Assembly: GCF_944324505.1 (NCBI RefSeq)
Contig: NZ_CALUWO010000002.1
Location: 124,001 to 188,000 of the forward strand
Origin: an uncultured Desulfovibrio sp.
GTDB taxonomy: Bacteria > Desulfobacterota > Desulfovibrionia > Desulfovibrionales > Desulfovibrionaceae
Direction: 5' to 3'
DNA length: 64,000 bases
Shown piece by piece: positions 1 to 64,000 of the stretch. The notes under the pieces are model-generated. The model was not told the DNA's origin. It made no database searches and was given only the letters and a program-made list of their open reading frames with translations. The translations under genes and the position numbers were made by a program. The stretch's first letter is position 1, and every line of letters begins with the position of its first letter.

Positions 1-2
1 AT

Positions 3-956
3 TCCGGCAAAAGCGAAGTGTTCGCCCTGCAGGGCATTGACCTTGCCATCAACAAAGGGGACATTTTCGGCATCATCGGCCAGAGCGGTGCGGGCAAGTC
101 CACCCTTGTGCGCTGCATCAACCTGCTGGAACGCCCCACGGGCGGCAGCGTCTTTTTTGAGGGCAGGGACCTCTGCCGCCAGTCCGATGCCGAGCTGCGC
201 GAGGCCCGGCGCTCCATGGGCATGATCTTCCAGCAGTTCAACCTGCTCATGCAGCGTACCGCTCTGCAGAACGTCTGCTTTCCCCTGGAACTCATCGGCA
301 CGCCCCGCGCCCAGGCCGTACAGCGCGCCGAGGAACTGCTGGACCTGGTGGGCCTGGCCAACCGCATGCAGTCCTACCCCTCGCAGCTTTCCGGCGGCCA
401 GAAGCAGCGCGTGGCCATTGCCCGCGCCCTGGCCACCAATCCGCGCGTCCTGCTCTGCGACGAGGCCACCTCGGCCCTGGACCCGGCCACCACCGATTCC
501 ATCCTCGCGCTCATCCGCGACATCAATACGCGCTTCGGCATCACGGCGGTGATCATTACCCACGAGATGAGCGTCATCGAAAAGATATGCAGCCATGTGG
601 CCATCATCAGCCGGGGCAAGATTGTGGAACAGGGCAATGTGGAAGAAGTCTTCTTCCATCCCCGCACCGAGGATGCCCGCCGCCTGGTGCTGCCCGAAGC
701 CCTGCAAAACCTGCCGCAGCCTCACCTGTACCGCCTCATCTTCAACGGGCGCTCCTCCTTTGAGCCGGTCATTGCCAATATGGTGCTGGAATGCGGCTGC
801 CCCGTGAACATCATGTACGCCGACACCCGCGACATCAACGGCGTGGCCTTCGGGCAGATGGTGCTACAGCTCCCTGAGCGCGCCGCCTCGCGCGAGCGCA
901 TCATGGCCTTTGCCCGCGCGCACCACATCATGCTGGAGGAAATGAAGAATGATTGA
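3..956 (+). CDS. metN: MetN, methionine ABC transporter ATPase (5' end missing)
   Basis: Cytoplasmic ATPase that powers uptake of methionine through MetI, fed by MetQ. The frame is open to the left edge of the window, so the true start lies outside; 317 residues are visible. Walker A (GQSGAGKST), the Q-loop region, the ABC signature (LSGGQKQ), Walker B with its Glu (LLCDEATSALD) and the switch His (ITHEMS) appear in order. The last ~80 residues form the NIL-type regulatory domain found on MetN proteins. The stop overlaps the metI start by 8 bases, so the genes are translationally coupled. NIL domain plus metI/metQ context makes the methionine assignment strong. Confidence 0.95.
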   Translation, partial: SGKSEVFALQGIDLAINKGDIFGIIGQSGAGKSTLVRCINLLERPTGGSVFFEGRDLCRQSDAELREARRSMGMIFQQFNLLMQRTALQNVCFPLELIGTPRAQAVQRAEELLDLVGLANRMQSYPSQLSGGQKQRVAIARALATNPRVLLCDEATSALDPATTDSILALIRDINTRFGITAVIITHEMSVIEKICSHVAIISRGKIVEQGNVEEVFFHPRTEDARRLVLPEALQNLPQPHLYRLIFNGRSSFEPVIANMVLECGCPVNIMYADTRDINGVAFGQMVLQLPERAASRERIMAFARAHHIMLEEMKND

Positions 957-1611
957 TCAGGCAACGGCACTGATGCTGCTGGAAGGGGTGTGGGACACGC
1001 TCTACATGACCGTGGTGGCCACCTTCTTTTCCTATGTCTTTGGCATGGTCATGGGGGTGGTGCTTGTCATCTGCCGCCGGGACGGCATCCGGCCCAATGC
1101 GCTGGTCTACGGGGTGCTGGACGTGGTGGTGAATCTGACGCGCTCCTTCCCCTTCCTCATTCTCATGATTGCGGTCATTCCCTTTACCCGCTTTCTTGTG
1201 GGCACCACCATCGGCAACAATGCCACCGTGGTGCCGCTGGTGCTGGCCGCTGCGCCCTTTGTGGCCCGTCTTGTGGAATCCTCCCTGATGGAAGTGGACC
1301 GCGGCGTGGTGGAAGCCGCCCAGAGCATGGGCGCCACCACCTGGCAGATCATCGTCAAGGTGCTGCTGCCCGAGGCTCTGCCCTCACTCATCAACGGCAG
1401 CGCGGTATCGGCCATCACCATTCTGGGCTACTCGGCCATGTCCGGCGCCGTGGGTGGCGGCGGTCTGGGCAAGCTGGCCATCATGTACGGCTACAACCGC
1501 TATCAGACCGACATCATGGTCATGACCGTGGTGCTGCTTATCATCATCGTGCAGGCCTTCCAGAGCTTCGGCAACTGGGCCACCCGCCGCAGCGACAAGC
1601 GCGGCTCCTAG
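949..1611 (+). CDS. metI: MetI, methionine ABC transporter permease
   Basis: Inner-membrane permease of the methionine importer, 220 residues with about five hydrophobic helices. The EAA-type loop that contacts MetN is visible (EAAQSMGATTWQ...LLPEALPSL). Its ATG lies inside the end of metN (8-base overlap) and metQ follows 72 bases downstream. The length is normal for the family. Confidence 0.94.
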   Translation: MIDQATALMLLEGVWDTLYMTVVATFFSYVFGMVMGVVLVICRRDGIRPNALVYGVLDVVVNLTRSFPFLILMIAVIPFTRFLVGTTIGNNATVVPLVLAAAPFVARLVESSLMEVDRGVVEAAQSMGATTWQIIVKVLLPEALPSLINGSAVSAITILGYSAMSGAVGGGGLGKLAIMYGYNRYQTDIMVMTVVLLIIIVQAFQSFGNWATRRSDKRGS

Positions 1612-1683
1612 CTGCCGGAGGTTCTTCCGCCGTCTGCCGTCCGCGCCCTCCTGGCGTCAACCTCTTACCCAAGGATCGTTCCC

Positions 1684-2487
1684 ATGAAAAAACTGCTTCT
1701 GGCCTGCGCCGCCCTGCTCGGTTCCGTTTCTCTGGCCGTTTCCGCCCATGCCGGCGGCACCATTGTGGTGGGGGCCTCTCCCACGCCGCATGCCGAAATC
1801 CTGGCCGAAGCCGCCAAGCTGCTCAAGCCGCAGGGCTATACCCTGAAAATCGTGGAATATTCCGACTATGTGCAGCCCAATGTGGCCCTGGACAGCAAGG
1901 AACTGGATGCCAACTACTTCCAGCACAAGCCCTACCTGGACGACTTCAATGCCCAGAAGGGCACCAAGCTGGTCTCCCTCGGCCCCGTGCATTACGAACC
2001 CTTCGGTATCTATGCCGGCAAGGCCAAGAGCCTCAAGGACCTGAAGAAGGGGTCCCTCGTGGCCGTGCCCAATGACGCCACCAACGAAGGCCGCGCCCTG
2101 CTGCTCATGGAAGCCACGGGCCTCATCAAGCTGAAGGAAAATGCCGGCCTGGCCGCCACCGTGCGCGACATTGCCGAAAATCCCCTGGGCCTCAAGATCG
2201 AGGAAATCGAGGCTGCCCAGCTGGTGCGCTCCCTGCCCGACGTTGACGTGGCCATCATCAACGGCAACTACGCCATCCTCGGCGGCCTGAAGGTGGCCGA
2301 TGCCCTGGCCGTGGAATCCGCCGACTCCCTGGCCGCTTCCACCTACGCCAATATCCTGGCCATCCGCGCCGGTGACGAAAAGCGCCCTGACCTCCAGGCC
2401 CTGTACTCCGCCCTGGTGAGCAGCGAAGCCGCCGCCTTCATGAAGCAGAAGTACGCCGGCGCCGTGCTGCCCTCCGTGGCCAAGTAA
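1684..2487 (+). CDS. metQ: MetQ, methionine-binding protein (NlpA family)
   Basis: Substrate-binding protein of the MetNIQ importer, 267 residues. The mature part opens with the NlpA-family features GASPTPHAEIL and the DANYFQHKPYL segment of the ligand site. The N-terminus is a Sec signal peptide ending AHA-GG, so signal peptidase I cleavage after residue ~23 is likely. The only early Cys (residue 8) lies inside the hydrophobic core and no lipobox is seen at the cleavage site, unlike the lipoprotein form common in this family. A start further upstream was not needed because KK plus a hydrophobic core follows the ATG directly. A terminator follows 20 bases downstream. Confidence 0.93.
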   Translation: MKKLLLACAALLGSVSLAVSAHAGGTIVVGASPTPHAEILAEAAKLLKPQGYTLKIVEYSDYVQPNVALDSKELDANYFQHKPYLDDFNAQKGTKLVSLGPVHYEPFGIYAGKAKSLKDLKKGSLVAVPNDATNEGRALLLMEATGLIKLKENAGLAATVRDIAENPLGLKIEEIEAAQLVRSLPDVDVAIINGNYAILGGLKVADALAVESADSLAASTYANILAIRAGDEKRPDLQALYSALVSSEAAAFMKQKYAGAVLPSVAK

Positions 2488-2507
2488 GGCATCCCGCCCG
2501 CTGACAA

Positions 2508-2537
2508 CAAAAGGCCCGCCTTCCGGCGGGCCTTTTC
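2508..2537 (+). terminator. Intrinsic terminator after metNIQ
   Basis: Stem AAAGGCCCGCC / GGCGGGCCTTT with a TTCC loop, followed by a short T run. It ends the metNIQ transcript; the next gene is convergent. Confidence 0.88.
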
Positions 2538-2593
2538 GTTTGCGTATGCGCGATCACTGCACGAGCGGACGGCAGGCTATGCCAGCACGCAAC

Positions 2594-2881
2594 CTACAGT
2601 TCCGGCGGGGGAAGCGTCTGCCCGTCCTGCACGGCATCCAGCCAGGTGGCCAGGGTCACGCCCATGTCCACCAGTCTGTCCCGGCCAATGCGACCGCTTT
2701 CGTAACAGAGCAGCACGGAGCCGCTCAGGGGATTGATGTCCACACTGCGCACACCGGGCACGGCCAGTATCTGCTGGCGGGTCTGCCGGGCCACGGCCTC
2801 CTGTTGCAGAGCAGGATGGCGCAGGCGGACCCTGCCGGGCAGAAAGCTGCGCACATAGCGAAGAAAGGATGCCGTTTCCAT
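2594..2881 (-). CDS. Small HMA-like protein, possible ferrosome protein FezC
   Basis: 95-residue soluble protein. The segment PGRVRLR, a helix, then VPGVRSVDINPLSGSVLLCYE follows the beta-alpha-beta pattern of an HMA2-type heavy-metal-associated fold, but there is no CxxC metal site. The first residues of the neighbouring ATPase carry a similar pattern (GRMRVR). The ATG shares its A with the stop codon of the ATPase (TGATG), so the two are translationally coupled. In Desulfovibrio magneticus the ferrosome operon has three genes around a P1B-6 ATPase; I infer from position and fold that this is the small partner of that set. The metal-binding role is unproven. Confidence 0.7.
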   Translation of the reverse strand: METASFLRYVRSFLPGRVRLRHPALQQEAVARQTRQQILAVPGVRSVDINPLSGSVLLCYESGRIGRDRLVDMGVTLATWLDAVQDGQTLPPPEL

Positions 2882-5046
2882 CAGCAGACCTCCCCGAGGA
2901 CGGGCAGCCCTTCCCCGGTATCCGCGGCTGCCGGACCGGACGGCAGATGCGGGCGCATGGCATTAAGGGTGATGCCCAGGGTCGTCAGATTGTGCAGCAG
3001 GGCGGAGGCGCCGGGCGCCAGTACCATGGTCAGGCCGCCGAGCAGAAACAGGCTGTTGAGCACCATGGCGCTCACAAAGTTGGTGTGGATGCGGCGCAAT
3101 GTGGCCCGGCCCAGCTGCCTGGCCAGCAACAGCCCTTCCAGATCAGGCCGCGTCAACAGCACGTTGGCCACCTCGCGGGCCAGGTCCGCCCCGTCACACA
3201 TGGCCACGCCCACATGAGCCGCCGACAGGGCCGGCGCATCATTGATGCCGTCCCCCACCATGAGCACGCGGCAGCCCCGGGCATTGAGGTCGTCGATGAC
3301 GGCGGCCTTGTCCGTGGGCAGCACCTGGGCACGGTATTCCTCGATGCCCAGCCGGGCGGCCACGGCCCGGGCGGTGCGCTCGTCATCGCCGGTAAGCATG
3401 CACAGGCGTGTTATGCCCTGCTGCCGCAGTGCCTCCAGCACGGCCGGCGCCTCGGGACGAAGGGGGTCCTCCACGGCCAGCAGCCCGGCAATGCTGCCGT
3501 CCACGGCCAGATAGAGCAAAGACCGGCCCAGACGCGCCTGTGTCTCCATGACAGGCAGCATGACATCAAGGTTCACACCCTCGTCATGTTCGATGTAATG
3601 GCGGCTGCCCACCCGCACCTTACGGCCGTGCAGGGACGAGGCCACCCCGTGGGCCACCACATATTCCACCTGGGCATGTTCTTCCTCATGGCGCAGGCCC
3701 TCTTCCCGGGCACGCCGCACCACGGCACGGGCCACGGGATGCGGAAAGTGCTCTTCCAGGCAGGCGGCCAGACGCAGCACCTCGTCGCGCACATGGCCGG
3801 GAGCGGCAAAGACCTCCGCCACACGCGGCGTGGCACTGGTCAGTGTCCCGGTCTTGTCAAAGACCACGGTATCCACCTCGGACAGCGCCTCGAGATAGCG
3901 CCCGCCCTTGATGACCACCCCGTGCCGCGCCCCCTCGCGCATGGCTGCCAGCACCGCCAGCGGCGTGGCCAGGCGCAGGGCGCAGGCATAGTCCACCAGC
4001 AGCACCGCCGCTGCCCGGCGGGCATCGCGCGTCAGCAGCCAGACCAGCGCGGCCAGGGCAAAGGTAAAGGGCACGGCCATGTCCGCAAGACGTTCATAGC
4101 GCCCCTGGATGCCGGCCTTGAGGGCCTCGGATTCCTCGATGAAGCGCACCACCTGCCGCAGGCGCGTGCCGTCCCCCACCTGCACGGCCCGGATGACCAG
4201 ACGCCCCTGCTCCACCACCGTGCCGGCATAGACCGAGGCCCCCGCGCTGCGGGGCACGCCCAGCGGCTCGCCGGTCATGGAGGACTGATTGACCACAGCC
4301 TCGCCCTCCACCACCACGCCGTCCACCGGAATGCTGCCGCCGTCGCGCACCACCACGCAGTCTCCCGGCACAATGTCCGCCAGTGGCACGGCCTGCTCCA
4401 CGCCCTTTTCCAGCCGCCACACACTGTCCACCGTCAGGGCCAGACTCTGCGCCAGGCTGTCCAGGGAATGGCGCCGTGTCCAGTATTCCAGGGTTTCGCC
4501 CAGCCCCAGCAGCAGGGTCAGGGTGGTGACGGTACGAAAATCACGCCGCAGCAGGGAAACGCCTATGGCCGCCGCATCCAGCACCTCCACCGAGCAGCGC
4601 CCCTGCGCAAGAGCGGCAAGGCCCTTGCGCACATAGGGCAGGGCATGCAGCACGCAGCTCAGCGTGCGCAGCAGCACAGGCAGGAACGGCCGCACAAGGA
4701 AGAAGCGCAGCAGCGGTCCCATGGCGCCGGGGGGCGGCGCTTCCTCCGCCAGTCCTTCGCGGCGTGCCCCGTGCGGTGCGCCGCACGGCAGGGGGGCGCT
4801 TGTGCCCGCCTCCGCTGCCCGGCTGCGGGCGGCCAGGCAGCACAACGCCCTGCGGCGCATGGCCGGGTCATCATAGAAAAACAGCAGACTTCCCACCCGT
4901 GGACTGACGTGCTGCACATGCAGGCCGGCCGCAGCAAGGGCGCTGCCGATCTCCTGTGCCTCGGCTGCCGAAAGCGGACGGGAAGCGCGCACGCGCATTC
5001 TGCCCCCTGTGGTGCCGGACAGTTCGTGGACAATGAAAAAACGCAT
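2881..5046 (-). CDS. fezB: P-type metal ATPase of P1B-6 type, likely ferrosome protein FezB
   Basis: 721-residue membrane ATPase. Residues 1-60 are an HMA2-like domain without CxxC. The actuator motif is TGE (258-260), the phosphorylated Asp is D397 in DKTGT, the nucleotide domain has an HP dipeptide near 436, and the hinge is TGDD (552-555) and GDGINDAP (598-605). The transmembrane metal motif of most P1B pumps (CPC, SPC, CPH) is absent; in its place stands DYACALRLATP (352-362). Such non-CPx motifs are known in the P1B-6 group, which includes FezB, the pump that loads iron into ferrosome organelles. It lies between a small HMA-like gene and a small membrane-anchored gene, with feoA upstream. 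Iron as substrate is inferred from class and context. Confidence 0.8.
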   Translation of the reverse strand: MRFFIVHELSGTTGGRMRVRASRPLSAAEAQEIGSALAAAGLHVQHVSPRVGSLLFFYDDPAMRRRALCCLAARSRAAEAGTSAPLPCGAPHGARREGLAEEAPPPGAMGPLLRFFLVRPFLPVLLRTLSCVLHALPYVRKGLAALAQGRCSVEVLDAAAIGVSLLRRDFRTVTTLTLLLGLGETLEYWTRRHSLDSLAQSLALTVDSVWRLEKGVEQAVPLADIVPGDCVVVRDGGSIPVDGVVVEGEAVVNQSSMTGEPLGVPRSAGASVYAGTVVEQGRLVIRAVQVGDGTRLRQVVRFIEESEALKAGIQGRYERLADMAVPFTFALAALVWLLTRDARRAAAVLLVDYACALRLATPLAVLAAMREGARHGVVIKGGRYLEALSEVDTVVFDKTGTLTSATPRVAEVFAAPGHVRDEVLRLAACLEEHFPHPVARAVVRRAREEGLRHEEEHAQVEYVVAHGVASSLHGRKVRVGSRHYIEHDEGVNLDVMLPVMETQARLGRSLLYLAVDGSIAGLLAVEDPLRPEAPAVLEALRQQGITRLCMLTGDDERTARAVAARLGIEEYRAQVLPTDKAAVIDDLNARGCRVLMVGDGINDAPALSAAHVGVAMCDGADLAREVANVLLTRPDLEGLLLARQLGRATLRRIHTNFVSAMVLNSLFLLGGLTMVLAPGASALLHNLTTLGITLNAMRPHLPSGPAAADTGEGLPVLGEVC

Positions 5047-5061
5047 GCGCGCCGACCTCCG

Positions 5062-5310
5062 CTAGGCGTCCGCCTGCTGCGAGGCCTTCCGTTCATCGGA
5101 CCGGGCGCGCGCCTCGGCGGCCAGGTCCTGCACATCTTCCCGCACGGATTCCACCTTCTGCAGCAGGGCGTCCTTCACGTCCATGCCGCGGCTGATAAGG
5201 TCCGTGGCCAGCGGCTTGAGGTCCACCTTGCCACGGCTCACTGCCGTAGCGCCGATGGCGCCCAGCACCAGGCCGCCCAGAAAAACCAGGCCGTACTTCA
5301 TTGCTTCCAT
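5062..5310 (-). CDS. Small membrane-anchored protein, DUF6110-like, possible FezA
   Basis: 82 residues: one hydrophobic segment near the N-terminus (YGLVFLGGLVLGAIGATAV) followed by a charged, helical, Ala/Glu/Arg-rich tail likely in the cytoplasm. The start chosen is the ATG at 5310, which sits 8 bases after a strong AAGGAGG; an ATG at 5316 is only 2 bases from that site, and one at 5346 has none. The ATPase gene follows 15 bases downstream. It resembles the small membrane proteins (DUF6110 type, from memory) that accompany P1B-6 ATPases. Assignment as FezA rests on position and topology only. Confidence 0.65.
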   Translation of the reverse strand: MEAMKYGLVFLGGLVLGAIGATAVSRGKVDLKPLATDLISRGMDVKDALLQKVESVREDVQDLAAEARARSDERKASQQADA

Positions 5311-5665
5311 GTCCATTTCCTCCTTGTGATGATGCCGCACCGCCACAGGCGGCAGGCACGGCTTCGGCTGGGCTGCCGGGCACCTCGGCCAGCCGCCGAA
5401 CGATGCAGGACGCCCTGTTCACCGGAAAAAGGGCGCACGAAAAGACCCACGTGCCTTCATGCAAAAGGCACATGCCGGAAAGGGTTTTCAACGCACGGGG
5501 AACGAAAGCGGCGCGCGAGCCGCGCCGTTGTGTCGTCAGACTGCCTGGGACGCTGTGCGAAATACCGTGCCGCTGTCCTGCCGCACGGCATGCCCCGCTC
5601 CGGGTCTGCCGGGCATCACCTGCCGCGACAGGACCGGACCAGGCCGCAACGCCTCCGGGAAGCTG
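5311..5665. other. 355-base spacer between feoA and the fez-like operon
   Basis: No credible gene. It must carry the promoter of the fez-like operon, but no clear -35/-10 pair stands out. Two stem-loops are visible: GGCGCG-N5-CGCGCC at 5510-5526, followed on the minus strand by a T-rich stretch, and GTGCCTT-N7-AAGGCAC at 5451-5471. The first may end the feoA transcript. Confidence 0.5.
5502..5526 (-). terminator. Possible terminator after feoA
   Basis: Stem GGCGCG / CGCGCC with a 5-base loop, followed on the minus strand by GCTTTCGTT. The T run is broken, so termination may be partial. Confidence 0.4.
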
Positions 5666-5902
5666 CTAGGATACGTCGATGCGGATATGGTCCGCCTCGC
5701 TGTTGCGCAGGGTAACCGTTACCCCGGAAATGCGCAGGGCCACAGGATCCTTGAGCGGCGCCCTGCCTACCACGGACACGGTGGCGCCGGGAATCAGGCC
5801 CATATCGCGAATGCGGCGGCCCATTTCTCCCAGAGCCTCAACGGCGGCGATTTTGCCCTGCTGGCCCACGGCCATCTGACGCAGACTGATGACATTGCTC
5901 AT
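5666..5902 (-). CDS. feoA: FeoA-family ferrous iron transport protein
   Basis: 78-residue SH3-like protein of the FeoA family. Typical features are IRDMGLIPGATVSVVGRAPLKDPVALRI and a C-terminal TVTLRNSEADHI. FeoA binds the cytoplasmic side of the iron importer FeoB or acts as a stand-alone adaptor; no feoB is in the window. The ATG at 5902 follows AAGGAG at good spacing, while the longer reading frame upstream (TTG at 6010) runs into promoter sequence. It lies upstream of the fez-like genes on the same strand, separated by 355 bases. Confidence 0.9.
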   Translation of the reverse strand: MSNVISLRQMAVGQQGKIAAVEALGEMGRRIRDMGLIPGATVSVVGRAPLKDPVALRISGVTVTLRNSEADHIRIDVS

Positions 5903-6013
5903 GGAAAGCTCCTTGTTTGGTCTCGCCCGCCTGTTCCGGTACGCCATGGCGCTGTGTACGCCACAGGGGCAGGTGAACGCGTACCGGAACAGCAAAAAAC
6001 GGGCTTGCAAAGA

Positions 6014-6042
6014 ACTCTGACCTACTTTAGGGTGAACGTCAA
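6014..6042 (-). promoter_or_regulatory. Candidate feoA promoter with internal dyad
   Basis: On the minus strand TTGACG (-35) is followed after 17 bases by CAGAGT (weak -10). The spacer holds the near-dyad ACCCTA-aag-TAGGT. A weak -10 with a dyad in the spacer is compatible with activator control, for example a MerR-type regulator; this is inference. Confidence 0.4.
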
Positions 6043-6046
6043 GAGA

Positions 6047-6072
6047 AATAGAATGCGAAATTCAATTCTATT
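6047..6072. promoter_or_regulatory. Inverted repeat between feoA and divergent gene, likely operator
   Basis: Perfect 8-bp arms AATAGAAT and ATTCTATT separated by 10 bases, in a short AT-rich patch just upstream of the feoA -35 and 29 bases before the divergent ORF. The position suits a shared operator, possibly for an iron regulator. It is not a clean Fur consensus. Confidence 0.5.
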
Positions 6073-6100
6073 TTTTATTTTCGTTAAAAACGAGGATGTT

Positions 6101-6307
6101 ATGAAAAACAGTCAGCAAAATTTGGCAAAAACTCTCCCCGTTCGTCCCCTGTGGAACCGCAAGACGGCCCTGCGCGTCATGCTGGGGACACTGGGTATTT
6201 CCGTGCTGCTGGGGGCGGCCGGAAAAAGCCGGGCACACGTGGCCACGGGCCTGCTGTTCGGCACCCTGCTGGCAGATCATGTCTGGACCCGGCGCAAGGC
6301 CCTCTGA
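6101..6307 (+). CDS. Small membrane protein, unknown function
   Basis: 68 residues with two hydrophobic stretches (LGTLGISVLLGAAG and HVATGLLFGTLLADHVW) and basic ends. ATG at 6101 follows GAGG with a 5-base spacer. The segment HVATG...DHVW resembles the two-helix His-containing pieces of small cytochrome-b-like proteins, but this is weak. Divergent from feoA and the fez-like genes, and followed after 3 bases by another small membrane-protein gene; a link to metal handling is inferred from position only. Confidence 0.6.
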   Translation: MKNSQQNLAKTLPVRPLWNRKTALRVMLGTLGISVLLGAAGKSRAHVATGLLFGTLLADHVWTRRKAL

Positions 6308-6310
6308 GCC

Positions 6311-6625
6311 ATGCCGGCAAAGGCATCCCCGCTCCTCTCCTCCCGCTGGATGCGTCGCCTGGGTCTGGCCCTGCTGCTGGCCCTGAGCCTGGGCACAGCG
6401 GCCCTGCTGCTGGCGCATCTTGTGGTCAGCCTGATGCTGGCTCTGGCCCTGCTGCTGTTTGCGGCAGGCGTCACCGCCCTGTGGCTGCCGCATGAGGGCA
6501 AGGCCCTCCTGGGCACCCTGGGCAGCCAGCTGGAGACGCCCCGGCAGGATGCGGGTCCGGCAGCCCCTGCCGGGACGGCCCGGCATTCCCGCAGCGCAGA
6601 CGCCGGCGCATGCCGCCCGGCATAA
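6311..6625 (+). CDS. Small two-helix membrane protein, unknown function
   Basis: 104 residues: a basic start, two adjacent hydrophobic helices spanning roughly residues 17-60 (LALLLALSLGTAALLLAHLVVS, split by little polar sequence), and a polar Ala/Pro-rich tail. It begins 3 bases after the stop of the upstream small gene and was probably acquired or kept with it as a pair. I do not recognise a family. Confidence 0.5.
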   Translation: MPAKASPLLSSRWMRRLGLALLLALSLGTAALLLAHLVVSLMLALALLLFAAGVTALWLPHEGKALLGTLGSQLETPRQDAGPAAPAGTARHSRSADAGACRPA

Positions 6626-6740
6626 CGGAACGGACATGCCCCGCGCAGGACATGTCCGTTCCTCACACCTGCACAGCAGGGGCCTGCCGCACGGTATGGC
6701 GGCGTGCGGCAGGCCGGCGGTCGCGGTGGCTGGCGCGAAC

Positions 6741-8795
6741 CTAGGAGACTGCTGCCCGGGCTTCCGACTGTTCTTCGGCAACAAAGGATGCCGTTTCATG
6801 CTGGCCCAGCAGCAGATTTTTGTGGCCCATGATGATGGCGTCCAGCACATCGGGTCTGGCAAGCGCCGTGGTATCGCCCAGGTCGTCATACACATTGCCG
6901 GCAATCTTGCGCAGCATGCGGCGGATGATCTTGCCTGAGCAGGTCTTGGGCATGGCCTCCACAAACTGGATATACTCCGGCGATGCCAGGGCGCCGATGT
7001 CCCGGCGCACCGTATCCCGCAGCCGCTTGCGCACATCGTCGCTCCACGGCACCTCGTCCCGCAGCAGCACATAGGCATAGATGGCCTCGCCCTTGAGCGC
7101 ATGGGGCATGGGCACCACGGCGGCCTCGGCCACATCCTGGCTGGACGCGAGCACGGCCTCGATTTCGGCAGTGGACAGGCGGTGGCCGGACACGTTGATG
7201 GAATCGTCAATGCGGCCCAGTATCCAGAAATAGCCGTCATCGTCGATCTCGGCACCGTCGCCGCTGTCAAAGACGCCAAAGCGGCTGAAATAGCTCTGGT
7301 ATTTTTCCTCGTCGTTGAAAACGCCCAGCATCATGCCAGGCCACGGCCGCCGGATGACCAGATGGCCGGAACGGCAGCCCGGCGAAGCCTCCTCGCCATC
7401 GCGCCCGGTGCTGCCCATGACCGTGGCATCGATGCCGGGCAGCGGATAGGTGGCGGACCCCGGCTTGAGCCGGGTGGCATAGGGCAGCGGGCTGATCATG
7501 GCGCCGCCGGTTTCCGTCTGCCACCAGGTATCCACAATGGGCAGTTCGCCGCCGCCGATATTCTTGTGGTACCACTGCCAGGCCTCGGGATTGATGGGTT
7601 CCCCCACCGAGCCGAGCACCCGCAGGGTACGCAGGTCATAGCGTTCCGGCCAGGCTTCGCCCATGCGCATGAGCGAACGGATCACCGTGGGCGCGGTATA
7701 GAGGATGTTCACGCGGAATTTTTCCACAATGCGCCAGTAACGGTCAGGCTTGGGCCAGTTGGGCACGCCCTCGAACATCATGGTGGTGGCTCCCAGGGCC
7801 AGCGGACCGTAGACGCCGTAGGTATGGCCGGTTATCCAGCCCATGTCGGCCGTGCACCAGTAGACGTCATCATCGCGCATGTCGAAAATCCACTGGGTGG
7901 TGTGGGCCGCATAGGTCAGATAGCCGCCGGTGGAATGCAGAATGCCCGTGGGCTTGCCGGTGCTGCCGCTGGTATGCAGGAGAAAAAGCGGATCATTGGC
8001 ATCCATCTGCTCGCAGGGAAAGTCCACATCCAGGGTAAAGTCCTCGATGAGATCATGCCACCAGATATCCCGATTGGGCTGCATCTTCACATCGCCCATG
8101 CCCGCATGGCTGACCACCACCACGTGCGCCACCGAGGGGCACTTTTCCAGAATGGGGTCCAGATTGGCCTTGAGCGGCTTGATGCTGCCGGCACGCACCA
8201 CCCCGTCGGCCGTAATGACCACCTTGGCCTTGGCCCCCTGAATGCGGCTGCGCACGCCCCCTTCGGCATAGCCGGAAAAAATGGCCGTGTGCACGGCGCC
8301 AATGCGGGCGCAGGCCAGCATGGCGATGACCAGTTCGGGAATCATGGGCATGTACAGGGCCACCCGGTCACCCTTGCGCACCCGCAGGGAACTCAGGGCA
8401 TGCGCCACACGGCACACTTCCGTATACAGCATCTGATAGGTGAAGCAGCGCACATCCATTTCTTTTTCGCCCTGCCAGATGAGCGCGGCCTTGTTTCTGC
8501 GGCCGGAAATGATGTGCCTGTCAATGCAGTTGAAGGACGCATTGAGCCTGGCCCGGGTAAACCATCTGTACTTGTGGCGGGCCTCGTCGGCCTCCAGCAC
8601 CTTGTCCCAGCGCTTGTACCAGTGAATGAGCTGCGAGGCGCGCGCCCCCCAGAAGTCCAGGGGGTCTTCAAGGGCACGACGACAAATGGCGTCCGCTTCA
8701 TCCTGGCCGCATATCCAGGCACTGGTTTTGCCATGTTCCGGAGGAAGGTAACTGCGGCTTTCCGTCAACAGCGTGGTGATGCGTTCCTGCGACAT
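6741..8795 (-). CDS. acs: Acetyl-CoA synthetase
   Basis: AMP-forming enzyme converting acetate, ATP and CoA to acetyl-CoA via acetyl-AMP, in the cytoplasm; 684 residues, somewhat longer than usual because of a C-terminal tail after ARPDVLDAI. The adenylation core is seen in [14 protein letters not shown] and [18 protein letters not shown]; the C-terminal catalytic Lys lies in [11 protein letters not shown], the site often controlled by acetylation. The ATG at 8795 is preferred over 8852 because an AGGGAGA site precedes it and the family starts there. A monocistronic unit with a long AT-rich upstream region. Confidence 0.93.
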
Positions 8796-8835
8796 GGTGC
8801 TCGGTCTCCCTGTAGAGGCTGACGTTCTGTACGAC

Positions 8836-8852
8836 ATGGCACATACTGCCAT
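8836..8852. promoter_or_regulatory. Palindrome in the acs leader
   Basis: Perfect dyad ATGGCA-N5-TGCCAT, about 45 bases upstream of the acs start. It may be an operator or part of a 5' UTR stem. No known consensus assigned. Confidence 0.4.
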
Positions 8853-8917
8853 GCTATGGCCCTACGGAGATTCGCTGCCAGCGTCAAGGGGAGGAAATTG
8901 TTTGAGCTTACAGTCAT

Positions 8918-8939
8918 TATTGTTCTTTTTAGAACAATA
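8918..8939. promoter_or_regulatory. 9-bp inverted repeat upstream of acs
   Basis: Perfect arms TATTGTTCT and AGAACAATA around TTTT. Positioned 120-145 bases before acs, inside the AT-rich block, where an activator or repressor would bind. Confidence 0.45.
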
Positions 8940-9184
8940 GGCGGGATTTTTTCAAAAATATGAGTATAATATATTGAAATACTATAGTAAACTATTTGTG
9001 AAAAATATCTTTATCAGCGAGAAAAATTTTTTGCAAAACGAAAAGAAATTTTTTATAACTCATTGAAAATATTTTGATTAATCAGGCAAACAATGGTACG
9101 AACGATCCCCTGACTCCGCAGCAGCCACGCGGCTTTGTGTCATTTTTTCTCCTCTGCCGTCTGCCTGCTCCGGGACGCAGCGGG

Positions 9185-9213
9185 CACAAAAAAAGGATGC
9201 CGCAAGGCATCCC
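9185..9213 (-). terminator. Terminator after maf
   Basis: On the minus strand GGATGCC-TTGC-GGCATCC is followed by seven T residues. A textbook intrinsic terminator ending the Trm112-phosphoesterase-maf run. Confidence 0.88.
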
Positions 9214-9240
9214 TGCTCCGCATGACAAGCGCATGCACAC

Positions 9241-9894
9241 CTATCCGGCAGGCTGCATCCAGCCCCGTTGCAGCATGATGGTGGCCAGGGGCGTCACCGG
9301 CAGTCCCACCACGGTGCTCCACGAGCCGTCCACGGCCTCCACCAGCACGGCCCCCTGCCCCTGGACGGCATAGGCCCCGGCCTTGTCGTCCGGCTCGTGT
9401 GTGGCCACATAGGCCGCCAGCACCGCATCCGGCCAGGCGGCAAAGCGGACCCGGCTTACGTCATGAAACGTCACTTCCTCGTCATCAGGCCCCAACAGAC
9501 AGACGGCACTGATAACCTCATGCGTAGCCCCGGAAAGACGCCGCAGCATGGCCATGGCATGTTCCGCAGATTGCGGCTTGCCCAGAATGTCCGCTCCCAG
9601 GGCCACAATGGTATCCGCCCCCAGCAGCAGACGCCGGTCGCCGGCAGGCCGGCGGCCTTCCGCCGCGCGAGCGGCCATGACCTTGGCCCGGGCGGCCCGG
9701 CAGGCATAGGCGGCAGGCGCCTCGCCCGGCAGCGGGCGCGGCTCGTCGCAGGACGGGGCCAGCAGGGTAAAGGGCAGGCCCCATTCCCGCAGGAACTGCC
9801 GCCGGCGCGGCGAATGGGAGGCCAGCACCAGGCGCAGCCCCGCCGCAAGCCGGAACAGCGGCGGAAAGGCAGCTTCGGCAGAAGAGGTACCCAT
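9241..9894 (-). CDS. maf: Maf-family nucleotide pyrophosphatase
   Basis: 217 residues. Maf proteins hydrolyse non-canonical or modified nucleoside triphosphates (dTTP/UTP or related) to keep them out of nucleic acids. The signature SHSPRRRQFLREWG (around residues 27-40), the metal-site region GADTIVALG and DKAGAYAVQG are present. It is followed by a strong terminator and sits 9 bases after a phosphoesterase gene. A separate nucleotide-cleaning enzyme, RdgB, is at 59.3 kb. Confidence 0.92.
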   Translation of the reverse strand: MGTSSAEAAFPPLFRLAAGLRLVLASHSPRRRQFLREWGLPFTLLAPSCDEPRPLPGEAPAAYACRAARAKVMAARAAEGRRPAGDRRLLLGADTIVALGADILGKPQSAEHAMAMLRRLSGATHEVISAVCLLGPDDEEVTFHDVSRVRFAAWPDAVLAAYVATHEPDDKAGAYAVQGQGAVLVEAVDGSWSTVVGLPVTPLATIMLQRGWMQPAG

Positions 9895-9903
9895 GCTGCT
9901 GCC

Positions 9904-10461
9904 TCAGTCGTTCTGGCGCGGCCAGTGCCGCAGCACTTCCCGGCCCTGCATGTCCAGCACCCGGAAGCAGCCTTCCTCATATTCGGCGTAGGTTCGCGGC
10001 GAACCGCCCTTGGGCAGGCTCAGGGAGCCGGGATTCCAGAAGTGCAGGCCGTCCAGCGTCTCGCCGCGCGGAATATGGGTATGACCACGCAAGATGACCG
10101 TTCCCGGTGCAAAGCGGGACGGCAGGGGCGGACGGTCCGGCAGCAGATGTCCGTGGCTGGCAAAAATGCGCAGACCGTCCACAGACAGCCAGGCATTTTC
10201 CACCGTGGGAAAGGGCAGCAGCATCTGGTCCACCTCGGCGTCACAGTTGCCGCGCACGGCCGTGACGGGGCAGTCCAGCGAACCTATTTCCCGCAGCACG
10301 CCCAGCGTATCGTAGCCGGAAGGCAGGGGATTGCGCGGGCCGTGGTATACCAGATCGCCCAGAAAGACCAGGAGGTCGGGCCGCCACTGGCGGGCGCGGT
10401 CAAGGAGAAAACGCAGACTTTCCAGCGAACCGTGCAGGTCCGCAGCAATGAGCAGACGCAT
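9904..10461 (-). CDS. YfcE/MJ0936-type metallophosphoesterase
   Basis: 185-residue calcineurin-like phosphoesterase. The two-metal site is complete: DLHG (residues 8-11), GD in LVFLGDLVYHG, GNCD, SHGHLLPDR and the closing GHTHIPRG. These small enzymes cleave phosphodiesters; the natural substrate is unknown. Lies between the Trm112-like gene (12 bases upstream) and maf (9 bases downstream). Confidence 0.88.
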   Translation of the reverse strand: MRLLIAADLHGSLESLRFLLDRARQWRPDLLVFLGDLVYHGPRNPLPSGYDTLGVLREIGSLDCPVTAVRGNCDAEVDQMLLPFPTVENAWLSVDGLRIFASHGHLLPDRPPLPSRFAPGTVILRGHTHIPRGETLDGLHFWNPGSLSLPKGGSPRTYAEYEEGCFRVLDMQGREVLRHWPRQND

Positions 10462-10473
10462 GCTTCCCCCGCT

Positions 10474-10677
10474 CTAGGACTGTTCCGCGTCCCAGCGCTG
10501 GCGGGGAATGGCCTCCTCTTCCAGCATGATGGGAATGTCATCGCGAACGGGATACACCACAGCGCAGGCAGGGCAGGCAAAACCCGCCGTTTCCCCGCCG
10601 CGGTAGACGGCTTCCAGCGCGCCAAGGCAGCGCGGGCAGGCAAGCATCTGCAAGAGTTCTTCGGTTTGTATGGGCAT
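10474..10677 (-). CDS. Trm112/YcaR-family zinc-ribbon protein
   Basis: 67 residues beginning MPIQTEELLQMLACPRC. Two CPxC pairs (ACPRC, ACPAC) form a zinc ribbon, and VYPVRDDIPIMLEEEA matches the Trm112/UPF0434 pattern. Such proteins often act as small stabilising partners of methyltransferases or other enzymes. Start at 10677 chosen for homology and for a GAGG just upstream; upstream Met codons give a Cys-rich tail foreign to the family. Confidence 0.88.
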   Translation of the reverse strand: MPIQTEELLQMLACPRCLGALEAVYRGGETAGFACPACAVVYPVRDDIPIMLEEEAIPRQRWDAEQS

Positions 10678-10784
10678 GTCATCCTCGTGGCGGCAATGGC
10701 CGCAGCGGCCTACCATAGCCGCATGGCCGCCGTCCCGCAAGGGGCACCTCTTGCAATTTCTGCGCAAGCTCTTAGGAATAGGGC

Positions 10785-11684
10785 ATGTTACACAGGAAAT
10801 TCATTGATCTGCACACCCACAGCAGCGCCTCCGACGGTACGGACAGCCCTGCCGAACTGGTCCGCCAGGCAGCCCGGGCAGGGCTGGCAGCCGTGGCCCT
10901 CACCGATCACGATACCCTCTCCGGCCTGCCCGAAGCCCAGGAAGAAGGCCGGCGTCTGGGCCTGGACGTCATCCGCGGCTGCGAGCTGTCCACCTGCACG
11001 GACCGGGGCGAAATGCACATTCTCGGCCTCTGGCTGCCGCAGCATGCCGCCGTGCTGGAAGAACGTCTGGAGGATATCCGGCGCAAGCGCGATACGCGCA
11101 ATGCCCGCATGGTGGACAAGCTGCGTGCCCTGGGCATTGCCATTACCCTGGAGGATGTCCGCCGCGAGGCCCGCGGCGAAAGTGTGGGGCGCCCCCACAT
11201 GGCCGCCGTTCTGGTGCGGCAAGGCGTGGTGCCGGACATAACCGCCGCCTTCCGCGAGTACCTGGGGGCAGGCGCCCCGGCCTATGTTCCCCGCGAGATC
11301 ATGGCCCCGGAAGAGGCCGTGCGCCTGCTGGCCGGTCTGGGGGCCACCGTGAGCATTGCCCACCCCTTGCAGGCCCGGCATCCCGACGGCTGGCTGGAAC
11401 AGTGGCTGGAACGTCTGCTGCCCTGCGGCCTGCACGCCCTGGAAGCCTACCACAGCGAACATTCAGAGGCCGCCACCCGCCAGTGCCTGGACCTGGCACG
11501 CCACTTCGGCCTTGCCGTCACCGGCGGCAGCGACTACCACGGCCGCAACAAGCCGCGCATTCACCTGGGCACGGGCTACGGCGGTCTGCGCGTTCCCCTG
11601 TCCCTGCTGGATGACCTGCTGGCACAGCGGCGGCGCCTGCACCTGCCGGTACCGGACCAGCCTGCCACGCCGTCATGCGCATAG
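10785..11684 (+). CDS. PHP-domain phosphoesterase (YciV/RNase AM-like)
   Basis: 299 residues. PHP metal motifs are clear: DLHTHSSASDGT (8-19), ALTDHDTLSGL, RGCELS, SIAHPLQARH and TGGSDYHG. The internal helical insert after LEERLEDIRR is typical of the group that removes 3'-phosphate from nucleoside 3',5'-bisphosphates or trims RNA 5' ends. Divergent from the Trm112-like gene; the shared upstream region is about 107 bases. Confidence 0.85.
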   Translation: MLHRKFIDLHTHSSASDGTDSPAELVRQAARAGLAAVALTDHDTLSGLPEAQEEGRRLGLDVIRGCELSTCTDRGEMHILGLWLPQHAAVLEERLEDIRRKRDTRNARMVDKLRALGIAITLEDVRREARGESVGRPHMAAVLVRQGVVPDITAAFREYLGAGAPAYVPREIMAPEEAVRLLAGLGATVSIAHPLQARHPDGWLEQWLERLLPCGLHALEAYHSEHSEAATRQCLDLARHFGLAVTGGSDYHGRNKPRIHLGTGYGGLRVPLSLLDDLLAQRRRLHLPVPDQPATPSCA

Positions 11685-11744
11685 CGGCTGCCCCTGGCCG
11701 GGTCTGCCCCGAAAACAGCCACAACGACACCGGCCGCCTCCACT

Positions 11745-13385
11745 TCAGGAGGCCGGCCTGCCCCGCGTATTTTTGACCAGCAGATAGCGGGCATTCTCCC
11801 AGATTACCGGTCCCACGCGCGCTTCCAGTTCGGCCCTGTCCTGGGGCCGCTCGCTCAGGATATAGTCCGGCGAGGTGGCCAGGCCCACCTCGATATAGGC
11901 CGTGGGCGAAGTCTTGAGCGCGGCTTCCACGCTTTCCCACTGCCGCAGGCGTTCCAGGCCCTTGGCATAATAGAGCAGGCAGGCGTCCTTCCAGCCGTAG
12001 GTCAGGGAGCGCAGGGCATTGTAGCGTATGGCCTGGTCCTTGCCGGGAAAAAAGATGGTTTCATGGGGCCGGGTGTAGCGACTCAGGGCCGCCACCATTT
12101 CCGCCCGGTGCAGCTGCGGACCATAGGCCGCGGCATAACGGGCCTCGTCCAGGCGGTTCCAGTACCAGGCCAGACTGGTACGGGCCATATCCTGCTGCCC
12201 GCCGCAGAAAAAGCCGATGACCAACCCCAGACAGAACAGGCGCGCCGCCACGCGCTGCCATCCCGGCCGGGAAACCCGCTGCCACAGAATGTCTGCTCCC
12301 AGGAAAATGAGGCAGATGGCAAAAAAGGGCAGGAAGCGGTGCACGCGGACCAGGTCAAACTCAAGGTGCATGCGGCCCAGCGCCCGGCTGATTTCCTGAT
12401 CCAGCACAAAAAGGGCAATGACCACGTAAACCCCGGCAATCCAGAGCCAGATATGCCTGCCAAAGAGCTTCTGCCGCGGGCTGCCGTACTTCACGATCAT
12501 CCACGTTCCCCACAGGGCCAGCGGAATCACGGGCAGCAGCGTGTACCGCCGCAGGAATTTGCCCATGCCGTAGAGATATTCGGCGTATTCAATGTCAAAG
12601 CGCGTGCGCAGGATATGGTCCATGAAGGCCACATCCTCCGCAGACAGGGACACGCCCGAGGAATGCAGATAAATGGCGGCATAGGGCGCCATGGTCGCCA
12701 GAAAGCAGCCACCGCTCAGCAGCAGCCAGCCCAGATGCCGTACCCGGGACCAGCCCTGCGGCCGGCTGGCGGCAAAGCCCAGCCAGAGACCGGCCGCCGC
12801 GGGCAGGGCGCTGATGGAATGTACATAGACCAGTCCGCCCAGGGCGGCCATGAACACCGGCCACCAGCGGGGACGCCGCAGCACGGCAAAATTGGCGCAC
12901 AGAAACAGGGCGTACAGGGCTTCGAACAGGGTGCGGGGGGTATAGTCGCGGTAGCCCGCGCCCCAGTAGGTTCCCCACGGCGTCCAGTAGCAGAGACCCA
13001 TGAGCACCGTAAAGATCAGCGCCTTCCAGCGCTGGCCGAAAAACATGGCGCCCAGCAGGTAAAAGGCCGCATAGTGCAGAAAGACCACCAGGCCGGTCAG
13101 CTCCAGATAGGCCACGCCGTAGTTGCCGTCATCACCGGACAGCCAGTGCACCAGCTGCACCAGGGGCGTCACGTGGGTGGAAAACTGGCTGGCCGCGCCA
13201 AAGACAAAATCCCGGGCAAAGTCCGCCGGATGCCCGTAGGCCGCGGCAATGGAGGCATACATGGCCGGGTCCGTGGTCAGGTCCACACCGTTGATGGATG
13301 CTCCTATGCGGCCCTGCTGCACCAGCAGGGCAAACAGCAGCATACCCAGCAAAACCCACACATCTACGTGCCTTATGGGGCGCAT
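11745..13385 (-). CDS. Polytopic membrane protein, GT-C-like, unknown function
   Basis: 546 residues with ten or more hydrophobic helices, a long periplasmic-type loop early on (SINGVDLTTDPAMYASIAAAYGH) and a soluble C-terminal tail (PTAYIEVGLATSPDYILSERP). The architecture resembles GT-C glycosyltransferases or sugar-lipid handling membrane proteins, but no DxD/ExD catalytic motif is certain. The ATG at 13385 follows GGGAGGAAAGG and overlaps the upstream flippase-like gene by 13 bases. Third gene of a GT2 - flippase - membrane protein set. Confidence 0.7.
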   Translation of the reverse strand: MRPIRHVDVWVLLGMLLFALLVQQGRIGASINGVDLTTDPAMYASIAAAYGHPADFARDFVFGAASQFSTHVTPLVQLVHWLSGDDGNYGVAYLELTGLVVFLHYAAFYLLGAMFFGQRWKALIFTVLMGLCYWTPWGTYWGAGYRDYTPRTLFEALYALFLCANFAVLRRPRWWPVFMAALGGLVYVHSISALPAAAGLWLGFAASRPQGWSRVRHLGWLLLSGGCFLATMAPYAAIYLHSSGVSLSAEDVAFMDHILRTRFDIEYAEYLYGMGKFLRRYTLLPVIPLALWGTWMIVKYGSPRQKLFGRHIWLWIAGVYVVIALFVLDQEISRALGRMHLEFDLVRVHRFLPFFAICLIFLGADILWQRVSRPGWQRVAARLFCLGLVIGFFCGGQQDMARTSLAWYWNRLDEARYAAAYGPQLHRAEMVAALSRYTRPHETIFFPGKDQAIRYNALRSLTYGWKDACLLYYAKGLERLRQWESVEAALKTSPTAYIEVGLATSPDYILSERPQDRAELEARVGPVIWENARYLLVKNTRGRPAS

Positions 13386-14386
13386 GAATCCTTTCCTCCC
13401 GGAGCCTTGCAGCCTTCGGCCTGCCAGCAGTCCCGGCGGCCGTTGATGATCACCGCGGCCAGCGCCTGCGGAATGAAATGCAGGGCATGCAGAAAAAGCG
13501 CAGCCCCCAGGGCCTCGCTCTGCTCCACACCGCACCAGGAAAGCCCCAGAACCACGGCGCCCTCAAAGACGCCCAGACCGCCCGGCGAAGAGGGAACGGC
13601 CATGCCCAGGCAGGTCACGGCAAAGACCGACAGCACCTGCATGACGTGCAGCGGCATGTCCGCCACCAGGCAGAACACCACCCAGAAGCTGGCGCAATAG
13701 CAGGTCCAGATAAGCAGGGAACAAAGAAAACCGCGCGCAACCCACAACGGCGAAACCTCGTCCACCAGACTGGTGTGCAGGCGGGAACAGAGCGCCGCCA
13801 CCCGCCCCGGAAACAGGCGGGCATAGGCCGCGTGGAACCATGCCGACCAGTGACGCAGCAGAAAGAACAGTGCCGCCCCTGCCAGCACCAGACAGACAGG
13901 CAGCAGCAGGCGCTGCCCCGTATGCCCCAGCGCATAGGCCAGCAGGGCCACCAGCAGCAGGGAAAGCACATCCAGCAGCCGCTCCCAGAGCACCACGGAG
14001 CCTGTCTGCAAAACGGAACAGCCCGTCTTCCGGGACAGGAAAAGCACCTTGATGGCATCTCCGGCCTTGGCCGGCAGAATATTGTTATAGCCCACGCACA
14101 GCAGCACGGCCCGCAGGCTCAGGCCATAGCTTGTTCCCGGCGGCAGCAGCCAGCGCAGGCGCAGTCCCATGCAGGCATAGTCCAGGGCCACCACACCCGC
14201 CGCCGCGAGCATGGCAGGCAGGGTATAGTCCTGCACCGCCTGCCAGAGCACCCGCGCGTCCACGCCATACAGCGCATAGCCCAGGGCAAGCAGGCTGATG
14301 CCCCATTGCAGGACCAGGAACAGCCTGCGCCGGAACGACGCGGCAGGGCGCCTGCCGCTTTCGGCCGTCAGCATATCCTTCCGCAT
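13373..14386 (-). CDS. AglD/MprF-type (UPF0104) membrane protein, flippase-like
   Basis: 337 residues, about eight helices, matching the lysylphosphatidylglycerol synthase transmembrane (UPF0104/YbhN) family. Features include CVGYNNILPAKAGDAIKVLFL early and VPSSPGGLGVFEGAVVLGL near the end. Members are thought to move or modify lipid-linked intermediates. It sits 17 bases after the GT2-methyltransferase gene and overlaps the next gene by 13 bases, suggesting a dedicated glycolipid pathway. The catalytic synthase domain of MprF is absent. Confidence 0.82.
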   Translation of the reverse strand: MRKDMLTAESGRRPAASFRRRLFLVLQWGISLLALGYALYGVDARVLWQAVQDYTLPAMLAAAGVVALDYACMGLRLRWLLPPGTSYGLSLRAVLLCVGYNNILPAKAGDAIKVLFLSRKTGCSVLQTGSVVLWERLLDVLSLLLVALLAYALGHTGQRLLLPVCLVLAGAALFFLLRHWSAWFHAAYARLFPGRVAALCSRLHTSLVDEVSPLWVARGFLCSLLIWTCYCASFWVVFCLVADMPLHVMQVLSVFAVTCLGMAVPSSPGGLGVFEGAVVLGLSWCGVEQSEALGAALFLHALHFIPQALAAVIINGRRDCWQAEGCKAPGGKDSCAP

Positions 14387-14403
14387 GCAGGAAGCCCGCG
14401 CCG

Positions 14404-15837
14404 TCAGCGCTGCGCCTTGCGCAGCACGCTTTCCGAGCTGGGAGTATGCCGCACCTCAAGCAGCACCTGATAGGCAAAAAGCCCCGGCAGCAGGCCGAGC
14501 AAGAGGCGGTTGACCCGCAGCAGCACACGGGAAAGACGGGTATTGCCCAGCGCCCGGGGATAGGGAGCCGGCATGAGCCGCCGGCTTTCCAGGCGAAAGC
14601 CCGCATACTTCAGAAGACGGGACAATGACCCCAGGGTGAAGAGGCGCTTGTGCGAAAAGGCCAGAATGCCCCGCCGGGCATAGTTGAACTGCCCCAGCAG
14701 CAGCATGAAGCGCGTGATGAAAAAGCCCACGTTGGCACTGCCCACAATGACGCGCACCGTTTCGTTTCCTGTCAGACGTGCCCGCAGGCGCTCCAGAAAG
14801 GCCTCCGCCACATCGCGCTGCTCCAGCACGTCCACGGCCAGCACATAATCCAGACGCTCCCAGGGCACGTCATCCGGCAGTTCCTTGTCCAGGTCCACCT
14901 GTGACGGGCAGAGAATCACCGTGCAGCCCTTGTCCTGGCGCAGGTGCTCCGCCAGCTCGCTGTCCGTGCAGCCCAGATCCAGCACCGTACTGCCCTGCCG
15001 GATCATGCCGGCCACGGCCCGGCTTGTGGACGGAAAGGAAAAGGAACTGATCCGAGGGGCCACTTCCGTCTGCGGAAAGAAGAACTTGGGATCATAGAAG
15101 ATGCCCATGCGGATGAGGCGCCCCTTGCAGCTCGTGACCATGACATCCCAGGCATAGCGCAGGCCGTTCACATGGCAGACCTCATCCCCGTAAAAGGTAG
15201 GGATGGGCAGCTCCACGATCTTTCCGCCGGAAAAGACCACCTGCATGATGATTTCCGTATCAAAATCGAAATTGTTGGTATTGAGTTCCAGCGGCAGCTG
15301 CGCCAGGCGGGAAACGCGGTACAGGCGATAGCCCGTGTGGAATTCCGAAAGATGGGTGCCCAGCAGCCGGTTCTGGAAGGCAGTCAGCACCATGTTGCCC
15401 AGAAACTTGTAATAGGGCATGCCCCCCTTGAGGGCATCACGCTTGTTCAGCATGCGCGATCCGAACACGGCATCCACGCCGGGATCCTCAAAGGGACGCA
15501 GCAGCTCGGGCAGGCGTTCGGGCGCATACTGCCCGTCGCCGTGCACCATGGCCACCACATCATAGCCCTGTTCCACGGCATAGCGGTAGCCCACCTTCTG
15601 GTTGCCGCCGTAGCCCTGATTCACGGGATTGTGCAGGGCCTCGCCGGGGCACCAGAAATGCTCCAGATGCTCCCGGGCCAGCTGCCAGGTGGCGTCACGG
15701 CTGCCGTCATCAAAGACGGCCACGGAAATGTCATAGTGGTCCGCAAGGCTGCGGGGAATACGATCAAGCACACTGACGATGGTCTTTTCGGCATTGTAGG
15801 CCAGAACCATCACAAGAACACGAAGCCTGTTTGGCAT
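14404..15837 (-). CDS. GT2 glycosyltransferase fused to a class I methyltransferase
   Basis: 477 residues. Residues 1-240 are a family 2 glycosyltransferase of the polyprenyl-phosphate sugar synthase type: VLAYNAEKTI, FDDGSRD, NQGYGGNQKVGYRYA, HGDGQYAPE (DxD-like DGQ) and FHTGYRLY. From about residue 285 a Rossmann methyltransferase begins with VLDLGCTDSELAEHL; its motif I is GC rather than GxGxG. The last part is basic with a hydrophobic stretch near the C-terminus (LLLGLLPGLFAYQVLLEV). Start 15837 is preceded by GAGG. Heads the three-gene envelope cluster. Confidence 0.85.
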   Translation of the reverse strand: MPNRLRVLVMVLAYNAEKTIVSVLDRIPRSLADHYDISVAVFDDGSRDATWQLAREHLEHFWCPGEALHNPVNQGYGGNQKVGYRYAVEQGYDVVAMVHGDGQYAPERLPELLRPFEDPGVDAVFGSRMLNKRDALKGGMPYYKFLGNMVLTAFQNRLLGTHLSEFHTGYRLYRVSRLAQLPLELNTNNFDFDTEIIMQVVFSGGKIVELPIPTFYGDEVCHVNGLRYAWDVMVTSCKGRLIRMGIFYDPKFFFPQTEVAPRISSFSFPSTSRAVAGMIRQGSTVLDLGCTDSELAEHLRQDKGCTVILCPSQVDLDKELPDDVPWERLDYVLAVDVLEQRDVAEAFLERLRARLTGNETVRVIVGSANVGFFITRFMLLLGQFNYARRGILAFSHKRLFTLGSLSRLLKYAGFRLESRRLMPAPYPRALGNTRLSRVLLRVNRLLLGLLPGLFAYQVLLEVRHTPSSESVLRKAQR

Positions 15838-16001
15838 GGAAACCTCGTTGACCTGTCCGCGCGCCTTGCGCAGGCACAGCAAAAGAACCGCCGGCCAGCG
15901 GCCGGAGGTGGTCAGACAAACGTCCGGGGGAGAGGGGTGGCCCAATCTCGCCCAAAACCCCCCGCAAGGCAAGCATTTTCCCCGTAATAGCGTTACCTGT
16001 A

Positions 16002-19000
16002 TCAGCCGTGCCGGCTCAGCACCTCCAGCCGTGCCGCCCGGCGGGCGCCATAGCGCCAGCGCCACCACCTGCGGCGCACCCGCAGGCGCAGCCGGTCCAG
16101 ACACAGGTAGACCACGGGCGTGGTATACAGGGTCAGCAGCTGGCTGACCATGAGGCCGCCCACAATGGTGATACCCAGAGGCTGGCGTATCTCGGCCCCG
16201 TCACCCTGCCCCAGGGCCAGGGGCACGGCTCCCAGGGCTGCGGCCATGGTGGTCATCATGATGGGACGGAAGCGCAGGCGGCAGGCTTCATAAATGGCCT
16301 CCTGCGGGGGCAGGTGCCGGGTGCGGGAGGCGTCCAGCGCAAAGTCGATCATCATGATGGCATTTTTTTTGACAATGCCGCAGAGCAGCAGCACCCCTAT
16401 CAGGGCAATGACGCTGAATTCCATGCCCACGGCCATGAGGGCCAGCAGAGCGCCGCCCCCTGCCGACGGCAGGGTGGAAAGAATGGTAATGGGATGGATG
16501 AGACTTTCGTACAGAACGCCCAGCACAATATACAGAGCCAGCAGCGCCGCCAGAATCAGCACCACCTGATTGCGCACGGTCTCGTTGAACAGCTTGGCCG
16601 TACCCTGAAAGCTGCCCACAATGGAGGACGGCATGCCCAGGGTCACGCGCAGGCGGTCGATGGCCTCCTGCGCCTGGGACAGGGAGGCTCCTTCGGCCAG
16701 ATTGAAGGACAGGGTCACGGCCGCAAACTGGCCCTGATGCGCCACGGAAAGCGGCGCAAAGCCCGGCCCCACCGTGGCCACGGACAAGAGCGGCACCAGG
16801 CCGTCCCTGCCGGGCAGATAGACCTTTTCCAGGGCATCCTGCCCTTCCAGCCACTGGGGGATGAATTCCAGCACCACCCGGTACTGGTTCTTTTCCTTGT
16901 AGATGGTGGAGACCTGCCGCTGCCCGAAGGCATTGCTGAGGGCATTGTCCACGTCCTGCATTTCCAGGCCCAGACGGGCCAGCGCATCGCGGTCCACGGT
17001 AAGCATGGTTTGCAGGCCGCGTTCCTCGATGTCGCTGTCCACATCCCGCATGACGGGGATTTTCATGAAGCCCTGCTGGAGCTTGCGGCCCCAGGTGCGC
17101 AGCGCATCCAGATCGTCGGCCTGCAAGGTATACTGATACTGGGAACGGGAGCTGCGCCCGCCCATGCGCAGGTCCTGCGCCGGCTGGAGAAATATCTGCA
17201 TGCCCGGTTCGGAGGACAGGCGGCCGCGCAGACGGGCGATGACCTGCATGGCCGATACGCCGCGCTCTTCCAGCGGCTTGAGGGCAATGAAGACCCCGCC
17301 CCCGCCGCGTGAGCCGGACATGTGCCCGGAAACCTGGGCCACGGCCGGGTCCTGACGGATGATTTCCATGAGGCGGGGCATCTTTTCCTTGAGGCTCTGG
17401 TACGATGCGCTCTGGTCCGCCCGCATGCCGCCCATGATGACGCCCGTGTCCTGCGTGGGAAAGAAGCCCTTGGGCACGATGATATACAGCCACACATTGG
17501 CGGCCATGACCAGCAGCAGGGAAAAAAGCGTCAGGCGCGGATGGCTGAGGACCACCCGCAGACTGCGTTCATAGCCCTGCTGCATGCCCAGCAGCATCCG
17601 CCCCCAGAGCCTGCCCGGCACAGCCAGCAGCCTTCCGGCCCGGCTTTTTGGCGCCTCCGGCGAGGTCTGCCCCCCGTGAGGGCGCAGGCAGTGGGCACAC
17701 ATCATGGGCGTGGTGGTCAGGGAAATGACCATGGAGACCAGCACCGCCGTGGCCAGCACCACGGAAAATTCCCGGAACAGCCGCCCCAGAATGCCGCCCA
17801 TGAACAGGAGGGGGATGAAGACCGCCACCAGCGAAAGGGAAATGGACACCACGGTAAAGCCCACTTCCCGCGCACCACGCAGGGCGGCGCGCAGGGGCGT
17901 TTCGCCCATTTCCAGACGGCGCACGATATTTTCCAGCACCACAATGGCATCATCCACCACAAAGCCGGTAGCCACGGTAAGCGCCATGAGCGAAAGATTG
18001 TCCAGGGTATAGCCGCAGAGGTACATGACGCCAAAGGTCCCGATGAGCGACACCGGGGCCGCCACCGCCGGAATGGCCGTGGCCCGGCCGTTGCGCAGAA
18101 AGAGGAAAACCACCAGCACCACCAGCGCCATGGACAGCAGCAGGCTTTTTTCCACCTCGGCCAGCGAGGCCCGGATGGTGATGGACTGATCCATGCGCAC
18201 GGTAAGGTCCGCGCTTTCGGGAAGCCAGGCGCGCAGCTGCGGCAGCATGGCCTTCACTCTGTCCACGGTTTCGATGATATTGGCCCCCGTGGCCCGGAAA
18301 ACCATGAGCAGAATGGCCTGACGCCCGTTGGCAATGGCCATGTTGCGCACATCCTGTGAGCTTTCCTCCACCGTGGCCACATCGGCAAGGCGTATGGCTG
18401 CCCCGTCGCGATAGGCCACCACCAGGCGGCGGTAATCCTCCACCGAAGCCAGTTGATCGCTGGCATCCACCAGCCAGAAGCTGCCCTGCCCTTCCAGCAT
18501 GCCCTTGGGCAGATAGGCATTGGCATCGGCAATGGCCTGCCGCACATCCTCGCTGCTGATGCCCGCACGGCTGAGCGCATCGGGAATGAGGCGCACCCGC
18601 ACGGCCGGCAGCGCACCGCCGCCCAGGGTCACTTCGCCCACACCGGGAATCTGGGCAATCTTCTGGGCCAGCACCGAGGAAGCCGCATCGTAGAGCTGGG
18701 TGGAAGTCAGCACCTCCGACGTGATGGACAGGATGAGAATGGGCGCGCCCGACGGATTGACCTTGCGGTAGGAGGGATTGGACGGCATGGTGGGCAAGGT
18801 GGAGCGGGCCGCATTGATGGCTGACTGCACATCGCGGGCCGCGCCGTCCACGTCACGGTCCAGATCAAACTGCAATATGACGCTGGTGGACCCCAGGCTG
18901 CTGCTGGACGTCATTTCCGTAATGCCGGCAATGCGCCCCAGCGCCCGCTCCAGCGGTGTGGCCACGGTGGCGGCCATGGTTTCCGGGCTGGCGCCGGGCA

Positions 19001-19220
19001 TGTTGGCCCGGACCACTACCACCGGCAGGTCAATCTCCGGCAGCGGCGCCACAGGCAGCAGACGAAAGGACACCATGCCCGCCAGGGCAATGGCCAGGGT
19101 CAGCAGCGTGGTGGCCACGGGCCGGCGGATAAAGGGCGCAGAAATGTTCAGGGGCAGAAATTCCGGACCAAAACGGTGCCGGCCCTGCCGGAAGACCTTC
19201 CTGAAACGGGACGCGCTCAT
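16002..19220 (-). CDS. mdtC: RND efflux permease, MdtC-like
   Basis: 1072-residue inner-membrane proton-driven drug exporter of the AcrB/MdtC kind. After a basic head the first helix reads [12 protein letters not shown]; porter-domain features include [17 protein letters not shown] and the proton relay helix [14 protein letters not shown], with a second relay in the C-half. Starts with an ATGA overlap on mdtB, so the two permeases are made together, as expected for the MdtB2C heterotrimer. No outer-membrane channel gene is nearby. Confidence 0.9.
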
Positions 19221-22200
19221 GCGCGGTCCTCCCCTGTCCGCTCCTCCCCTGTCCGGCCCTGCCCGGCGCTGTCCCCCTGGGTCATGTGGCGGGACAGGCG
19301 CAGGCGCAGCCGGTCAAACCACAGATAGACCACCGGCGTGGTAAAGAGGGTGAGCACCTGGCTGAAAATGAGGCCGCCCACCATGGTCACGCCCAGGGGG
19401 CGGCGCAGTTCGGCCCCCATGCCCCAGCCGATCATGAGGGGCAGCGCGCCCAGCAGGGCCGCCATGGTGGTCATGAGAATGGGCCGCAGGCGCAGCAGGC
19501 AGGCCTGCCGAATGGCTTCCTGTGGCGTCTTGCCCTCGTTGCGCTCCGCATCCAGCGCAAAGTCGATCATCATGATGGCATTCTTCTTCACAATGCCGAT
19601 GAGCAGAATAATGCCGATGATGCCCACCACGCCCAGTTCCATATTTCCCAGCATGAGGGCCAGCAGCGCGCCCACCCCGGCCGAAGGCAGGGTGGACAGG
19701 ATGGTCACGGGGTGCACATAGCTTTCGTAGAGCACCCCCAGCACGATATACATGGTGATGACGGCCGCCAGCACCAGCCAGACCTGATTGGTGGTGGACG
19801 ACAGGAACGCATGGGCCGCCCCCTGGAACTGGCAGCGCAGGGAGGCCGGCAGGTCCATCTGGGCTGTTGTGCGCATGACCGCCTCCACCGCGGCCCCCAG
19901 CGAGGAGCCTTCCGCCACGTTGAAGGAAATGGTCCCCACCGGGAACTGCCCCTGCCGCGCCACGGACAACCGCACGGCACGTTCCTCCGGCCGGGTCAGG
20001 CTGGTCAGAGGCACGGGCTGGCCGCTGCTGCCGCGCACATAGATATGCTCCAGCGAGGACGGCCCGTCCCGGAAATGGGGCGCCGTTTCCAGCACCACCT
20101 TGTACTGGTTGGTCTGGGTGAAGATGGTGGAGATGAGCCGCTGCCCCAGGGCATCATAGAGGGCATTGTCAATGTCGCTCATGCTCACGCCGTAGCGGCT
20201 GGCCGCATCCCGGTCAATGGCAAGCCAGAGCATGCGGCCCATACCCTGCATGTCGCTGGTCACGTGGGAAAGCTCGGGCTGGCGGTCCAGGGCTGCCACC
20301 AGGCGGGGCAGCCAGGTTTCCAGCGTCTCCCGGTCCAGGGCCTCCACACTGAACTGGTACTGGGTGCGGGACACGCGGTCCTCGATGGTCAGGTCCTGCA
20401 CGGGCTGCATATAGAGCGACAGGCCGGGCTGCTGCTCTGCCCGGGCCATGATGCGCCGGGCAATGGCCGGGGCGCGCGCGTCACGGTCAGACAAAGGCTT
20501 GAGGTTCACCGTCAGGCGGGAGGTGCCCAGACTGGGATTGATGCCGTCCACGCCCACCTGAAAGACCACGCTTTCCACGGCGGGGTCCTCCAGAATGATG
20601 TCCGCCAGCATGCGCTGCCGCGCGGTCATGGCCGCAAAGGAAGAATCCTGCGGCGATTCGGCAATGCCCTGCAAGACCCCGGTATCCTGCGTGGGAAAGA
20701 AGCCCTTGGGCACCACCACGTAGAGGATGATGGTCAGCACCAGCGTGCCCACGGCCACCGTGAGCGTCAGGCGCTGATGGGCCAGCACCCAGTCCAGCTT
20801 GCGGGCATACCAGTCCAGCAGGCGGGCAAAGAAGCCCCGTGCCGCGCTCTGCCCGCTGCTGCCGGCCTTCCGGTAATGATCGGGCCGCAGCATGACGGCG
20901 CAAAGCATGGGCGTGAGCGTCAGGGAAATGACGGCGGAAATGAGGATGGTCACGGCCAGCGTCACGGCGAACTCGCGGAACAGCCGGCCGGCCACATCCC
21001 CCATGAACAGCAGGGGAATGAGCACGGCCACCAGGGAAAGCGTCAGGGAAATGATGGTAAAGCCGATCTGCCCTGCCCCGCGCAGGGCCGCCGCCACGGG
21101 CTTCATGCCTTCCTCGAGATAGCGGGAAATATTCTCGATGACCACAATGGCGTCGTCCACCACAAAACCCGTGGCAATAACCAGGGCCATGAGCGTCAGA
21201 TTGTTGAGTGAATAGCCGGCCAGATACATGACCCCCAGCGAGCCGACGAGCGACAGCGGCACAGCCAGCGCCGGGATGATGGTGGCCTCGGCATTGCGCA
21301 GAAACAGCCAGATGACCCCCACCACCAGCAGGATGGACAGCAAAAGCTCCAGCTGCACGTCATGCACCGTGGCCCGGATGGTGGTGGTGCGGTCCGTCAC
21401 CACATGGATGTCCACCGTGCCGGGCAGGGTCTTTTGCAGTTCCGGCAGCAGCGCGGCAATGCTGTCGGCCACGCTGATGACATTGGCCCCGGGCTGGCGT
21501 TGTACGGAAAGCACGATGGCCTGCCGGAAGGGCTGCCCGACGCCGGCCACATAGGCCGCCAGGCGGGCATTTTCGGCCCCGTCCACCACATCGGCCACAT
21601 CCTGAAGGCGCAGAGGCGCGCCATCCCGGTAGCCGATGATGGTCTGCGCATATTCCTCCGCCGAGGCCAGCTGATCGTTGGCATCAATGGTGCTGGCCCG
21701 CTGCGGCCCGTCAAAGCTGCCCTTGGCGCCGTTCACATTGGCCGAGGCAATGGCCGAACGCACATCGGCCAGCGTCAGCCCGGCGGAGGCCAGGGCACGC
21801 GGATTGACCTGCACGCGCACGGCCGGGCGCTGCCCGCCGGAAAGGGTCACCAGCCCCACCCCGGAAATCTGCGATATCTTCTGCGCCAGGCGGGTATCCA
21901 CCAGGTCTTCCAGCTGCGTCATGGGCATGGCATCGCTGGTGACGGCCAGGGTCATGATGGGCGGATCCGCCGGATTGACCTTGTTGTAGACCGGCGGATT
22001 GGGCAGGTCAGACGGCAGCAGATTGTCCGCCGCATTGATGGCCGCTTGCACCTCCTGCTCCGCCACGTCCAGGGCCATGGACAGGTCAAACTGCAAGGTG
22101 ATGACCGATGACCCTGCCGACGACAAAGAGGTCATCTGCGTCAGGCCGGACATGCTGCCGAACTGCCGTTCCAGCGGCGCCGTCACCACGGCGGACATGA

Positions 22201-22372
22201 CATCCGGCGATGCGCCGGGATAGAGGGTCTGCACCTGAATGGTGGGATAGTCTATCTGCGGCAGGGCCGCGATGGGCAGATAACTGTAGGCCAGCAGGCC
22301 CGACAGCAGCAGGGCTGCCGTGAGCAGCGACGTGGCAATGGGACGGAGAATGAAGATGCGGGAAAGATTCAT
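19217..22372 (-). CDS. mdtB: RND efflux permease, MdtB-like
   Basis: 1051 residues. Begins [17 protein letters not shown], the classical RND start, with GAGG five bases upstream; the longer frame from 22459 adds only a basic tail not seen in the family. Porter features [17 protein letters not shown], the relay [14 protein letters not shown] and [13 protein letters not shown] are present. Paired with mdtC by a 4-base overlap and preceded by the fusion protein gene 126 bases upstream. Confidence 0.9.
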
Positions 22373-22498
22373 GGTGCCTCGGGGAGGGAGGATGCGGGAG
22401 CTGCCCCGCCGGACACGACCTGTGCCACGTCCGGCGGGAAGGCAGGCCGTGCCCCGCACTGCCGGTCCTTGCGGACCGCATGCGGCGGCCCGGGAAGC

Positions 22499-23671
22499 CT
22501 ACTGCACGCTTTCGGCCGGCGGCGTCTCCATGGTGGCCGCCACGCTGACGGCAATGCCGTCACGCAGGCGGTCCAGCCCGTCCACCACCACCTGTTCGCC
22601 GGCGGCAAGTCCCTTGTCGATGACGGTCAGCAGATTGGTGGCCACGCCGGGCGTCACCTGCCGCAGGCGCACCTTGCTGTCCTTGTCCAGCACATAGACA
22701 TAGCTTCCCTGACTGCCCAGCTGCACGGCGGCCGTGGGCACGGTCACCACCTGGGGCAGCATGCGCACCAGCACGCGGGCGTTGACGAACTGCTGGGGAT
22801 AGAGCGCGGCATCCTTGTTGGGGAAAAGGGCTTTGAGCTTCACCGTGCCCGTGGAACTATCAATCTGATTGTCCATGGACAGCAGCTCTCCCGTACCCAG
22901 CCGGGCCTTGTTTTCCCGGTCCCAGGCCTGCACCAGCGGTCTGGGAGCGCCCTGCTCATGGGCCAGCAGGGCCTGCCGCACCAGCTGCACCTGGTTTTCG
23001 GGCAGCGTGAACAGCACATGACAGGGACTGACTTCCGTAATGCGCACCAGGCCCTCGCTGTCCGTGCTGCGGACCATATTGCCCAGGTCCACCTTGCGCA
23101 GCCCCAGGCGCCCCCCCACCGGCGCGGTGATGCGGCTGTAGACCAGTTGCAGCTCGGCGGCCTGCACAGCCGCCTTGTCAGCGGCCACCGTGCCTTCATA
23201 CTGCTTTACCAGGGCGCGCTGGGTCTCGTACTGCTGGGCGGAAACGTAATCGTTCTTCACCAGGCGGGCGTAGCGGCTGAGGTCATTGCGGGCATTGGCC
23301 AGCTGGGCTTCGTCCCGCAGCAGATTGCCCCTGGCCTGCGCCAGTTCGGCCTCAAAGGGACGGGGATCGATCTCGGCCAGCAGATCACCGGCCTGCACGC
23401 GCTGCCCCTCGTGAAAATGCAGCTTCCAGAGCTGCCCGTCCACGCGGCTGGTCACCAGCACATCGCTGGAAGGCTCCACCGTGCCCATGCCACCAAGAAA
23501 AAAGGGCACATCCTGCGCCAGCGCCGTGGCCACGCGCACGGGCGGCAGGTCGGCCTGCATGCGCGGCCCCCCGCCGTCCCCGGCCCAGAAAATACGGTAC
23601 AGAAGTATGCAGACAAGCAGAACAAGGGCCAGTCGTACCCACCGGCTCTTTCCCAGTACGGCAACATTCAT
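22499..23671 (-). CDS. mdtA: RND periplasmic adaptor, MdtA-like
   Basis: 390-residue membrane fusion protein linking the MdtBC permease to an outer-membrane channel. An N-terminal anchor (VRLALVLLVCILLYRIFWA), then the lipoyl half-motif VTSRVDGQLWKLHFHEGQRVQAGDLLAEID, a coiled-coil hairpin (about 110-170), the second lipoyl half (SRITAPVGGRLGLRKVDLG) and beta-barrel parts in order. First gene of mdtABC. Confidence 0.9.
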   Translation of the reverse strand: MNVAVLGKSRWVRLALVLLVCILLYRIFWAGDGGGPRMQADLPPVRVATALAQDVPFFLGGMGTVEPSSDVLVTSRVDGQLWKLHFHEGQRVQAGDLLAEIDPRPFEAELAQARGNLLRDEAQLANARNDLSRYARLVKNDYVSAQQYETQRALVKQYEGTVAADKAAVQAAELQLVYSRITAPVGGRLGLRKVDLGNMVRSTDSEGLVRITEVSPCHVLFTLPENQVQLVRQALLAHEQGAPRPLVQAWDRENKARLGTGELLSMDNQIDSSTGTVKLKALFPNKDAALYPQQFVNARVLVRMLPQVVTVPTAAVQLGSQGSYVYVLDKDSKVRLRQVTPGVATNLLTVIDKGLAAGEQVVVDGLDRLRDGIAVSVAATMETPPAESVQ

Positions 23672-24020
23672 AGACAGGCTCCATCCGTCTGCCGGCCCGC
23701 GGCTGTCGCCAGCGCGGCAGGACGGATATGCCGGAAGTTCCCCTGCCCGCGTGCCGCTCCGCCGCAGCGGAAACGGAGATGCGGGCCATCCGGCTGTTCA
23801 GGGTATGCCCGGCCGTCCGGCCGGCGGCTCCTCCCAGGGGAGGCATCTTCCCGTGAGATGCGCCGTTTGTCCAGAAAAATGTGTCTCGCCGCCCCTGGGC
23901 AGCCAGCGGCGGACAGGCGCCCCGCACCTGCCATCTCCCCCCTGCCCGGCCCTTTCCCCGGTCCTTTCCCGGACGCTGCACTGCGCCTGCGGCGGCATAG
24001 GTGCCGCCGCACCGCACCAG
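23672..24020. other. Spacer upstream of mdtA
   Basis: GC-rich 349 bases with no credible ORF on either strand; the frames present are low-complexity shadows. It must hold the mdtABC promoter but no clear -35/-10 or operator is seen. Confidence 0.45.
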
Positions 24021-24584
24021 CTACGGCCGCAGCAGAAAAATCATTATTTTCATGGCGCCTGACAGGGCAATGACCGTGATGGGATTCATCCTGAAGCGCA
24101 GGCACAGAAACAGGCAGAGCACAAAGATGCCCGCCAGCTCCAGGTCCGTCTCTGCAAGGCAGAAGCCCCCCGCCGGCCCCCACAGGGCCGAAACGAGAAT
24201 ATCCACGCCGGAAAGGGCTATCAGCCCCACCACCGCCGGCCGGAGATAGGCAAACACCCCCTGAAGCAGGCTCATTTCCCGGTAGCGCAGATAAAAACGG
24301 GTCACCAGCGTCACGATGAGACAGGGAGGAAGCACACAGCCCAGGGTGGCAATGACCGCCCCCGGCACGCCCGCTATCCTGATGCCCACAAAGGTCGCGG
24401 CATTGATGGCAATGGACCCCGGCGTCATCTGGGAAATGGTCACCAGGTCGGTGAACTCCACCATGCTCAGCCAGTGATGCAGGTCCACGATCTGTTCCTT
24501 GATGAGGGGCAGGGCCGCATAGCCGCCGCCAAAGCTGAAGGCGCCGATCTTGAGAAAGCAGAGAAACAGGTCCCAGAAGATCAT
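24021..24584 (-). CDS. chrA: Chromate transporter, second half (CHR domain)
   Basis: 187 residues, five or six helices. Carries the CHR motif FSFGGGYAALPLIKEQIV and MTPGSIAINAATFVG. ATGA overlap with the first-half gene, so the two CHR domains are made as a pair from one message. Two-gene (short-chain) CHR transporters act as heterodimers; true substrate may be an oxyanion other than chromate. Confidence 0.88.
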   Translation of the reverse strand: MIFWDLFLCFLKIGAFSFGGGYAALPLIKEQIVDLHHWLSMVEFTDLVTISQMTPGSIAINAATFVGIRIAGVPGAVIATLGCVLPPCLIVTLVTRFYLRYREMSLLQGVFAYLRPAVVGLIALSGVDILVSALWGPAGGFCLAETDLELAGIFVLCLFLCLRFRMNPITVIALSGAMKIMIFLLRP

Positions 24585-25141
24585 CCCTTCTTCCTCATGC
24601 GGAAGAGCGTGACAAAAAAGCCCGCTGCCATGCAGGCCAGCACCGTGCAGATCACATTGATGTCCAGGGTGCAGGACAGCAGAAAGACGCACAGCATGAT
24701 CAGCAGGGCCTGGGCGTCCTTCCGTCGGGCATAGCCGCTCCCCAGCTCGCAGACCACGGAAAAGATGACCGCCGCCACCCCGGCCTGCATGCCGGTGAGG
24801 GCCTGATGCACCCATTCGTTGCTGCGAAAGGCCGTATAGGCCAGCGAAATGAGGGAAATGATGATGAGCGGCGGCAAGGCCGTGGCCGTTACCGTTACCA
24901 GAAGCCCCGTCAGTCCGGCCAGCTTGTAGCCCACGGCAATGGCGCCGCTGATGGCAATGGAGCCGGGGGAGACCTCGGCAATGGCCACCAGGTCCAGCAT
25001 TTCCTGCTGCTCAATCCAGCGCAGCCTGTCCACGAAAACCTTTTTCATGAGCGACACGATGACGTATCCCCCGCCAAAGGTGAAGGCACTCAGCTGAAAC
25101 GTGGTCAGAAAGAGACGGAGAAGGGATTTTCGGGAAGACAT
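24581..25141 (-). CDS. chrA: Chromate transporter, first half (CHR domain)
   Basis: 186 residues with motif AFTFGGGYVIVSLMKK and VSPGSIAISGAIAVGY. Start 25141 follows AGGA by eight bases; 25162 is also possible (seven residues longer). Lies about 100 bases after the aconitase-family gene on the same strand, separated by a strong GC hairpin. Confidence 0.87.
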   Translation of the reverse strand: MSSRKSLLRLFLTTFQLSAFTFGGGYVIVSLMKKVFVDRLRWIEQQEMLDLVAIAEVSPGSIAISGAIAVGYKLAGLTGLLVTVTATALPPLIIISLISLAYTAFRSNEWVHQALTGMQAGVAAVIFSVVCELGSGYARRKDAQALLIMLCVFLLSCTLDINVICTVLACMAAGFFVTLFRMRKKG

Positions 25142-25185
25142 GGCAAGGTCCTGATGCAGCATGCGCTGTCTTCCGGGCGCGCCTG

Positions 25186-25217
25186 CCGGGGAAGGGGGGG
25201 GCCCCCCTCTCCCCCGG
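25186..25217. other. Strong GC hairpin after the aconitase-family gene
   Basis: Arms CCGGGGAAGGGGGG and CCCCCCTCTCCCCCGG meet with almost no loop. There is no T run, so it is not a standard intrinsic terminator; it may be an RNA stabiliser or a transcription/replication obstacle. Confidence 0.5.
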
Positions 25218-25244
25218 ACAGGGGCCGGAACGGCTTCGGGCCGT

Positions 25245-27554
25245 CTAGGCGTGATTGTAGAAGTTGATCAGGCAGCCATCCAGAATGATCTGCCGTTCGT
25301 CAGCGGTGAGGCCGCCCAGGCGGAAGGTGCAGGCCCTGGCCGCGCCGCCGCCGGCCGGCAGAATCCAGCCTTGCAGCGTATCCGCTCCCCCGGCCACGGC
25401 ATCGCGCACTCCGGGCAGCAGCACGCAGTCTCCCACGGCCAGACTGTCCGCCAGGGACGCATCGCCCAGCAGCGGCAGCATGCCCCAGTTCACCAGATTG
25501 GACCGGTAGCGCTTGGTGGCGTATTCCACGGCAATATTGGCCCAGCCGCCCAGCACCTTCTGGCAGGAGGCCGCCTGCTCGCGGGCAGAACCGTCGCCGG
25601 GCTTGCGGGCAAAAATGGTGGACCCCACGCCCACGCGGGCCGTATCCCCGTCACAGACAGCCGCATAGTCCGCAGGGCTGGCGTCCCTGAGGGCCGCGCA
25701 CCAGCGGCGCAGGGTGGCCCGCAGCGATTCGGCATCCGTCTGGTGCAAGCGTTCCACGGCCTGAATTTCCTTGGCCCGCCCCACGTAGGCCGGGTCCTTG
25801 CGCGACAGGGTGAATTCCGCCAGCTTGAGCGGATTGGAGCGCAGGGACGAGGTTTCCCCGGAGGGGATCAGCTCGTCGGTGGTGGTCACGGGGTCCGTGA
25901 TCACCGAGGCCACGCGCAGCAGCAGATGGTCCGGCAGGGCGCGCATGGCCGGCCAGTCCGCAATATTGGGGCCGCGCTTGAGTTCGGCCTGGGGCTGGGC
26001 CTTGCCAAAGCCGTTGTAGACGCGGCGCTGGTAGACCAGCGGGTCAAAGCGATAGGTCAGATCAATGTTCTTGAGGTGCGGGGCATCCCAGTCCAGGTCC
26101 GTGGCCGGGGTCAGACGGCCGCCATTGGCCGCCGTGGCTGCGATGGAACGGGCATCCATGAGGGCCACGCCGGACACCTGCCCGTTGCCGGGCTTGGAAC
26201 CTTCGCGGTTGGGGAAATTGCGCGTGGAATGCCGGATGGACAGGGCGCCGTGAGCCGGCGTATCGCCCGCGCCGAAGCAGGGGCCGCAGAAGGAATTCTT
26301 GATGACCGCGCCCGCTTCCATCAGCCGGGCAATGGCCCCGTTGCGCACCAGGGCCAGGGCCTGCGGCTCGCTGGCCGGATAGACGGACAGGGAAAAGGCG
26401 TCACTGCCCGTGCTCCGTCCGTCCAGAATGGCCGCCGCCATGCAGCAGTTTTCAAAAGAACCGCCCGCACAGCCGGCAATGATGCCCTGATCCACCCATA
26501 CGCCGCCGTCGTGGATCTTCTCACGCAGCTTCAGCCCCTCGCCCGCCGCGCCGAACTGGCGGCGAGCTTCCTCTTCCACGCTGGCAAACAGCTCGTCGGC
26601 ATGGCGTACCACCTCGGCCACGGGATAGGCGTTGCTGGGGTGGAAAGGCAGGGCCATCATGGGCGGCACGGCGGCAAGGTCCACCCGGACCAGACGGTCA
26701 TAACAGGCCGGACCTTCGGGATGCAGGGGCGCGTAATCGGCCTCGCGTCCGTGCAGGGCCAGATAGTCGCGCACCTTGTCGTCCGTCACCCAGATGGAGG
26801 ACAGACAGGTGGTTTCCGTGGTCATGACATCAATGCCGCAGCGGTATTCCACGGACAGGCCGGCCACGCCCGGACCGGCAAATTCCATGACCCGGTTCTT
26901 CACAAAGCCGTTGGCAAAGACCGCGCCGATGATGGCCAGGGCCACGTCCTGCGGCCCCACGCCGGGCTGCGGCGCATTTTCCAGCCAGACCAGCACCACT
27001 TCCGGCGCCGCCACGTCATAGGTCTTGCCCAGCAGCTGCTTGACCAGTTCCGGGCCGCCCTCGCCGATGGCCATGGTCCCCAGGGCGCCGTAGCGGGTAT
27101 GGCTGTCCGACCCCAGGATCATCTTGCCGCAGCCGGCCATCATTTCACGGGCATACTGATGAATGACCGCCAGATGCGGCGGCACAAAGATGCCGCCGTA
27201 CTTGCGGGCCGCCGTGAGGCCGAAGAGGTGATCGTCCTCATTGATGGTGCCGCCCACGGCGCACAGGCTGTTGTGGCAGTTGGTCAGGGCATAGGGCACG
27301 GGAAAGCTCGTCAGCCCGCTGGCGCGGGCCGTCTGGATGATGCCCACATAGGTAATATCGTGCGAGGCCAGCGCATCAAAGCGCAGGCGCAGGGTCGGTT
27401 CCCCTTCCGGGGCGCTGTTGTGGGCCGAAAGAATGCGGTGGGCCAGCGTGGCCTTGCGGGCAGCGGCGCAGTCAATGCCGCGCGCGGCGGCCTCCTGTTC
27501 CGACAGCAGGCTGCCGTCGGCAACCACCACGGGAGATTCGTGCAAGCTGATCAT
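25245..27554 (-). CDS. Aconitase-family hydratase (YbhJ-like paralogue)
   Basis: 769 residues of the aconitase fold with swivel domain at the C-terminus. Fe-S cysteine positions are kept: Cys in IIAGCAGGSFEN and the pair in NSFCGPCFGAG; the ADSHT-like motif reads GSDSHTRYG. The order and length match the 'hydratase' paralogues related to E. coli YbhJ rather than AcnA/AcnB, and the substrate is unknown. Start 27554 (second of two adjacent ATGs) has the better spacing from AGGA. LeuCD, the other aconitase-fold pair, is only 3 kb away. Confidence 0.8.
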   Translation of the reverse strand: MISLHESPVVVADGSLLSEQEAAARGIDCAAARKATLAHRILSAHNSAPEGEPTLRLRFDALASHDITYVGIIQTARASGLTSFPVPYALTNCHNSLCAVGGTINEDDHLFGLTAARKYGGIFVPPHLAVIHQYAREMMAGCGKMILGSDSHTRYGALGTMAIGEGGPELVKQLLGKTYDVAAPEVVLVWLENAPQPGVGPQDVALAIIGAVFANGFVKNRVMEFAGPGVAGLSVEYRCGIDVMTTETTCLSSIWVTDDKVRDYLALHGREADYAPLHPEGPACYDRLVRVDLAAVPPMMALPFHPSNAYPVAEVVRHADELFASVEEEARRQFGAAGEGLKLREKIHDGGVWVDQGIIAGCAGGSFENCCMAAAILDGRSTGSDAFSLSVYPASEPQALALVRNGAIARLMEAGAVIKNSFCGPCFGAGDTPAHGALSIRHSTRNFPNREGSKPGNGQVSGVALMDARSIAATAANGGRLTPATDLDWDAPHLKNIDLTYRFDPLVYQRRVYNGFGKAQPQAELKRGPNIADWPAMRALPDHLLLRVASVITDPVTTTDELIPSGETSSLRSNPLKLAEFTLSRKDPAYVGRAKEIQAVERLHQTDAESLRATLRRWCAALRDASPADYAAVCDGDTARVGVGSTIFARKPGDGSAREQAASCQKVLGGWANIAVEYATKRYRSNLVNWGMLPLLGDASLADSLAVGDCVLLPGVRDAVAGGADTLQGWILPAGGGAARACTFRLGGLTADERQIILDGCLINFYNHA

Positions 27555-27843
27555 CATATTCCTGCTCTCTTGGACGCCGCGGGCGCGGCGGTAAAAACTG
27601 GCGCGCTCCGACAGCGCGGCAGCAGTATGCCACACAGAAAAAGGGCTTGGCAATGCGCCCTGCCCCGGCCGGCAGCCGCGGCAGCGGCACAGATGCCTGT
27701 TCCCCCCCCCCTGCGGCACGAAAAAAAAGCGGCCCCCGCCGCCTGACGAAGGGCCGCCGGCAAGACGCCTGCGGGCAGCATGCCTGCCGCACCCTGACGG
27801 TGACTGCCGTACTTACGGCAGGCAGCCGTGCGGCACCGTTTTT
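27555..27843. other. Gene-free spacer upstream of the aconitase-family gene
   Basis: No ORF supported. Includes a run of nine or ten C residues near 27705-27715 and GC-rich low-complexity sequence. Promoter not identified. Confidence 0.4.
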
Positions 27844-28074
27844 CTAGGGCCTGTTAACACCATTCGCTCACTGTTTGGGGGAAGGGGCCCCCTCCGCCAG
27901 CGCGGGAGCGGGTTCCCCTTCCCCCCAAGCCCCCATCCCTTCCCCAGCGCGCTTTTACCGAAGGAAGAGTCGGGAACACGAGGTATCCCCGCCTAAAGAC
28001 AAACGAAGTAGGTACAGTTTTATGATTATCAATTGAAATTATTTGGAAAGTTTGTGTTAACCGGCGCCTAGGGC
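27844..28074. repeat. MITE-like non-coding element
   Basis: About 230 bases bounded by the direct repeat CTAGGGC (27844-27850 and 28068-28074). Just inside lie inverted ends GTTAACAC (27853-27860) and GTGTTAAC (28054-28061); with the flanking CTAGG they form an imperfect terminal repeat of about 20 bases. Internally GGGGGAAGGGG (27877-27887) pairs with CCCCTTCCCCC (27915-27925), and the right third is AT-rich. No ORF. This is how a miniature inverted-repeat transposable element would look. Confidence 0.55.
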
Positions 28075-28307
28075 AGGCGCAGGTCAAAAAGATTTCTGAG
28101 TGCCAGCAGAAAGGCCAGCAGCCCGATCAGAACGGCCAGCAGGGCCACATGGCACAGCCACATGACCGCATAGCCGCAGAAAACGCCGATGGTCACGGCA
28201 ATGACCAGACGGATGAGCACATCCAGGGTGACGGCCGGCTGTCGCGACCGGCGCAGCACCAGAACCAGCGCCAGCCCCAGCAGAATAAGCAGAAAAACGG
28301 CGTGCAT
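28068..28307 (-). CDS. Small two- to three-helix membrane protein, unknown
   Basis: 79 residues, almost entirely hydrophobic: MHAVFLLILLGLALVLVL, a basic turn (RRSRQ), then LIRLVIAVTIGVFCGYAVMWL and LLAVLIGLLAFLLAL. AGGAG sits four bases before the ATG. Its TAG stop coincides with the edge of the MITE-like element, so the C-terminus may have been set or trimmed by the insertion. Follows leuB by 48 bases and may be co-transcribed. Confidence 0.6.
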   Translation of the reverse strand: MHAVFLLILLGLALVLVLRRSRQPAVTLDVLIRLVIAVTIGVFCGYAVMWLCHVALLAVLIGLLAFLLALRNLFDLRLP

Positions 28308-28318
28308 GCAGCTCCTGG

Positions 28319-28345
28319 GGCTGCGGCGGCATGACCGCCGCAGCC
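28319..28345. other. Stem-loop after leuB
   Basis: Perfect 11-bp arms GGCTGCGGCGG and CCGCCGCAGCC with a 5-base loop, 10 bases after the leuB stop. No T run follows on the minus strand, so read-through into the small membrane gene is possible. Confidence 0.55.
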
Positions 28346-28355
28346 AAAGAAGGGA

Positions 28356-29429
28356 TTACAGACGTTCGATGACCAGGCGGCCCATTTCCTTGCAGCCCAC
28401 CAGGGTTTTGCCGGCTTCCATGATGTCGCCGGTGCGGTAGCCGTCTGCCAGGGTCTTGCGCACGGCCTTTTCCACGGCGGCCGCTTCCTCTTCCATCTTG
28501 AAGGCCATGCGCAGCATCATGGCGGCGGACAGGATGGTGGCCAGGGGATTGACCTTGTCCTGCCCGGCGATGTCGGGCGCAGAACCGTGGATGGGTTCAA
28601 AGAGGCCGGGACCGGACGCCCCCAGCGAGGCGGACGGCAGCATGCCCAGCGAACCGGTGATGACCGAGGCTTCGTCGGACAGGATGTCGCCAAAGATGTT
28701 GCCGGTGACGATGACGTCGAACTGCGAGGGATCGCGCACCAGCTGCATGGCGGCATTGTCCACATACATGTGGCTCAGCTCGATATCGGGGTATTCCTTG
28801 TGAGTTTCCTGCACCACGGCCTTCCACAGGCGGGAGGTTTCCAGCACGTTGCTCTTTTCCACGGAGCAGACCTTCTTGCGGCGCTGGCGGGCGGCCTCAA
28901 AGGCCACCTTGGCGATGCGGCGCACTTCTTCTTCGCTGTAGATCATGGTGTTGAAGCCCACGCGCTGGCCGTCACGGGTTTCGATGCCGCGCGGTTCGCC
29001 GAAGTAGATGTCGCCGGTCAGCTCGCGCACCACAATGAGGTCAAGGCCGCGGGCGGCCGCTTCGGGGCGCAGCAGGCAGGCGCCGGCCAGTTCGGGCAGG
29101 AGCATGGCCGGACGCAGGTTGGCAAACAGGCCCAGGGCCTTGCGGATGCCCAGCAGGCCCTTTTCGGGACGGATGGAGGGGTCCAGATCATCCCACTTGG
29201 GGCCGCCCACCGCCGCCAGAAAAACGGCATCGGACTTGCGGCAGGCTTCCACGGTGGCGTCGGGCAGGGGTACGCCCGTGGCGTCAATGGCCGCGCCGCC
29301 CAGCAGGGCGGTTTCAAAATGGAACTGATGGCCGAACTTGGCCGCCACGGCTTCCAGCACGGCCACGCCCTGCGTCATGATTTCCGGCCCGGAAAAGTCG
29401 CCGGGCAGAAGGCAGATATTTTTTTGCAT
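28356..29429 (-). CDS. leuB: 3-isopropylmalate dehydrogenase
   Basis: 357 residues. NAD-dependent oxidative decarboxylation of 3-isopropylmalate to 2-oxoisocaproate, third step of leucine synthesis. Seen: [11 protein letters not shown] start, [37 protein letters not shown] with the catalytic Tyr, and [29 protein letters not shown] at 29429 is preceded by GAGG. Last leu gene of the operon. Confidence 0.95.
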
Positions 29430-29505
29430 GATGATACCTCGTGGGGAACGCATCCCCGCTGCTCATGAGACGGCCCGGAGCCGTTGCCGGCCCCGGCCCC
29501 TGTGC

Positions 29506-30006
29506 CTAGCCCTGCCGGGCCAGACGATCCTTGACGTAATTGACCAGGCCGCCCTTTTCCACAATGCGGGCCATGGAGGCCGGCAGCGGCGGGCAGGTGA
29601 TTTCCGCGCCATTGGTCAGATCGCGGATGACGCCGGTGGCGGCATCTATTTCCAGCTCGTCCCCGTCGTGGATCTTGTCCACATCATCGCCCACCTCCAT
29701 GAGCAGCAGGCCCATGTTGAAGGCATTGCGGTAGAAGATGCGCGCAAAGCTGTGGCCGATGACCACGGGCATGCCCGCACCCAGAATGGCAATGGGCGCA
29801 TGCTCGCGGGAGGAGCCGCAGCCGAAGTTGCGGCCGGCCACCATGATGTCGCCCGGCTTGACGCGCTTGACCCAGTCGGGTTCCAGACCGGCCATGCAGT
29901 TCTCGCCCAGCTTCTTGGGATCGGTGGTCACCAGAAAGCGCGCGGGGATGATGGCGTCCGTATCGATATGTTCGCCCACCTTGTGGGCGTTTCCATGGAA
30001 TTTCAT
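29506..30006 (-). CDS. leuD: 3-isopropylmalate dehydratase small subunit
   Basis: 166 residues, the swivel domain that pairs with LeuC to isomerise 2- to 3-isopropylmalate. [29 protein letters not shown] and the short length typical of the LeuCD subgroup found in archaea and sulfate reducers. GGAGG precedes the ATG at 30006. Lies 17 bases after leuC. Confidence 0.94.
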
Positions 30007-30023
30007 GATGCGTTCCTCCGCAA

Positions 30024-31286
30024 TTAAAGCTGGTCGGGGCCGGCCACACATCCCGTCACGGCACTGGCGGCCGCCACCACGGGGCTGGCAAGATACACTT
30101 CGGACTGGAGGCTGCCCATGCGGCCGCGGAAGTTGCGGTTGGTGGTGGCCACGGCCCGTTCGCCGTCGCCCAGAATGCCCATGTGGCCGCCCAGGCAGGG
30201 ACCGCAGGTGCACGGACCCACCACGCAGCCGGCATCCATGAAGACTTCCAGCAGACCTTCCTTCAGGCTCTGCTTCCAGACCGCCGGCGTGGACGGCAGC
30301 ACAATGCAGCGCACGCCCTTGGCCACCTTGCGGCCGCGCAGGATTTCCGCCGCGTCGCGCATGTCGCTGATACGGCCGTTGGTGCAGGAACCGATGACCA
30401 CCTGCTGAATGGGCGTATCGCGCACCTCGGAGACATTCTTCACGTTGGACGGCAGGTGAGGACAGGCCACCACCGGTTCCTGACCGGTAACGTTGATGTC
30501 CACCACGCGCTCGTACACGGCGCCGGGATCGGCAGCCAGGTCAAGGGTCACGCCGGGGCGGCCGTGTTCGGCGCAGTAGCGGCGGGTCTGTTCGTCCACG
30601 GCAAAGAGGCCCACCTTGCCGCCGGCTTCAATGGCCATATTGGCCATGGTCAGGCGACCTTCCACCGGCAGGGCATCCACCACCGGGCCGCCGAATTCCA
30701 GGGCCTTGTACAGGGCACCGTCCACGCCGATGGCCTTGATGAGCAGCAGCATGAGGTCCTTGGCCCGCAGCCAGCGGGACATGTCGCCGCTGATGTTCAC
30801 GCGGATGGTGGCCGGCACCTTGAACCAGGTTTCGCCCAGGGCCATGCCGGCGGCAATGTCCGTGGAACCCATGCCCGTGGCAAAGGCCCCCAGGCCGCCG
30901 TAGGTGCAGGTGTGGCTGTCTGCGCCGATGACCACGTCACCAGGCCCCACCAGGCCGCTTTCGGGCAGCAGGGTATGCTCCACGCCGCAGTTGCCGCCCT
31001 CGTAATAATGGGTGATCTGCTGCTCTTCGGCAAAGCGGCGGGTCACCATGACCTGATTGGCGGAGTCAATGTCCTTCTGCGGCGTAAAATGGTCCATGAC
31101 CAGCGCAATCTTGTCGCGGTCAAAGACCTTGCTGGCTCCCATGGCCCGGAAGGACTTGATGGCCAGGGGGCTGGTAACGTCATTGGCAAGTACCAGCGAA
31201 AGACGGCACTGCACGATCTGTCCGTCGTGCTCGATGACGTCATCCGTGTGGGCTTGCAGGATTTTCTGTGCAAGCGTCTGAGGCAT
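30024..31286 (-). CDS. leuC: 3-isopropylmalate dehydratase large subunit
   Basis: 420 residues with the [4Fe-4S] ligands: Cys in [12 protein letters not shown] and CxxC in [25 protein letters not shown] is the aconitase signature. The 420-residue size places it with the homoaconitase-like LeuC subgroup. AAAGGAG lies eight bases before the ATG. Works as a heterodimer with LeuD. Confidence 0.95.
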
Positions 31287-31370
31287 ACTCTGTTCTCCTT
31301 TGATGAAGCCGCCGGAAGGCCGCTTCTGAAATCGCGTGACCGCACCGGGGTGCGGAAAGGTCGCCGGTCC

Positions 31371-32918
31371 CTAGCTGTGCTGGCAGTGCAGGCGTTCGCC
31401 TTCCTTTTCCAGCTTGGAAAGATTGTTCAGGGCATTGACATAGGCGCGGGCGCTGGCCACCAGCACGTCGGGATGCGCCCCGCGCCCCACGGCCTTGAAG
31501 CTGCCTTCGGCCAGACGCACGGTCACCTCGCCCAGGGCATCGGTCCCGCTGGTGACGGCATTGATGGCATACTGTTCCAGCTCCGGCTCGCGCTTCACCA
31601 TGTCGTTGATGACATTGAAGATGGCATCCACCGGCCCCACGCCGAAGCCGGCACGGCTGGTTTCCACGCCGTCCACGTCCATGAGCACGGCGGCCGTGGG
31701 CGGCACGCCGCCGGCATCGGAACTCTGCACGCTCACGTGACGCAGGCGGTAACGGTCGGGAATGCGGTAGATCTCTTCCTGCACCAGGGCCATGAGGTCA
31801 TCATCGTGCAGGGTCTTCTTGCGATCGGCCAGCTGCTTCACGGCCTCAAAGAGCACCTGCAGCTGCTCGTCATCCAGCTTGTAGCCCATGCTTTCAAACT
31901 TGTTGCGCACGGCATTGCGGCCCGAATGCTTGCCGATGACCAGGCTGGATTCCGTGCGGCCCACGGACTGCGGCGTCATGATCTCGTAGGTTTCGCGATT
32001 CTTGAGCATGCCGTCCTGGTGGATGCCGGATTCATGGGCAAAGGCATTGGCGCCCACAATGGCCTTGTTGTTGGCAATGGGCTGGCCGATGGTCATGGAA
32101 AGCAGCCGGCAGGAAGGATAGAGCTGCTCGGTGTGGATATTGTGGTCCAGATGGTAGAAATCGCGTCTGACGCGCAGGGCCATGACCACTTCTTCCAGGG
32201 CGGCATTGCCGGCCCGTTCGCCGATGCCGCCGATGGTCACCTCGGCCTGACGCGCGCCCACACGCAGGGCGGCCAGGGTATTGGCCACGGCCAGCCCGAG
32301 GTCATTGTGGCAGTGCACGCTGAAAATGGCCTTGTGGCTGTTGGGGGTATTTTCGATGACGTACTTGATGAGCGCCGCGAATTCGTCCGGCTGGGCATAG
32401 CCCACGGTATCGGGCAGATTGATGGTGGTGGCGCCGGCGTTGATGGCCGTTTCCACCACGCGGCAGAGGAAATCCCGCTCGGACCGGGAGGCATCCTCGG
32501 CGGAGAATTCCACATTGTCCGTATAGCCGGCACAGCGGCGCACCCCGGCGTCGATCATTTGCAGAACGACATCAGGCTCCTTGCGCAGCTTGTACTTCAT
32601 GTGCAGGGGAGACGTGGACAGGAAGGTGTGGATGCGCGGACGGCGGGCCGGTTTCACCGCTTCCCAGCAGCGGTCGATATCGCTTTCCATGCAGCGGGCC
32701 AGGCCGGCCACCTGAATGTCGCCCGCCTGCTCGGCAATGCGCTTCACGGAGTCGAAGTCGCCGGGACTGGACGCCGGAAAACCCGCCTCCATGATGTCCA
32801 CACCCAGAACCTCCAGCTGATGGGCCAGACGCAGTTTTTCCTGCAGATTCATGGTTGCGCCGGGCGATTGCTCGCCATCGCGCAGTGTGGTGTCGAAAAA
32901 GTAGATTTTGTTGTCCAT
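31371..32918 (-). CDS. leuA: 2-isopropylmalate synthase
   Basis: 515 residues. Condenses acetyl-CoA with 2-oxoisovalerate, the committed step of leucine synthesis. The TIM barrel shows FFDTTLRDGEQSPG (1-20 region), SVHCHNDLGLAVANTLAA with the metal His pair, and NAFAHESGIHQDG. The C-terminal regulatory domain (about 390-505, ending in VDAIFNVINDM ... GRGAHPDVLVASARAYVNALN) is present, so leucine feedback is expected. GAGGAG precedes the ATG at 32918. No leader peptide or T-box is visible in the 118-base gap upstream. Confidence 0.96.
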   Translation of the reverse strand: MDNKIYFFDTTLRDGEQSPGATMNLQEKLRLAHQLEVLGVDIMEAGFPASSPGDFDSVKRIAEQAGDIQVAGLARCMESDIDRCWEAVKPARRPRIHTFLSTSPLHMKYKLRKEPDVVLQMIDAGVRRCAGYTDNVEFSAEDASRSERDFLCRVVETAINAGATTINLPDTVGYAQPDEFAALIKYVIENTPNSHKAIFSVHCHNDLGLAVANTLAALRVGARQAEVTIGGIGERAGNAALEEVVMALRVRRDFYHLDHNIHTEQLYPSCRLLSMTIGQPIANNKAIVGANAFAHESGIHQDGMLKNRETYEIMTPQSVGRTESSLVIGKHSGRNAVRNKFESMGYKLDDEQLQVLFEAVKQLADRKKTLHDDDLMALVQEEIYRIPDRYRLRHVSVQSSDAGGVPPTAAVLMDVDGVETSRAGFGVGPVDAIFNVINDMVKREPELEQYAINAVTSGTDALGEVTVRLAEGSFKAVGRGAHPDVLVASARAYVNALNNLSKLEKEGERLHCQHS

Positions 32919-33036
32919 GAGCATCTCCTCTGGTCTTGCTGCGTTCCTCCGGGGGACGGCTGCCTGCATAACGCCCGCACTGCGGGGCCTGACCGGATGA
33001 GATGCCTGCCACCTGCGTGGCGGACCGTTACGCAGC

Positions 33037-33825
33037 CTAGTCGTCCGACGACGAAAGAGCGCGTAGTAGCTGACGGTTGCGACGGGGAAGAATCACCAGC
33101 GTATACACGAGACCGCCGGCAATATAGAGAGCGCACAGCAGAAAGCCGAAGATGCGCGGCTGCGAATAGACCAGCGCAAGGGCAACCAGTGCGCACACAA
33201 GCGAACGAATGGGGTGGGCGCGCAGGAAATCATACTCCTTGAAGGAGAAATAACGGACCTTGCTGACCATGAGCAGGCCAATGGCAACGACCAGGATGAG
33301 GCAGAGCCAGCTCACCACAGGCGCCAGCACCGCCGGCAGCATGCCCGCAAACAGCACAAAGGTGGCCAGTGTGCAGCCCCCCGCCGGAATGGGCAGCCCG
33401 ATGAAGAAACGCTTGCTCACCACGGCGGTGCTCACGTTGAAGCGGGCCAGACGCAGTGCCCCGCAGGCAGCATACAGAAAGGCCGCCGCCACGCCCACAC
33501 GCCCGAAGCTCTCCAGCTGCCACTGCCACATGAGCATGGCCGGTGCCACGCCAAAGGCCACCAGATCGGCAAGGGAATCATACTGCACGCCGAATTCGCT
33601 GGCCGTTCCCGTGAGGCGGGCCACCTTGCCGTCCATGCCGTCCAGCAGCGCAGACAGAAAAATGGCGCAGACAGCCGCTTCCATGCGTCCCTGCACGGCC
33701 CAGACCATGCACAGGAATCCCATGAACATGCTCAGCGACGTGATGAGATTGGGCAGAACATACACACCCCGGCGGGGTTTGCGTCTGCCTGTCTGCGGGG
33801 CGGGATTGTCCACGTTCTTTTCCAT
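33037..33825 (-). CDS. pssA: Phosphatidylserine synthase (CDP-alcohol type)
   Basis: 262-residue membrane enzyme making phosphatidylserine from CDP-diacylglycerol and serine. The CDP-alcohol motif spans about residues 62-94: DGMDGKVARLTGTASEFG then YDSLADLVAFG. Six to eight helices follow. It supplies the substrate of Psd, whose gene lies 23 bases upstream. Confidence 0.94.
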   Translation of the reverse strand: MEKNVDNPAPQTGRRKPRRGVYVLPNLITSLSMFMGFLCMVWAVQGRMEAAVCAIFLSALLDGMDGKVARLTGTASEFGVQYDSLADLVAFGVAPAMLMWQWQLESFGRVGVAAAFLYAACGALRLARFNVSTAVVSKRFFIGLPIPAGGCTLATFVLFAGMLPAVLAPVVSWLCLILVVAIGLLMVSKVRYFSFKEYDFLRAHPIRSLVCALVALALVYSQPRIFGFLLCALYIAGGLVYTLVILPRRNRQLLRALSSSDD

Positions 33826-33848
33826 GGGGGGCCGTTTTCCTCTGCGGC

Positions 33849-34496
33849 TTACTGATTTTCGCGGCGGGCCACAATGCTCTGTCCGGCAGCAACCCGCTCA
33901 CCCACAACAATGGCGGGAGCATAGCCCTGCGGCAGATAAAGGTCAACACGGGAGCCAAAGCGAATCATGCCGAAACGCTCGCCCCGTTGCAGCAGATCCC
34001 CGCGGTCAGCCCGGAAGACGATGCGCCGGGCAATGAGGCCGGCAATCTGCACCACCGTCCAGTCCTGCCCGCCGGCATCGCGCAGGCGGCAGGCGCAGCG
34101 CTCGTTCTCGTCCGAGGCCTTGTCCGCAGCGGCATTGATGAAGGCGCCCGGCCAGTAGCGCACCTCCTCCACCGTACCGGCCACGGGTGCGCGGTTCACA
34201 TGCACGTTGAACACGCTCATGAAAATGCTCACGCAGATGCGGGCCTCGCCGGTAAGCGGATCGGGGCGCTCCTCGATGCGCACCACGCGACCGTCGGCAG
34301 GACTCACGGCCAGGCCGTCCCCGTCCGGCACCACCCGTTCGGGATCACGGAAGAAATACAGGGAAAACCAGCAGAGCAGCAGCAGGATCACGGCCGGGAA
34401 GGCCGCACCAAGCAGGGCAAGGACCAGGGCGGCAAGGGCCGTCAGACCGATGACCGGCCAGCCTTCGGGAGTAATTCCACAAGATGCGGGGCGCAT
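33849..34496 (-). CDS. psd: Phosphatidylserine decarboxylase, short form
   Basis: 215 residues, the short single-anchor form with two N-terminal hydrophobic segments. Converts phosphatidylserine to phosphatidylethanolamine. [26 protein letters not shown] and the self-cleavage site [10 protein letters not shown] are visible; the Ser of FGS becomes the pyruvoyl group. The classical LGST reads FGSR here, as in the short-form subgroup. AAGGAG precedes the ATG at 34496. First gene of the psd-pssA-leu run. Confidence 0.92.
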
Positions 34497-34524
34497 GGCG
34501 ACTCCTTTTGAAAAATGGAGAAAC

Positions 34525-34553
34525 AGCATACGCAAGGGAATGCCGTCTGACAA
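34525..34553 (-). promoter_or_regulatory. Sigma70-type promoter of psd-pssA-leu operon
   Basis: TTGTCA and TATGCT on the minus strand separated by 17 bases, ending about 28 bases before the psd start. Good match to both hexamers and correct distance. Confidence 0.65.
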
Positions 34554-34619
34554 GCCCTGCCAGGCCCGGCAGGCCGGGCGGCACTTGCCACCCGCCGCGC
34601 ATCAGGCTATCTTTCTGCC

Positions 34620-34973
34620 ATGAATCCACGCCGCCCTTCTGCCACCGTCCTGTGCCAGGCCCTGCTCGGCTGCGCGCTCTGCATGCTGCTCGCGGCCTGC
34701 GGCCCCAAGGATATCGGCACCGGCACCGCCGACACGGACACGGAGCCGGTGGGCATCAGCACGGCCGATGCCCTGCGGCTGCCCATGACCGGCGCCACAC
34801 CCATACAGCGCCGGCTCTACTATCAGAACCGGCCCGACATCATGGAGCAGGTGCAGGACTACCGGAGCCGGGAATTCCGCCGCCGCTTCAATGCCCTGCA
34901 CGGCGGCCCCGTCAATCCCGAAGACCCCGCCTACCGGGAAGTGCCGCAGCAGCGCAGTCCCTTCAAACAATAA
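34620..34973 (+). CDS. Small lipoprotein, unknown function
   Basis: 117 residues. Signal peptide with lipobox LAAC (Cys at about residue 27), then a polar mature part with many charged residues (QDYRSREFRRRFNALHGG). Anchored to a membrane on the periplasmic side. Family not recognised. Followed after 7 bases by a membrane hydrolase-like gene; lgt, which lipidates such proteins, is 1.8 kb downstream. Confidence 0.75.
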   Translation: MNPRRPSATVLCQALLGCALCMLLAACGPKDIGTGTADTDTEPVGISTADALRLPMTGATPIQRRLYYQNRPDIMEQVQDYRSREFRRRFNALHGGPVNPEDPAYREVPQQRSPFKQ

Positions 34974-34980
34974 GGCCCCT

Positions 34981-36177
34981 ATGGATCCCGTTACCCATGC
35001 CGCCAGCGGCGCTGCGCTCATGCTGGCCCTGCCCCGACGCCCTGCCACACGCTGGGCCATCCCCCTGGCCGCGGCCGTGGCCGCCATGCCGGACCTGGAC
35101 ATTGTGCTGGCCTCCGGCCCGCTGCAATTCCTGCAGCTGCACCGCGGCTTCACCCATGCGCTCCTGTATGTGCCCCTGCTGGCCCTGCTCTGTACCCTGG
35201 CGGCCCGCCCCCTCTGGAAGCGGACCACCCCCGGGCACTGGTCTGCCGCCGGCGTCTGGCTGCTGTGCTGCGGGCTGCTGCTCCTGCACATCTGGCTGGA
35301 CTGCATCACCACCTACGGCACCATGATCTTTCTGCCCTTTTCGGCGGAGCGCGTCCGCCTCAACGCGGTCTTCATCATTGATCTGTTGCTGACCCTGCCC
35401 CTGCTGGGCGCGGCCTGGTACAGCTGGCGCGCCGGACGCCACCTGCCCCCGGACCCGCAGGGTGGCTGCCCATCGGCGCCGCGCGCGGCCCGTCTGGTGC
35501 TTGTCTGGTGCCTTGTGTATCCCTGCCTGGCCATGCTCTGCAACGGCTGGCAGACCCGCCACTTCCGCGAGGAACTGCTGCGGGAGGGACGGCAGCCGGG
35601 ACAGGTGACCGTGCTGCCCGATGCCTTTGCCCCCCTTTTCTGGCGTGCCATCTATGAGGAACAGCAGCCCAACGGGCGCGTCATCCGGGCGGACGGCCTG
35701 GACATACTGGGGCGCATTCACCAGCGGGGCTTCCCCCGCCCGGCCCTGCCGGAAAGTCTGCGCGCCGCCCTCATGGCCCAGTCCCAGACCTGCGCCACCT
35801 TCCTGGATTTCAGCCTGCTGCCCTTTTGTGCCCCCCTGCCGCCCGACCTGCGCCCCGCAGCGCCGGACGCGGCCCCGGCCCTGAACGGCCAGCAGGATGC
35901 CGCCACCCATCCGCAGCAGTTGCGCGGCTATCTCCAGATTGTGGATGAACGCTTTGGCAGCAGCCTGGCGCTGGTGCGGCGGATCATGCGCCTGCGTGCC
36001 GGCGGAGGCGGCCCGCCCTTCCAGCTCTGGGTGGAGCTGGGCTATGGCCCGGATGGCCGCCCGCAGCTGCTGCGCCAGCGGCTGCGCCTTCCCGACAGCG
36101 GCCGCGACTCCGGCTGGACCCGGCCCCGCGTGCCCTCGCCGCCGGCCCTGCTGCCCTGGTGCCTGGGTCTGTACTGA
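34981..36177 (+). CDS. Membrane-bound metal-dependent hydrolase-like protein (YdjM/DUF457)
   Basis: 398 residues. The first ~170 carry four or five helices with the family pattern [34 protein letters not shown] and [13 protein letters not shown], giving His/Asp residues for a metal site. The C-terminal half (about 200-398) is soluble and extra compared with E. coli YdjM. Biochemical role unknown. The ATG at 34981 is chosen because the family begins there. Confidence 0.8.
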
Positions 36178-36236
36178 TTTCTCACCCCCTATCCGGCCCC
36201 TGCCCGCAGGGCGCCGCCAGCAAGGAAGATACCGCA

Positions 36237-36758
36237 ATGGAAAGCGCTTTTTCCCATATGGATGCGCACGGCAATGTCTGCATGGTTGATGTGGGGCACA
36301 AGGCGGCCACCCGGCGGGTGGCCATTGCCGAGGCCGTGGTTCGTCTGTCTCCCCGGACCATGGAGCTGCTGCGGCAATCGGCCCTGCCCAAGGGCGATGT
36401 GCTCACCTGTGCCAAGATCGGCGGCATCATGGCCGCCAAGCGCACGGCGGAACTCATTCCCATGTGCCACCCGCTGGGTCTGAGCTATGTGGATGTGCGC
36501 TTTGTGGTGGATGCCGCCGCCTGCACGGTGCGCATCCTTACCGAAGCCCGCACCAGCGGCCCCACGGGCGTGGAGATGGAAGCCATCGTGGCCGCCCAGA
36601 TGGCCGCGGCCACCATCTATGATATGTGCAAGGCCGTGCAGCGCGACATCGTCATCGAGCGGGTGCGCCTGCTGCGCAAGGACGGCGGCAAGAGCGGCCT
36701 GTTCGAGGTGCCGGATGCGGACCTGCCGGAGGACATGGACCGGGAGAGCCGTGCATGA
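36237..36758 (+). CDS. moaC: Cyclic pyranopterin monophosphate synthase
   Basis: 173 residues. Second step of molybdenum/tungsten cofactor synthesis. Catalytic regions [31 protein letters not shown] and [10 protein letters not shown] with the key Lys are all present. An AAGGAAG site precedes the ATG at 36237. The stop overlaps the start of lgt (ATGA). Confidence 0.95.
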
Positions 36759-37546
36759 ACATGCCCGCCATTGATCCCGTGGCGCTCAGCATTGGTCCGC
36801 TGCAACTGCGCTGGTACGGCCTCATGTATCTCTTTGCCTTTGCGGGCGGCTGGCTGCTGGCCCGCTGGCGTGCCTCCCGCCCCGGATCGGGCTGGAATGC
36901 CCGCGATGTGGATGACCTGCTGACCTTTGTCATGCTGGGCGTCATTCTGGGGGCGCGGCTGGGCTATGTTCTCTTCTATGACCTGCCGGCCTATGTGCAG
37001 GACCCGCTGGAAGTGCTGCGGCTCTGGAACGGCGGCATGTCCTTTCACGGGGGCCTGCTGGGCGTGGTGGCCGCCTTCTGGTATTTCTCGCGCACGCGGC
37101 ACCGGCCCTTTCTCAACGTGGCGGACTTCATTGCGCCGCTGGTGCCGCAGGGTCTGTTTTTCGGCCGCATGGGCAATTTCATCAATGGCGAACTCTGGGG
37201 CAAGCCCACGGACCTGCCATGGGGCATGGTCTTTCCCGGCGCCGGCCCGTGGCCGCGTCACCCCTCGCAGCTGTACGAGGGCCTGCTGGAAGGGCTTGTG
37301 CTCTTTGTGGTGCTCTGGATCTTTGCCTCCAGGCCACGCAAGGCCGGCGCCGTGTCCGGCCTGTTTGCCCTGCTGTACGGCCTGTTCCGCTTTGCCGTGG
37401 AATTTGTGCGCGTGCCCGACGTGCAGCTGGGCTATCTGGCCTTCGGCTGGCTGACCATGGGGCAGGTGCTCTGCCTGCCGCTGATCCTTGTGGGTCTCTG
37501 GCTGCTCTGCCGCAAGGCGCCTGCGCCGGCATCCGCACAGGGATAG
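36755..37546 (+). CDS. lgt: Prolipoprotein diacylglyceryl transferase
   Basis: 263 residues, seven helices. Transfers diacylglycerol from phosphatidylglycerol to the lipobox Cys of prolipoproteins. The family signature [21 protein letters not shown] contains the essential Arg and Asn-Glu; [15 protein letters not shown] carries the His. ATG coupled to moaC by a 4-base overlap. Confidence 0.95.
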
Positions 37547-37550
37547 TCAT

Positions 37551-37579
37551 TTGACACCAGCGCCCTTTTCTGGAAAACT
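37551..37579 (+). promoter_or_regulatory. Candidate infA promoter
   Basis: TTGACA consensus -35 directly after the lgt stop, then 17 bases and a weak -10 (AAAACT). Gives infA its own promoter 31 bases before the ATG. Confidence 0.5.
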
Positions 37580-37610
37580 ACGGCGCGATGTAAATTTTTT
37601 CGGAGGCATC

Positions 37611-37829
37611 ATGGCTAAAGAAGGTTCAATTGAAGTTGATGGTGTGGTGCAGGAAGCCCTCCCCAATGCCATGTTCCGGGTGGAACTGGAAAACGGGCAC
37701 GAGGTGCTGGCCCACATTTCCGGCAAGATGCGCAAGTTCTATATCCGTATCCTGCCCGGTGACCGCGTGAAGGTGGAGCTTTCTCCCTACGATCTGACGC
37801 GCGGCCGCATCACCTACCGCATGAAGTAG
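37611..37829 (+). CDS. infA: Translation initiation factor IF-1
   Basis: 72-residue OB-fold protein that binds the ribosomal A site during initiation. [26 protein letters not shown] and [35 protein letters not shown] are canonical. CGGAGG is seven bases upstream. Own promoter and terminator, so a single-gene unit. Confidence 0.98.
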
Positions 37830-37853
37830 ACCTTCGCGGCGCTCCGCCCTCTG

Positions 37854-37890
37854 GCGCACCCTGCCGGGACTCCGGCGGCGGTGCGCTTTT
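37854..37890 (+). terminator. Terminator after infA
   Basis: Outer stem GCGCACC / GGTGCGC, inner stem GCCGG / CCGGC, followed by TTTT. Confidence 0.75.
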
Positions 37891-38393
37891 GTCGTCTGTG
37901 CCGCGGACGGTGCCGGAGCGTGCCGACAGCAGACCAGCCAGCGCCGCGGCAACCATCCCACGACACGGGGGAATCGGAAAACGGCACACGGGCGGGCACA
38001 GATGGCGCACCCTGCCCGCAAGCCCCCCTGCCTTCCGGCGGCGCTCCCGCACACGGCCTGTGCGCCGATGCCGTCTTCCCGCCTGTACAGAGGCCCTGCG
38101 GCATGGCCGCCGCGCATGCGCTGTCCATGCGGGTATGCGGTCACAGCACGTCCCCCTCGTCGCTCCCGGCCGTGTGCGCCAGTGCCCTGACGAAAAACCG
38201 CCATGCGCCGGACAGGAAACGGACGCACGAAGGCCCCCCTTTCTCCGGGAAAAACACGCCGCACGCCAGGCGCGGCCCTTGTCACAGGAAGGATGCCGAG
38301 ACCCCGGCGGTGCGGTGGCCGCAGGCCGCAGAGGCCATTTTTCCGGCGCCATGACGGCGCGCGGCAGCCGTGCCGCAGCCGGAAGCGTTGTTT
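37891..38393. other. 500-base gene-free region
   Basis: Several ORFs cross it in all frames, but each is Arg/Pro/Ala-rich, lacks a ribosome site and matches no family. No tRNA, tmRNA, 6S or riboswitch pattern seen. Unexplained, perhaps degraded sequence. Confidence 0.4.
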
Positions 38394-38870
38394 CTAGACC
38401 ACACCGCACCAGCGCAGCAGGGCCAGGCAAAGCAGCGCCATGCCGCCGGCCACCACGTCATCAAGCATGATGCCCCAGCCGCCGGGCAGCCAGCGTTCCG
38501 CCGCATGCACGGGCCACGGCTTGAGAATGTCAAAAAGCCGGAAGAGCAGAAAGGCCGCCAGCAGCAAGACCCAGTCTGTCCGCGATTCACCCTGGGCAAA
38601 GGGCAGAAGAGCCAGCCAGACGCCCACCAGCTCGTCAATGACCACTTCGCCGGGATCGCTGCGCCCCAGAATCTGCTCGGCCTGCGTACCGGCCAGACTC
38701 CCCAGCACAAACAGCAGGGCCAGCAGCAGCACGCGCCCCCACAGGGGCAAGGGCAGAAAAAGCCAGGGCGCCAGCACACAGGCCAGCGCCGTGCCGCAGG
38801 TGCCGGGCGCACGGGGCGAGAGGCCGGCAAAACCCAGACGGCAAAAGGCCAGAATACACCACGGGGCCAT
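38394..38870 (-). CDS. pgpA: Phosphatidylglycerophosphatase A
   Basis: 158-residue membrane enzyme removing phosphate from phosphatidylglycerophosphate to give phosphatidylglycerol. The PgpA features GTCGTALA, DPGEVVIDELVGVWLALL and RLFDILKPWPV...GGWGIMLDDVVAG are seen. ATG at 38870 follows AAGGAG; the longer frame adds unrelated sequence. Confidence 0.92.
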   Translation of the reverse strand: MAPWCILAFCRLGFAGLSPRAPGTCGTALACVLAPWLFLPLPLWGRVLLLALLFVLGSLAGTQAEQILGRSDPGEVVIDELVGVWLALLPFAQGESRTDWVLLLAAFLLFRLFDILKPWPVHAAERWLPGGWGIMLDDVVAGGMALLCLALLRWCGVV

Positions 38871-39085
38871 ACATTCTCCTTCTGCGGCTCCGGGCCGCAC
38901 AATCAGCCATGTTGCCAGAAGCGCCGGCAAAGGTCGAGCCGCAATCGCCCGCATCCGCCTGCCCTGGCCCGGAATGGGCCGTCGGAAGGCTTGCCGCCAG
39001 GCCCCTTTTCGCGTAAACTGCTTGCCGTATTTCTTCGATTTTCCCCAGGGCTTTCGCCACATACGGCGCTTTCGCCCATGCCCAG

Positions 39086-39171
39086 GCCCGGATGGTGGAA
39101 TTGGTAGACACAAGGGACTTAAAATCCCTCGGCACTATGCCATGCCGGTTCAAGCCCGGCTCCGGGTACCA
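39086..39171 (+). tRNA. tRNA-Leu (anticodon UAA)
   Basis: 86 bases including encoded CCA. Acceptor stem GCCCGGA / TCCGGGT (one G-U), anticodon stem AGGGA / TCCCT with loop CTTAAAA giving anticodon TAA, a long variable arm typical of class II, and GGTTCAAGCC for the T arm. Directly followed by a terminator. Confidence 0.97.
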
Positions 39172-39178
39172 GACAAAC

Positions 39179-39217
39179 AAGGCAGCTGCAAGATTCTTCC
39201 TGCAGCTGCCTTTTCCT
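39179..39217 (+). terminator. Terminator after tRNA-Leu
   Basis: Perfect stem AGGCAGCTGCA / TGCAGCTGCCT around a 9-10 base loop, then TTTTCCTTT. Confidence 0.9.
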
Positions 39218-39338
39218 TTGCCTGACATACGGCCGTCTGGCCGGCTGCCGGCACCATTGTCGCTCATGGCGGATGCCCGCCGGGCAGGCCCCGACAGCGC
39301 TCCTCGCGTTGCCATTACCTGCCGCGAGAGGCCGGCGT

Positions 39339-39989
39339 CTACTCCGCCGCGTTTTTCTGCCCTCTGCCGCCACCGCGCGCAGGCATGACCGCGCCCGTGC
39401 GCTGCATGATGAAGGCAAACAGCTCCTGCGGGGTCATGCCATTGGCCGCGGCAATATCCCGAAAAATGCTCTCCGGCGCAGGATTGCCCGTGAAGCCGGC
39501 GTCGTTCATGGCGTGCAGCAGGCGCTCACAATCCAGGCCCAGAAAAGCACTGAACTGTTTCAGCGTGCTGGTTTCCGCATGGCCGAACGGCGGTTCCCCG
39601 TATTTTCTGGCCTGATAGGCCTTGACGGCATCATTAAGGTCCACCAGCTGCTTCATGGGCGGCAGGCCCAGCAGGGTTCCCTCGTAAACCACCACGCAGA
39701 TGATCACCGCCGCGGTCAGGGCCACCCGGCTGCGCCGTCCCCCGGCCATGCTGCCCCGGGCATAGGCGACAATGGCCTTCCAGTTGAGCACCGTATGCCA
39801 CAGCCCCGCGCATAAAAACAGCGCGCCGCCGGTAATGTGCAGATCGGCCCACTGGGCCTTGGTAAAGAGCACGTGCCAGTCTGCCCAGTAGGCTACACGC
39901 CCTTCGGGAACAATGTAGAGCATGACGGAGCTGATGATGAGCAGCAGAAAGGAAATGAACACCGTCAGGGAAACGATTTTGCGCAGCAT
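39339..39989 (-). CDS. DUF4405-like membrane protein (cytochrome b561-type helices)
   Basis: 216 residues. Four helices in the first ~125 residues: IVSLTVFISFLLLIISSVMLYIV, DLHITGGALFLCAGLWHTVLNWKAIVAYA and VALTAAVIICVVVYEGTLLGL. Two His (DLHITG, LWHTVLN) placed as in DUF4405/b-type cytochromes, so haem binding is possible. The soluble tail ends MTPQELFAFIMQR, a short helix motif seen in such proteins. GGAGG precedes the ATG at 39989. Confidence 0.72.
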   Translation of the reverse strand: MLRKIVSLTVFISFLLLIISSVMLYIVPEGRVAYWADWHVLFTKAQWADLHITGGALFLCAGLWHTVLNWKAIVAYARGSMAGGRRSRVALTAAVIICVVVYEGTLLGLPPMKQLVDLNDAVKAYQARKYGEPPFGHAETSTLKQFSAFLGLDCERLLHAMNDAGFTGNPAPESIFRDIAAANGMTPQELFAFIMQRTGAVMPARGGGRGQKNAAE

Positions 39990-40158
39990 ATCTTCCTCCG
40001 GCAGCGCGAGTCTGGAACGGTTTTTTGTAGCCTGCTCCCGGCCATGATGCAAGCGTATGTGCCCGCTGCCCCGGCATGATATCGCGGCCGGACAGTCCTG
40101 CCGGCCGGGACATTGCCCCGACAGGGATCAGCGCGCAGAACTGTTCCGCTTCATCCCC

Positions 40159-40187
40159 TTGACGCCCCCGCCGCCCCTCGCTAGAAC
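40159..40187 (+). promoter_or_regulatory. Candidate promoter for the TauE-type exporter
   Basis: TTGACG, 17-base spacer, TAGAAC. About 105 bases upstream of the gene. Confidence 0.5.
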
Positions 40188-40292
40188 CAAGCCGCGCCCG
40201 CCGGCTCACGGCGGGCGTCCTGCGCCGCCTGTCCTTTTCCGCGCAGCCGACTCGACTCCCGCTCTGGCGCAGCGGGGAACAAGGGAGTTTCC

Positions 40293-41090
40293 ATGCTCGT
40301 ATCCATCATCATCTACTGTGTGCTGGGGGCCTGTGCCGGGGTGCTGGCCGGGCTGCTGGGCGTAGGCGGCGGCATCGTCATCGTGCCCATGCTGGTCTTT
40401 ACCTTCGGCTGGCTGAACTTCCCGCCGGAACACATCATGCTGCTTGCGCTGGGCACATCGCTGGGCAGCATTGTCTTTACCTCCATCTCCAGCTCCCTGT
40501 CCCACAGCCGGCGCGGCGCCGTGGACTGGCGCGCCATGCTGCGCATCAGCCCCGGCATCCTGCTGGGCACCTTCTGCGGCTCGCATGTGGCCGCCCACAT
40601 TCCCAAGCAGGCCCTGCAGATCATCTTTGTGGTCTTTCTGGTCTATGTGGTGTCGCAGATGTTTCTGGGCAAAAAGCCCAAGGCCAGCCGGGAGCTGCCC
40701 GGCACCCTGGGCATGAGCGCCGCCGGTCTGGTCATCGGCGGCATTTCCAGCCTGGTGGGCATTGGCGGCGGCACGCTTTCCGTGCCCTATCTCATGTGGC
40801 ACAATGTGGAGATGCACCGGGCCGTGGGCACATCCGCCGCCATCGGCTTTCCCATTGCCCTGTCGGGCTTTTTCGGCTACATGCTGGCCGGCCTTTCCGC
40901 CCAGAACCTGCCCCCCTATGCGGCGGGCTATGTCTATCTGCCGGCCCTGGTCTGCCTGGTGACGTGCAGCATGCTCACGGCGCCCCTCGGCGTGCGCATT
41001 TCCCACAGCCTGCCCGTGCCCAAGCTCAAGCGTTGCTTTGCCATTCTGCTGCTCTGCGTGGGCGCCAAGATGCTGCTGGACATCTTTTAG
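40293..41090 (+). CDS. TauE/SafE-family anion exporter
   Basis: 265 residues, seven to eight helices with the repeated family motif: AGVLAGLLGVGGGIVIVPML near residue 15 and IGGISSLVGIGGGTLSVPYL near 150. Members export sulfite, sulfoacetate or related anions, a sensible function in a sulfur-metabolising organism; the substrate is inferred. GGGAG precedes the ATG. Confidence 0.88.
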   Translation: MLVSIIIYCVLGACAGVLAGLLGVGGGIVIVPMLVFTFGWLNFPPEHIMLLALGTSLGSIVFTSISSSLSHSRRGAVDWRAMLRISPGILLGTFCGSHVAAHIPKQALQIIFVVFLVYVVSQMFLGKKPKASRELPGTLGMSAAGLVIGGISSLVGIGGGTLSVPYLMWHNVEMHRAVGTSAAIGFPIALSGFFGYMLAGLSAQNLPPYAAGYVYLPALVCLVTCSMLTAPLGVRISHSLPVPKLKRCFAILLLCVGAKMLLDIF

Positions 41091-41149
41091 CCGCTTGCCC
41101 TGCCACGTGCGGCCCGTGCCGCCCGGCACGGTCTGCATCTTTCTGCATG

Positions 41150-41191
41150 AAAAAGCCGCCCCCTTCCCTTGTGGAACGAGGCGGCTTTTTT
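41150..41191. terminator. Bidirectional terminator between TauE-type gene and tyrS
   Basis: AAAAAGCCGCC and GGCGGCTTTTTT flank a 19-base loop. A and T runs on both sides serve the two convergent genes. Confidence 0.85.
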
Positions 41192-41210
41192 CGTCGTGTG
41201 CAAAGACGGC

Positions 41211-42410
41211 TCAGGCCGTCACGGTCAGGCGCAGAAAACGCTTCTTCCCCAGCTTGATGACGTATTCGCCGGCCCCCAGGGGGCTGACGGCATCATCACA
41301 GCGCGTGCCGTCAATGGACAGGGCGCCTTCCTTGATGAGGCGCTTGGCCTCGCCACGGCTCTTGACCAGCCCGGCTGCCTCAAGAAAGGCCGGGGGCGTG
41401 CTGTCTTCACCCTGGGGGCAGCTGTAGGTGGGAGCATCATCCGGCACGCCGCCGCCGGCAAAGACCGCATTGAAGCCCATGCGGGCCTCTTCGGCGGCCT
41501 GGGGGCTGTGATAGCGGCTGACCATTTCGGCGGCCAGCATTTCCTTGGCAGCCTTGGGATGCACGCGGCCCTGGGCCACATCTTCCCGCAGGGCGCTGAT
41601 TTCTTCCAGCGTCTTGGAAGACAGCAGCTCGTAGTAGCGCCACATGAGATCATCGGACACGGCCATGACCTTGCCGAACATTTCCGACGGCGGCTCGTCA
41701 ATGCCGATATAGTTGCCGTAGCTCTTGGACATCTTGCGCACGCCGTCCAGCCCTTCCAGCAGGGGCACGGTCAGAATACACTGGCTTTCCATGCCGTACT
41801 GGGCCTGAAGGGTGCGCCCCACCAGCAGATTGAACTTCTGGTCCGTACCGCCCATTTCCACATCGGCCTTGAGGGCCACGGAGTCATAGCCCTGGCAGAG
41901 CGGATAGAGAAATTCGTGAATGGAGATGGCCCGCTGCTCACGATAGCGCTTTTCAAAGTCGTCTCGTTCCATCATGCGGGCCACGGTATAGCGGGAACAC
42001 AGGCGGATGAAGTCCGCCGCATCCATCTTGCCCAGCCAGTGGGAATTGAATTCCACCAGCGTCTTTTCCGGATCAAGAATCTTGAAAAGCTGCTTCTTGT
42101 AGGTTTCGGCATTGGCCACCACCTGTTCCTCGGTGAGCGGGGGGCGCGTTTCGGAACGGCCCGTGGGGTCGCCGATACGGCCCGTGAAATCGCCGATGAG
42201 GAAAATAACCGTATGGCCCAACTCCTGGAAATGACGCATCTTGTGCATCACCACCGTATGCCCGAAATGCAGGTCCGGGGCCGTGGGGTCAAAGCCCACC
42301 TTCACGCGCAGGGGCGTACCGCGCTCCAGCTTCTTGCGCAGTTCCTTCTCGTCGATCAGTTCGGCCGCACCGCGCTTGATGATGGCCATCTGCCGGTCGA
42401 TATCAATCAT
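41211..42410 (-). CDS. tyrS: Tyrosyl-tRNA synthetase (TyrZ-type)
   Basis: 399 residues. Class I synthetase motifs HFGH (48-51) and KMSKS (226-230), tyrosine site [13 protein letters not shown], and a C-terminal S4 RNA-binding domain (about 335-399). The HFGH form and length mark the TyrZ-like subgroup. CAGGAG precedes the ATG. Confidence 0.96.
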
Positions 42411-42474
42411 CGATGTCTCCTGTGAGGTTTGGCCCGCATTCCGCCTTTTCCCAGGCCGGAACAGGGCGGCAGAA

Positions 42475-42504
42475 AGTGTACGCCGGGCGCGGCAAGGCTG
42501 TCAA
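42475..42504 (-). promoter_or_regulatory. Sigma70-type promoter of tyrS
   Basis: Minus-strand TTGACA and TACACT with an 18-base spacer, 65 bases before the tyrS start. No T-box leader is present. Confidence 0.7.
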
Positions 42505-42738
42505 ACCTTCCCGCCCGCACGGCACAGCCTTGCCGCAGGGAAGACTGCCGGAAAGAAGATATCCCCCCGTCTTGCTATTGAAGATTCAATGGCGTAGGAA
42601 AGGATACAGCCAATCGCATCGCCCTGTTTTTCTTGAATTACCGCGCCGCACCAGCCCCACGGGCCTTGCGGCCGGGCGCCTGGCAGGGGCATGCGCCCGG
42701 CTCTGCCGTGCCGCGCCATGGCACCTGTCTTTTGCCGC

Positions 42739-42865
42739 CCAAAAAGTGTACCTTTTTGTTGTGGTGCGTTTTTACACATTGAGCCGTTTTTTTCATTGCA
42801 AAGAATTTTAGATTTAATATATACATTATGCTATGTATTGCGTGACAAAAAGGTACACTTTTTGG
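42739..42865. repeat. Perfect 21-bp inverted repeat around an AT-rich core
   Basis: The arms at 42739-42759 and 42845-42865 are exact reverse complements. Each contains the 17-bp dyad AAAAAG-TGTAC-CTTTTT (or its complement). Dyad centres are 106 bp apart, close to ten helical turns. The 85-bp core is AT-rich and holds a promoter-like pair. No target duplication flanks the arms. Either a pair of operators or the ends of a very small mobile element. Confidence 0.75.
42796..42823 (+). promoter_or_regulatory. Promoter-like pair between the inverted arms
   Basis: TTGCAA, 16 bases, TATATA on the plus strand. It would place one dyad roughly at -60 to -80 and the other about +15 to +35 from the start point. 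Confidence 0.4.
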
Positions 42866-43185
42866 CCATCTCTTCCTCCGGGATTGGCGTTTCCTCCACG
42901 GGGTCTGGCCATCGAAATATGGCAAGGATTATTCCGTGTCGGCTTGATTGCCTGACAGGATTCATATAGGTTTCCACACACGGACAAGGATGGATTCTGA
43001 AGGGTTTTCCGCCTTACACCAAGACGGGACGTGCCAAAAAACCTTGCGCGCGCCTGCCCCGCCACGCTGCAGGAGGATGCCTGCAATCGGGGCATGGCAC
43101 AGGCGCCGCGCCCGCAAACGCCAGCTCTGGAAGCAGACTGCCAGACGGGAACGGCCCCACTTCCGCAAAAGAGTGACGAAACGTC

Positions 43186-44286
43186 ATGAATAACGCACCC
43201 AAAACATCGCTGAATCAATGGAATGCCCTGAAGGCGGACGACAACCGCATGCTCATTGTCGACGATGATGCCATCAATCGGGAACTGCTTGACCTCATCT
43301 TTTCTTCCTTCTATACGACGGAGCATGCCGCCAATGGCCGGGAAGCACTGACGGCCCTGCTTGCGGCACCGCAGAAATACTGTGCCCTGCTTCTGGATGT
43401 GGTCATGCCGGAAATGAGCGGCATGGCTGTGCTGCATGCCATGGCATCCCGCGGACTGACCCAGAAGATTCCCGTCTTCCTCATCACCGGCGATGCCAGT
43501 GACACGGTCATCAATGCGGCCTACGAGCTGGGCGTCATGGACGTGATCAGCAAGCCCATCATGTCCCGTGTGGTGCAGCGCAGAATCAATTCCGTGGTGG
43601 AACTGTTCCGCGCACGCGAGGCCCTGAGCAGCAAGGTGTAACGGCAGCAGGCGGAGCTGTACCGGCAGGCCCAGAAGATCATCCATCTTAACCGGGGTCT
43701 CATTGCGGCCCTGGCTACGGCCATCGAATTTCGCAGCGGAGAATCCGGCGCACATGTGCAGCGCATCCACCACATTACACGCCATCTGCTGCTGCACACC
43801 CCCCTCGGGCAGGGCCTGGATGCGGAAACCATCGAGCAGATTGCCCTTGCCGCCATTATGCACGATGTGGGAAAGATCGCCATTACCGATTCCATCCTGA
43901 ACAAGCCCGGAGCGCTCACTGCCGAAGAATTCGAAATCATGAAGCGACATACCATCCTGGGGGCGGAGCTGCTGCAAAAAATTCCCCAGCTGCATGAGCA
44001 CCCGGCCTTTGCCTATGCCTACGACATTGCCCGCCACCATCATGAGCGCTGGGATGGCAGAGGCTATCCCGACGGACTGAAGGGGGATGAAATCAGCTTG
44101 TGGGCGCAAATCGTTTCCCTTGCCGACGTCTACGATGCGCTGCTGAGCGAACGCTGCTACAAAAAACCCTTCAGCCGTGAAAAGACCCTGCGCATGATCA
44201 AGGAAAAACAGTGCGGCATCTTCAATCCCCGTCTTCTGGAATGCTTCTTTGCCGCAGAACATGACCTCTACGTGTTCTACGCGTAG
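43186..44286 (+). pseudogene. Response regulator - HD-GYP phosphodiesterase gene with an in-frame stop
   Basis: One reading frame codes for a receiver domain (LIVDDDAINREL, phospho-Asp in LLLDVVMPEMSG, Lys in ISKPI), ends at TAA 43639-43641, then continues in the same frame through RQQAELYRQAQKI, a linker helix usual at this point, into a full HD-GYP domain: HDVGKIAITDS, HHHERWDGRGYPDGLKGDEI and SLADVYDALLS. Intact relatives are single RpfG-like proteins that degrade cyclic di-GMP. The simplest reading is a nonsense mutation; an alternative is two proteins, the second from an internal GTG near 43756. The first ATG lacks a good ribosome site. Confidence 0.85.
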
Positions 44287-44303
44287 TATTTTTGGTAATT
44301 CTG

Positions 44304-44828
44304 ATGAACACGCGTATCCGAGAAATCCTGAATAGTGGTGGTATTGATGCAGACAGCCTGCTGGAACGCTGCATGCAAAATGAGCCATTCATGATACGGC
44401 TGCTGCAAAAGTTTTTGCTGGATCCCACCTATGTACGCCTTGCCACAGCCATATCCTCCGCGGACATGCCCACGGCGGAGGAAGCGGCCCACACCATGAA
44501 GGGCGTATGCGGCAACCTGGCCATGGACCAGCTGTTCCAGCTGCTGGAACAGCAGCTGGCGGCCCTGCGCGCCGACGACCTTGAGGAAGGCAGCCGGATC
44601 ATGCCGTCCATAACGCATGCATACGATGCCGCCGTCCGGGCCATAGAGCAGCTGCCCGCCGCCGGCCGCTTTCCGGGAGAGAAGCGCGCAACCGCTGTGG
44701 CCCGGCGGCATCCGGGCACAGCATCCTGCGCCCGTGCGGCGTCCCGCTGCCGGCTGACGGGCAATACGCCCGCGGCAACGTGTCTTTTCCCCCAAAAAAA
44801 CGCACAGAGGAAGGGAACGCCCCCTTAA
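44304..44828 (+). CDS. Hpt-domain histidine phosphotransfer protein
   Basis: 174 residues. Residues 1-117 are a helical Hpt domain with the phospho-acceptor His in EEAAHTMKGVCGNLAM (about residue 63). It would relay phosphate to a receiver domain, perhaps the adjacent one. After residue ~120 the tail (GEKRATAVARRHPGTASC...) is basic, low in structure and unlike the domain, and the stop lies in the loop of a terminator hairpin, so the 3' end may be altered. No clear ribosome site before the ATG at 44304. Confidence 0.7.
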   Translation: MNTRIREILNSGGIDADSLLERCMQNEPFMIRLLQKFLLDPTYVRLATAISSADMPTAEEAAHTMKGVCGNLAMDQLFQLLEQQLAALRADDLEEGSRIMPSITHAYDAAVRAIEQLPAAGRFPGEKRATAVARRHPGTASCARAASRCRLTGNTPAATCLFPQKNAQRKGTPP

Positions 44829-44855
44829 GCACGGGGGCATTCCCTTCCTCCTTTC
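44800..44855. terminator. Terminator between Hpt gene and the convergent thi operon
   Basis: Long stem GAGGAAGGGAACGCCCCC (44807-44824) pairing with 44833-44850 with one G-U, 8-base loop. On the minus strand a run of T follows after TGTGCG. It probably ends both transcripts. Confidence 0.75.
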
Positions 44856-44881
44856 AAAAAACGTCTGTGGTGTGCGCCGGC

Positions 44882-45673
44882 CTACGTGCCCGCGCTGTCC
44901 CCGCGACGTGGGGCAAGATGCGGACAACGCCCGAAGATAACCAGCTCCAGCCAGTCCAGCCCGAATTCCAGGGTGGCGGCGCTGTCCGTCAGCACGGCAC
45001 GGGCGCGCTGGGCATCCACCTCCACATGGGCAAGCAGCTTCTTTTCCCTGATGATGCCGCGGAAGGCTTCCAGCTGATACAGGCACAGCAGGGCCAGGGT
45101 GGACAGGCTGGCCTCCAGCGGGCGCCCCGACGCCTGCACCATGGTCATGAGCCGCATGTAGCGGTCATTGAAGGCATTGTAGGTTTCCAGTCCCTGACTT
45201 TTCTGCCAGTTGGGCGGCGTCCAGAGCGGACCGGCCGCAAAGCCGCGGCAGTGCGCCTCGCGGACCAGATAGTGCCGTTCCTCAATACCGTCACGGCCCA
45301 TCCGCGTTCCCCGCCCCAGCGGATAGCTGCGGCAGGCGCCGGGCCTGTCGGCATAGACGGTGCAGCCCTCCGGCCCCACAAAGGGACAGGGCGCACCCTC
45401 CACGTCATCCATGAGGAGAAACGGCAGCGGAAAGCCCGTTTCGGGAAAGGTGCGCACCGCGGCATAGCGCTCCAGAAAGGTCTCGCCGTCCATGCCCAGA
45501 TGCGCGCACAGGCGCATGACATCATAGGGCGTCAGGGGCAGGGCCAGATCATGGCAGCAGCGATTGAAGCAGGATATGCCGGGATGGCAGGAAAAGCGGA
45601 AGGTCTGCTCCGCCGTCAGTTCCTCCAGCGGCCCGGCCGCTTCGTCCGGGCACAGGGTGTCGTCATCAGCCAT
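44882..45673 (-). CDS. YkgJ-family cysteine cluster protein
   Basis: 263 residues. The metal-binding pattern CHPGISCFNRCCHDLALPLT, then CPFVGPEGCTVYADRPGACRSYPLGRG identifies the YkgJ (CxxxCxxCC) family, thought to bind zinc or an iron-sulfur cluster. Function unknown. Start 45673 follows AAGGAG. Thirty bases after thiF, so probably the last gene of the thi operon. Confidence 0.82.
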   Translation of the reverse strand: MADDDTLCPDEAAGPLEELTAEQTFRFSCHPGISCFNRCCHDLALPLTPYDVMRLCAHLGMDGETFLERYAAVRTFPETGFPLPFLLMDDVEGAPCPFVGPEGCTVYADRPGACRSYPLGRGTRMGRDGIEERHYLVREAHCRGFAAGPLWTPPNWQKSQGLETYNAFNDRYMRLMTMVQASGRPLEASLSTLALLCLYQLEAFRGIIREKKLLAHVEVDAQRARAVLTDSAATLEFGLDWLELVIFGRCPHLAPRRGDSAGT

Positions 45674-45703
45674 GGGTTCTCCTTGCGCAAAGGGCACGTA
45701 CCG

Positions 45704-46327
45704 TCAGGCGGTCTGCCAGTCCCTGTCCAGAATAATGGTCAGGGCCGCATCAGCCAGCAGGGCAGCCGCCTCGGTAACGCGCGGCGCCAGCGGCGGCGCC
45801 TGCAAAATATCGGTGGTAAAATCCCCCACCAGCATGAGCCGGCCCAGGGCACGCTTCTGCATGGGCGCCCCGTTGTAGCCGCCCATGCCCGAGGCGCTGG
45901 CCACCCAGCGCTCCCCGAGCATGGCCTGTTCCACCAGCAGGCGCTTGTCCGCCGCGCCGTCCAGGGCTTCCAGCCACACGGGGCACAGGGGCAGCAGATC
46001 GGGCAGATTGTCCGGCCCCAGGCGGAGCTGACGGCAATCCGTCTGCACGGCGGGATTGAGTTCGTGCAGCAGTTCGGCCAGGCAGTCCACCTTGGGGCGG
46101 CCCACATGGCGCGGCCAGTACTGCTGGCGGTTGAGGTTGGAAGCCTCCACCACATCATGATCCAGCAGCAGAAAATGCTCCACCCCGCTGCGGGCCAGCA
46201 TGAGCGCCGCATTGGACCCCAGCCCCCCCGCACCGGCCACGCCCACGCGCACGCTACGCAGACGTTCCAGCTGCTCCGGGGAAAGATAGCGCGTCAGACC
46301 GCGCCGCAACAGCATAGCATGACTCAC
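45704..46327 (-). CDS. thiF: ThiF-family ThiS adenylyltransferase
   Basis: 207 residues of the E1-like/ThiF family. The ATP site VGVAGAGGLGSNAALMLARSGV (split here as GAGGLGS), DHDVVEASNLNRQQYW and GRPKVDCL are seen. It activates the ThiS C-terminus for sulfur transfer. It is shorter than MoeB and lacks the usual zinc CxxC pairs, as in the short 'ThiF2' type. Start GTG 46327 has GGGAG at a 7-base spacing; ATG 46315 is the alternative. Confidence 0.85.
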   Translation of the reverse strand: MSHAMLLRRGLTRYLSPEQLERLRSVRVGVAGAGGLGSNAALMLARSGVEHFLLLDHDVVEASNLNRQQYWPRHVGRPKVDCLAELLHELNPAVQTDCRQLRLGPDNLPDLLPLCPVWLEALDGAADKRLLVEQAMLGERWVASASGMGGYNGAPMQKRALGRLMLVGDFTTDILQAPPLAPRVTEAAALLADAALTIILDRDWQTA

Positions 46328-46437
46328 AGGCAGACTCCCGGAAAACAGAAGATGACCCCGACGCCAGAAGGACAGCGCCGGGGCCATGCATAAGGAGTGT
46401 CAGAAAACAAGCGTGCCGGGCACGCGAGCGGCCACGG

Positions 46438-47556
46438 CTAGACGCAGGCCACCGGGTGTTCCCAGTCCTTGATCACGGCCTGATAGCCGATGCTGGCCAG
46501 GGCATCGGTCATCTGTTCCACGCTGCGGTGGTCGGTAATGTCGAACTGGCCGGAATTGTCCGCCTCGCCGGCATGCCCGCCCACGGCCGTGGACACCCCG
46601 GCGGAAACGCGGGTCACCCCCAGGGGCACCAGGTGGTTGCGCATGAAGGCGCTTTCGCGGCTGGAACAGGTGATGCCCGCCCGCGGCAGGAAGCAGCGCA
46701 CGGCAGTCACATACTGCACGAACTGCCGGTCATTGACCGCATGGGGAATGTCAAAGCTGCCTTCGTGCGAGCAGATGCGCGGGATGGAAACCCCCACGTC
46801 CACGCCGGGATAGTTGCGGATGAGCCACCAGGCATGCAGGCCGGTGCAGAAGGCATCCTGCACAAATTCGTCCAGACCCAGCAGCGCGCCCACGCCCAGC
46901 GAGCGCATGCCCGCGCGGGCCGCGCGTTCCGGCGCATTGAGGCGGAAGCCGTAGTCCTTCTTGGGGCCGGCGGGATGCAGCCAGGCATAGAGTTCAGGAT
47001 TGTAGGTTTCCTGAAACATGGTCATGCCGTCCACGCCCGCGTCCACCAGCAGGCGGTACTGCTCTTCGGTAAGGGAGTAGACTTCCACACCCACAGAGGC
47101 AAACATGGGCTTGAGGCGGCGGGCCGCCCCGGCGATGTATTCCGGCGAGGAGAGCTTGGGTGCCTCGCCGGTGAGCACCAGCACATGCTGCAGGCCCATC
47201 TTGGCGATGGCGCGCCCCTCTTCTTCCACCTCGTCCAGGGTCAGATGCCGGCGGGGCTGCGTATTATTGGCATTGAAGCCGCAGTAGCGGCACTGATTGG
47301 TGCAGACATCGGAAATATAGAGCGGCGTGAACAGGTTCACGGCGCGGCCAAAGTAGCGCAGGGTCAGTTCATGGGCGCGCTGGGCCATGTCTTCCAGATG
47401 CGGCGCCGCGGCGGGCGACAGCAGGGCCATGAAGTCGGCGGGTTGCAGGCTGTCCTTGCGCAGGGCGGCCAGCACCTGTTCCTCGGTGGCATTGGCGGCC
47501 AGCTCCGCCCGGCGTTCACGCGGCCATTTTTCCAGAAACTGCTGAAAATTTTCCAT
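46438..47556 (-). CDS. thiH: 2-iminoacetate synthase
   Basis: 372-residue radical SAM enzyme cleaving tyrosine to dehydroglycine (2-iminoacetate) for the thiazole ring, an oxygen-sensitive route fitting an anaerobe. Cluster motif CTNQCRYCGF; SAM site LTGEAPKLS; C-terminal BATS-type domain with PRICSHEGSF. GAGG precedes the ATG at 47556. Ends 111 bases before thiF. Confidence 0.95.
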   Translation of the reverse strand: MENFQQFLEKWPRERRAELAANATEEQVLAALRKDSLQPADFMALLSPAAAPHLEDMAQRAHELTLRYFGRAVNLFTPLYISDVCTNQCRYCGFNANNTQPRRHLTLDEVEEEGRAIAKMGLQHVLVLTGEAPKLSSPEYIAGAARRLKPMFASVGVEVYSLTEEQYRLLVDAGVDGMTMFQETYNPELYAWLHPAGPKKDYGFRLNAPERAARAGMRSLGVGALLGLDEFVQDAFCTGLHAWWLIRNYPGVDVGVSIPRICSHEGSFDIPHAVNDRQFVQYVTAVRCFLPRAGITCSSRESAFMRNHLVPLGVTRVSAGVSTAVGGHAGEADNSGQFDITDHRSVEQMTDALASIGYQAVIKDWEHPVACV

Positions 47557-47570
47557 GACCATCCTCCTCA

Positions 47571-48341
47571 CTAACGCAGAAAACCGGTAAGCGGCGACGA
47601 GGCTTCGGCAGCTTCACCCGGCGCCTTGACCACCCCGGCACCGGCCAGCCAGGCATTGTGGCCGGCTTCCACAGCGGCCCGGAAGGCCAGCGCCATGCGC
47701 ACCGGATCGGCGGAAGAGGCAATGGCCGTATTCACCAGGCAGGCGGCGGCCCCCATTTCCATGGCCTCGCAGGCCTGGGAAGGACGGCCGATGCCCGCAT
47801 CCACCACAATGGGCAGGTCCATTTCCTCGATGAGGATGCCGATCATTTCCCTGGTGCGCAGGCCGCGATTGGTGCCGATGGGCGCCCCCAGGGGCATGAT
47901 GGCGGCGGCCCCGGCATTGGCGCAGGCCCGGGCCACATACAGATCGGGATTGATGTAGGGCAGAACGGTAAAGCCTTCCTTGACCAGCATTTCGGTGGCT
48001 CTGGCGGTTTCGTAGCCGTCGGGCAGCAGGTGGCGCACATCGGAAATCACTTCAATCTTGATCCAGTCGCCACAGCCGGCGGCGCGGGCCAGACGGGCCA
48101 GGCGCACGGCCTCTTCCGCAGTGCGGGCGCCGGAAGTATTGGGCAGAAGGCGCATGCTCTGGGGAATATGGGCCACAATGCCCTGCTGCCCCTTTTCCAC
48201 GCGCCGCATGGCCACGGTGATCACTTCCGCTCCGCTGGCCTCGCAGACGCCGGGAATGAGCTTGTCAGCGCTGTATTTTCCCGTACCGATAAACAGGCGG
48301 CTCTTCAGTTCCACGCCGCCGATAACGAGCTTGTCTTCCAC
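47571..48341 (-). CDS. thiG: Thiazole synthase
   Basis: 256-residue TIM barrel that joins 1-deoxyxylulose 5-phosphate, 2-iminoacetate and ThiS-bound sulfur. [19 protein letters not shown] (Schiff-base Lys region follows), [22 protein letters not shown] and [19 protein letters not shown] are typical. A GTG start at 48341 follows GGGAGA; the upstream frame does not resemble ThiG. Confidence 0.94.
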
Positions 48342-48491
48342 TGTACTTCTCCCTCTGTCACACACTGCATGCCGGCTCACGCCGCTGCAGAACGTACCGA
48401 AGCAGACCGCTGCCTTCTGCGGCATGGCAGCCGTCCCGCCGCTGCCCCGTAAGGGAGCAGCGCCTCCCGAGACCATACGGCAGTGCGTCGG

Positions 48492-48692
48492 CTAGCCGCC
48501 GCCCACGAACTGCACCAGTTCCAGCACATCTCCGGCACACAGGCGCGTGGTGGCGAAATCCGCCGCGGGGACAATTTCCCCGTTGCGCTCCACCACCACA
48601 ACGGCAGCATCGTGGCCACGCTCATGCAGCAGGTCGGCCACGCTCATGTTGTCGGCATAGTCTCCATCTTGTCCATTGACTGTCAGCTGCAT
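48492..48692 (-). CDS. thiS: Sulfur-carrier protein ThiS
   Basis: 66-residue ubiquitin-like protein ending GGG. The C-terminal Gly is adenylated by ThiF and converted to thiocarboxylate, the sulfur donor for Thi[18 protein letters not shown] and [10 protein letters not shown] are characteristic. First gene after the TPP riboswitch. Confidence 0.92.
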
Positions 48693-48723
48693 ACGGCCTC
48701 CCGACGGTCTTGCCCGTCACGCA

Positions 48724-48753
48724 CAAAAAAAACCCGCGTTCAGAAGAAGCGGG
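48724..48753 (-). terminator. Riboswitch terminator before thiS
   Basis: On the minus strand CCCGC-N11-GCGGG is followed by eight T. It lies between the TPP aptamer and thiS, so it is the likely expression platform. Confidence 0.85.
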
Positions 48754-48781
48754 CAGTGCACAGACCCGAAACACGGGTCGC

Positions 48782-48895
48782 CAGCTTCCCTTCGTCAGCA
48801 CTATCTGCTTCAGGTACAGGAGCGCGCATCCGCGCGCCCTAGGGGTCAGGGCGCTCTCACCCTTTCTCAGCCATACAGTAGGCTCCCCCAGCCGG
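48782..48895 (-). ncRNA. TPP riboswitch (THI element)
   Basis: Reading the minus strand: GGGGGAGCC, then GGCTGAGA, and later ACCTGAAGCAGATAGTGC followed by CGAAGGGAAGC. These are the conserved P2/J and P4/P5 blocks of the thiamine pyrophosphate aptamer (CTGAGA ... ACCTGA ... GGGAAG). Placed directly before thiSGHF; TPP binding should favour the downstream terminator. Confidence 0.92.
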
Positions 48896-49045
48896 AACGG
48901 AATCAGAATAGCTGCGGAGCCGGACAAATGCAAGGGATTTTTCTGCGCCGGACACAGCTGCGGAAAGCCCCGGCGGGCCGCCAAGGGGCACACCGGGGCC
49001 AGACTCACCGGCAGACCCGCACGTCTGCCGGAAGCTCGCGAACGT

Positions 49046-49492
49046 CTAGTCGGGGAGGCGGTCCTTGCCGCACATTTCCTCGATGTCAATGCGCAGCACA
49101 TTGACCCGGCGCAGCGCGGCCGGGGGCGTGGGGCGGGGACAGCGCGCCTGATAATGATCGCTCATGGCGTCCAGCACCCGTATCTTTTCCGCATCATCCG
49201 TCACCAGCGACATGCGGCCGTGTCCGCTGATGCTGCGGAAATAGGCCGTGCTGTGCTCGCGGGCGATGGTCACATCCACCGCGCCGGCAAAGCCCACCCG
49301 GGCATCACGGGCCAGACAGTCCAGCTTGTGCCCCTTGAGGCCGGTGTGGGCATAGAGGTGCCCGTCCAGCCAGACGGCATTGAGGGGCAGCACATAGGGA
49401 TATTCCTCGCCGGAAAAGGATACGTACAGGGTTTCCAGCTTGGCAAAAACGTCATCATAAAAGGCAGCGTCCGTACGCAATTTCGCCTGCAT
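49046..49492 (-). CDS. PNPOx-like FMN-binding protein
   Basis: 148 residues of the split-barrel flavin-binding fold (pyridoxamine 5'-phosphate oxidase-like/NimA-like). PYVLPLNAVWLDGHLYAHTGLKGHKLDCLARDARVGF is the typical core (here cited by its parts PLNAVWL and HTGLKGHK). NimA-like members reduce nitro compounds or bind haem/FMN. Start 49492 has GGAG eight bases away, overlapping the flavodoxin-like gene by 38 bases. Last gene of the hcp run. Confidence 0.8.
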   Translation of the reverse strand: MQAKLRTDAAFYDDVFAKLETLYVSFSGEEYPYVLPLNAVWLDGHLYAHTGLKGHKLDCLARDARVGFAGAVDVTIAREHSTAYFRSISGHGRMSLVTDDAEKIRVLDAMSDHYQARCPRPTPPAALRRVNVLRIDIEEMCGKDRLPD

Positions 49493-50126
49493 TTCCACAT
49501 CTCCACTCACCGGGCGCCGGAACGGGGTTCCGCGCCGTCAAACTGTCCAGTGCGGCCAGCCAGCAGGTGCGGGCCAGCTCGCAGTCCCGCTCATCGGGAT
49601 GATGTGCGGCCTCTGCCAGGCGGGCCGCACGCGCCTCTGTCATGGGATGCCCCCTGCCCGGCATGTCCTGCCGGGGGCGCACCCTTCCCTGGCACAGAAA
49701 CTCGCCCAGAAGATGATTGCCCCCTTCTGCCAGCAGTTCCCGTGCCTGCTCCAGGCAGCGCTGCGCATGCGGGGAGTCGGGCCAGGCCCCCAGCGTGCCG
49801 AAAAGGAAGACCTGTCTGCCGCGCAGCTGCTGCCAGAAGCGGCGGCTTTCCTCATCGGGAAGGCCCCGCCGCACCCAGAAACCCAGGGCCAGCACCCGGC
49901 GTCCGGCTAGTGCCTGTGCCGCCGCCGGCGCCACATGCGGCAGAATGCCGCCTGCCAGGGCTTCGCCCACGCGCCAGGTATTGCCCGTCACGGACGAGGA
50001 GACCACACAGGCCTGTTCCCGCCAGTGCCGCAGGTCCACCTGCACGGGGCGGGAAATATCCCGGCCGTCGGCACAGCGGGCATAGGGCGGATGCAGCAGC
50101 CCCGCCGGCGTCACCGGGCTATTCAT
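49455..50126 (-). CDS. Flavodoxin-family protein
   Basis: 223 residues. The FMN phosphate loop reads SSSVTGNTWRVGEAL (about residues 41-55), ALGFWVRRGLPDEESRRFWQQL and FLFGTLGAWPDSPHA follow the flavodoxin fold; the C-terminal ~50 residues add HPDERDCELARTCWLAAL. Probably an electron carrier or FMN reductase partner. ATG at 50126 overlaps the hcpR stop by 8 bases and the next gene overlaps its own end by 38. Confidence 0.8.
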   Translation of the reverse strand: MNSPVTPAGLLHPPYARCADGRDISRPVQVDLRHWREQACVVSSSVTGNTWRVGEALAGGILPHVAPAAAQALAGRRVLALGFWVRRGLPDEESRRFWQQLRGRQVFLFGTLGAWPDSPHAQRCLEQARELLAEGGNHLLGEFLCQGRVRPRQDMPGRGHPMTEARAARLAEAAHHPDERDCELARTCWLAALDSLTARNPVPAPGEWRCGNAGEIAYGRCLL

Positions 50127-50817
50127 GGGCGTTCTTCTCCAGAATATCCCGGCGCAGCAGCTCCACGCGCCGCCGTTCCAGACGGATGACGCCGGCCCGG
50201 GCCAGGGCATTGAGTTCACGGCTCAGGCTTTCCCGGCTCACGCCCAGCAGACGCGCCCAGAGTTCCCTGGTGCCCGACAGGGCAATGCTGTCGCTCTTTT
50301 CCATTCTGCTGCGGTGCAGAAGCCAGCCCGCCACGCGCCGCGCCACGGAAATGACGCCCTGCGAACCGGCCACCTTGTTGATGAACAGGCGCTGCCGGTG
50401 CGCCAGCACGCGCAGCAGATAGCCCGCCAGCGCCGGATTGCGCGTCACGCTGTCCTGGAGCGTCTTTTTGTCCAGCCACAGGGCGCGACCGGTGGTCACG
50501 GCCTCGGCCGTGCAGGGCAGGCCCCCCGAATAGAAAAGTGCCCCCACATCACAAAAGGCCCCCGGCCGGGTCAGATGCAGCACATGTTCCCGGCCTTCCG
50601 GTCCGGCCTTGACCAGCTTGACCTCGCCGGACAGCACCAGGGGCAGGGCCTCGCAGGGGCCGCCTTCATGAAACAGAATCTCGCCGGGCGCAAAGTCCGC
50701 CACGCGCATGCGGGCAGCCAGCTCCCGCCAGTCTCTGTCATCCAGCACCCCGGCCAGCGCGCGCCCCTGCAATGCCGTGCGCAGGCGCTGCTCGGGACCA
50801 TTGTCATTGCGGATCAT
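50119..50817 (-). CDS. hcpR: HcpR-like Crp/Fnr-family regulator
   Basis: 232 residues. Cyclic-nucleotide-like sensor fold in residues ~15-130 (FAPGEILFHEGGPCEALPLVLSGEVKLVK), a dimer helix, then a winged helix with recognition helix LGVSRESLSRELNALARAGV. No FNR-type N-terminal Cys cluster. Position right after hcp and the TGTGA-N6-TCACA site before hcp point to HcpR, which activates hcp under nitrosative stress. ATG 50817 follows AAGGAAGG. Confidence 0.85.
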   Translation of the reverse strand: MIRNDNGPEQRLRTALQGRALAGVLDDRDWRELAARMRVADFAPGEILFHEGGPCEALPLVLSGEVKLVKAGPEGREHVLHLTRPGAFCDVGALFYSGGLPCTAEAVTTGRALWLDKKTLQDSVTRNPALAGYLLRVLAHRQRLFINKVAGSQGVISVARRVAGWLLHRSRMEKSDSIALSGTRELWARLLGVSRESLSRELNALARAGVIRLERRRVELLRRDILEKNAHE

Positions 50818-50872
50818 GGCACCTTCCTTTGCGGGGCGGTCCGGCCGCCCCGCGCATGTCACCGGCGGGCAC

Positions 50873-52462
50873 TCAGCCCAGGATATCCTTCAGATCCGCA
50901 TCCGGCGTGGCAATGGGCCGGATGCCCCAGCGCTCCACCAGAATCTGGAGCAGATTGGGCGACACAAAGGCCGGCAGGCTGGGGCCAAGGCGGATATTCT
51001 TCACGCCCAGGGCCAGCAGGGTCAGCAGGATGCTCACGGCCTTCTGTTCGTACCAGGAGAGAATGAGGGACAGCGGCAGATCATTGACGCCGCAGTGCAG
51101 GGCCTCGGCCAGTGCCAGGGCCGTGCGCACCGCCGCGTAGGCATCATTGCACTGGCCCACATCCAGCAGGCGGGGCAGGTCGCCGATGCGGCCCAGGTCC
51201 TTGTCAAAGAAGCGGAACTTGCCGCAGGCCAGGGTAAGCACCAGGCAGTCGGCCGGAATCTTTTCCACCAGCTCCGTATAGTAATTCCGTCCGGGCCGGG
51301 CGCCGTCGCAGCCCCCCACCAGGAAGATGTGACGCACGGCACCCTTGCCCACGGCGTCCAGCAGGGCGGGAGCCGCACCAAGCAGCGTCTGGCGGCCAAA
51401 GCCCGTCAGCACGGTGCCGCCGGGCACGTCCTCGGGGAAGCCGGGCAGTTCCAGGGCCTTCTGGATGACCGGGGCAAAGTTGCGGTCCTGGCAGTGCACG
51501 CAGCCGGGCCAGCCCACATTGCCGGACGTGAACACCCGGTCCGCATAGCCGCGCGGCTCCTGAATGCAGTTGGTGGTAAAGAGCACCGCGCCGGGGAAAT
51601 GCGGCAGCTCCTTCTGCTGATTCTGCCAGGCCGTGCCGTAGTGCCCGGCCAGATGCGGGAAGGCATGCAGCGCGGGATAGCCGTGAGCGGGCAGCATTTC
51701 CCCGTGGGTATAGACCTGGATGCCTGTGTCGCGGGTCTGCTCCAGCAGGGCCATGAGGTCCGGCAGATCATGGCCCGACACCAGAATGGCCGGCCCCTTG
51801 CGCTGTCCCAGGGAAACCGGCGTGGGCACGGGATGACCAAAGGTGCCGGTATTGCCGTCTTCCAGCAGCTCCATGGCCCGCAGGTTGGTCCGGCCGCATT
51901 CCATGAGCAGTTCCAGCCAGCCGTCCAGATCATAGGTCGTCTGGCTCAGGGGCGTTCCCGCCACCAGGCCGGTATACAGAAAGGCCGCCACCGCCGGATC
52001 ACGCCGTCCCAGCACGGCCGCATGGTCGGCATAGGCCGCCACGCCCTTGAGGCCGTACAGCAGCAGCTGCATGGCCGAGCGCACGTCCTCGTTGGGGGAC
52101 AGGCTGTCCGTCGCCACGGGCAGACCGGCAATGAAGGCGTCTGCTCCGCTTTCGGGGGCAGGCAGTCCCGCCTTCGCGGCCAGACCGGCTGCCTGCGTGC
52201 GGCAGGCCTCTTCCAGCGCCACAAGATCGGCAGGATCAAAATTCACATTGGTCAGCGTGGCAAACAGGGCCTTGAACGCAAAATCATCCACCTGTTCGTC
52301 CACCATGCCGCATGCGCGGGCAGCCAGCGCCACGGCAGCAAGACGGCGCAGCGCAGCCACAAGCCTGTCCTGCTGTGCCGCCACGGCTTCATTCTTGCCG
52401 CAGACGCCCAGCACGGTACAGCCCCTGCCTCTGGCAGTTTGTTCACACTGATTGCAGAACAT
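50873..52462 (-). CDS. hcp: Hybrid cluster protein (hydroxylamine/NO reductase)
   Basis: 529-residue class I Hcp. The N-terminal [4Fe-4S] cysteines are C3, C6, C15 and C21 (Cx2Cx8Cx5C). The hybrid-cluster ligands follow: FGHPVPT region, YTHGEMLP (Glu), TTNCIQEP (Cys), GCVHCQDRN (Cys), VGGCDGARPG (Cys), TLACGKF (Cys) and SWYEQKA (Glu and Lys). Hcp reduces NO or hydroxylamine, protecting anaerobes from nitrosative stress. CAGGAGG precedes the ATG. Heads the hcp-hcpR-flavodoxin-PNPOx run. Confidence 0.96.
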   Translation of the reverse strand: MFCNQCEQTARGRGCTVLGVCGKNEAVAAQQDRLVAALRRLAAVALAARACGMVDEQVDDFAFKALFATLTNVNFDPADLVALEEACRTQAAGLAAKAGLPAPESGADAFIAGLPVATDSLSPNEDVRSAMQLLLYGLKGVAAYADHAAVLGRRDPAVAAFLYTGLVAGTPLSQTTYDLDGWLELLMECGRTNLRAMELLEDGNTGTFGHPVPTPVSLGQRKGPAILVSGHDLPDLMALLEQTRDTGIQVYTHGEMLPAHGYPALHAFPHLAGHYGTAWQNQQKELPHFPGAVLFTTNCIQEPRGYADRVFTSGNVGWPGCVHCQDRNFAPVIQKALELPGFPEDVPGGTVLTGFGRQTLLGAAPALLDAVGKGAVRHIFLVGGCDGARPGRNYYTELVEKIPADCLVLTLACGKFRFFDKDLGRIGDLPRLLDVGQCNDAYAAVRTALALAEALHCGVNDLPLSLILSWYEQKAVSILLTLLALGVKNIRLGPSLPAFVSPNLLQILVERWGIRPIATPDADLKDILG

Positions 52463-52524
52463 GATGATTCCTCCTGCGTAAACGATTTGTGCTAACAGCT
52501 TACGCATATTTACGGGTCTTGATC

Positions 52525-52540
52525 TGTGAGCACAGTCACA
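52525..52540. promoter_or_regulatory. HcpR/FNR-type binding site upstream of hcp
   Basis: Perfect dyad TGTGA-N6-TCACA, the motif reported for HcpR in Desulfovibrio. Its centre is about 42 bases from a start point predicted by the minus-strand -10 TAAGCT (52497-52502), the position for class II activation of hcp. The MFS gene diverges on the other side. Confidence 0.8.
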
Positions 52541-52676
52541 AAACAACGTTCCCTGAATCTCCCTGCCCGGCAGGGGGCCGGAAACAGACTTGCCATGCCC
52601 CCGCACATAAGCCTACAAGGGGGGCACGCATCCACGTATTCCCCCCCCCTCGCATTCCGGTGCACAAGGAGACTCT

Positions 52677-53846
52677 ATGAGCGACGAACGCCTCTGGACC
52701 AAGGACTTCATTGTCATCACACTGGCCAACTTCTTTCTGATGATCAACTATTTCATGCTCTTCGTCGTCATGGCAGACTACTCCATGAGCACCTTTCAGG
52801 CCTCGCCCGCCATGGCCGGCGCCGCCAGCGGCATGTTCATGGTGGGCGCTCTGATAGCCCGCCTCTTCACCGGGGCCTTCATCGAGCGCTACGGGCATCG
52901 CGCCCTCTGCCTGCTGGGTCTCGGCAGCAACCTGATCCTGAGCTGCACCTATTTTCTGGCCCAGTCCATGATCGTGCTGCTGGGAGTACGCCTGCTGCAC
53001 GGCGCGGCCTACGGCATGGCCTCCACCTCCCTGAGCACCATGGTCTCGCGCATGGTGCCGGAGGCGCACCGCGGCGAGGGCCTGGGCTACTATATGCTGA
53101 GCTATGCCCTGTCCACGGCTGTCGGTCCCTTCATCGGCGTCAGCCTCATGCAGACGGGCAGCTTTTCCATCCAGTTCTGGCTCTGCATTGCCTTCATGGT
53201 GGTGAGTCTGGCCCTGGCCATGGTTTCTCACGAACTCTGGCGCGGCACGCCCAGCGCCGTGGGCGTCGTCTTCATAAGGCCCCTGTGGCGCAATTTTCTT
53301 GAACCCTGCGCCCTGCCCATCAGCTGCCTGGGTTTCCTCGTCTACATTGCCTATTCCAGCATCATGACCTTCCTGCCGCCCTATGCCAGAGAGCTGGACC
53401 TGACGGAAACGGCCAGCTTCTTCTTTGTGGTCTATTCGGCGGCCATGCTCTTTTCCCGGCCGGAAGCCGGCAAGCTCTTTGACCGGCGCGGCCCGGACTT
53501 CGTCATGTTTCCGTCCATCGCCTGCCTGGCCCTGGGCGTGCTGACCCTGAGCTTCTGCAGCAACGGCACCATGATGCTGGTGTCGGGCGGCCTCATCGGC
53601 GCAGGCATCGGCGTCATCCAGTCCTGCGGCCTGACCATCGCCGTGCAGGCCACGCCGCCGGAACACGTGGGCCTGGCCAATTCCACCTACTTTGTCTTTC
53701 TGGACATTGCCGTGGGCTTTGGTCCCGCCGTGCTGGGCATTCTGCAGCCCTTCACCGGCTATGGCGGCATGTACTTTGCCATGGCGCTGCTCTGCGCCTC
53801 CTGCCTGCTGGTCTACGCCCGCATCCGGCCCCGGCGCAACCGCTAG
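52677..53846 (+). CDS. MFS transporter
   Basis: 389 residues, twelve helices. The loop 2-3 motif reads ARLFTGAFIERYGHRAL (GxxxDRxGRR-like with E for D) and the second-half equivalent RPEAGKLFDRRGPDF. Resembles the drug/metabolite exporter type, substrate unknown. AAGGAG seven bases upstream. Divergent from hcp, sharing the HcpR site region, so nitrosative stress could also affect it. Confidence 0.82.
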   Translation: MSDERLWTKDFIVITLANFFLMINYFMLFVVMADYSMSTFQASPAMAGAASGMFMVGALIARLFTGAFIERYGHRALCLLGLGSNLILSCTYFLAQSMIVLLGVRLLHGAAYGMASTSLSTMVSRMVPEAHRGEGLGYYMLSYALSTAVGPFIGVSLMQTGSFSIQFWLCIAFMVVSLALAMVSHELWRGTPSAVGVVFIRPLWRNFLEPCALPISCLGFLVYIAYSSIMTFLPPYARELDLTETASFFFVVYSAAMLFSRPEAGKLFDRRGPDFVMFPSIACLALGVLTLSFCSNGTMMLVSGGLIGAGIGVIQSCGLTIAVQATPPEHVGLANSTYFVFLDIAVGFGPAVLGILQPFTGYGGMYFAMALLCASCLLVYARIRPRRNR

Positions 53847-53874
53847 CCCGCACGCCTGATCCTTGCCGAGAGCA

Positions 53875-53908
53875 GGGCCGGTTTCCGAAAGGGAACCGGC
53901 CCTTTTTT
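53875..53908 (+). terminator. Terminator after the MFS gene
   Basis: Stem GGGCCGGTTTCC / GGGAACCGGCCC with a GAAA loop and TTTTTT. Confidence 0.92.
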
Positions 53909-53971
53909 GTGCCGTTACCTGCAATTGGCATCTTGTGCAAAATTTGTCATGCTGGGGAAACGGAGGCTCCC

Positions 53972-54973
53972 ATGTCGCACACGCCCCCCTCCCCCGCTGC
54001 GCCCGCTCCGGGCCGCGGCGCCTGCCTTGTTCTGCTGGGCGCCCTCTGCTTCAGCACGTCCGGCACCGCCCAGGCGCTGGCCCCGGAAGGCGCCACGCCC
54101 TACGTCATCGGCGCCCTGCGCATGCAGGTGGCCTTTCTGGCCCTGCTGGTCTGGTGCCTGCTGCGCAAACGCCTGCCGCAGCAGCTGCATCACTGGCCCC
54201 TGCGCTGGCTGCTGCCGGCTGCGGGCGGGCTGGTGCTTTTCCAGCTCTGCTTTTTTCGCGGGGTCCAGCTCACCGGGGTTGCCGTGGGCACCGTGGCCTC
54301 CATCGGCTTTTCTCCGCTTGCGGCCGCCGTTCTGGCCTGGCTGCTGCTGGGCGAACGGCCCGGCCCGCGCTGGTATGCCGCCACACTCCTGTCCCTGGCC
54401 GGTTTGTGCTGCCTGAGCGGCGCTGACGGCACGGTACCCTGGACCAGTCTGCTGCTGCCCCTGGCCGCCGGCACGGGCTATGCCCTCTATTTTGTCTGCA
54501 CCCGGCCGCTGGGCCGGCAGTATGCCCCGGACAGCATCATGCTGGTGCTCACAGGACTGAGCGGTCTGGCCCTGCTGCCTGTCCTGCCTGCCTCTCCCCT
54601 GTACTGGCTGGTCAGCCCTGCCGGAACGGCAACCGCCCTCTACCTCGGCACGGTGACGGCAGCCCTGGCCTTCAGCCTGACCACGGCCGGTCTGCGCCTG
54701 ACCCGCGCCGCCACCGCGGCCACACTGGCCCTTGCCGAGCCGCTGGCCGCTGCCTGCTGGGGGATTTTTCTTCTGCATGAGCGGCTCTCCGCCGTGCAGC
54801 TGGCGGGCCTTGGCCTGCTGGTGGCCGGCATGGCCATCCTGGCCACGGAGCGCCCGCCGCATGCCCTGCCCGCCGCCGGACAGATCATTCCGCCCGGGCC
54901 GCCGGCGGCACGGGCACAGGACACGCCCCCCGAAGAGGACCGCACCCGCAATCCGGCGGACAACGACGCCTGA
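53972..54973 (+). CDS. EamA-family (DMT) transporter
   Basis: 333 residues, ten helices in two EamA halves: LLGALCFSTSGTAQALAPE (first), LLLPLAAGTGYALYFVCTRPLG (second half). C-terminal polar tail of ~45 residues (PPGPPAARAQDTPPEEDR) is unusual. Likely exports amino acids or metabolites; substrate unknown. ATG 53972 follows GGAGG. Confidence 0.85.
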   Translation: MSHTPPSPAAPAPGRGACLVLLGALCFSTSGTAQALAPEGATPYVIGALRMQVAFLALLVWCLLRKRLPQQLHHWPLRWLLPAAGGLVLFQLCFFRGVQLTGVAVGTVASIGFSPLAAAVLAWLLLGERPGPRWYAATLLSLAGLCCLSGADGTVPWTSLLLPLAAGTGYALYFVCTRPLGRQYAPDSIMLVLTGLSGLALLPVLPASPLYWLVSPAGTATALYLGTVTAALAFSLTTAGLRLTRAATAATLALAEPLAAACWGIFLLHERLSAVQLAGLGLLVAGMAILATERPPHALPAAGQIIPPGPPAARAQDTPPEEDRTRNPADNDA

Positions 54974-55136
54974 AAACTGCCTGCGGGACGCCTAGGGGAC
55001 GGGGACGCCTGATGCCACCGCTGTCCGGACAGGCCGCTTCCGCGCCAGGCGCTGGCGGGCGGCCTGCCGCGCTCCTGTTCCTGCGCCTGTTCCCGTGCCG
55101 GTTCCGGGCAGAAGCGGCTGCACCCTGACGCGGGCA

Positions 55137-55168
55137 TAAAAAAAGGGGGGAAGCCGAAGCTCCCCCCC
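55137..55168 (-). terminator. Terminator after rpsA
   Basis: Minus strand GGGGGGAGC-TTCG-GCTTCCCCCC then seven or eight T. The UUCG loop is very stable. Confidence 0.92.
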
Positions 55169-55189
55169 TGATGGTCATGGGTGTGCGAA

Positions 55190-56902
55190 CTAGTTTTCGC
55201 TGTTTTCGCGGGCAGCGGCCTTGAGCAGATCGCCCAGGCTCTGGCCGGTTTCCTGGGGACCGGCATGGAATTCCTTGGGCTTGCGGCGCTCTTCCTCGTC
55301 CTTGATCTGCTTGATGGACAGACCCAGACGGCGTTCCTCGGCGCTCACATGGATGACCTTGGCTTCGATTTCCTGGCCTTCCTTGTACATTTCGGCAGGG
55401 GTCTTGACCTTCTTGCCGGAAAGTTCGGACACATGCACCAGGCCTTCGATGCCTTCTTCCACTTCCACAAACAGGCCAAAGTCGGTGATATTGGTGATCA
55501 CGCCCTTGACGGTGCAGCCCACGGGGTAGGTGCTGGGCACATGGCCCCACGGATCATCCACCAGCTGCTTGATGCCCAGGGTGAACTTTTCGTTTTCCTG
55601 GTCCACGGTGAGCACCTTGGCCTGCACGGTGTCGCCCACCTTGTACAGTTCGTTGGGATGGCGCACCTTCTTGGTCCAGCTGATGTCGGACACGTGAATG
55701 AGGCCGTCGATGCCGTCTTCAATGCCGATGAACATGCCGAATTCGGTGATGTTCTTGATGACGCCCTCAAGAATGGTGCCTTCGGGGTACTTTTCCGCCA
55801 CCAGTTCCCAGGGATTGGGACGAACCTGCTTCATGCCGAGGCTGATGCGCTTCTTTTCGCCATCCACGCCCAGGATGACCACTTCCACTTCGTCACCGGT
55901 GTGCACCATCTGGGAAGGATGACGCAGCTTGCGGGTCCAGGACATTTCGGAGATGTGCACCAGGCCTTCCACGCCGGGTTCCAGTTCCACAAAGGTCCCG
56001 TAGTCCACCAGATTGGTGACCTTGCCCACATGCTTGGTGCCTTCGGGGAAGCGGGCGGAGATGTCCTGCCACGGATCGGGCACCAGCTGCTTGAGGCCCA
56101 GGGAGACCTTGTTGTTTTCGCGGTCGAAGGAAAGCACCTTGAGGGTCAGGTCCTGCCCCATGGTGATCATTTCCTTGGGATGGCGGATGCGCTTCCAGCT
56201 CATATCCGTGATGTGCAGCAGGCCGTCGAGGCCGCCGAGGTCCACGAACACCCCGTATTCGGTGATATTCTTGGCCTTGCCGTGCACGATCTGGCCTTCT
56301 TCCAGCGTGCGGAGCAGATCCTGGCGCTTGGAATCGCGTTCTTCTTCCAGCAGCACGCGGCGGGACACGATGACGTTGCTGCGGCGGCGGTTGATCTTGA
56401 GCACGCGGAATTCAAATTCCTGATTGACCAGCGCGTCCATGTCCGGCACGGGGCGCAGGTCCACATGGGAGCCAGGCAGGAAGGCTTCCACACCACCGAT
56501 ATCCACCGTGTAGCCGCCCTTGATACGGCGCACGATATGGCCCTTGATGACCTGATTGTTCTCCTGCACGTCTTCCAGCTTGTCGAAGACCTGCATGCGC
56601 TTGGCTCGTTCAAAAGAGAGCGTGATGGTGCCTTCGCCTTCGTTCTTGCGAACCACGTAGACATCCACCGTATCGCCCACCTTGACGGTCATGTTGCCCG
56701 CGGAATCGCGGAACTCGCTGGCCGGGATCTGCCCTTCGGACTTGAAGTTCACATCCACCAGCACATTGTCGTCATCAACGCGGACGATTTCGCCCTTGAC
56801 AATGGAGCCTTCTTCCAGGTCGCCAAAGTCGGAGTTGAGGTAGTTTTCGAGGGCACTCTCGAAATTCATTTCATTGTCGTGCCCGGTTTCCTTGTCAGCC
56901 AT
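55190..56902 (-). CDS. rpsA: 30S ribosomal protein S1
   Basis: 570 residues with six S1 OB-fold repeats. The first two (from about 35 and 120) bind the ribosome; later ones carry the RNA-binding pattern, e.g. GKAKNITEYGVFVDLGGLDGLLHI, GKVTNLVDYGTFVELEPGVEGLVHI, GVIKNITEFGMFIGI and GVITNITDFGLFVEV. ATG 56902 has TGGAGG upstream. Single-gene unit with own promoter and terminator. Confidence 0.97.
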   Translation of the reverse strand: MADKETGHDNEMNFESALENYLNSDFGDLEEGSIVKGEIVRVDDDNVLVDVNFKSEGQIPASEFRDSAGNMTVKVGDTVDVYVVRKNEGEGTITLSFERAKRMQVFDKLEDVQENNQVIKGHIVRRIKGGYTVDIGGVEAFLPGSHVDLRPVPDMDALVNQEFEFRVLKINRRRSNVIVSRRVLLEEERDSKRQDLLRTLEEGQIVHGKAKNITEYGVFVDLGGLDGLLHITDMSWKRIRHPKEMITMGQDLTLKVLSFDRENNKVSLGLKQLVPDPWQDISARFPEGTKHVGKVTNLVDYGTFVELEPGVEGLVHISEMSWTRKLRHPSQMVHTGDEVEVVILGVDGEKKRISLGMKQVRPNPWELVAEKYPEGTILEGVIKNITEFGMFIGIEDGIDGLIHVSDISWTKKVRHPNELYKVGDTVQAKVLTVDQENEKFTLGIKQLVDDPWGHVPSTYPVGCTVKGVITNITDFGLFVEVEEGIEGLVHVSELSGKKVKTPAEMYKEGQEIEAKVIHVSAEERRLGLSIKQIKDEEERRKPKEFHAGPQETGQSLGDLLKAAARENSEN

Positions 56903-56948
56903 CAGCCATGCCTCCAAACAAAATTTCCCCGTTTTCCGGGAGTGAGAG

Positions 56949-56977
56949 ACCGTATCAGAAAGTTTTGCGGAACACAA
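56949..56977 (-). promoter_or_regulatory. Candidate rpsA promoter
   Basis: Minus-strand TTGTGT, 17 bases, TACGGT; about 47 bases before the start codon. Confidence 0.45.
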
Positions 56978-57021
56978 GGTGATTTTCCCCCGTCCCGGCT
57001 GCGGGCACAGGGGCACGGAGC

Positions 57022-58152
57022 CTATTTTTTCTTGCGGGAGGGCGCGCTGCGCTCCTGGGCGCGCAGATGCGCGCGGGCATCGGGATCGCCGTTTTTGGCC
57101 GCCAGTTCATACCAGCGCTGCGCCTCGCTGAGGTTGCGCTGCACGCCCGTGCCCTGGTCATACATGAGGCCCAGGCTGTACTGGGCCGCCGGTTCGCCCG
57201 CTTCGGCCGCCTTGAGGTACCATTCCACGGCTCTGGCATAGTCCTGGGCCACGCCGCGCCCCTGTTCGTACATGAAGCCCAGATTGTACTGCGCTTCGGC
57301 ATAGCCCGCCTCGGCGGCGCGGGTATACCACTGGATGGCCTTGGCATTGTCCTGTGCAAAGCCGCGCCCCTCGGCGTACATGTAGGCCAGATTGTTCATG
57401 GCCTTCTTGTGGTCCTGCTGGGCAGCCCGCTCAAACCAGTGAGCGGCCTTGGTGTCGCTCTGATTGGATCCCTTGGCGTTCATATAGGTCCAGCCCAGCG
57501 AATACTGGGCATCGGCCAGCCCCTGATTGGCGGCGCGGCTGTACCAGTCGATGGCCATGTCCTCGCGCTTGGGCACGCCGCGTCCGTTGGCATAGAGATA
57601 GCCCAGCGAGAACTGCGCCTCGGCCAGGCCCTGCTCTGCCGCCTTGCGATACCAGCGGGCAGCCTCCCGAAAATTGCGGCGCACGCCGTTTCCCGTGCAA
57701 TAGGCCGTGGCCAAGGCATTCTGTGCCCGCAGCTCGCCCTTTTCGGCCGCCTTTCTGAGCAGGGCGGCACCGCGCTGCGGACTGCGCTTCACCCCCTTAC
57801 CCTGCATGGTCAGCGTTCCCAGCACATACAGGGCCTCGCCATTGCCCTCCTTCTCGGCCAGGGGACCAAGCAGGGACACGGCCTGCTCATACTTGCCGGC
57901 ATCCAGCGCCTGCTGCACCTGCCGGAGTGCGGCAGCCGTGCGGGCATCCTCGGCGGCCCGTTCTGCGGCCCGTTCTGCGGACTGTTCCGCAGCCTGTTCT
58001 GCGGTGGCCTGCGGCGCCGCTGCCGGCGCATCCGGGACCTTGTCGGCGGCAAAAACCGGCGCCTGCCCCACCCAGAGCAGTCCCGCACAAAGCAGCCCCG
58101 TCAGGGCCTGACGCCCCCCGGTCCGCAGTCCCGGAAAAAACCCCTTTTTCAC
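57022..58152 (-). CDS. Exported Sel1-repeat protein
   Basis: 376 residues. Signal peptide (VKKGFFPGLR..LLCAGLLWVGQAPVFA-AD), an Ala/Glu-rich linker, then seven Sel1-type TPR repeats of 36 residues each (pattern AxAQYxLGxMYxxGxGVxxDxxxAxxWYxxAAxxG) from about 125 to 365, ending with a basic tail. Such periplasmic repeat proteins mediate protein-protein contacts. A GTG at 58152 is chosen because GGAG and the signal peptide start there. Confidence 0.85.
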   Translation of the reverse strand: MKKGFFPGLRTGGRQALTGLLCAGLLWVGQAPVFAADKVPDAPAAAPQATAEQAAEQSAERAAERAAEDARTAAALRQVQQALDAGKYEQAVSLLGPLAEKEGNGEALYVLGTLTMQGKGVKRSPQRGAALLRKAAEKGELRAQNALATAYCTGNGVRRNFREAARWYRKAAEQGLAEAQFSLGYLYANGRGVPKREDMAIDWYSRAANQGLADAQYSLGWTYMNAKGSNQSDTKAAHWFERAAQQDHKKAMNNLAYMYAEGRGFAQDNAKAIQWYTRAAEAGYAEAQYNLGFMYEQGRGVAQDYARAVEWYLKAAEAGEPAAQYSLGLMYDQGTGVQRNLSEAQRWYELAAKNGDPDARAHLRAQERSAPSRKKK

Positions 58153-58412
58153 GCTGTCATCTCCTGTGGCAAGTTCCCGCCGGTGCGGCTCTGTCCGGCC
58201 GCCGGCACATACGACACGGTTTTCAGCAATAGCTGTTTCACGGCCAAAAGAAAAGAGCCGTTCCCCCCGCTGCGCGCATGGCTCATTTTTCCCGCCCGCC
58301 ACGGCCCCGCCCGGCCCGCCGCCGCGCGCATTGACGCCTTTCGCACCGGCAGCTACAACCTATGGCCGTCCGCCCCCGGGGGGCATGGTCCGGCAATCTG
58401 GAGGAAGGTAGC

Positions 58413-59315
58413 ATGCGGGAAGCCACAACGGGAACCCTGCTGGCCCTGCTGGCCACGGTCATCTGGTCAGGAAATTTCGTGGTGGCCCGCGCCGTGGCCC
58501 ACATGATTCCGCCCTGGCAGTGCAATTTCTGGCGCTGGGTCACGGCCTTTGCGGTCTGCCTGCCCTTTGCCTGGCCGGCCCTGCGCCGCGACTGGCCGGC
58601 CCTGCGCCGGCACTGGAAGCACGTGCTGCTCATGTCCCTGCTGGGGGTTTCGCTCATGAACACCTTTTTCTACAAGGCCGGGCAAAGCACCGAAAGCCTG
58701 AACATGGCCCTCATTGCGCCCACGGCCCCCATTGTCATCCTGCTGCTGTCCCGCGTGCTCTACGGCGAGGCCATCCGCCCCCGGCGCCTGCTGGGCATGC
58801 TGGTAGTGCTGGCGGGCATCGTCATTCTGGTAAGCCGGGGCGACTGGCAGCGCCTGGCCACCCTGAGCTTTGCCCGCGGGGACCTCTGGTCGCTGGGCGG
58901 GGCCTTCAGCTTTGGCCTTTATTCCCTGTTCATGCGCTTCCGCGCGCCGGAAATCTCCACCCTGGGTTTCAGCGCCGCCACCTTCGGCCTGGGCGCGGCC
59001 CTGACGCTGCCCTGCGTGGTCGCGGAATGGCTCCTGCTGCCGCCGGTCACCTGGTCCATGCCGGTGCTGGTGGGCATTCTCTATGCCGGGGTGGGCTGTT
59101 CCTTTGTTTCCTTCTGCCTCTGGACCCGTGCCATCGCCGCCATCGGCCCGGTGCGGGCGGGCATTGTCTATTATTCCCTGCCGGTCTTTGCGGCCGTCGG
59201 GGCCTGGCTGGTCCTGGGAGAAGCCGTCAATGCGGCGCAGCTTGCGGGCGGCGCCCTCATCATCGGCGGCATCATCACCGCCACCGTGCAGCTTCCCCGC
59301 GAGCACCGGCACTGA
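58413..59315 (+). CDS. EamA-family (DMT) transporter
   Basis: 300 residues, ten helices, two EamA repeats (LLATVIWSGNFVVARAVAHMIPP and LWSLGGAFSFGLYSLFMRF). Second DMT exporter within 4 kb but not a close copy of the first. GGAGG precedes the ATG at 58413. Followed after 15 bases by rdgB, so likely co-transcribed. Confidence 0.86.
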   Translation: MREATTGTLLALLATVIWSGNFVVARAVAHMIPPWQCNFWRWVTAFAVCLPFAWPALRRDWPALRRHWKHVLLMSLLGVSLMNTFFYKAGQSTESLNMALIAPTAPIVILLLSRVLYGEAIRPRRLLGMLVVLAGIVILVSRGDWQRLATLSFARGDLWSLGGAFSFGLYSLFMRFRAPEISTLGFSAATFGLGAALTLPCVVAEWLLLPPVTWSMPVLVGILYAGVGCSFVSFCLWTRAIAAIGPVRAGIVYYSLPVFAAVGAWLVLGEAVNAAQLAGGALIIGGIITATVQLPREHRH

Positions 59316-59330
59316 TATCAGGAGGGCATC

Positions 59331-59990
59331 ATGACATCACAGCGCATGCGCGCCGTACTGGCCACCACCAATGCCGGCAAGGTCCGGGAACTGGCCGGTC
59401 CGCTGGCTGACTTTGGCGTGGACGTGGTGGGGCTGGATCACTTTCCCCACATTGGCGACATTGTGGAAGACGGGCTGACCTTTGAGGAAAACGCCCTCAT
59501 CAAGGCCCGCACCGTGGCCGCCGAAACCGGCCTGGTCAGCATTGCCGACGATTCCGGCCTGGAGGTGGACGCCCTGGACGGCGCCCCGGGCATTCATTCC
59601 GCCCGCTACGGCAATGACTGGGAGCTGCTGCCCGGCGAAAACCGCGACGACCGCAACATCCGCAAGCTGCTGTACGCCCTGCGTCAGGTTCCCGACGCAC
59701 AGCGCAGCGGCCGCTTTGTGTGCTGCATGGCCGCCGTGCGCCCGGCCTGTCTGGGCGGGGGCGAGCTGGTGGTGCGCGGCACCTGGGACGGCCGCCTGCT
59801 CACGGCCCGGCGCGGCAGCAACGGCTTTGGCTATGACCCTGTTTTTCTTGATCCGCACCTGGGGCGCAGCGCCGCGGAACTGAGCCGCGAGGAAAAACTT
59901 GCCCGCAGCCACCGCGGCCAGGCCCTGCGCGCCCTGCTGGCCCGCTGGGAAGCCTTCATGCACGGGGCCGCGCAACCCTCAGCAGACTAG
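59331..59990 (+). CDS. rdgB: XTP/dITP diphosphatase (RdgB/HAM1)
   Basis: 219 residues. Removes deaminated purine triphosphates. Motifs: VLATTNAGKVREL, FEENALIKARTVA, ADDSGLEVDALDGAPGIHSARYG (substrate loop) and SNGFGYDPVF. GGAGG precedes the ATG. Confidence 0.95.
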   Translation: MTSQRMRAVLATTNAGKVRELAGPLADFGVDVVGLDHFPHIGDIVEDGLTFEENALIKARTVAAETGLVSIADDSGLEVDALDGAPGIHSARYGNDWELLPGENRDDRNIRKLLYALRQVPDAQRSGRFVCCMAAVRPACLGGGELVVRGTWDGRLLTARRGSNGFGYDPVFLDPHLGRSAAELSREEKLARSHRGQALRALLARWEAFMHGAAQPSAD

Positions 59991-59991
59991 A

Positions 59992-60025
59992 CAAAAACGG
60001 GGCGGCTCCCTGAGGAGTCGCCCCT
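59992..60025. terminator. Terminator between rdgB and sppA
   Basis: Stem GGGGCGGCTCC / GGAGTCGCCCC, 4-base loop. On the minus strand GTTTTTG follows, so it best ends sppA, but it can serve both convergent genes. Confidence 0.75.
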
Positions 60026-60032
60026 GACATGT

Positions 60033-61025
60033 TTACTGATACAAAAAAACAGGCGTGGCATTGCGCACAGCTGCGGCATCCAGGCCCAGCCAGCGGGACA
60101 GCGTACTTTCCAGCAGGTCCTGCCACCATCGTTCCTTGCGCGGCCGCTCCAGCAGCGGGCGCCGCACATCCACCCCGCTCTGCTCTGCCAGCCAGCGGTG
60201 AGCGGCCTCCATGCCGCCCAGCTCATCCACCAGCCCCAGCCGCAGGGCCTCCCGGCCGGTGAAGATGCGGCCGTCGGCCAGAGCTGCCGCTTGTTCCCGC
60301 GCCATGTGCCGCCCCCGGGCCACAATATCCACAAACATGCCGTGCATATCGTCCAGCACGCCCTGAAAATAGGCCCGTTCCTCATCAGACAGGGGGCGCA
60401 GCATGGAGCCGGCATCCTTGTAGGGCGCGGTGGTCAGGGTCTGACGGTCCACGCCGATCCGGTCCAGCAGGGCGCGTATCTGCGGAATATCCATGCGCAC
60501 CCCGATGGAACCGGTCACGGTTCCCGCATTGGCAAAGACGCGCTGCCCGGCCATACTGACCATGAGACCGCCCGACGCCGCCATGCCACCCATGGAAACG
60601 GCCACGGGCAGGCGTTCGCCCAGATGACGCACGGCCTCGTACAGTTCCTGCGAGGCAGCGGCGCCGCCTCCCGGCGAATCCACCCGCACCAGCAGCCCCT
60701 TTACCTGATCCTGCCGGGCAATCCTGCGCAGCCATTCCAGATGCGGCCGCACGTCGTCAATGGTGCCGTTCACCTCCAGCACGGCCAGGCGCGGCCCGCC
60801 GAAGGCATCGTCCCTGCTGCCCAGCCAGACAAGGAGCAGGGCCAGCAGAACCAGCAGTATCAGCAGCCAGAAGATGACGGGATGACGCCTGCGGAAGGGG
60901 CGCCGCACCAGCCCCAGCCAGAAGGATTCCGGCAGACGCGCCAGCGGACAGGCCGCGGAACAGCCGGCAGAAGATGCCGCGCCGGCAGCGGAAGAAGGAT
61001 GTTCATTTTCCATGCGTCCCTGCAT
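60033..61025 (-). CDS. sppA: Signal peptide peptidase SppA
   Basis: 330 residues, short 36-kDa form. One anchor helix (VIFWLLILLVLLALLLVWLG, near residue 50), then the S49 protease domain: LLVRVDSPGGGAAASQELYEAV, nucleophile Ser in GGMAASGGLMVS and general base Lys in TTAPYKDAGS. Degrades cleaved signal peptides at the membrane. The ATG at 61025 has GGAG six bases upstream; 61040 and 61013 are alternatives. Confidence 0.9.
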   Translation of the reverse strand: MQGRMENEHPSSAAGAASSAGCSAACPLARLPESFWLGLVRRPFRRRHPVIFWLLILLVLLALLLVWLGSRDDAFGGPRLAVLEVNGTIDDVRPHLEWLRRIARQDQVKGLLVRVDSPGGGAAASQELYEAVRHLGERLPVAVSMGGMAASGGLMVSMAGQRVFANAGTVTGSIGVRMDIPQIRALLDRIGVDRQTLTTAPYKDAGSMLRPLSDEERAYFQGVLDDMHGMFVDIVARGRHMAREQAAALADGRIFTGREALRLGLVDELGGMEAAHRWLAEQSGVDVRRPLLERPRKERWWQDLLESTLSRWLGLDAAAVRNATPVFLYQ

Positions 61026-61072
61026 AGCATGCTCCGCCACGGGAGAAAAGCACCCGCGCCCCTGTGCGCCGG

Positions 61073-61107
61073 CACAAGAAAACGGGGAAGGTTTCCCTCC
61101 CCCGTCT
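61073..61107 (-). terminator. Terminator after the acyl-CoA ligase
   Basis: Minus-strand stem ACGGGGGAGG / CCTTCCCCGT (one mismatch), then TTTTC. Confidence 0.6.
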
Positions 61108-61278
61108 GTATGTCAGCCAGCGCCGGCAGCGGGTCACGCCGCTGCTGGCAGATGTTACGCGGCGGCAGCCTGCACCGGCTGCGGATGTGCCGCAGAGACA
61201 GGCATGCTCCCGACAGGGCCGTCACGCCGGGGCGGCAGGGCAGCGTGCGGCAGCGGCATGGCCCATGCGTGCCTGCGC

Positions 61279-62958
61279 TTAGCCCTCCATGGCTTCGGGC
61301 CAGCGCTCGGCCGCCATCTCGCGCAGCTTGAACTTCTGAATCTTGCCGCTGGCCGTGAGCGGGAAGCCGGAGACCACGGCCACATAGCGCGGAATCTTGT
61401 ACCAGGCGATCTTGCCGCGGCAGAAGGCGCGCACGTCTTCCTGGCCCAGCTCCACACCGGGACGGGGCACGATGAAGGCACCCACCTCTTCCCCGTACTT
61501 GCGGCTGGGCACGGCCACTACCTGCACATCCAGCACGCCGTCCATGGTCAGCAGAAATTCTTCCACCTCGCGGGGATAGACGTTTTCCCCGCCGCGGATG
61601 ATCATGTCCTTGATGCGCCCGGTGATGCGCACATAGCCGTTTTCATCCATGGTGCCCAGATCGCCGGAGTGGAGCCAGCCCTCGGGGCTGATGGTTCTGG
61701 CCGTTTCCTCGGGCATATTGTAGTAGCCCTTCATCACATTGTAACCGCGGCAGAGGATTTCCCCCACCTCGCCCCGGGGCAGTTCCTCGCAGGTCTCGGG
61801 ATCGGCCACGCGCACCTCGATGCCGGGCATGGCGCAGCCCACGGTCTCGCAGCGCAGGGCCAGGGGATCATGCACATCAGACTGCGTCATGACCGGCGAG
61901 GCTTCGGTCAGGCCGTAGCAGATGGTGATTTCCTTCATGTTCATCTCGTCCACCACGCGCCGCATGAGCGGTTCGGGGCAGACGGAACCGGCCATGATGC
62001 CCGTGCGCAGGCTGGACACGTCAAAGCGCTTGAACAGCTTGTGCTCCAGCTCGGCAAGGAACATGGTGGGCACGCCGTAGAGGGCGGTGCAGCGCTCGCT
62101 GTCTACCGCGGCCAGCACCTGCAAGGGATTGTAGGACTCCAGAATGACCATGCAGGAACCGTGATTGACACAGGCCGAGACCCCCAGCACGCAGCCGAAA
62201 CAGTGGAAAAGGGGCACGGGCAGGCACACGCGGTCCTCTTCCGTAAAGCGCTGATGGCGGCCGATCCAGTAGCCGTTGAGGCCCACCCCCACATGCGTAA
62301 GCATGACCCCCTTGGGAAAGCCCGTGGTGCCGGAGGTATACTGCATGTTGATGGCGTCCCACGGGTCCAGGCTGCGCTGACGGGCCAGGTAGTCCGCATC
62401 GTCCACCATGACGGACATGGCCATGATTTCTGGAATGGAATACATGCCCCGGTACTTTTCCGCCCCCAGAAAGCAGACGCGCTTCAGATGCGGCAGATCG
62501 TGGCAACGCAGATCGCCGCGGGACTGCACGCGCAGTTCCGGCGCAATCTTGTAGAGGGTATCCACATAGTCATGATCCCGCAGGCTGTCGATGAGAAAGA
62601 TATTCTCGCACTCGGACTGCTTGAGCAGATAGCGCAGCTCGTGTTCGCGGTAATTGGTATTGACCGTCAGCAGCACGGCGCCGATCTTGGCCGTGGCAAA
62701 TTGCAGGGTCACCCAGTAGGGAACATTGGTGGCCCACACGGCCACCTTTTCGCCCTTCTGCACGCCCAGAGCCATGAGGCCGCGGGCAAGGGTGTCCACA
62801 TCCTCGGCAAACTGGCTCCAGGTCTTGCGATAATTGCGGTCGGCATAGACCAGGGCCTCCCTGTCGGGGAAGCGTGCCACGGTCTCGTCCAGAATCTGGC
62901 CCAGCGTCTTTTCCCGCAGCACGAACTGCGCCTGACGCTCGCGTACTTTTTCATCCAT
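61279..62958 (-). CDS. Fatty acyl/medium-chain acyl-CoA ligase (AMP-forming)
   Basis: 559 residues of the ANL superfamily. Motifs: YTSGTTGFPKGVMLTH (P-loop), CYGLTEASPV, GWLHSGDLGTMDENGYVRITGR and the C-terminal Lys in LTASGKIQKFKLRE. Closest in layout to the FadD-like/medium-chain group; substrate could also be an aryl acid. GGAGGG precedes the ATG at 62958. Immediately follows an XRE-cupin regulator gene, its likely controller. Confidence 0.88.
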   Translation of the reverse strand: MDEKVRERQAQFVLREKTLGQILDETVARFPDREALVYADRNYRKTWSQFAEDVDTLARGLMALGVQKGEKVAVWATNVPYWVTLQFATAKIGAVLLTVNTNYREHELRYLLKQSECENIFLIDSLRDHDYVDTLYKIAPELRVQSRGDLRCHDLPHLKRVCFLGAEKYRGMYSIPEIMAMSVMVDDADYLARQRSLDPWDAINMQYTSGTTGFPKGVMLTHVGVGLNGYWIGRHQRFTEEDRVCLPVPLFHCFGCVLGVSACVNHGSCMVILESYNPLQVLAAVDSERCTALYGVPTMFLAELEHKLFKRFDVSSLRTGIMAGSVCPEPLMRRVVDEMNMKEITICYGLTEASPVMTQSDVHDPLALRCETVGCAMPGIEVRVADPETCEELPRGEVGEILCRGYNVMKGYYNMPEETARTISPEGWLHSGDLGTMDENGYVRITGRIKDMIIRGGENVYPREVEEFLLTMDGVLDVQVVAVPSRKYGEEVGAFIVPRPGVELGQEDVRAFCRGKIAWYKIPRYVAVVSGFPLTASGKIQKFKLREMAAERWPEAMEG

Positions 62959-63096
62959 GCTCAGCCCTCCCGGCTCAGGTGCCCATGCTGTCTGCCCGTG
63001 CAGAATGCCGCCATGCGGCATGCTCCGCGTCCGGCCCGTGCCTTCCGCCGCCGGGCGCTGCCGCGCCTGCGTGCCGCAGGCTGCCCCTGCCGGGGC

Positions 63097-63687
63097 CTAG
63101 GGATTGTAGGTCACCGCAAGAATGCGCACCGGCTTGTCATTGGCCGGCCCCACATAGTGGGGCACAATGGAATTATAATAGATAGTCTGCCCCGGCCGCA
63201 GGATGTGATTTTCCCGGCCGTAGACCACCAGCAGCTCGCCTTCCAGCACAAAGATGAACTCTTCGCCCTGGTGTGAGCTGGTCTTGCGCACCGCCCCTTC
63301 GGCATTGGGATAGATTTCGATGAAGAACGGCTCCATGTTGCGGTCGTTCTTGCCCTTGCCCAGCGCATGGTAAATATAGCTCGGCGGCGGCATGCTGCCC
63401 GTATGCGGACAGATGACGGCCTCGCTGCCATTGATGCTGCTGATGATGGGGTCACGGGTAAACTGGTCGTCCAGAAAGGTTCCCAGCCGCAGGCCCAGGG
63501 CACGGGCCACCTTCTGCATGGGACCGATGGACGGATAGACTTCGCCATTTTCCAGCCGCTCCAGAAATTCCACGCTCAGGCTGGCATCCCTGGCCAGGGT
63601 TTCCCTGTCCATGCCGCGCGCCTCGCGAAACGAGCGCACGCGATTGCCCACCGTGGCGCTTCCGCCCTTCTGTGTTGTATCCGACAT
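63097..63687 (-). CDS. XRE-family regulator with C-terminal cupin domain
   Basis: 196 residues. HTH in residues 15-70 (VRSFREARGMDRETLARDASLSVEFLERLENGEVYPS cited by its ends), cupin fold from ~115 (HQGEEFIFVLEGELLVVYG, LRPGQTIYYNSIVPHYV) that likely binds a small effector. Together with the ligase 138 bases downstream this forms the XRE-cupin/AMP-ligase pair common in Desulfovibrio and other gut anaerobes. GGGAGG precedes the ATG. Confidence 0.88.
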   Translation of the reverse strand: MSDTTQKGGSATVGNRVRSFREARGMDRETLARDASLSVEFLERLENGEVYPSIGPMQKVARALGLRLGTFLDDQFTRDPIISSINGSEAVICPHTGSMPPPSYIYHALGKGKNDRNMEPFFIEIYPNAEGAVRKTSSHQGEEFIFVLEGELLVVYGRENHILRPGQTIYYNSIVPHYVGPANDKPVRILAVTYNP

Positions 63688-63843
63688 AACATTCCTCCCG
63701 CTGCCGGGCAGTTCATTGGCCGGACAGCCTGCATCTTTTTTATATTACAGGATAACTGTGGAGCAGGCAAGGCGCGCCCAGGCAGCCCGCATTGTGCCGG
63801 CGCCGCTTTACGAAAGGCTGTTTCTGCGGCTACACTGCGGCCC

Positions 63844-64000
63844 ATGTCACCCGCATCTCTCCTTCACTGCCGCTGTCTCGTGGCCGGCCAGGTACAGGGC
63901 GTGGGCTTCCGGCCCTTTGTCTATCGTCTTGCCACGGAAGAGTGCCTGAACGGCAGCGTGGGCAATACGTCCGACGGCGTCACCATTCATTTGCAGGGAC
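63844..64000 (+). CDS. hypF: HypF, carbamoyltransferase for [NiFe]-hydrogenase maturation (3' end missing)
   Basis: 52 residues visible; the gene runs off the right edge. The acylphosphatase-type start reads CLVAGQVQGVGFRPFVYRLA, then NGSVGNTSDGVTIHLQG, which is diagnostic of HypF. HypF makes the CN ligands of the hydrogenase active site. Divergent from the XRE-cupin gene across 156 bases that include an AT-rich promoter-like patch (TATATT near 63741). Confidence 0.9.
   Translation, partial: MSPASLLHCRCLVAGQVQGVGFRPFVYRLATEECLNGSVGNTSDGVTIHLQG

Follow-up and report, generated by a model that had tools for sequence, protein, structure and literature searches.

Ferrosomes are membrane-bound iron stores, and the question raised by this locus is whether it encodes a ferrosome (fez) system and, if so, how the parts of that system are distributed over its genes. 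The locus lies in a 64-kb stretch of DNA from an uncultured Desulfovibrio sp. (the window, meaning the whole stretch analysed). We compared it with the fez cluster of Desulfovibrio magneticus RS-1, for which ferrosomes have been demonstrated. The preliminary description had read the locus as a fezA-fezB-fezC set; homology upholds fezA and fezB, whereas the gene assigned to fezC encodes only the HMA half of that protein. Because the shared core of FezA and FezB is present, we regard the locus as a variant of the fez system rather than a non-member, and we consider it likely that this is a Fur-controlled ferrosome locus in which the functions of FezC reside on separate polypeptides. Judged from its genes, the organism, which is related to D. 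magneticus, would make ferrosomes.

The FezA-FezB core and the adjoining feoA

The genes for an HMA_2 protein (2594-2881), a P-type ATPase (2881-5046), a small membrane protein (5062-5310) and FeoA (5666-5902) all lie on the minus strand. The HMA gene and the ATPase gene overlap by one base, and 15 bases separate the ATPase gene from fezA. The tight spacing described earlier thus holds for fezA, fezB and the HMA gene but not for feoA, which lies about 355 bases from fezA (gap 5311-5665; about 90-105 bases in several of the nearest relatives). This gap contains two terminator-like hairpins on the minus strand, possibly marking an attenuator or a separate promoter, and a single transcript is therefore not assured. 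FeoA (78 aa; PF04023, E 8e-19) occupies the same place in most congeners, and its position beside the fez genes is conserved across most of the genus. The proposed pairing with feoA stands to this extent, but the one clear FeoB in the genome is on another contig, so the FeoA of the window is a solo protein rather than part of a feoAB importer. Searches of the same genome for the ferritin family returned weak matches only.

The 721-aa ATPase matched the Pfam E1-E2 ATPase and hydrolase families. Its TM4 motif is DYACALRLATP, confirming that it lacks a CPx motif (neither CPC nor SPC); the counterpart in RS-1 FezB is DFSCAIKLSAP. One position of the TM4 metal motif, occupied by Ser or Thr in almost every relative, is Ala in the window protein, a point that speaks against the ferrosome reading. 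It also carries an HN motif in TM6, which has been named as a P1B6 feature (PMC9374683), and an N-terminal GRMRVR, so that D[YF]xCA in TM4, HN in TM6 and GRxRxR at the N-terminus are signatures common to the window and RS-1 proteins. Identity was 45% with RS-1 FezB, compared to 31-35% with the two further P-type ATPases aligned from the same genome, each a CPC pump. In the tree, the window ATPase fell within the FezB group and apart from these CPC pumps. General heavy-metal ATPase models do match the protein, as expected if it were an ordinary Cu, Zn or Co exporter; however, it scored far below the cut-offs of the copper and zinc exporter equivalog models, missing them by a wide margin, and its metal motif, partner genes and tree position are unlike those of the CPC pumps in its own genome. 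We consider such an exporter highly improbable. By its sequence features, the ATPase is a FezB-type P1B-6 pump, an identification borne out by homology and synteny with RS-1 and by its cross-phylum pairing with FezA.

The 82-aa membrane-anchored protein encoded directly upstream scored above the gathering score of PF19605 (DUF6110) and matched the product of the small gene that immediately precedes fezB in D. magneticus (E 3.8e-15). DUF6110 proteins usually accompany P1B6 ATPases (PMC9374683). A FezA homologue stood beside the ATPase in 57 of the 61 loci read, and the gene arrangement is therefore not a matter of chance. In a cross-phylum sample, FezA was found within 600 nt of 19 of 26 ATPases with the D[YF]xC motif and of none of the 53 others (Fisher p 7e-13); the seven motif-bearing ATPases lacking a nearby FezA include two whose contigs end near the gene. 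Family membership, synteny with RS-1 and this cross-phylum pairing identify the protein as FezA, in agreement with the earlier assignment.

The PacL1-CtpC system of Mycobacterium tuberculosis likewise sets a small single-TM partner beside a P1B ATPase whose TM6 contains HN. We therefore weighed a plasma-membrane efflux platform of this kind, in which FezA would cluster the ATPase, excess Zn, Mn or Fe would be exported and no organelle would be formed. The PacL family (DUF1490) and DUF6110 are relatives, and CtpC and the P1B6 ATPases both carry HN in TM6 (PMC9374683). However, two features of that platform, the CPC of CtpC and the metal-binding tail of PacL1, are absent here: TM4 of the window ATPase lacks CPC, and the 82-aa FezA contains no His and no C-terminal metal-binding motif. 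The predicted Fur control (see below) suits a gene for low iron rather than a detoxification pump, and the ATPase is kin to the ferrosome ATPase of D. magneticus. Taken with this evidence, the efflux platform appears unlikely, and the ferrosome reading is preferred. Ferrosomes of Clostridioides difficile depend on FezA and FezB, both of which are repressed by Fur (PMC12574912); by this description, the window locus shares with it the FezA-FezB pair, and Fur control of the window locus is predicted. Other clostridial loci (e.g. L129, L132-L136, L139) carry FezA-FezB with no HMA and membrane gene detected.

Two genes for the domains of FezC

The RS-1 locus was taken from a genome that carries the RS-1 primer P22 of PMC6210102 once and with no mismatch. 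At 3.19 Mb, it encodes FezA (86 aa), FezB (743 aa) and a 146-aa protein in which an HMA_2 domain is joined to a two-helix segment with two invariant His. FezC has been described as a b-type cytochrome and modelled as a homodimer (PMC10979944); from this description, the gene order and the His residues, we infer that the 146-aa protein is FezC. The window and RS-1 loci share the order and homology of FezA and FezB, the domains of FezC and a tandem Fur-box-like site upstream. They differ in that the RS-1 locus lacks feoA and encodes a single fused HMA and membrane protein behind fezB, whereas in the window FezC is split, the gene for its membrane half is divergent and feoA comes first in the unit. 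In the D. magneticus locus (L064, 5228-8226), an Rrf2-like regulator and cydAB-like (cytochrome bd) genes lie directly upstream of fezA.

The 95-aa protein (2594-2881) matched HMA_2 (PF19991, E 6e-12) and aligned with the N-terminal HMA part of the fused RS-1 protein (35% over 69 aa, E 4e-10). Its AlphaFold model (pLDDT 92) gave best Foldseek matches that were mostly HMA metal-binding domains (lowest E 0.005), so that the predicted structure resembles HMA domains. It consists of the HMA part only, without the two-helix segment. The naming of this gene as fezC is thus half right: it is homologous to the HMA half, but the membrane half is encoded separately, by a divergent plus-strand gene at 6101-6307. 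The interval first described (2594-6072) ends just short of this further component.

The divergent gene, pointing away from feoA, encodes a 68-aa protein. An HMM made from fused FezC sequences alone, all of them from outside the main genus group, matched it at 3e-12. Two His residues spaced 14 residues apart in the membrane half are invariant in 57 of 57 sequences; in the 68-aa protein they are H46 and H60, candidate haem ligands invariant among its relatives. AlphaFold, run with an alignment of 7 sequences (mean pLDDT 79), predicted a helical hairpin (20-40/43-65) with both His on one helix. Both FezC domains are therefore present, but on two genes of opposite strands, and a single-protein FezC with HMA and two-helix segment is absent. 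In DUF4405 cytochromes, too, two His of a single helix are the proposed haem ligands, but these proteins show no significant sequence match to the FezC membrane half: a DUF4405 search for FezC found other DUF4405 proteins, the D. magneticus FezC-like gene not among them, and a profile comparison of the membrane half with a DUF4405 protein was weak (probability 1.3%), with both His aligned. Elsewhere in the window, the two His of a DUF4405 cytochrome-like protein (39339-40052, minus strand; E 8e-17) line up with the pair in the membrane half of FezC.

Both genes are shorter than fused FezC and might be decaying, functionless fragments of a duplicated FezC. Yet about ten species of the genus have an intact ORF for each, both His are invariant, the HMA GRxRxRH motif is retained and third-position GC is coding-like, which leaves decay quite improbable. 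A functional, putatively haem-binding membrane half is the reading we follow. Three bases past the 68-aa gene begins a 104-aa hydrophobic ORF (6311-6625, plus strand), which by its position and coding-like GC3 (0.81) may, with some uncertainty, add another small membrane protein to the divergent unit. It had no BLAST homologue among the loci compared; two loci (L065 and L105) have a two-helix-like ORF at its position.

Predicted Fur control and proposed working of the locus

We scanned the window with a matrix of the Desulfovibrio Fur sites in Table 3 of PMC545781. A tandem Fur box was predicted upstream of feoA (6049-6071), composed of two overlapping sites at 6049 and 6055; their 6-base offset is the same as in published Desulfovibrio tandem Fur sites (PMC545781). 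Its score of 18.7 was the top tandem score in the 64-kb window, compared to 12.0 for the next independent site. The score was reached in 4 of 2000 dinucleotide shuffles of the intergenic region, and in 18 of 2000 when only the AT-rich part of that region was shuffled. The feoB locus of the same genome, used as a positive control, scored 24.7 and 35.8. A high-scoring tandem Fur-like site was also present upstream of the operon in most relatives. A scan of the locus for sigma-70 promoters found none.

In the proposed working of the locus, Fur would leave the shared promoter region when iron is scarce, and feoA, fezA, fezB and the HMA gene would be transcribed one way and the putative haem-binding half of FezC the other. 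FezA, with one TM helix and a charged cytoplasmic helix, would assemble with FezB in the membrane and help form vesicles, into which FezB would pump Fe(II), its presumed substrate, once iron returns. The HMA half and the FezB N-terminus are both cysteine-free HMA_2 domains, and the former probably serves to dock at FezB or to supply it with iron. A dimer of the two-helix half, formed around the haem b that it is predicted to bind, would probably carry electrons across the ferrosome membrane for iron storage or remobilisation. The metal and electron functions of FezC would thus act in trans in the window lineage. With the FezC domains encoded by separate genes, each could be deleted or purified alone, and single-domain deletion could separate the roles of FezC in iron loading and iron release in ferrosomes; gene deletion is an established method in RS-1 (PMC6210102).

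Distribution and origin of the separate genes

FezC arrangements were surveyed in 61 loci. Outgroup loci mostly have fezA-fezB followed by a fused HMA and TM gene, and in some the fused gene is on the opposite strand. In fifteen loci of the genus FezC is divergent and full-length, and every one of these except one also has an HMA-only gene following fezB; ten, including the window, have a TM-only divergent gene and an HMA-only gene in the operon. One locus (L104) was counted with the HMA ORF, which is present there though below the length filter of the table. In the tree, HMA-only copies formed one clade and divergent fused copies another. Since many congeners combine an HMA-only gene with a full divergent FezC, the split probably arose by duplication of FezC followed by complementary domain loss. 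Two separate truncations of the divergent FezC were unsupported, and a single origin was not rejected (AU p 0.14). A fuller scenario, which we advance tentatively, is that FezC was duplicated in the genus to yield a metal-binding operon gene and a haem gene divergent from feoA, arranged about a bidirectional Fur switch and functioning in trans; this single switch would then govern an import helper, a storage pump and a redox module together. Most species of this sulfate-reducer genus are likely ferrosome formers, with storage linked to the FeoA gene.

Two loci (L079 and L080) contain tandem P1B ATPases, some of them non-CPx, with a separate two-helix gene and no FezA, and L080 also has an HMA gene; by gene content, they represent a distinct relative of the fez system. 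A complete fezA-fezB-fezC set was observed in Duodenibacillus massiliensis (L127, 4542-7900), which is not a sulfate reducer; its FezB is 50% identical to that of the window, suggesting gene transfer.
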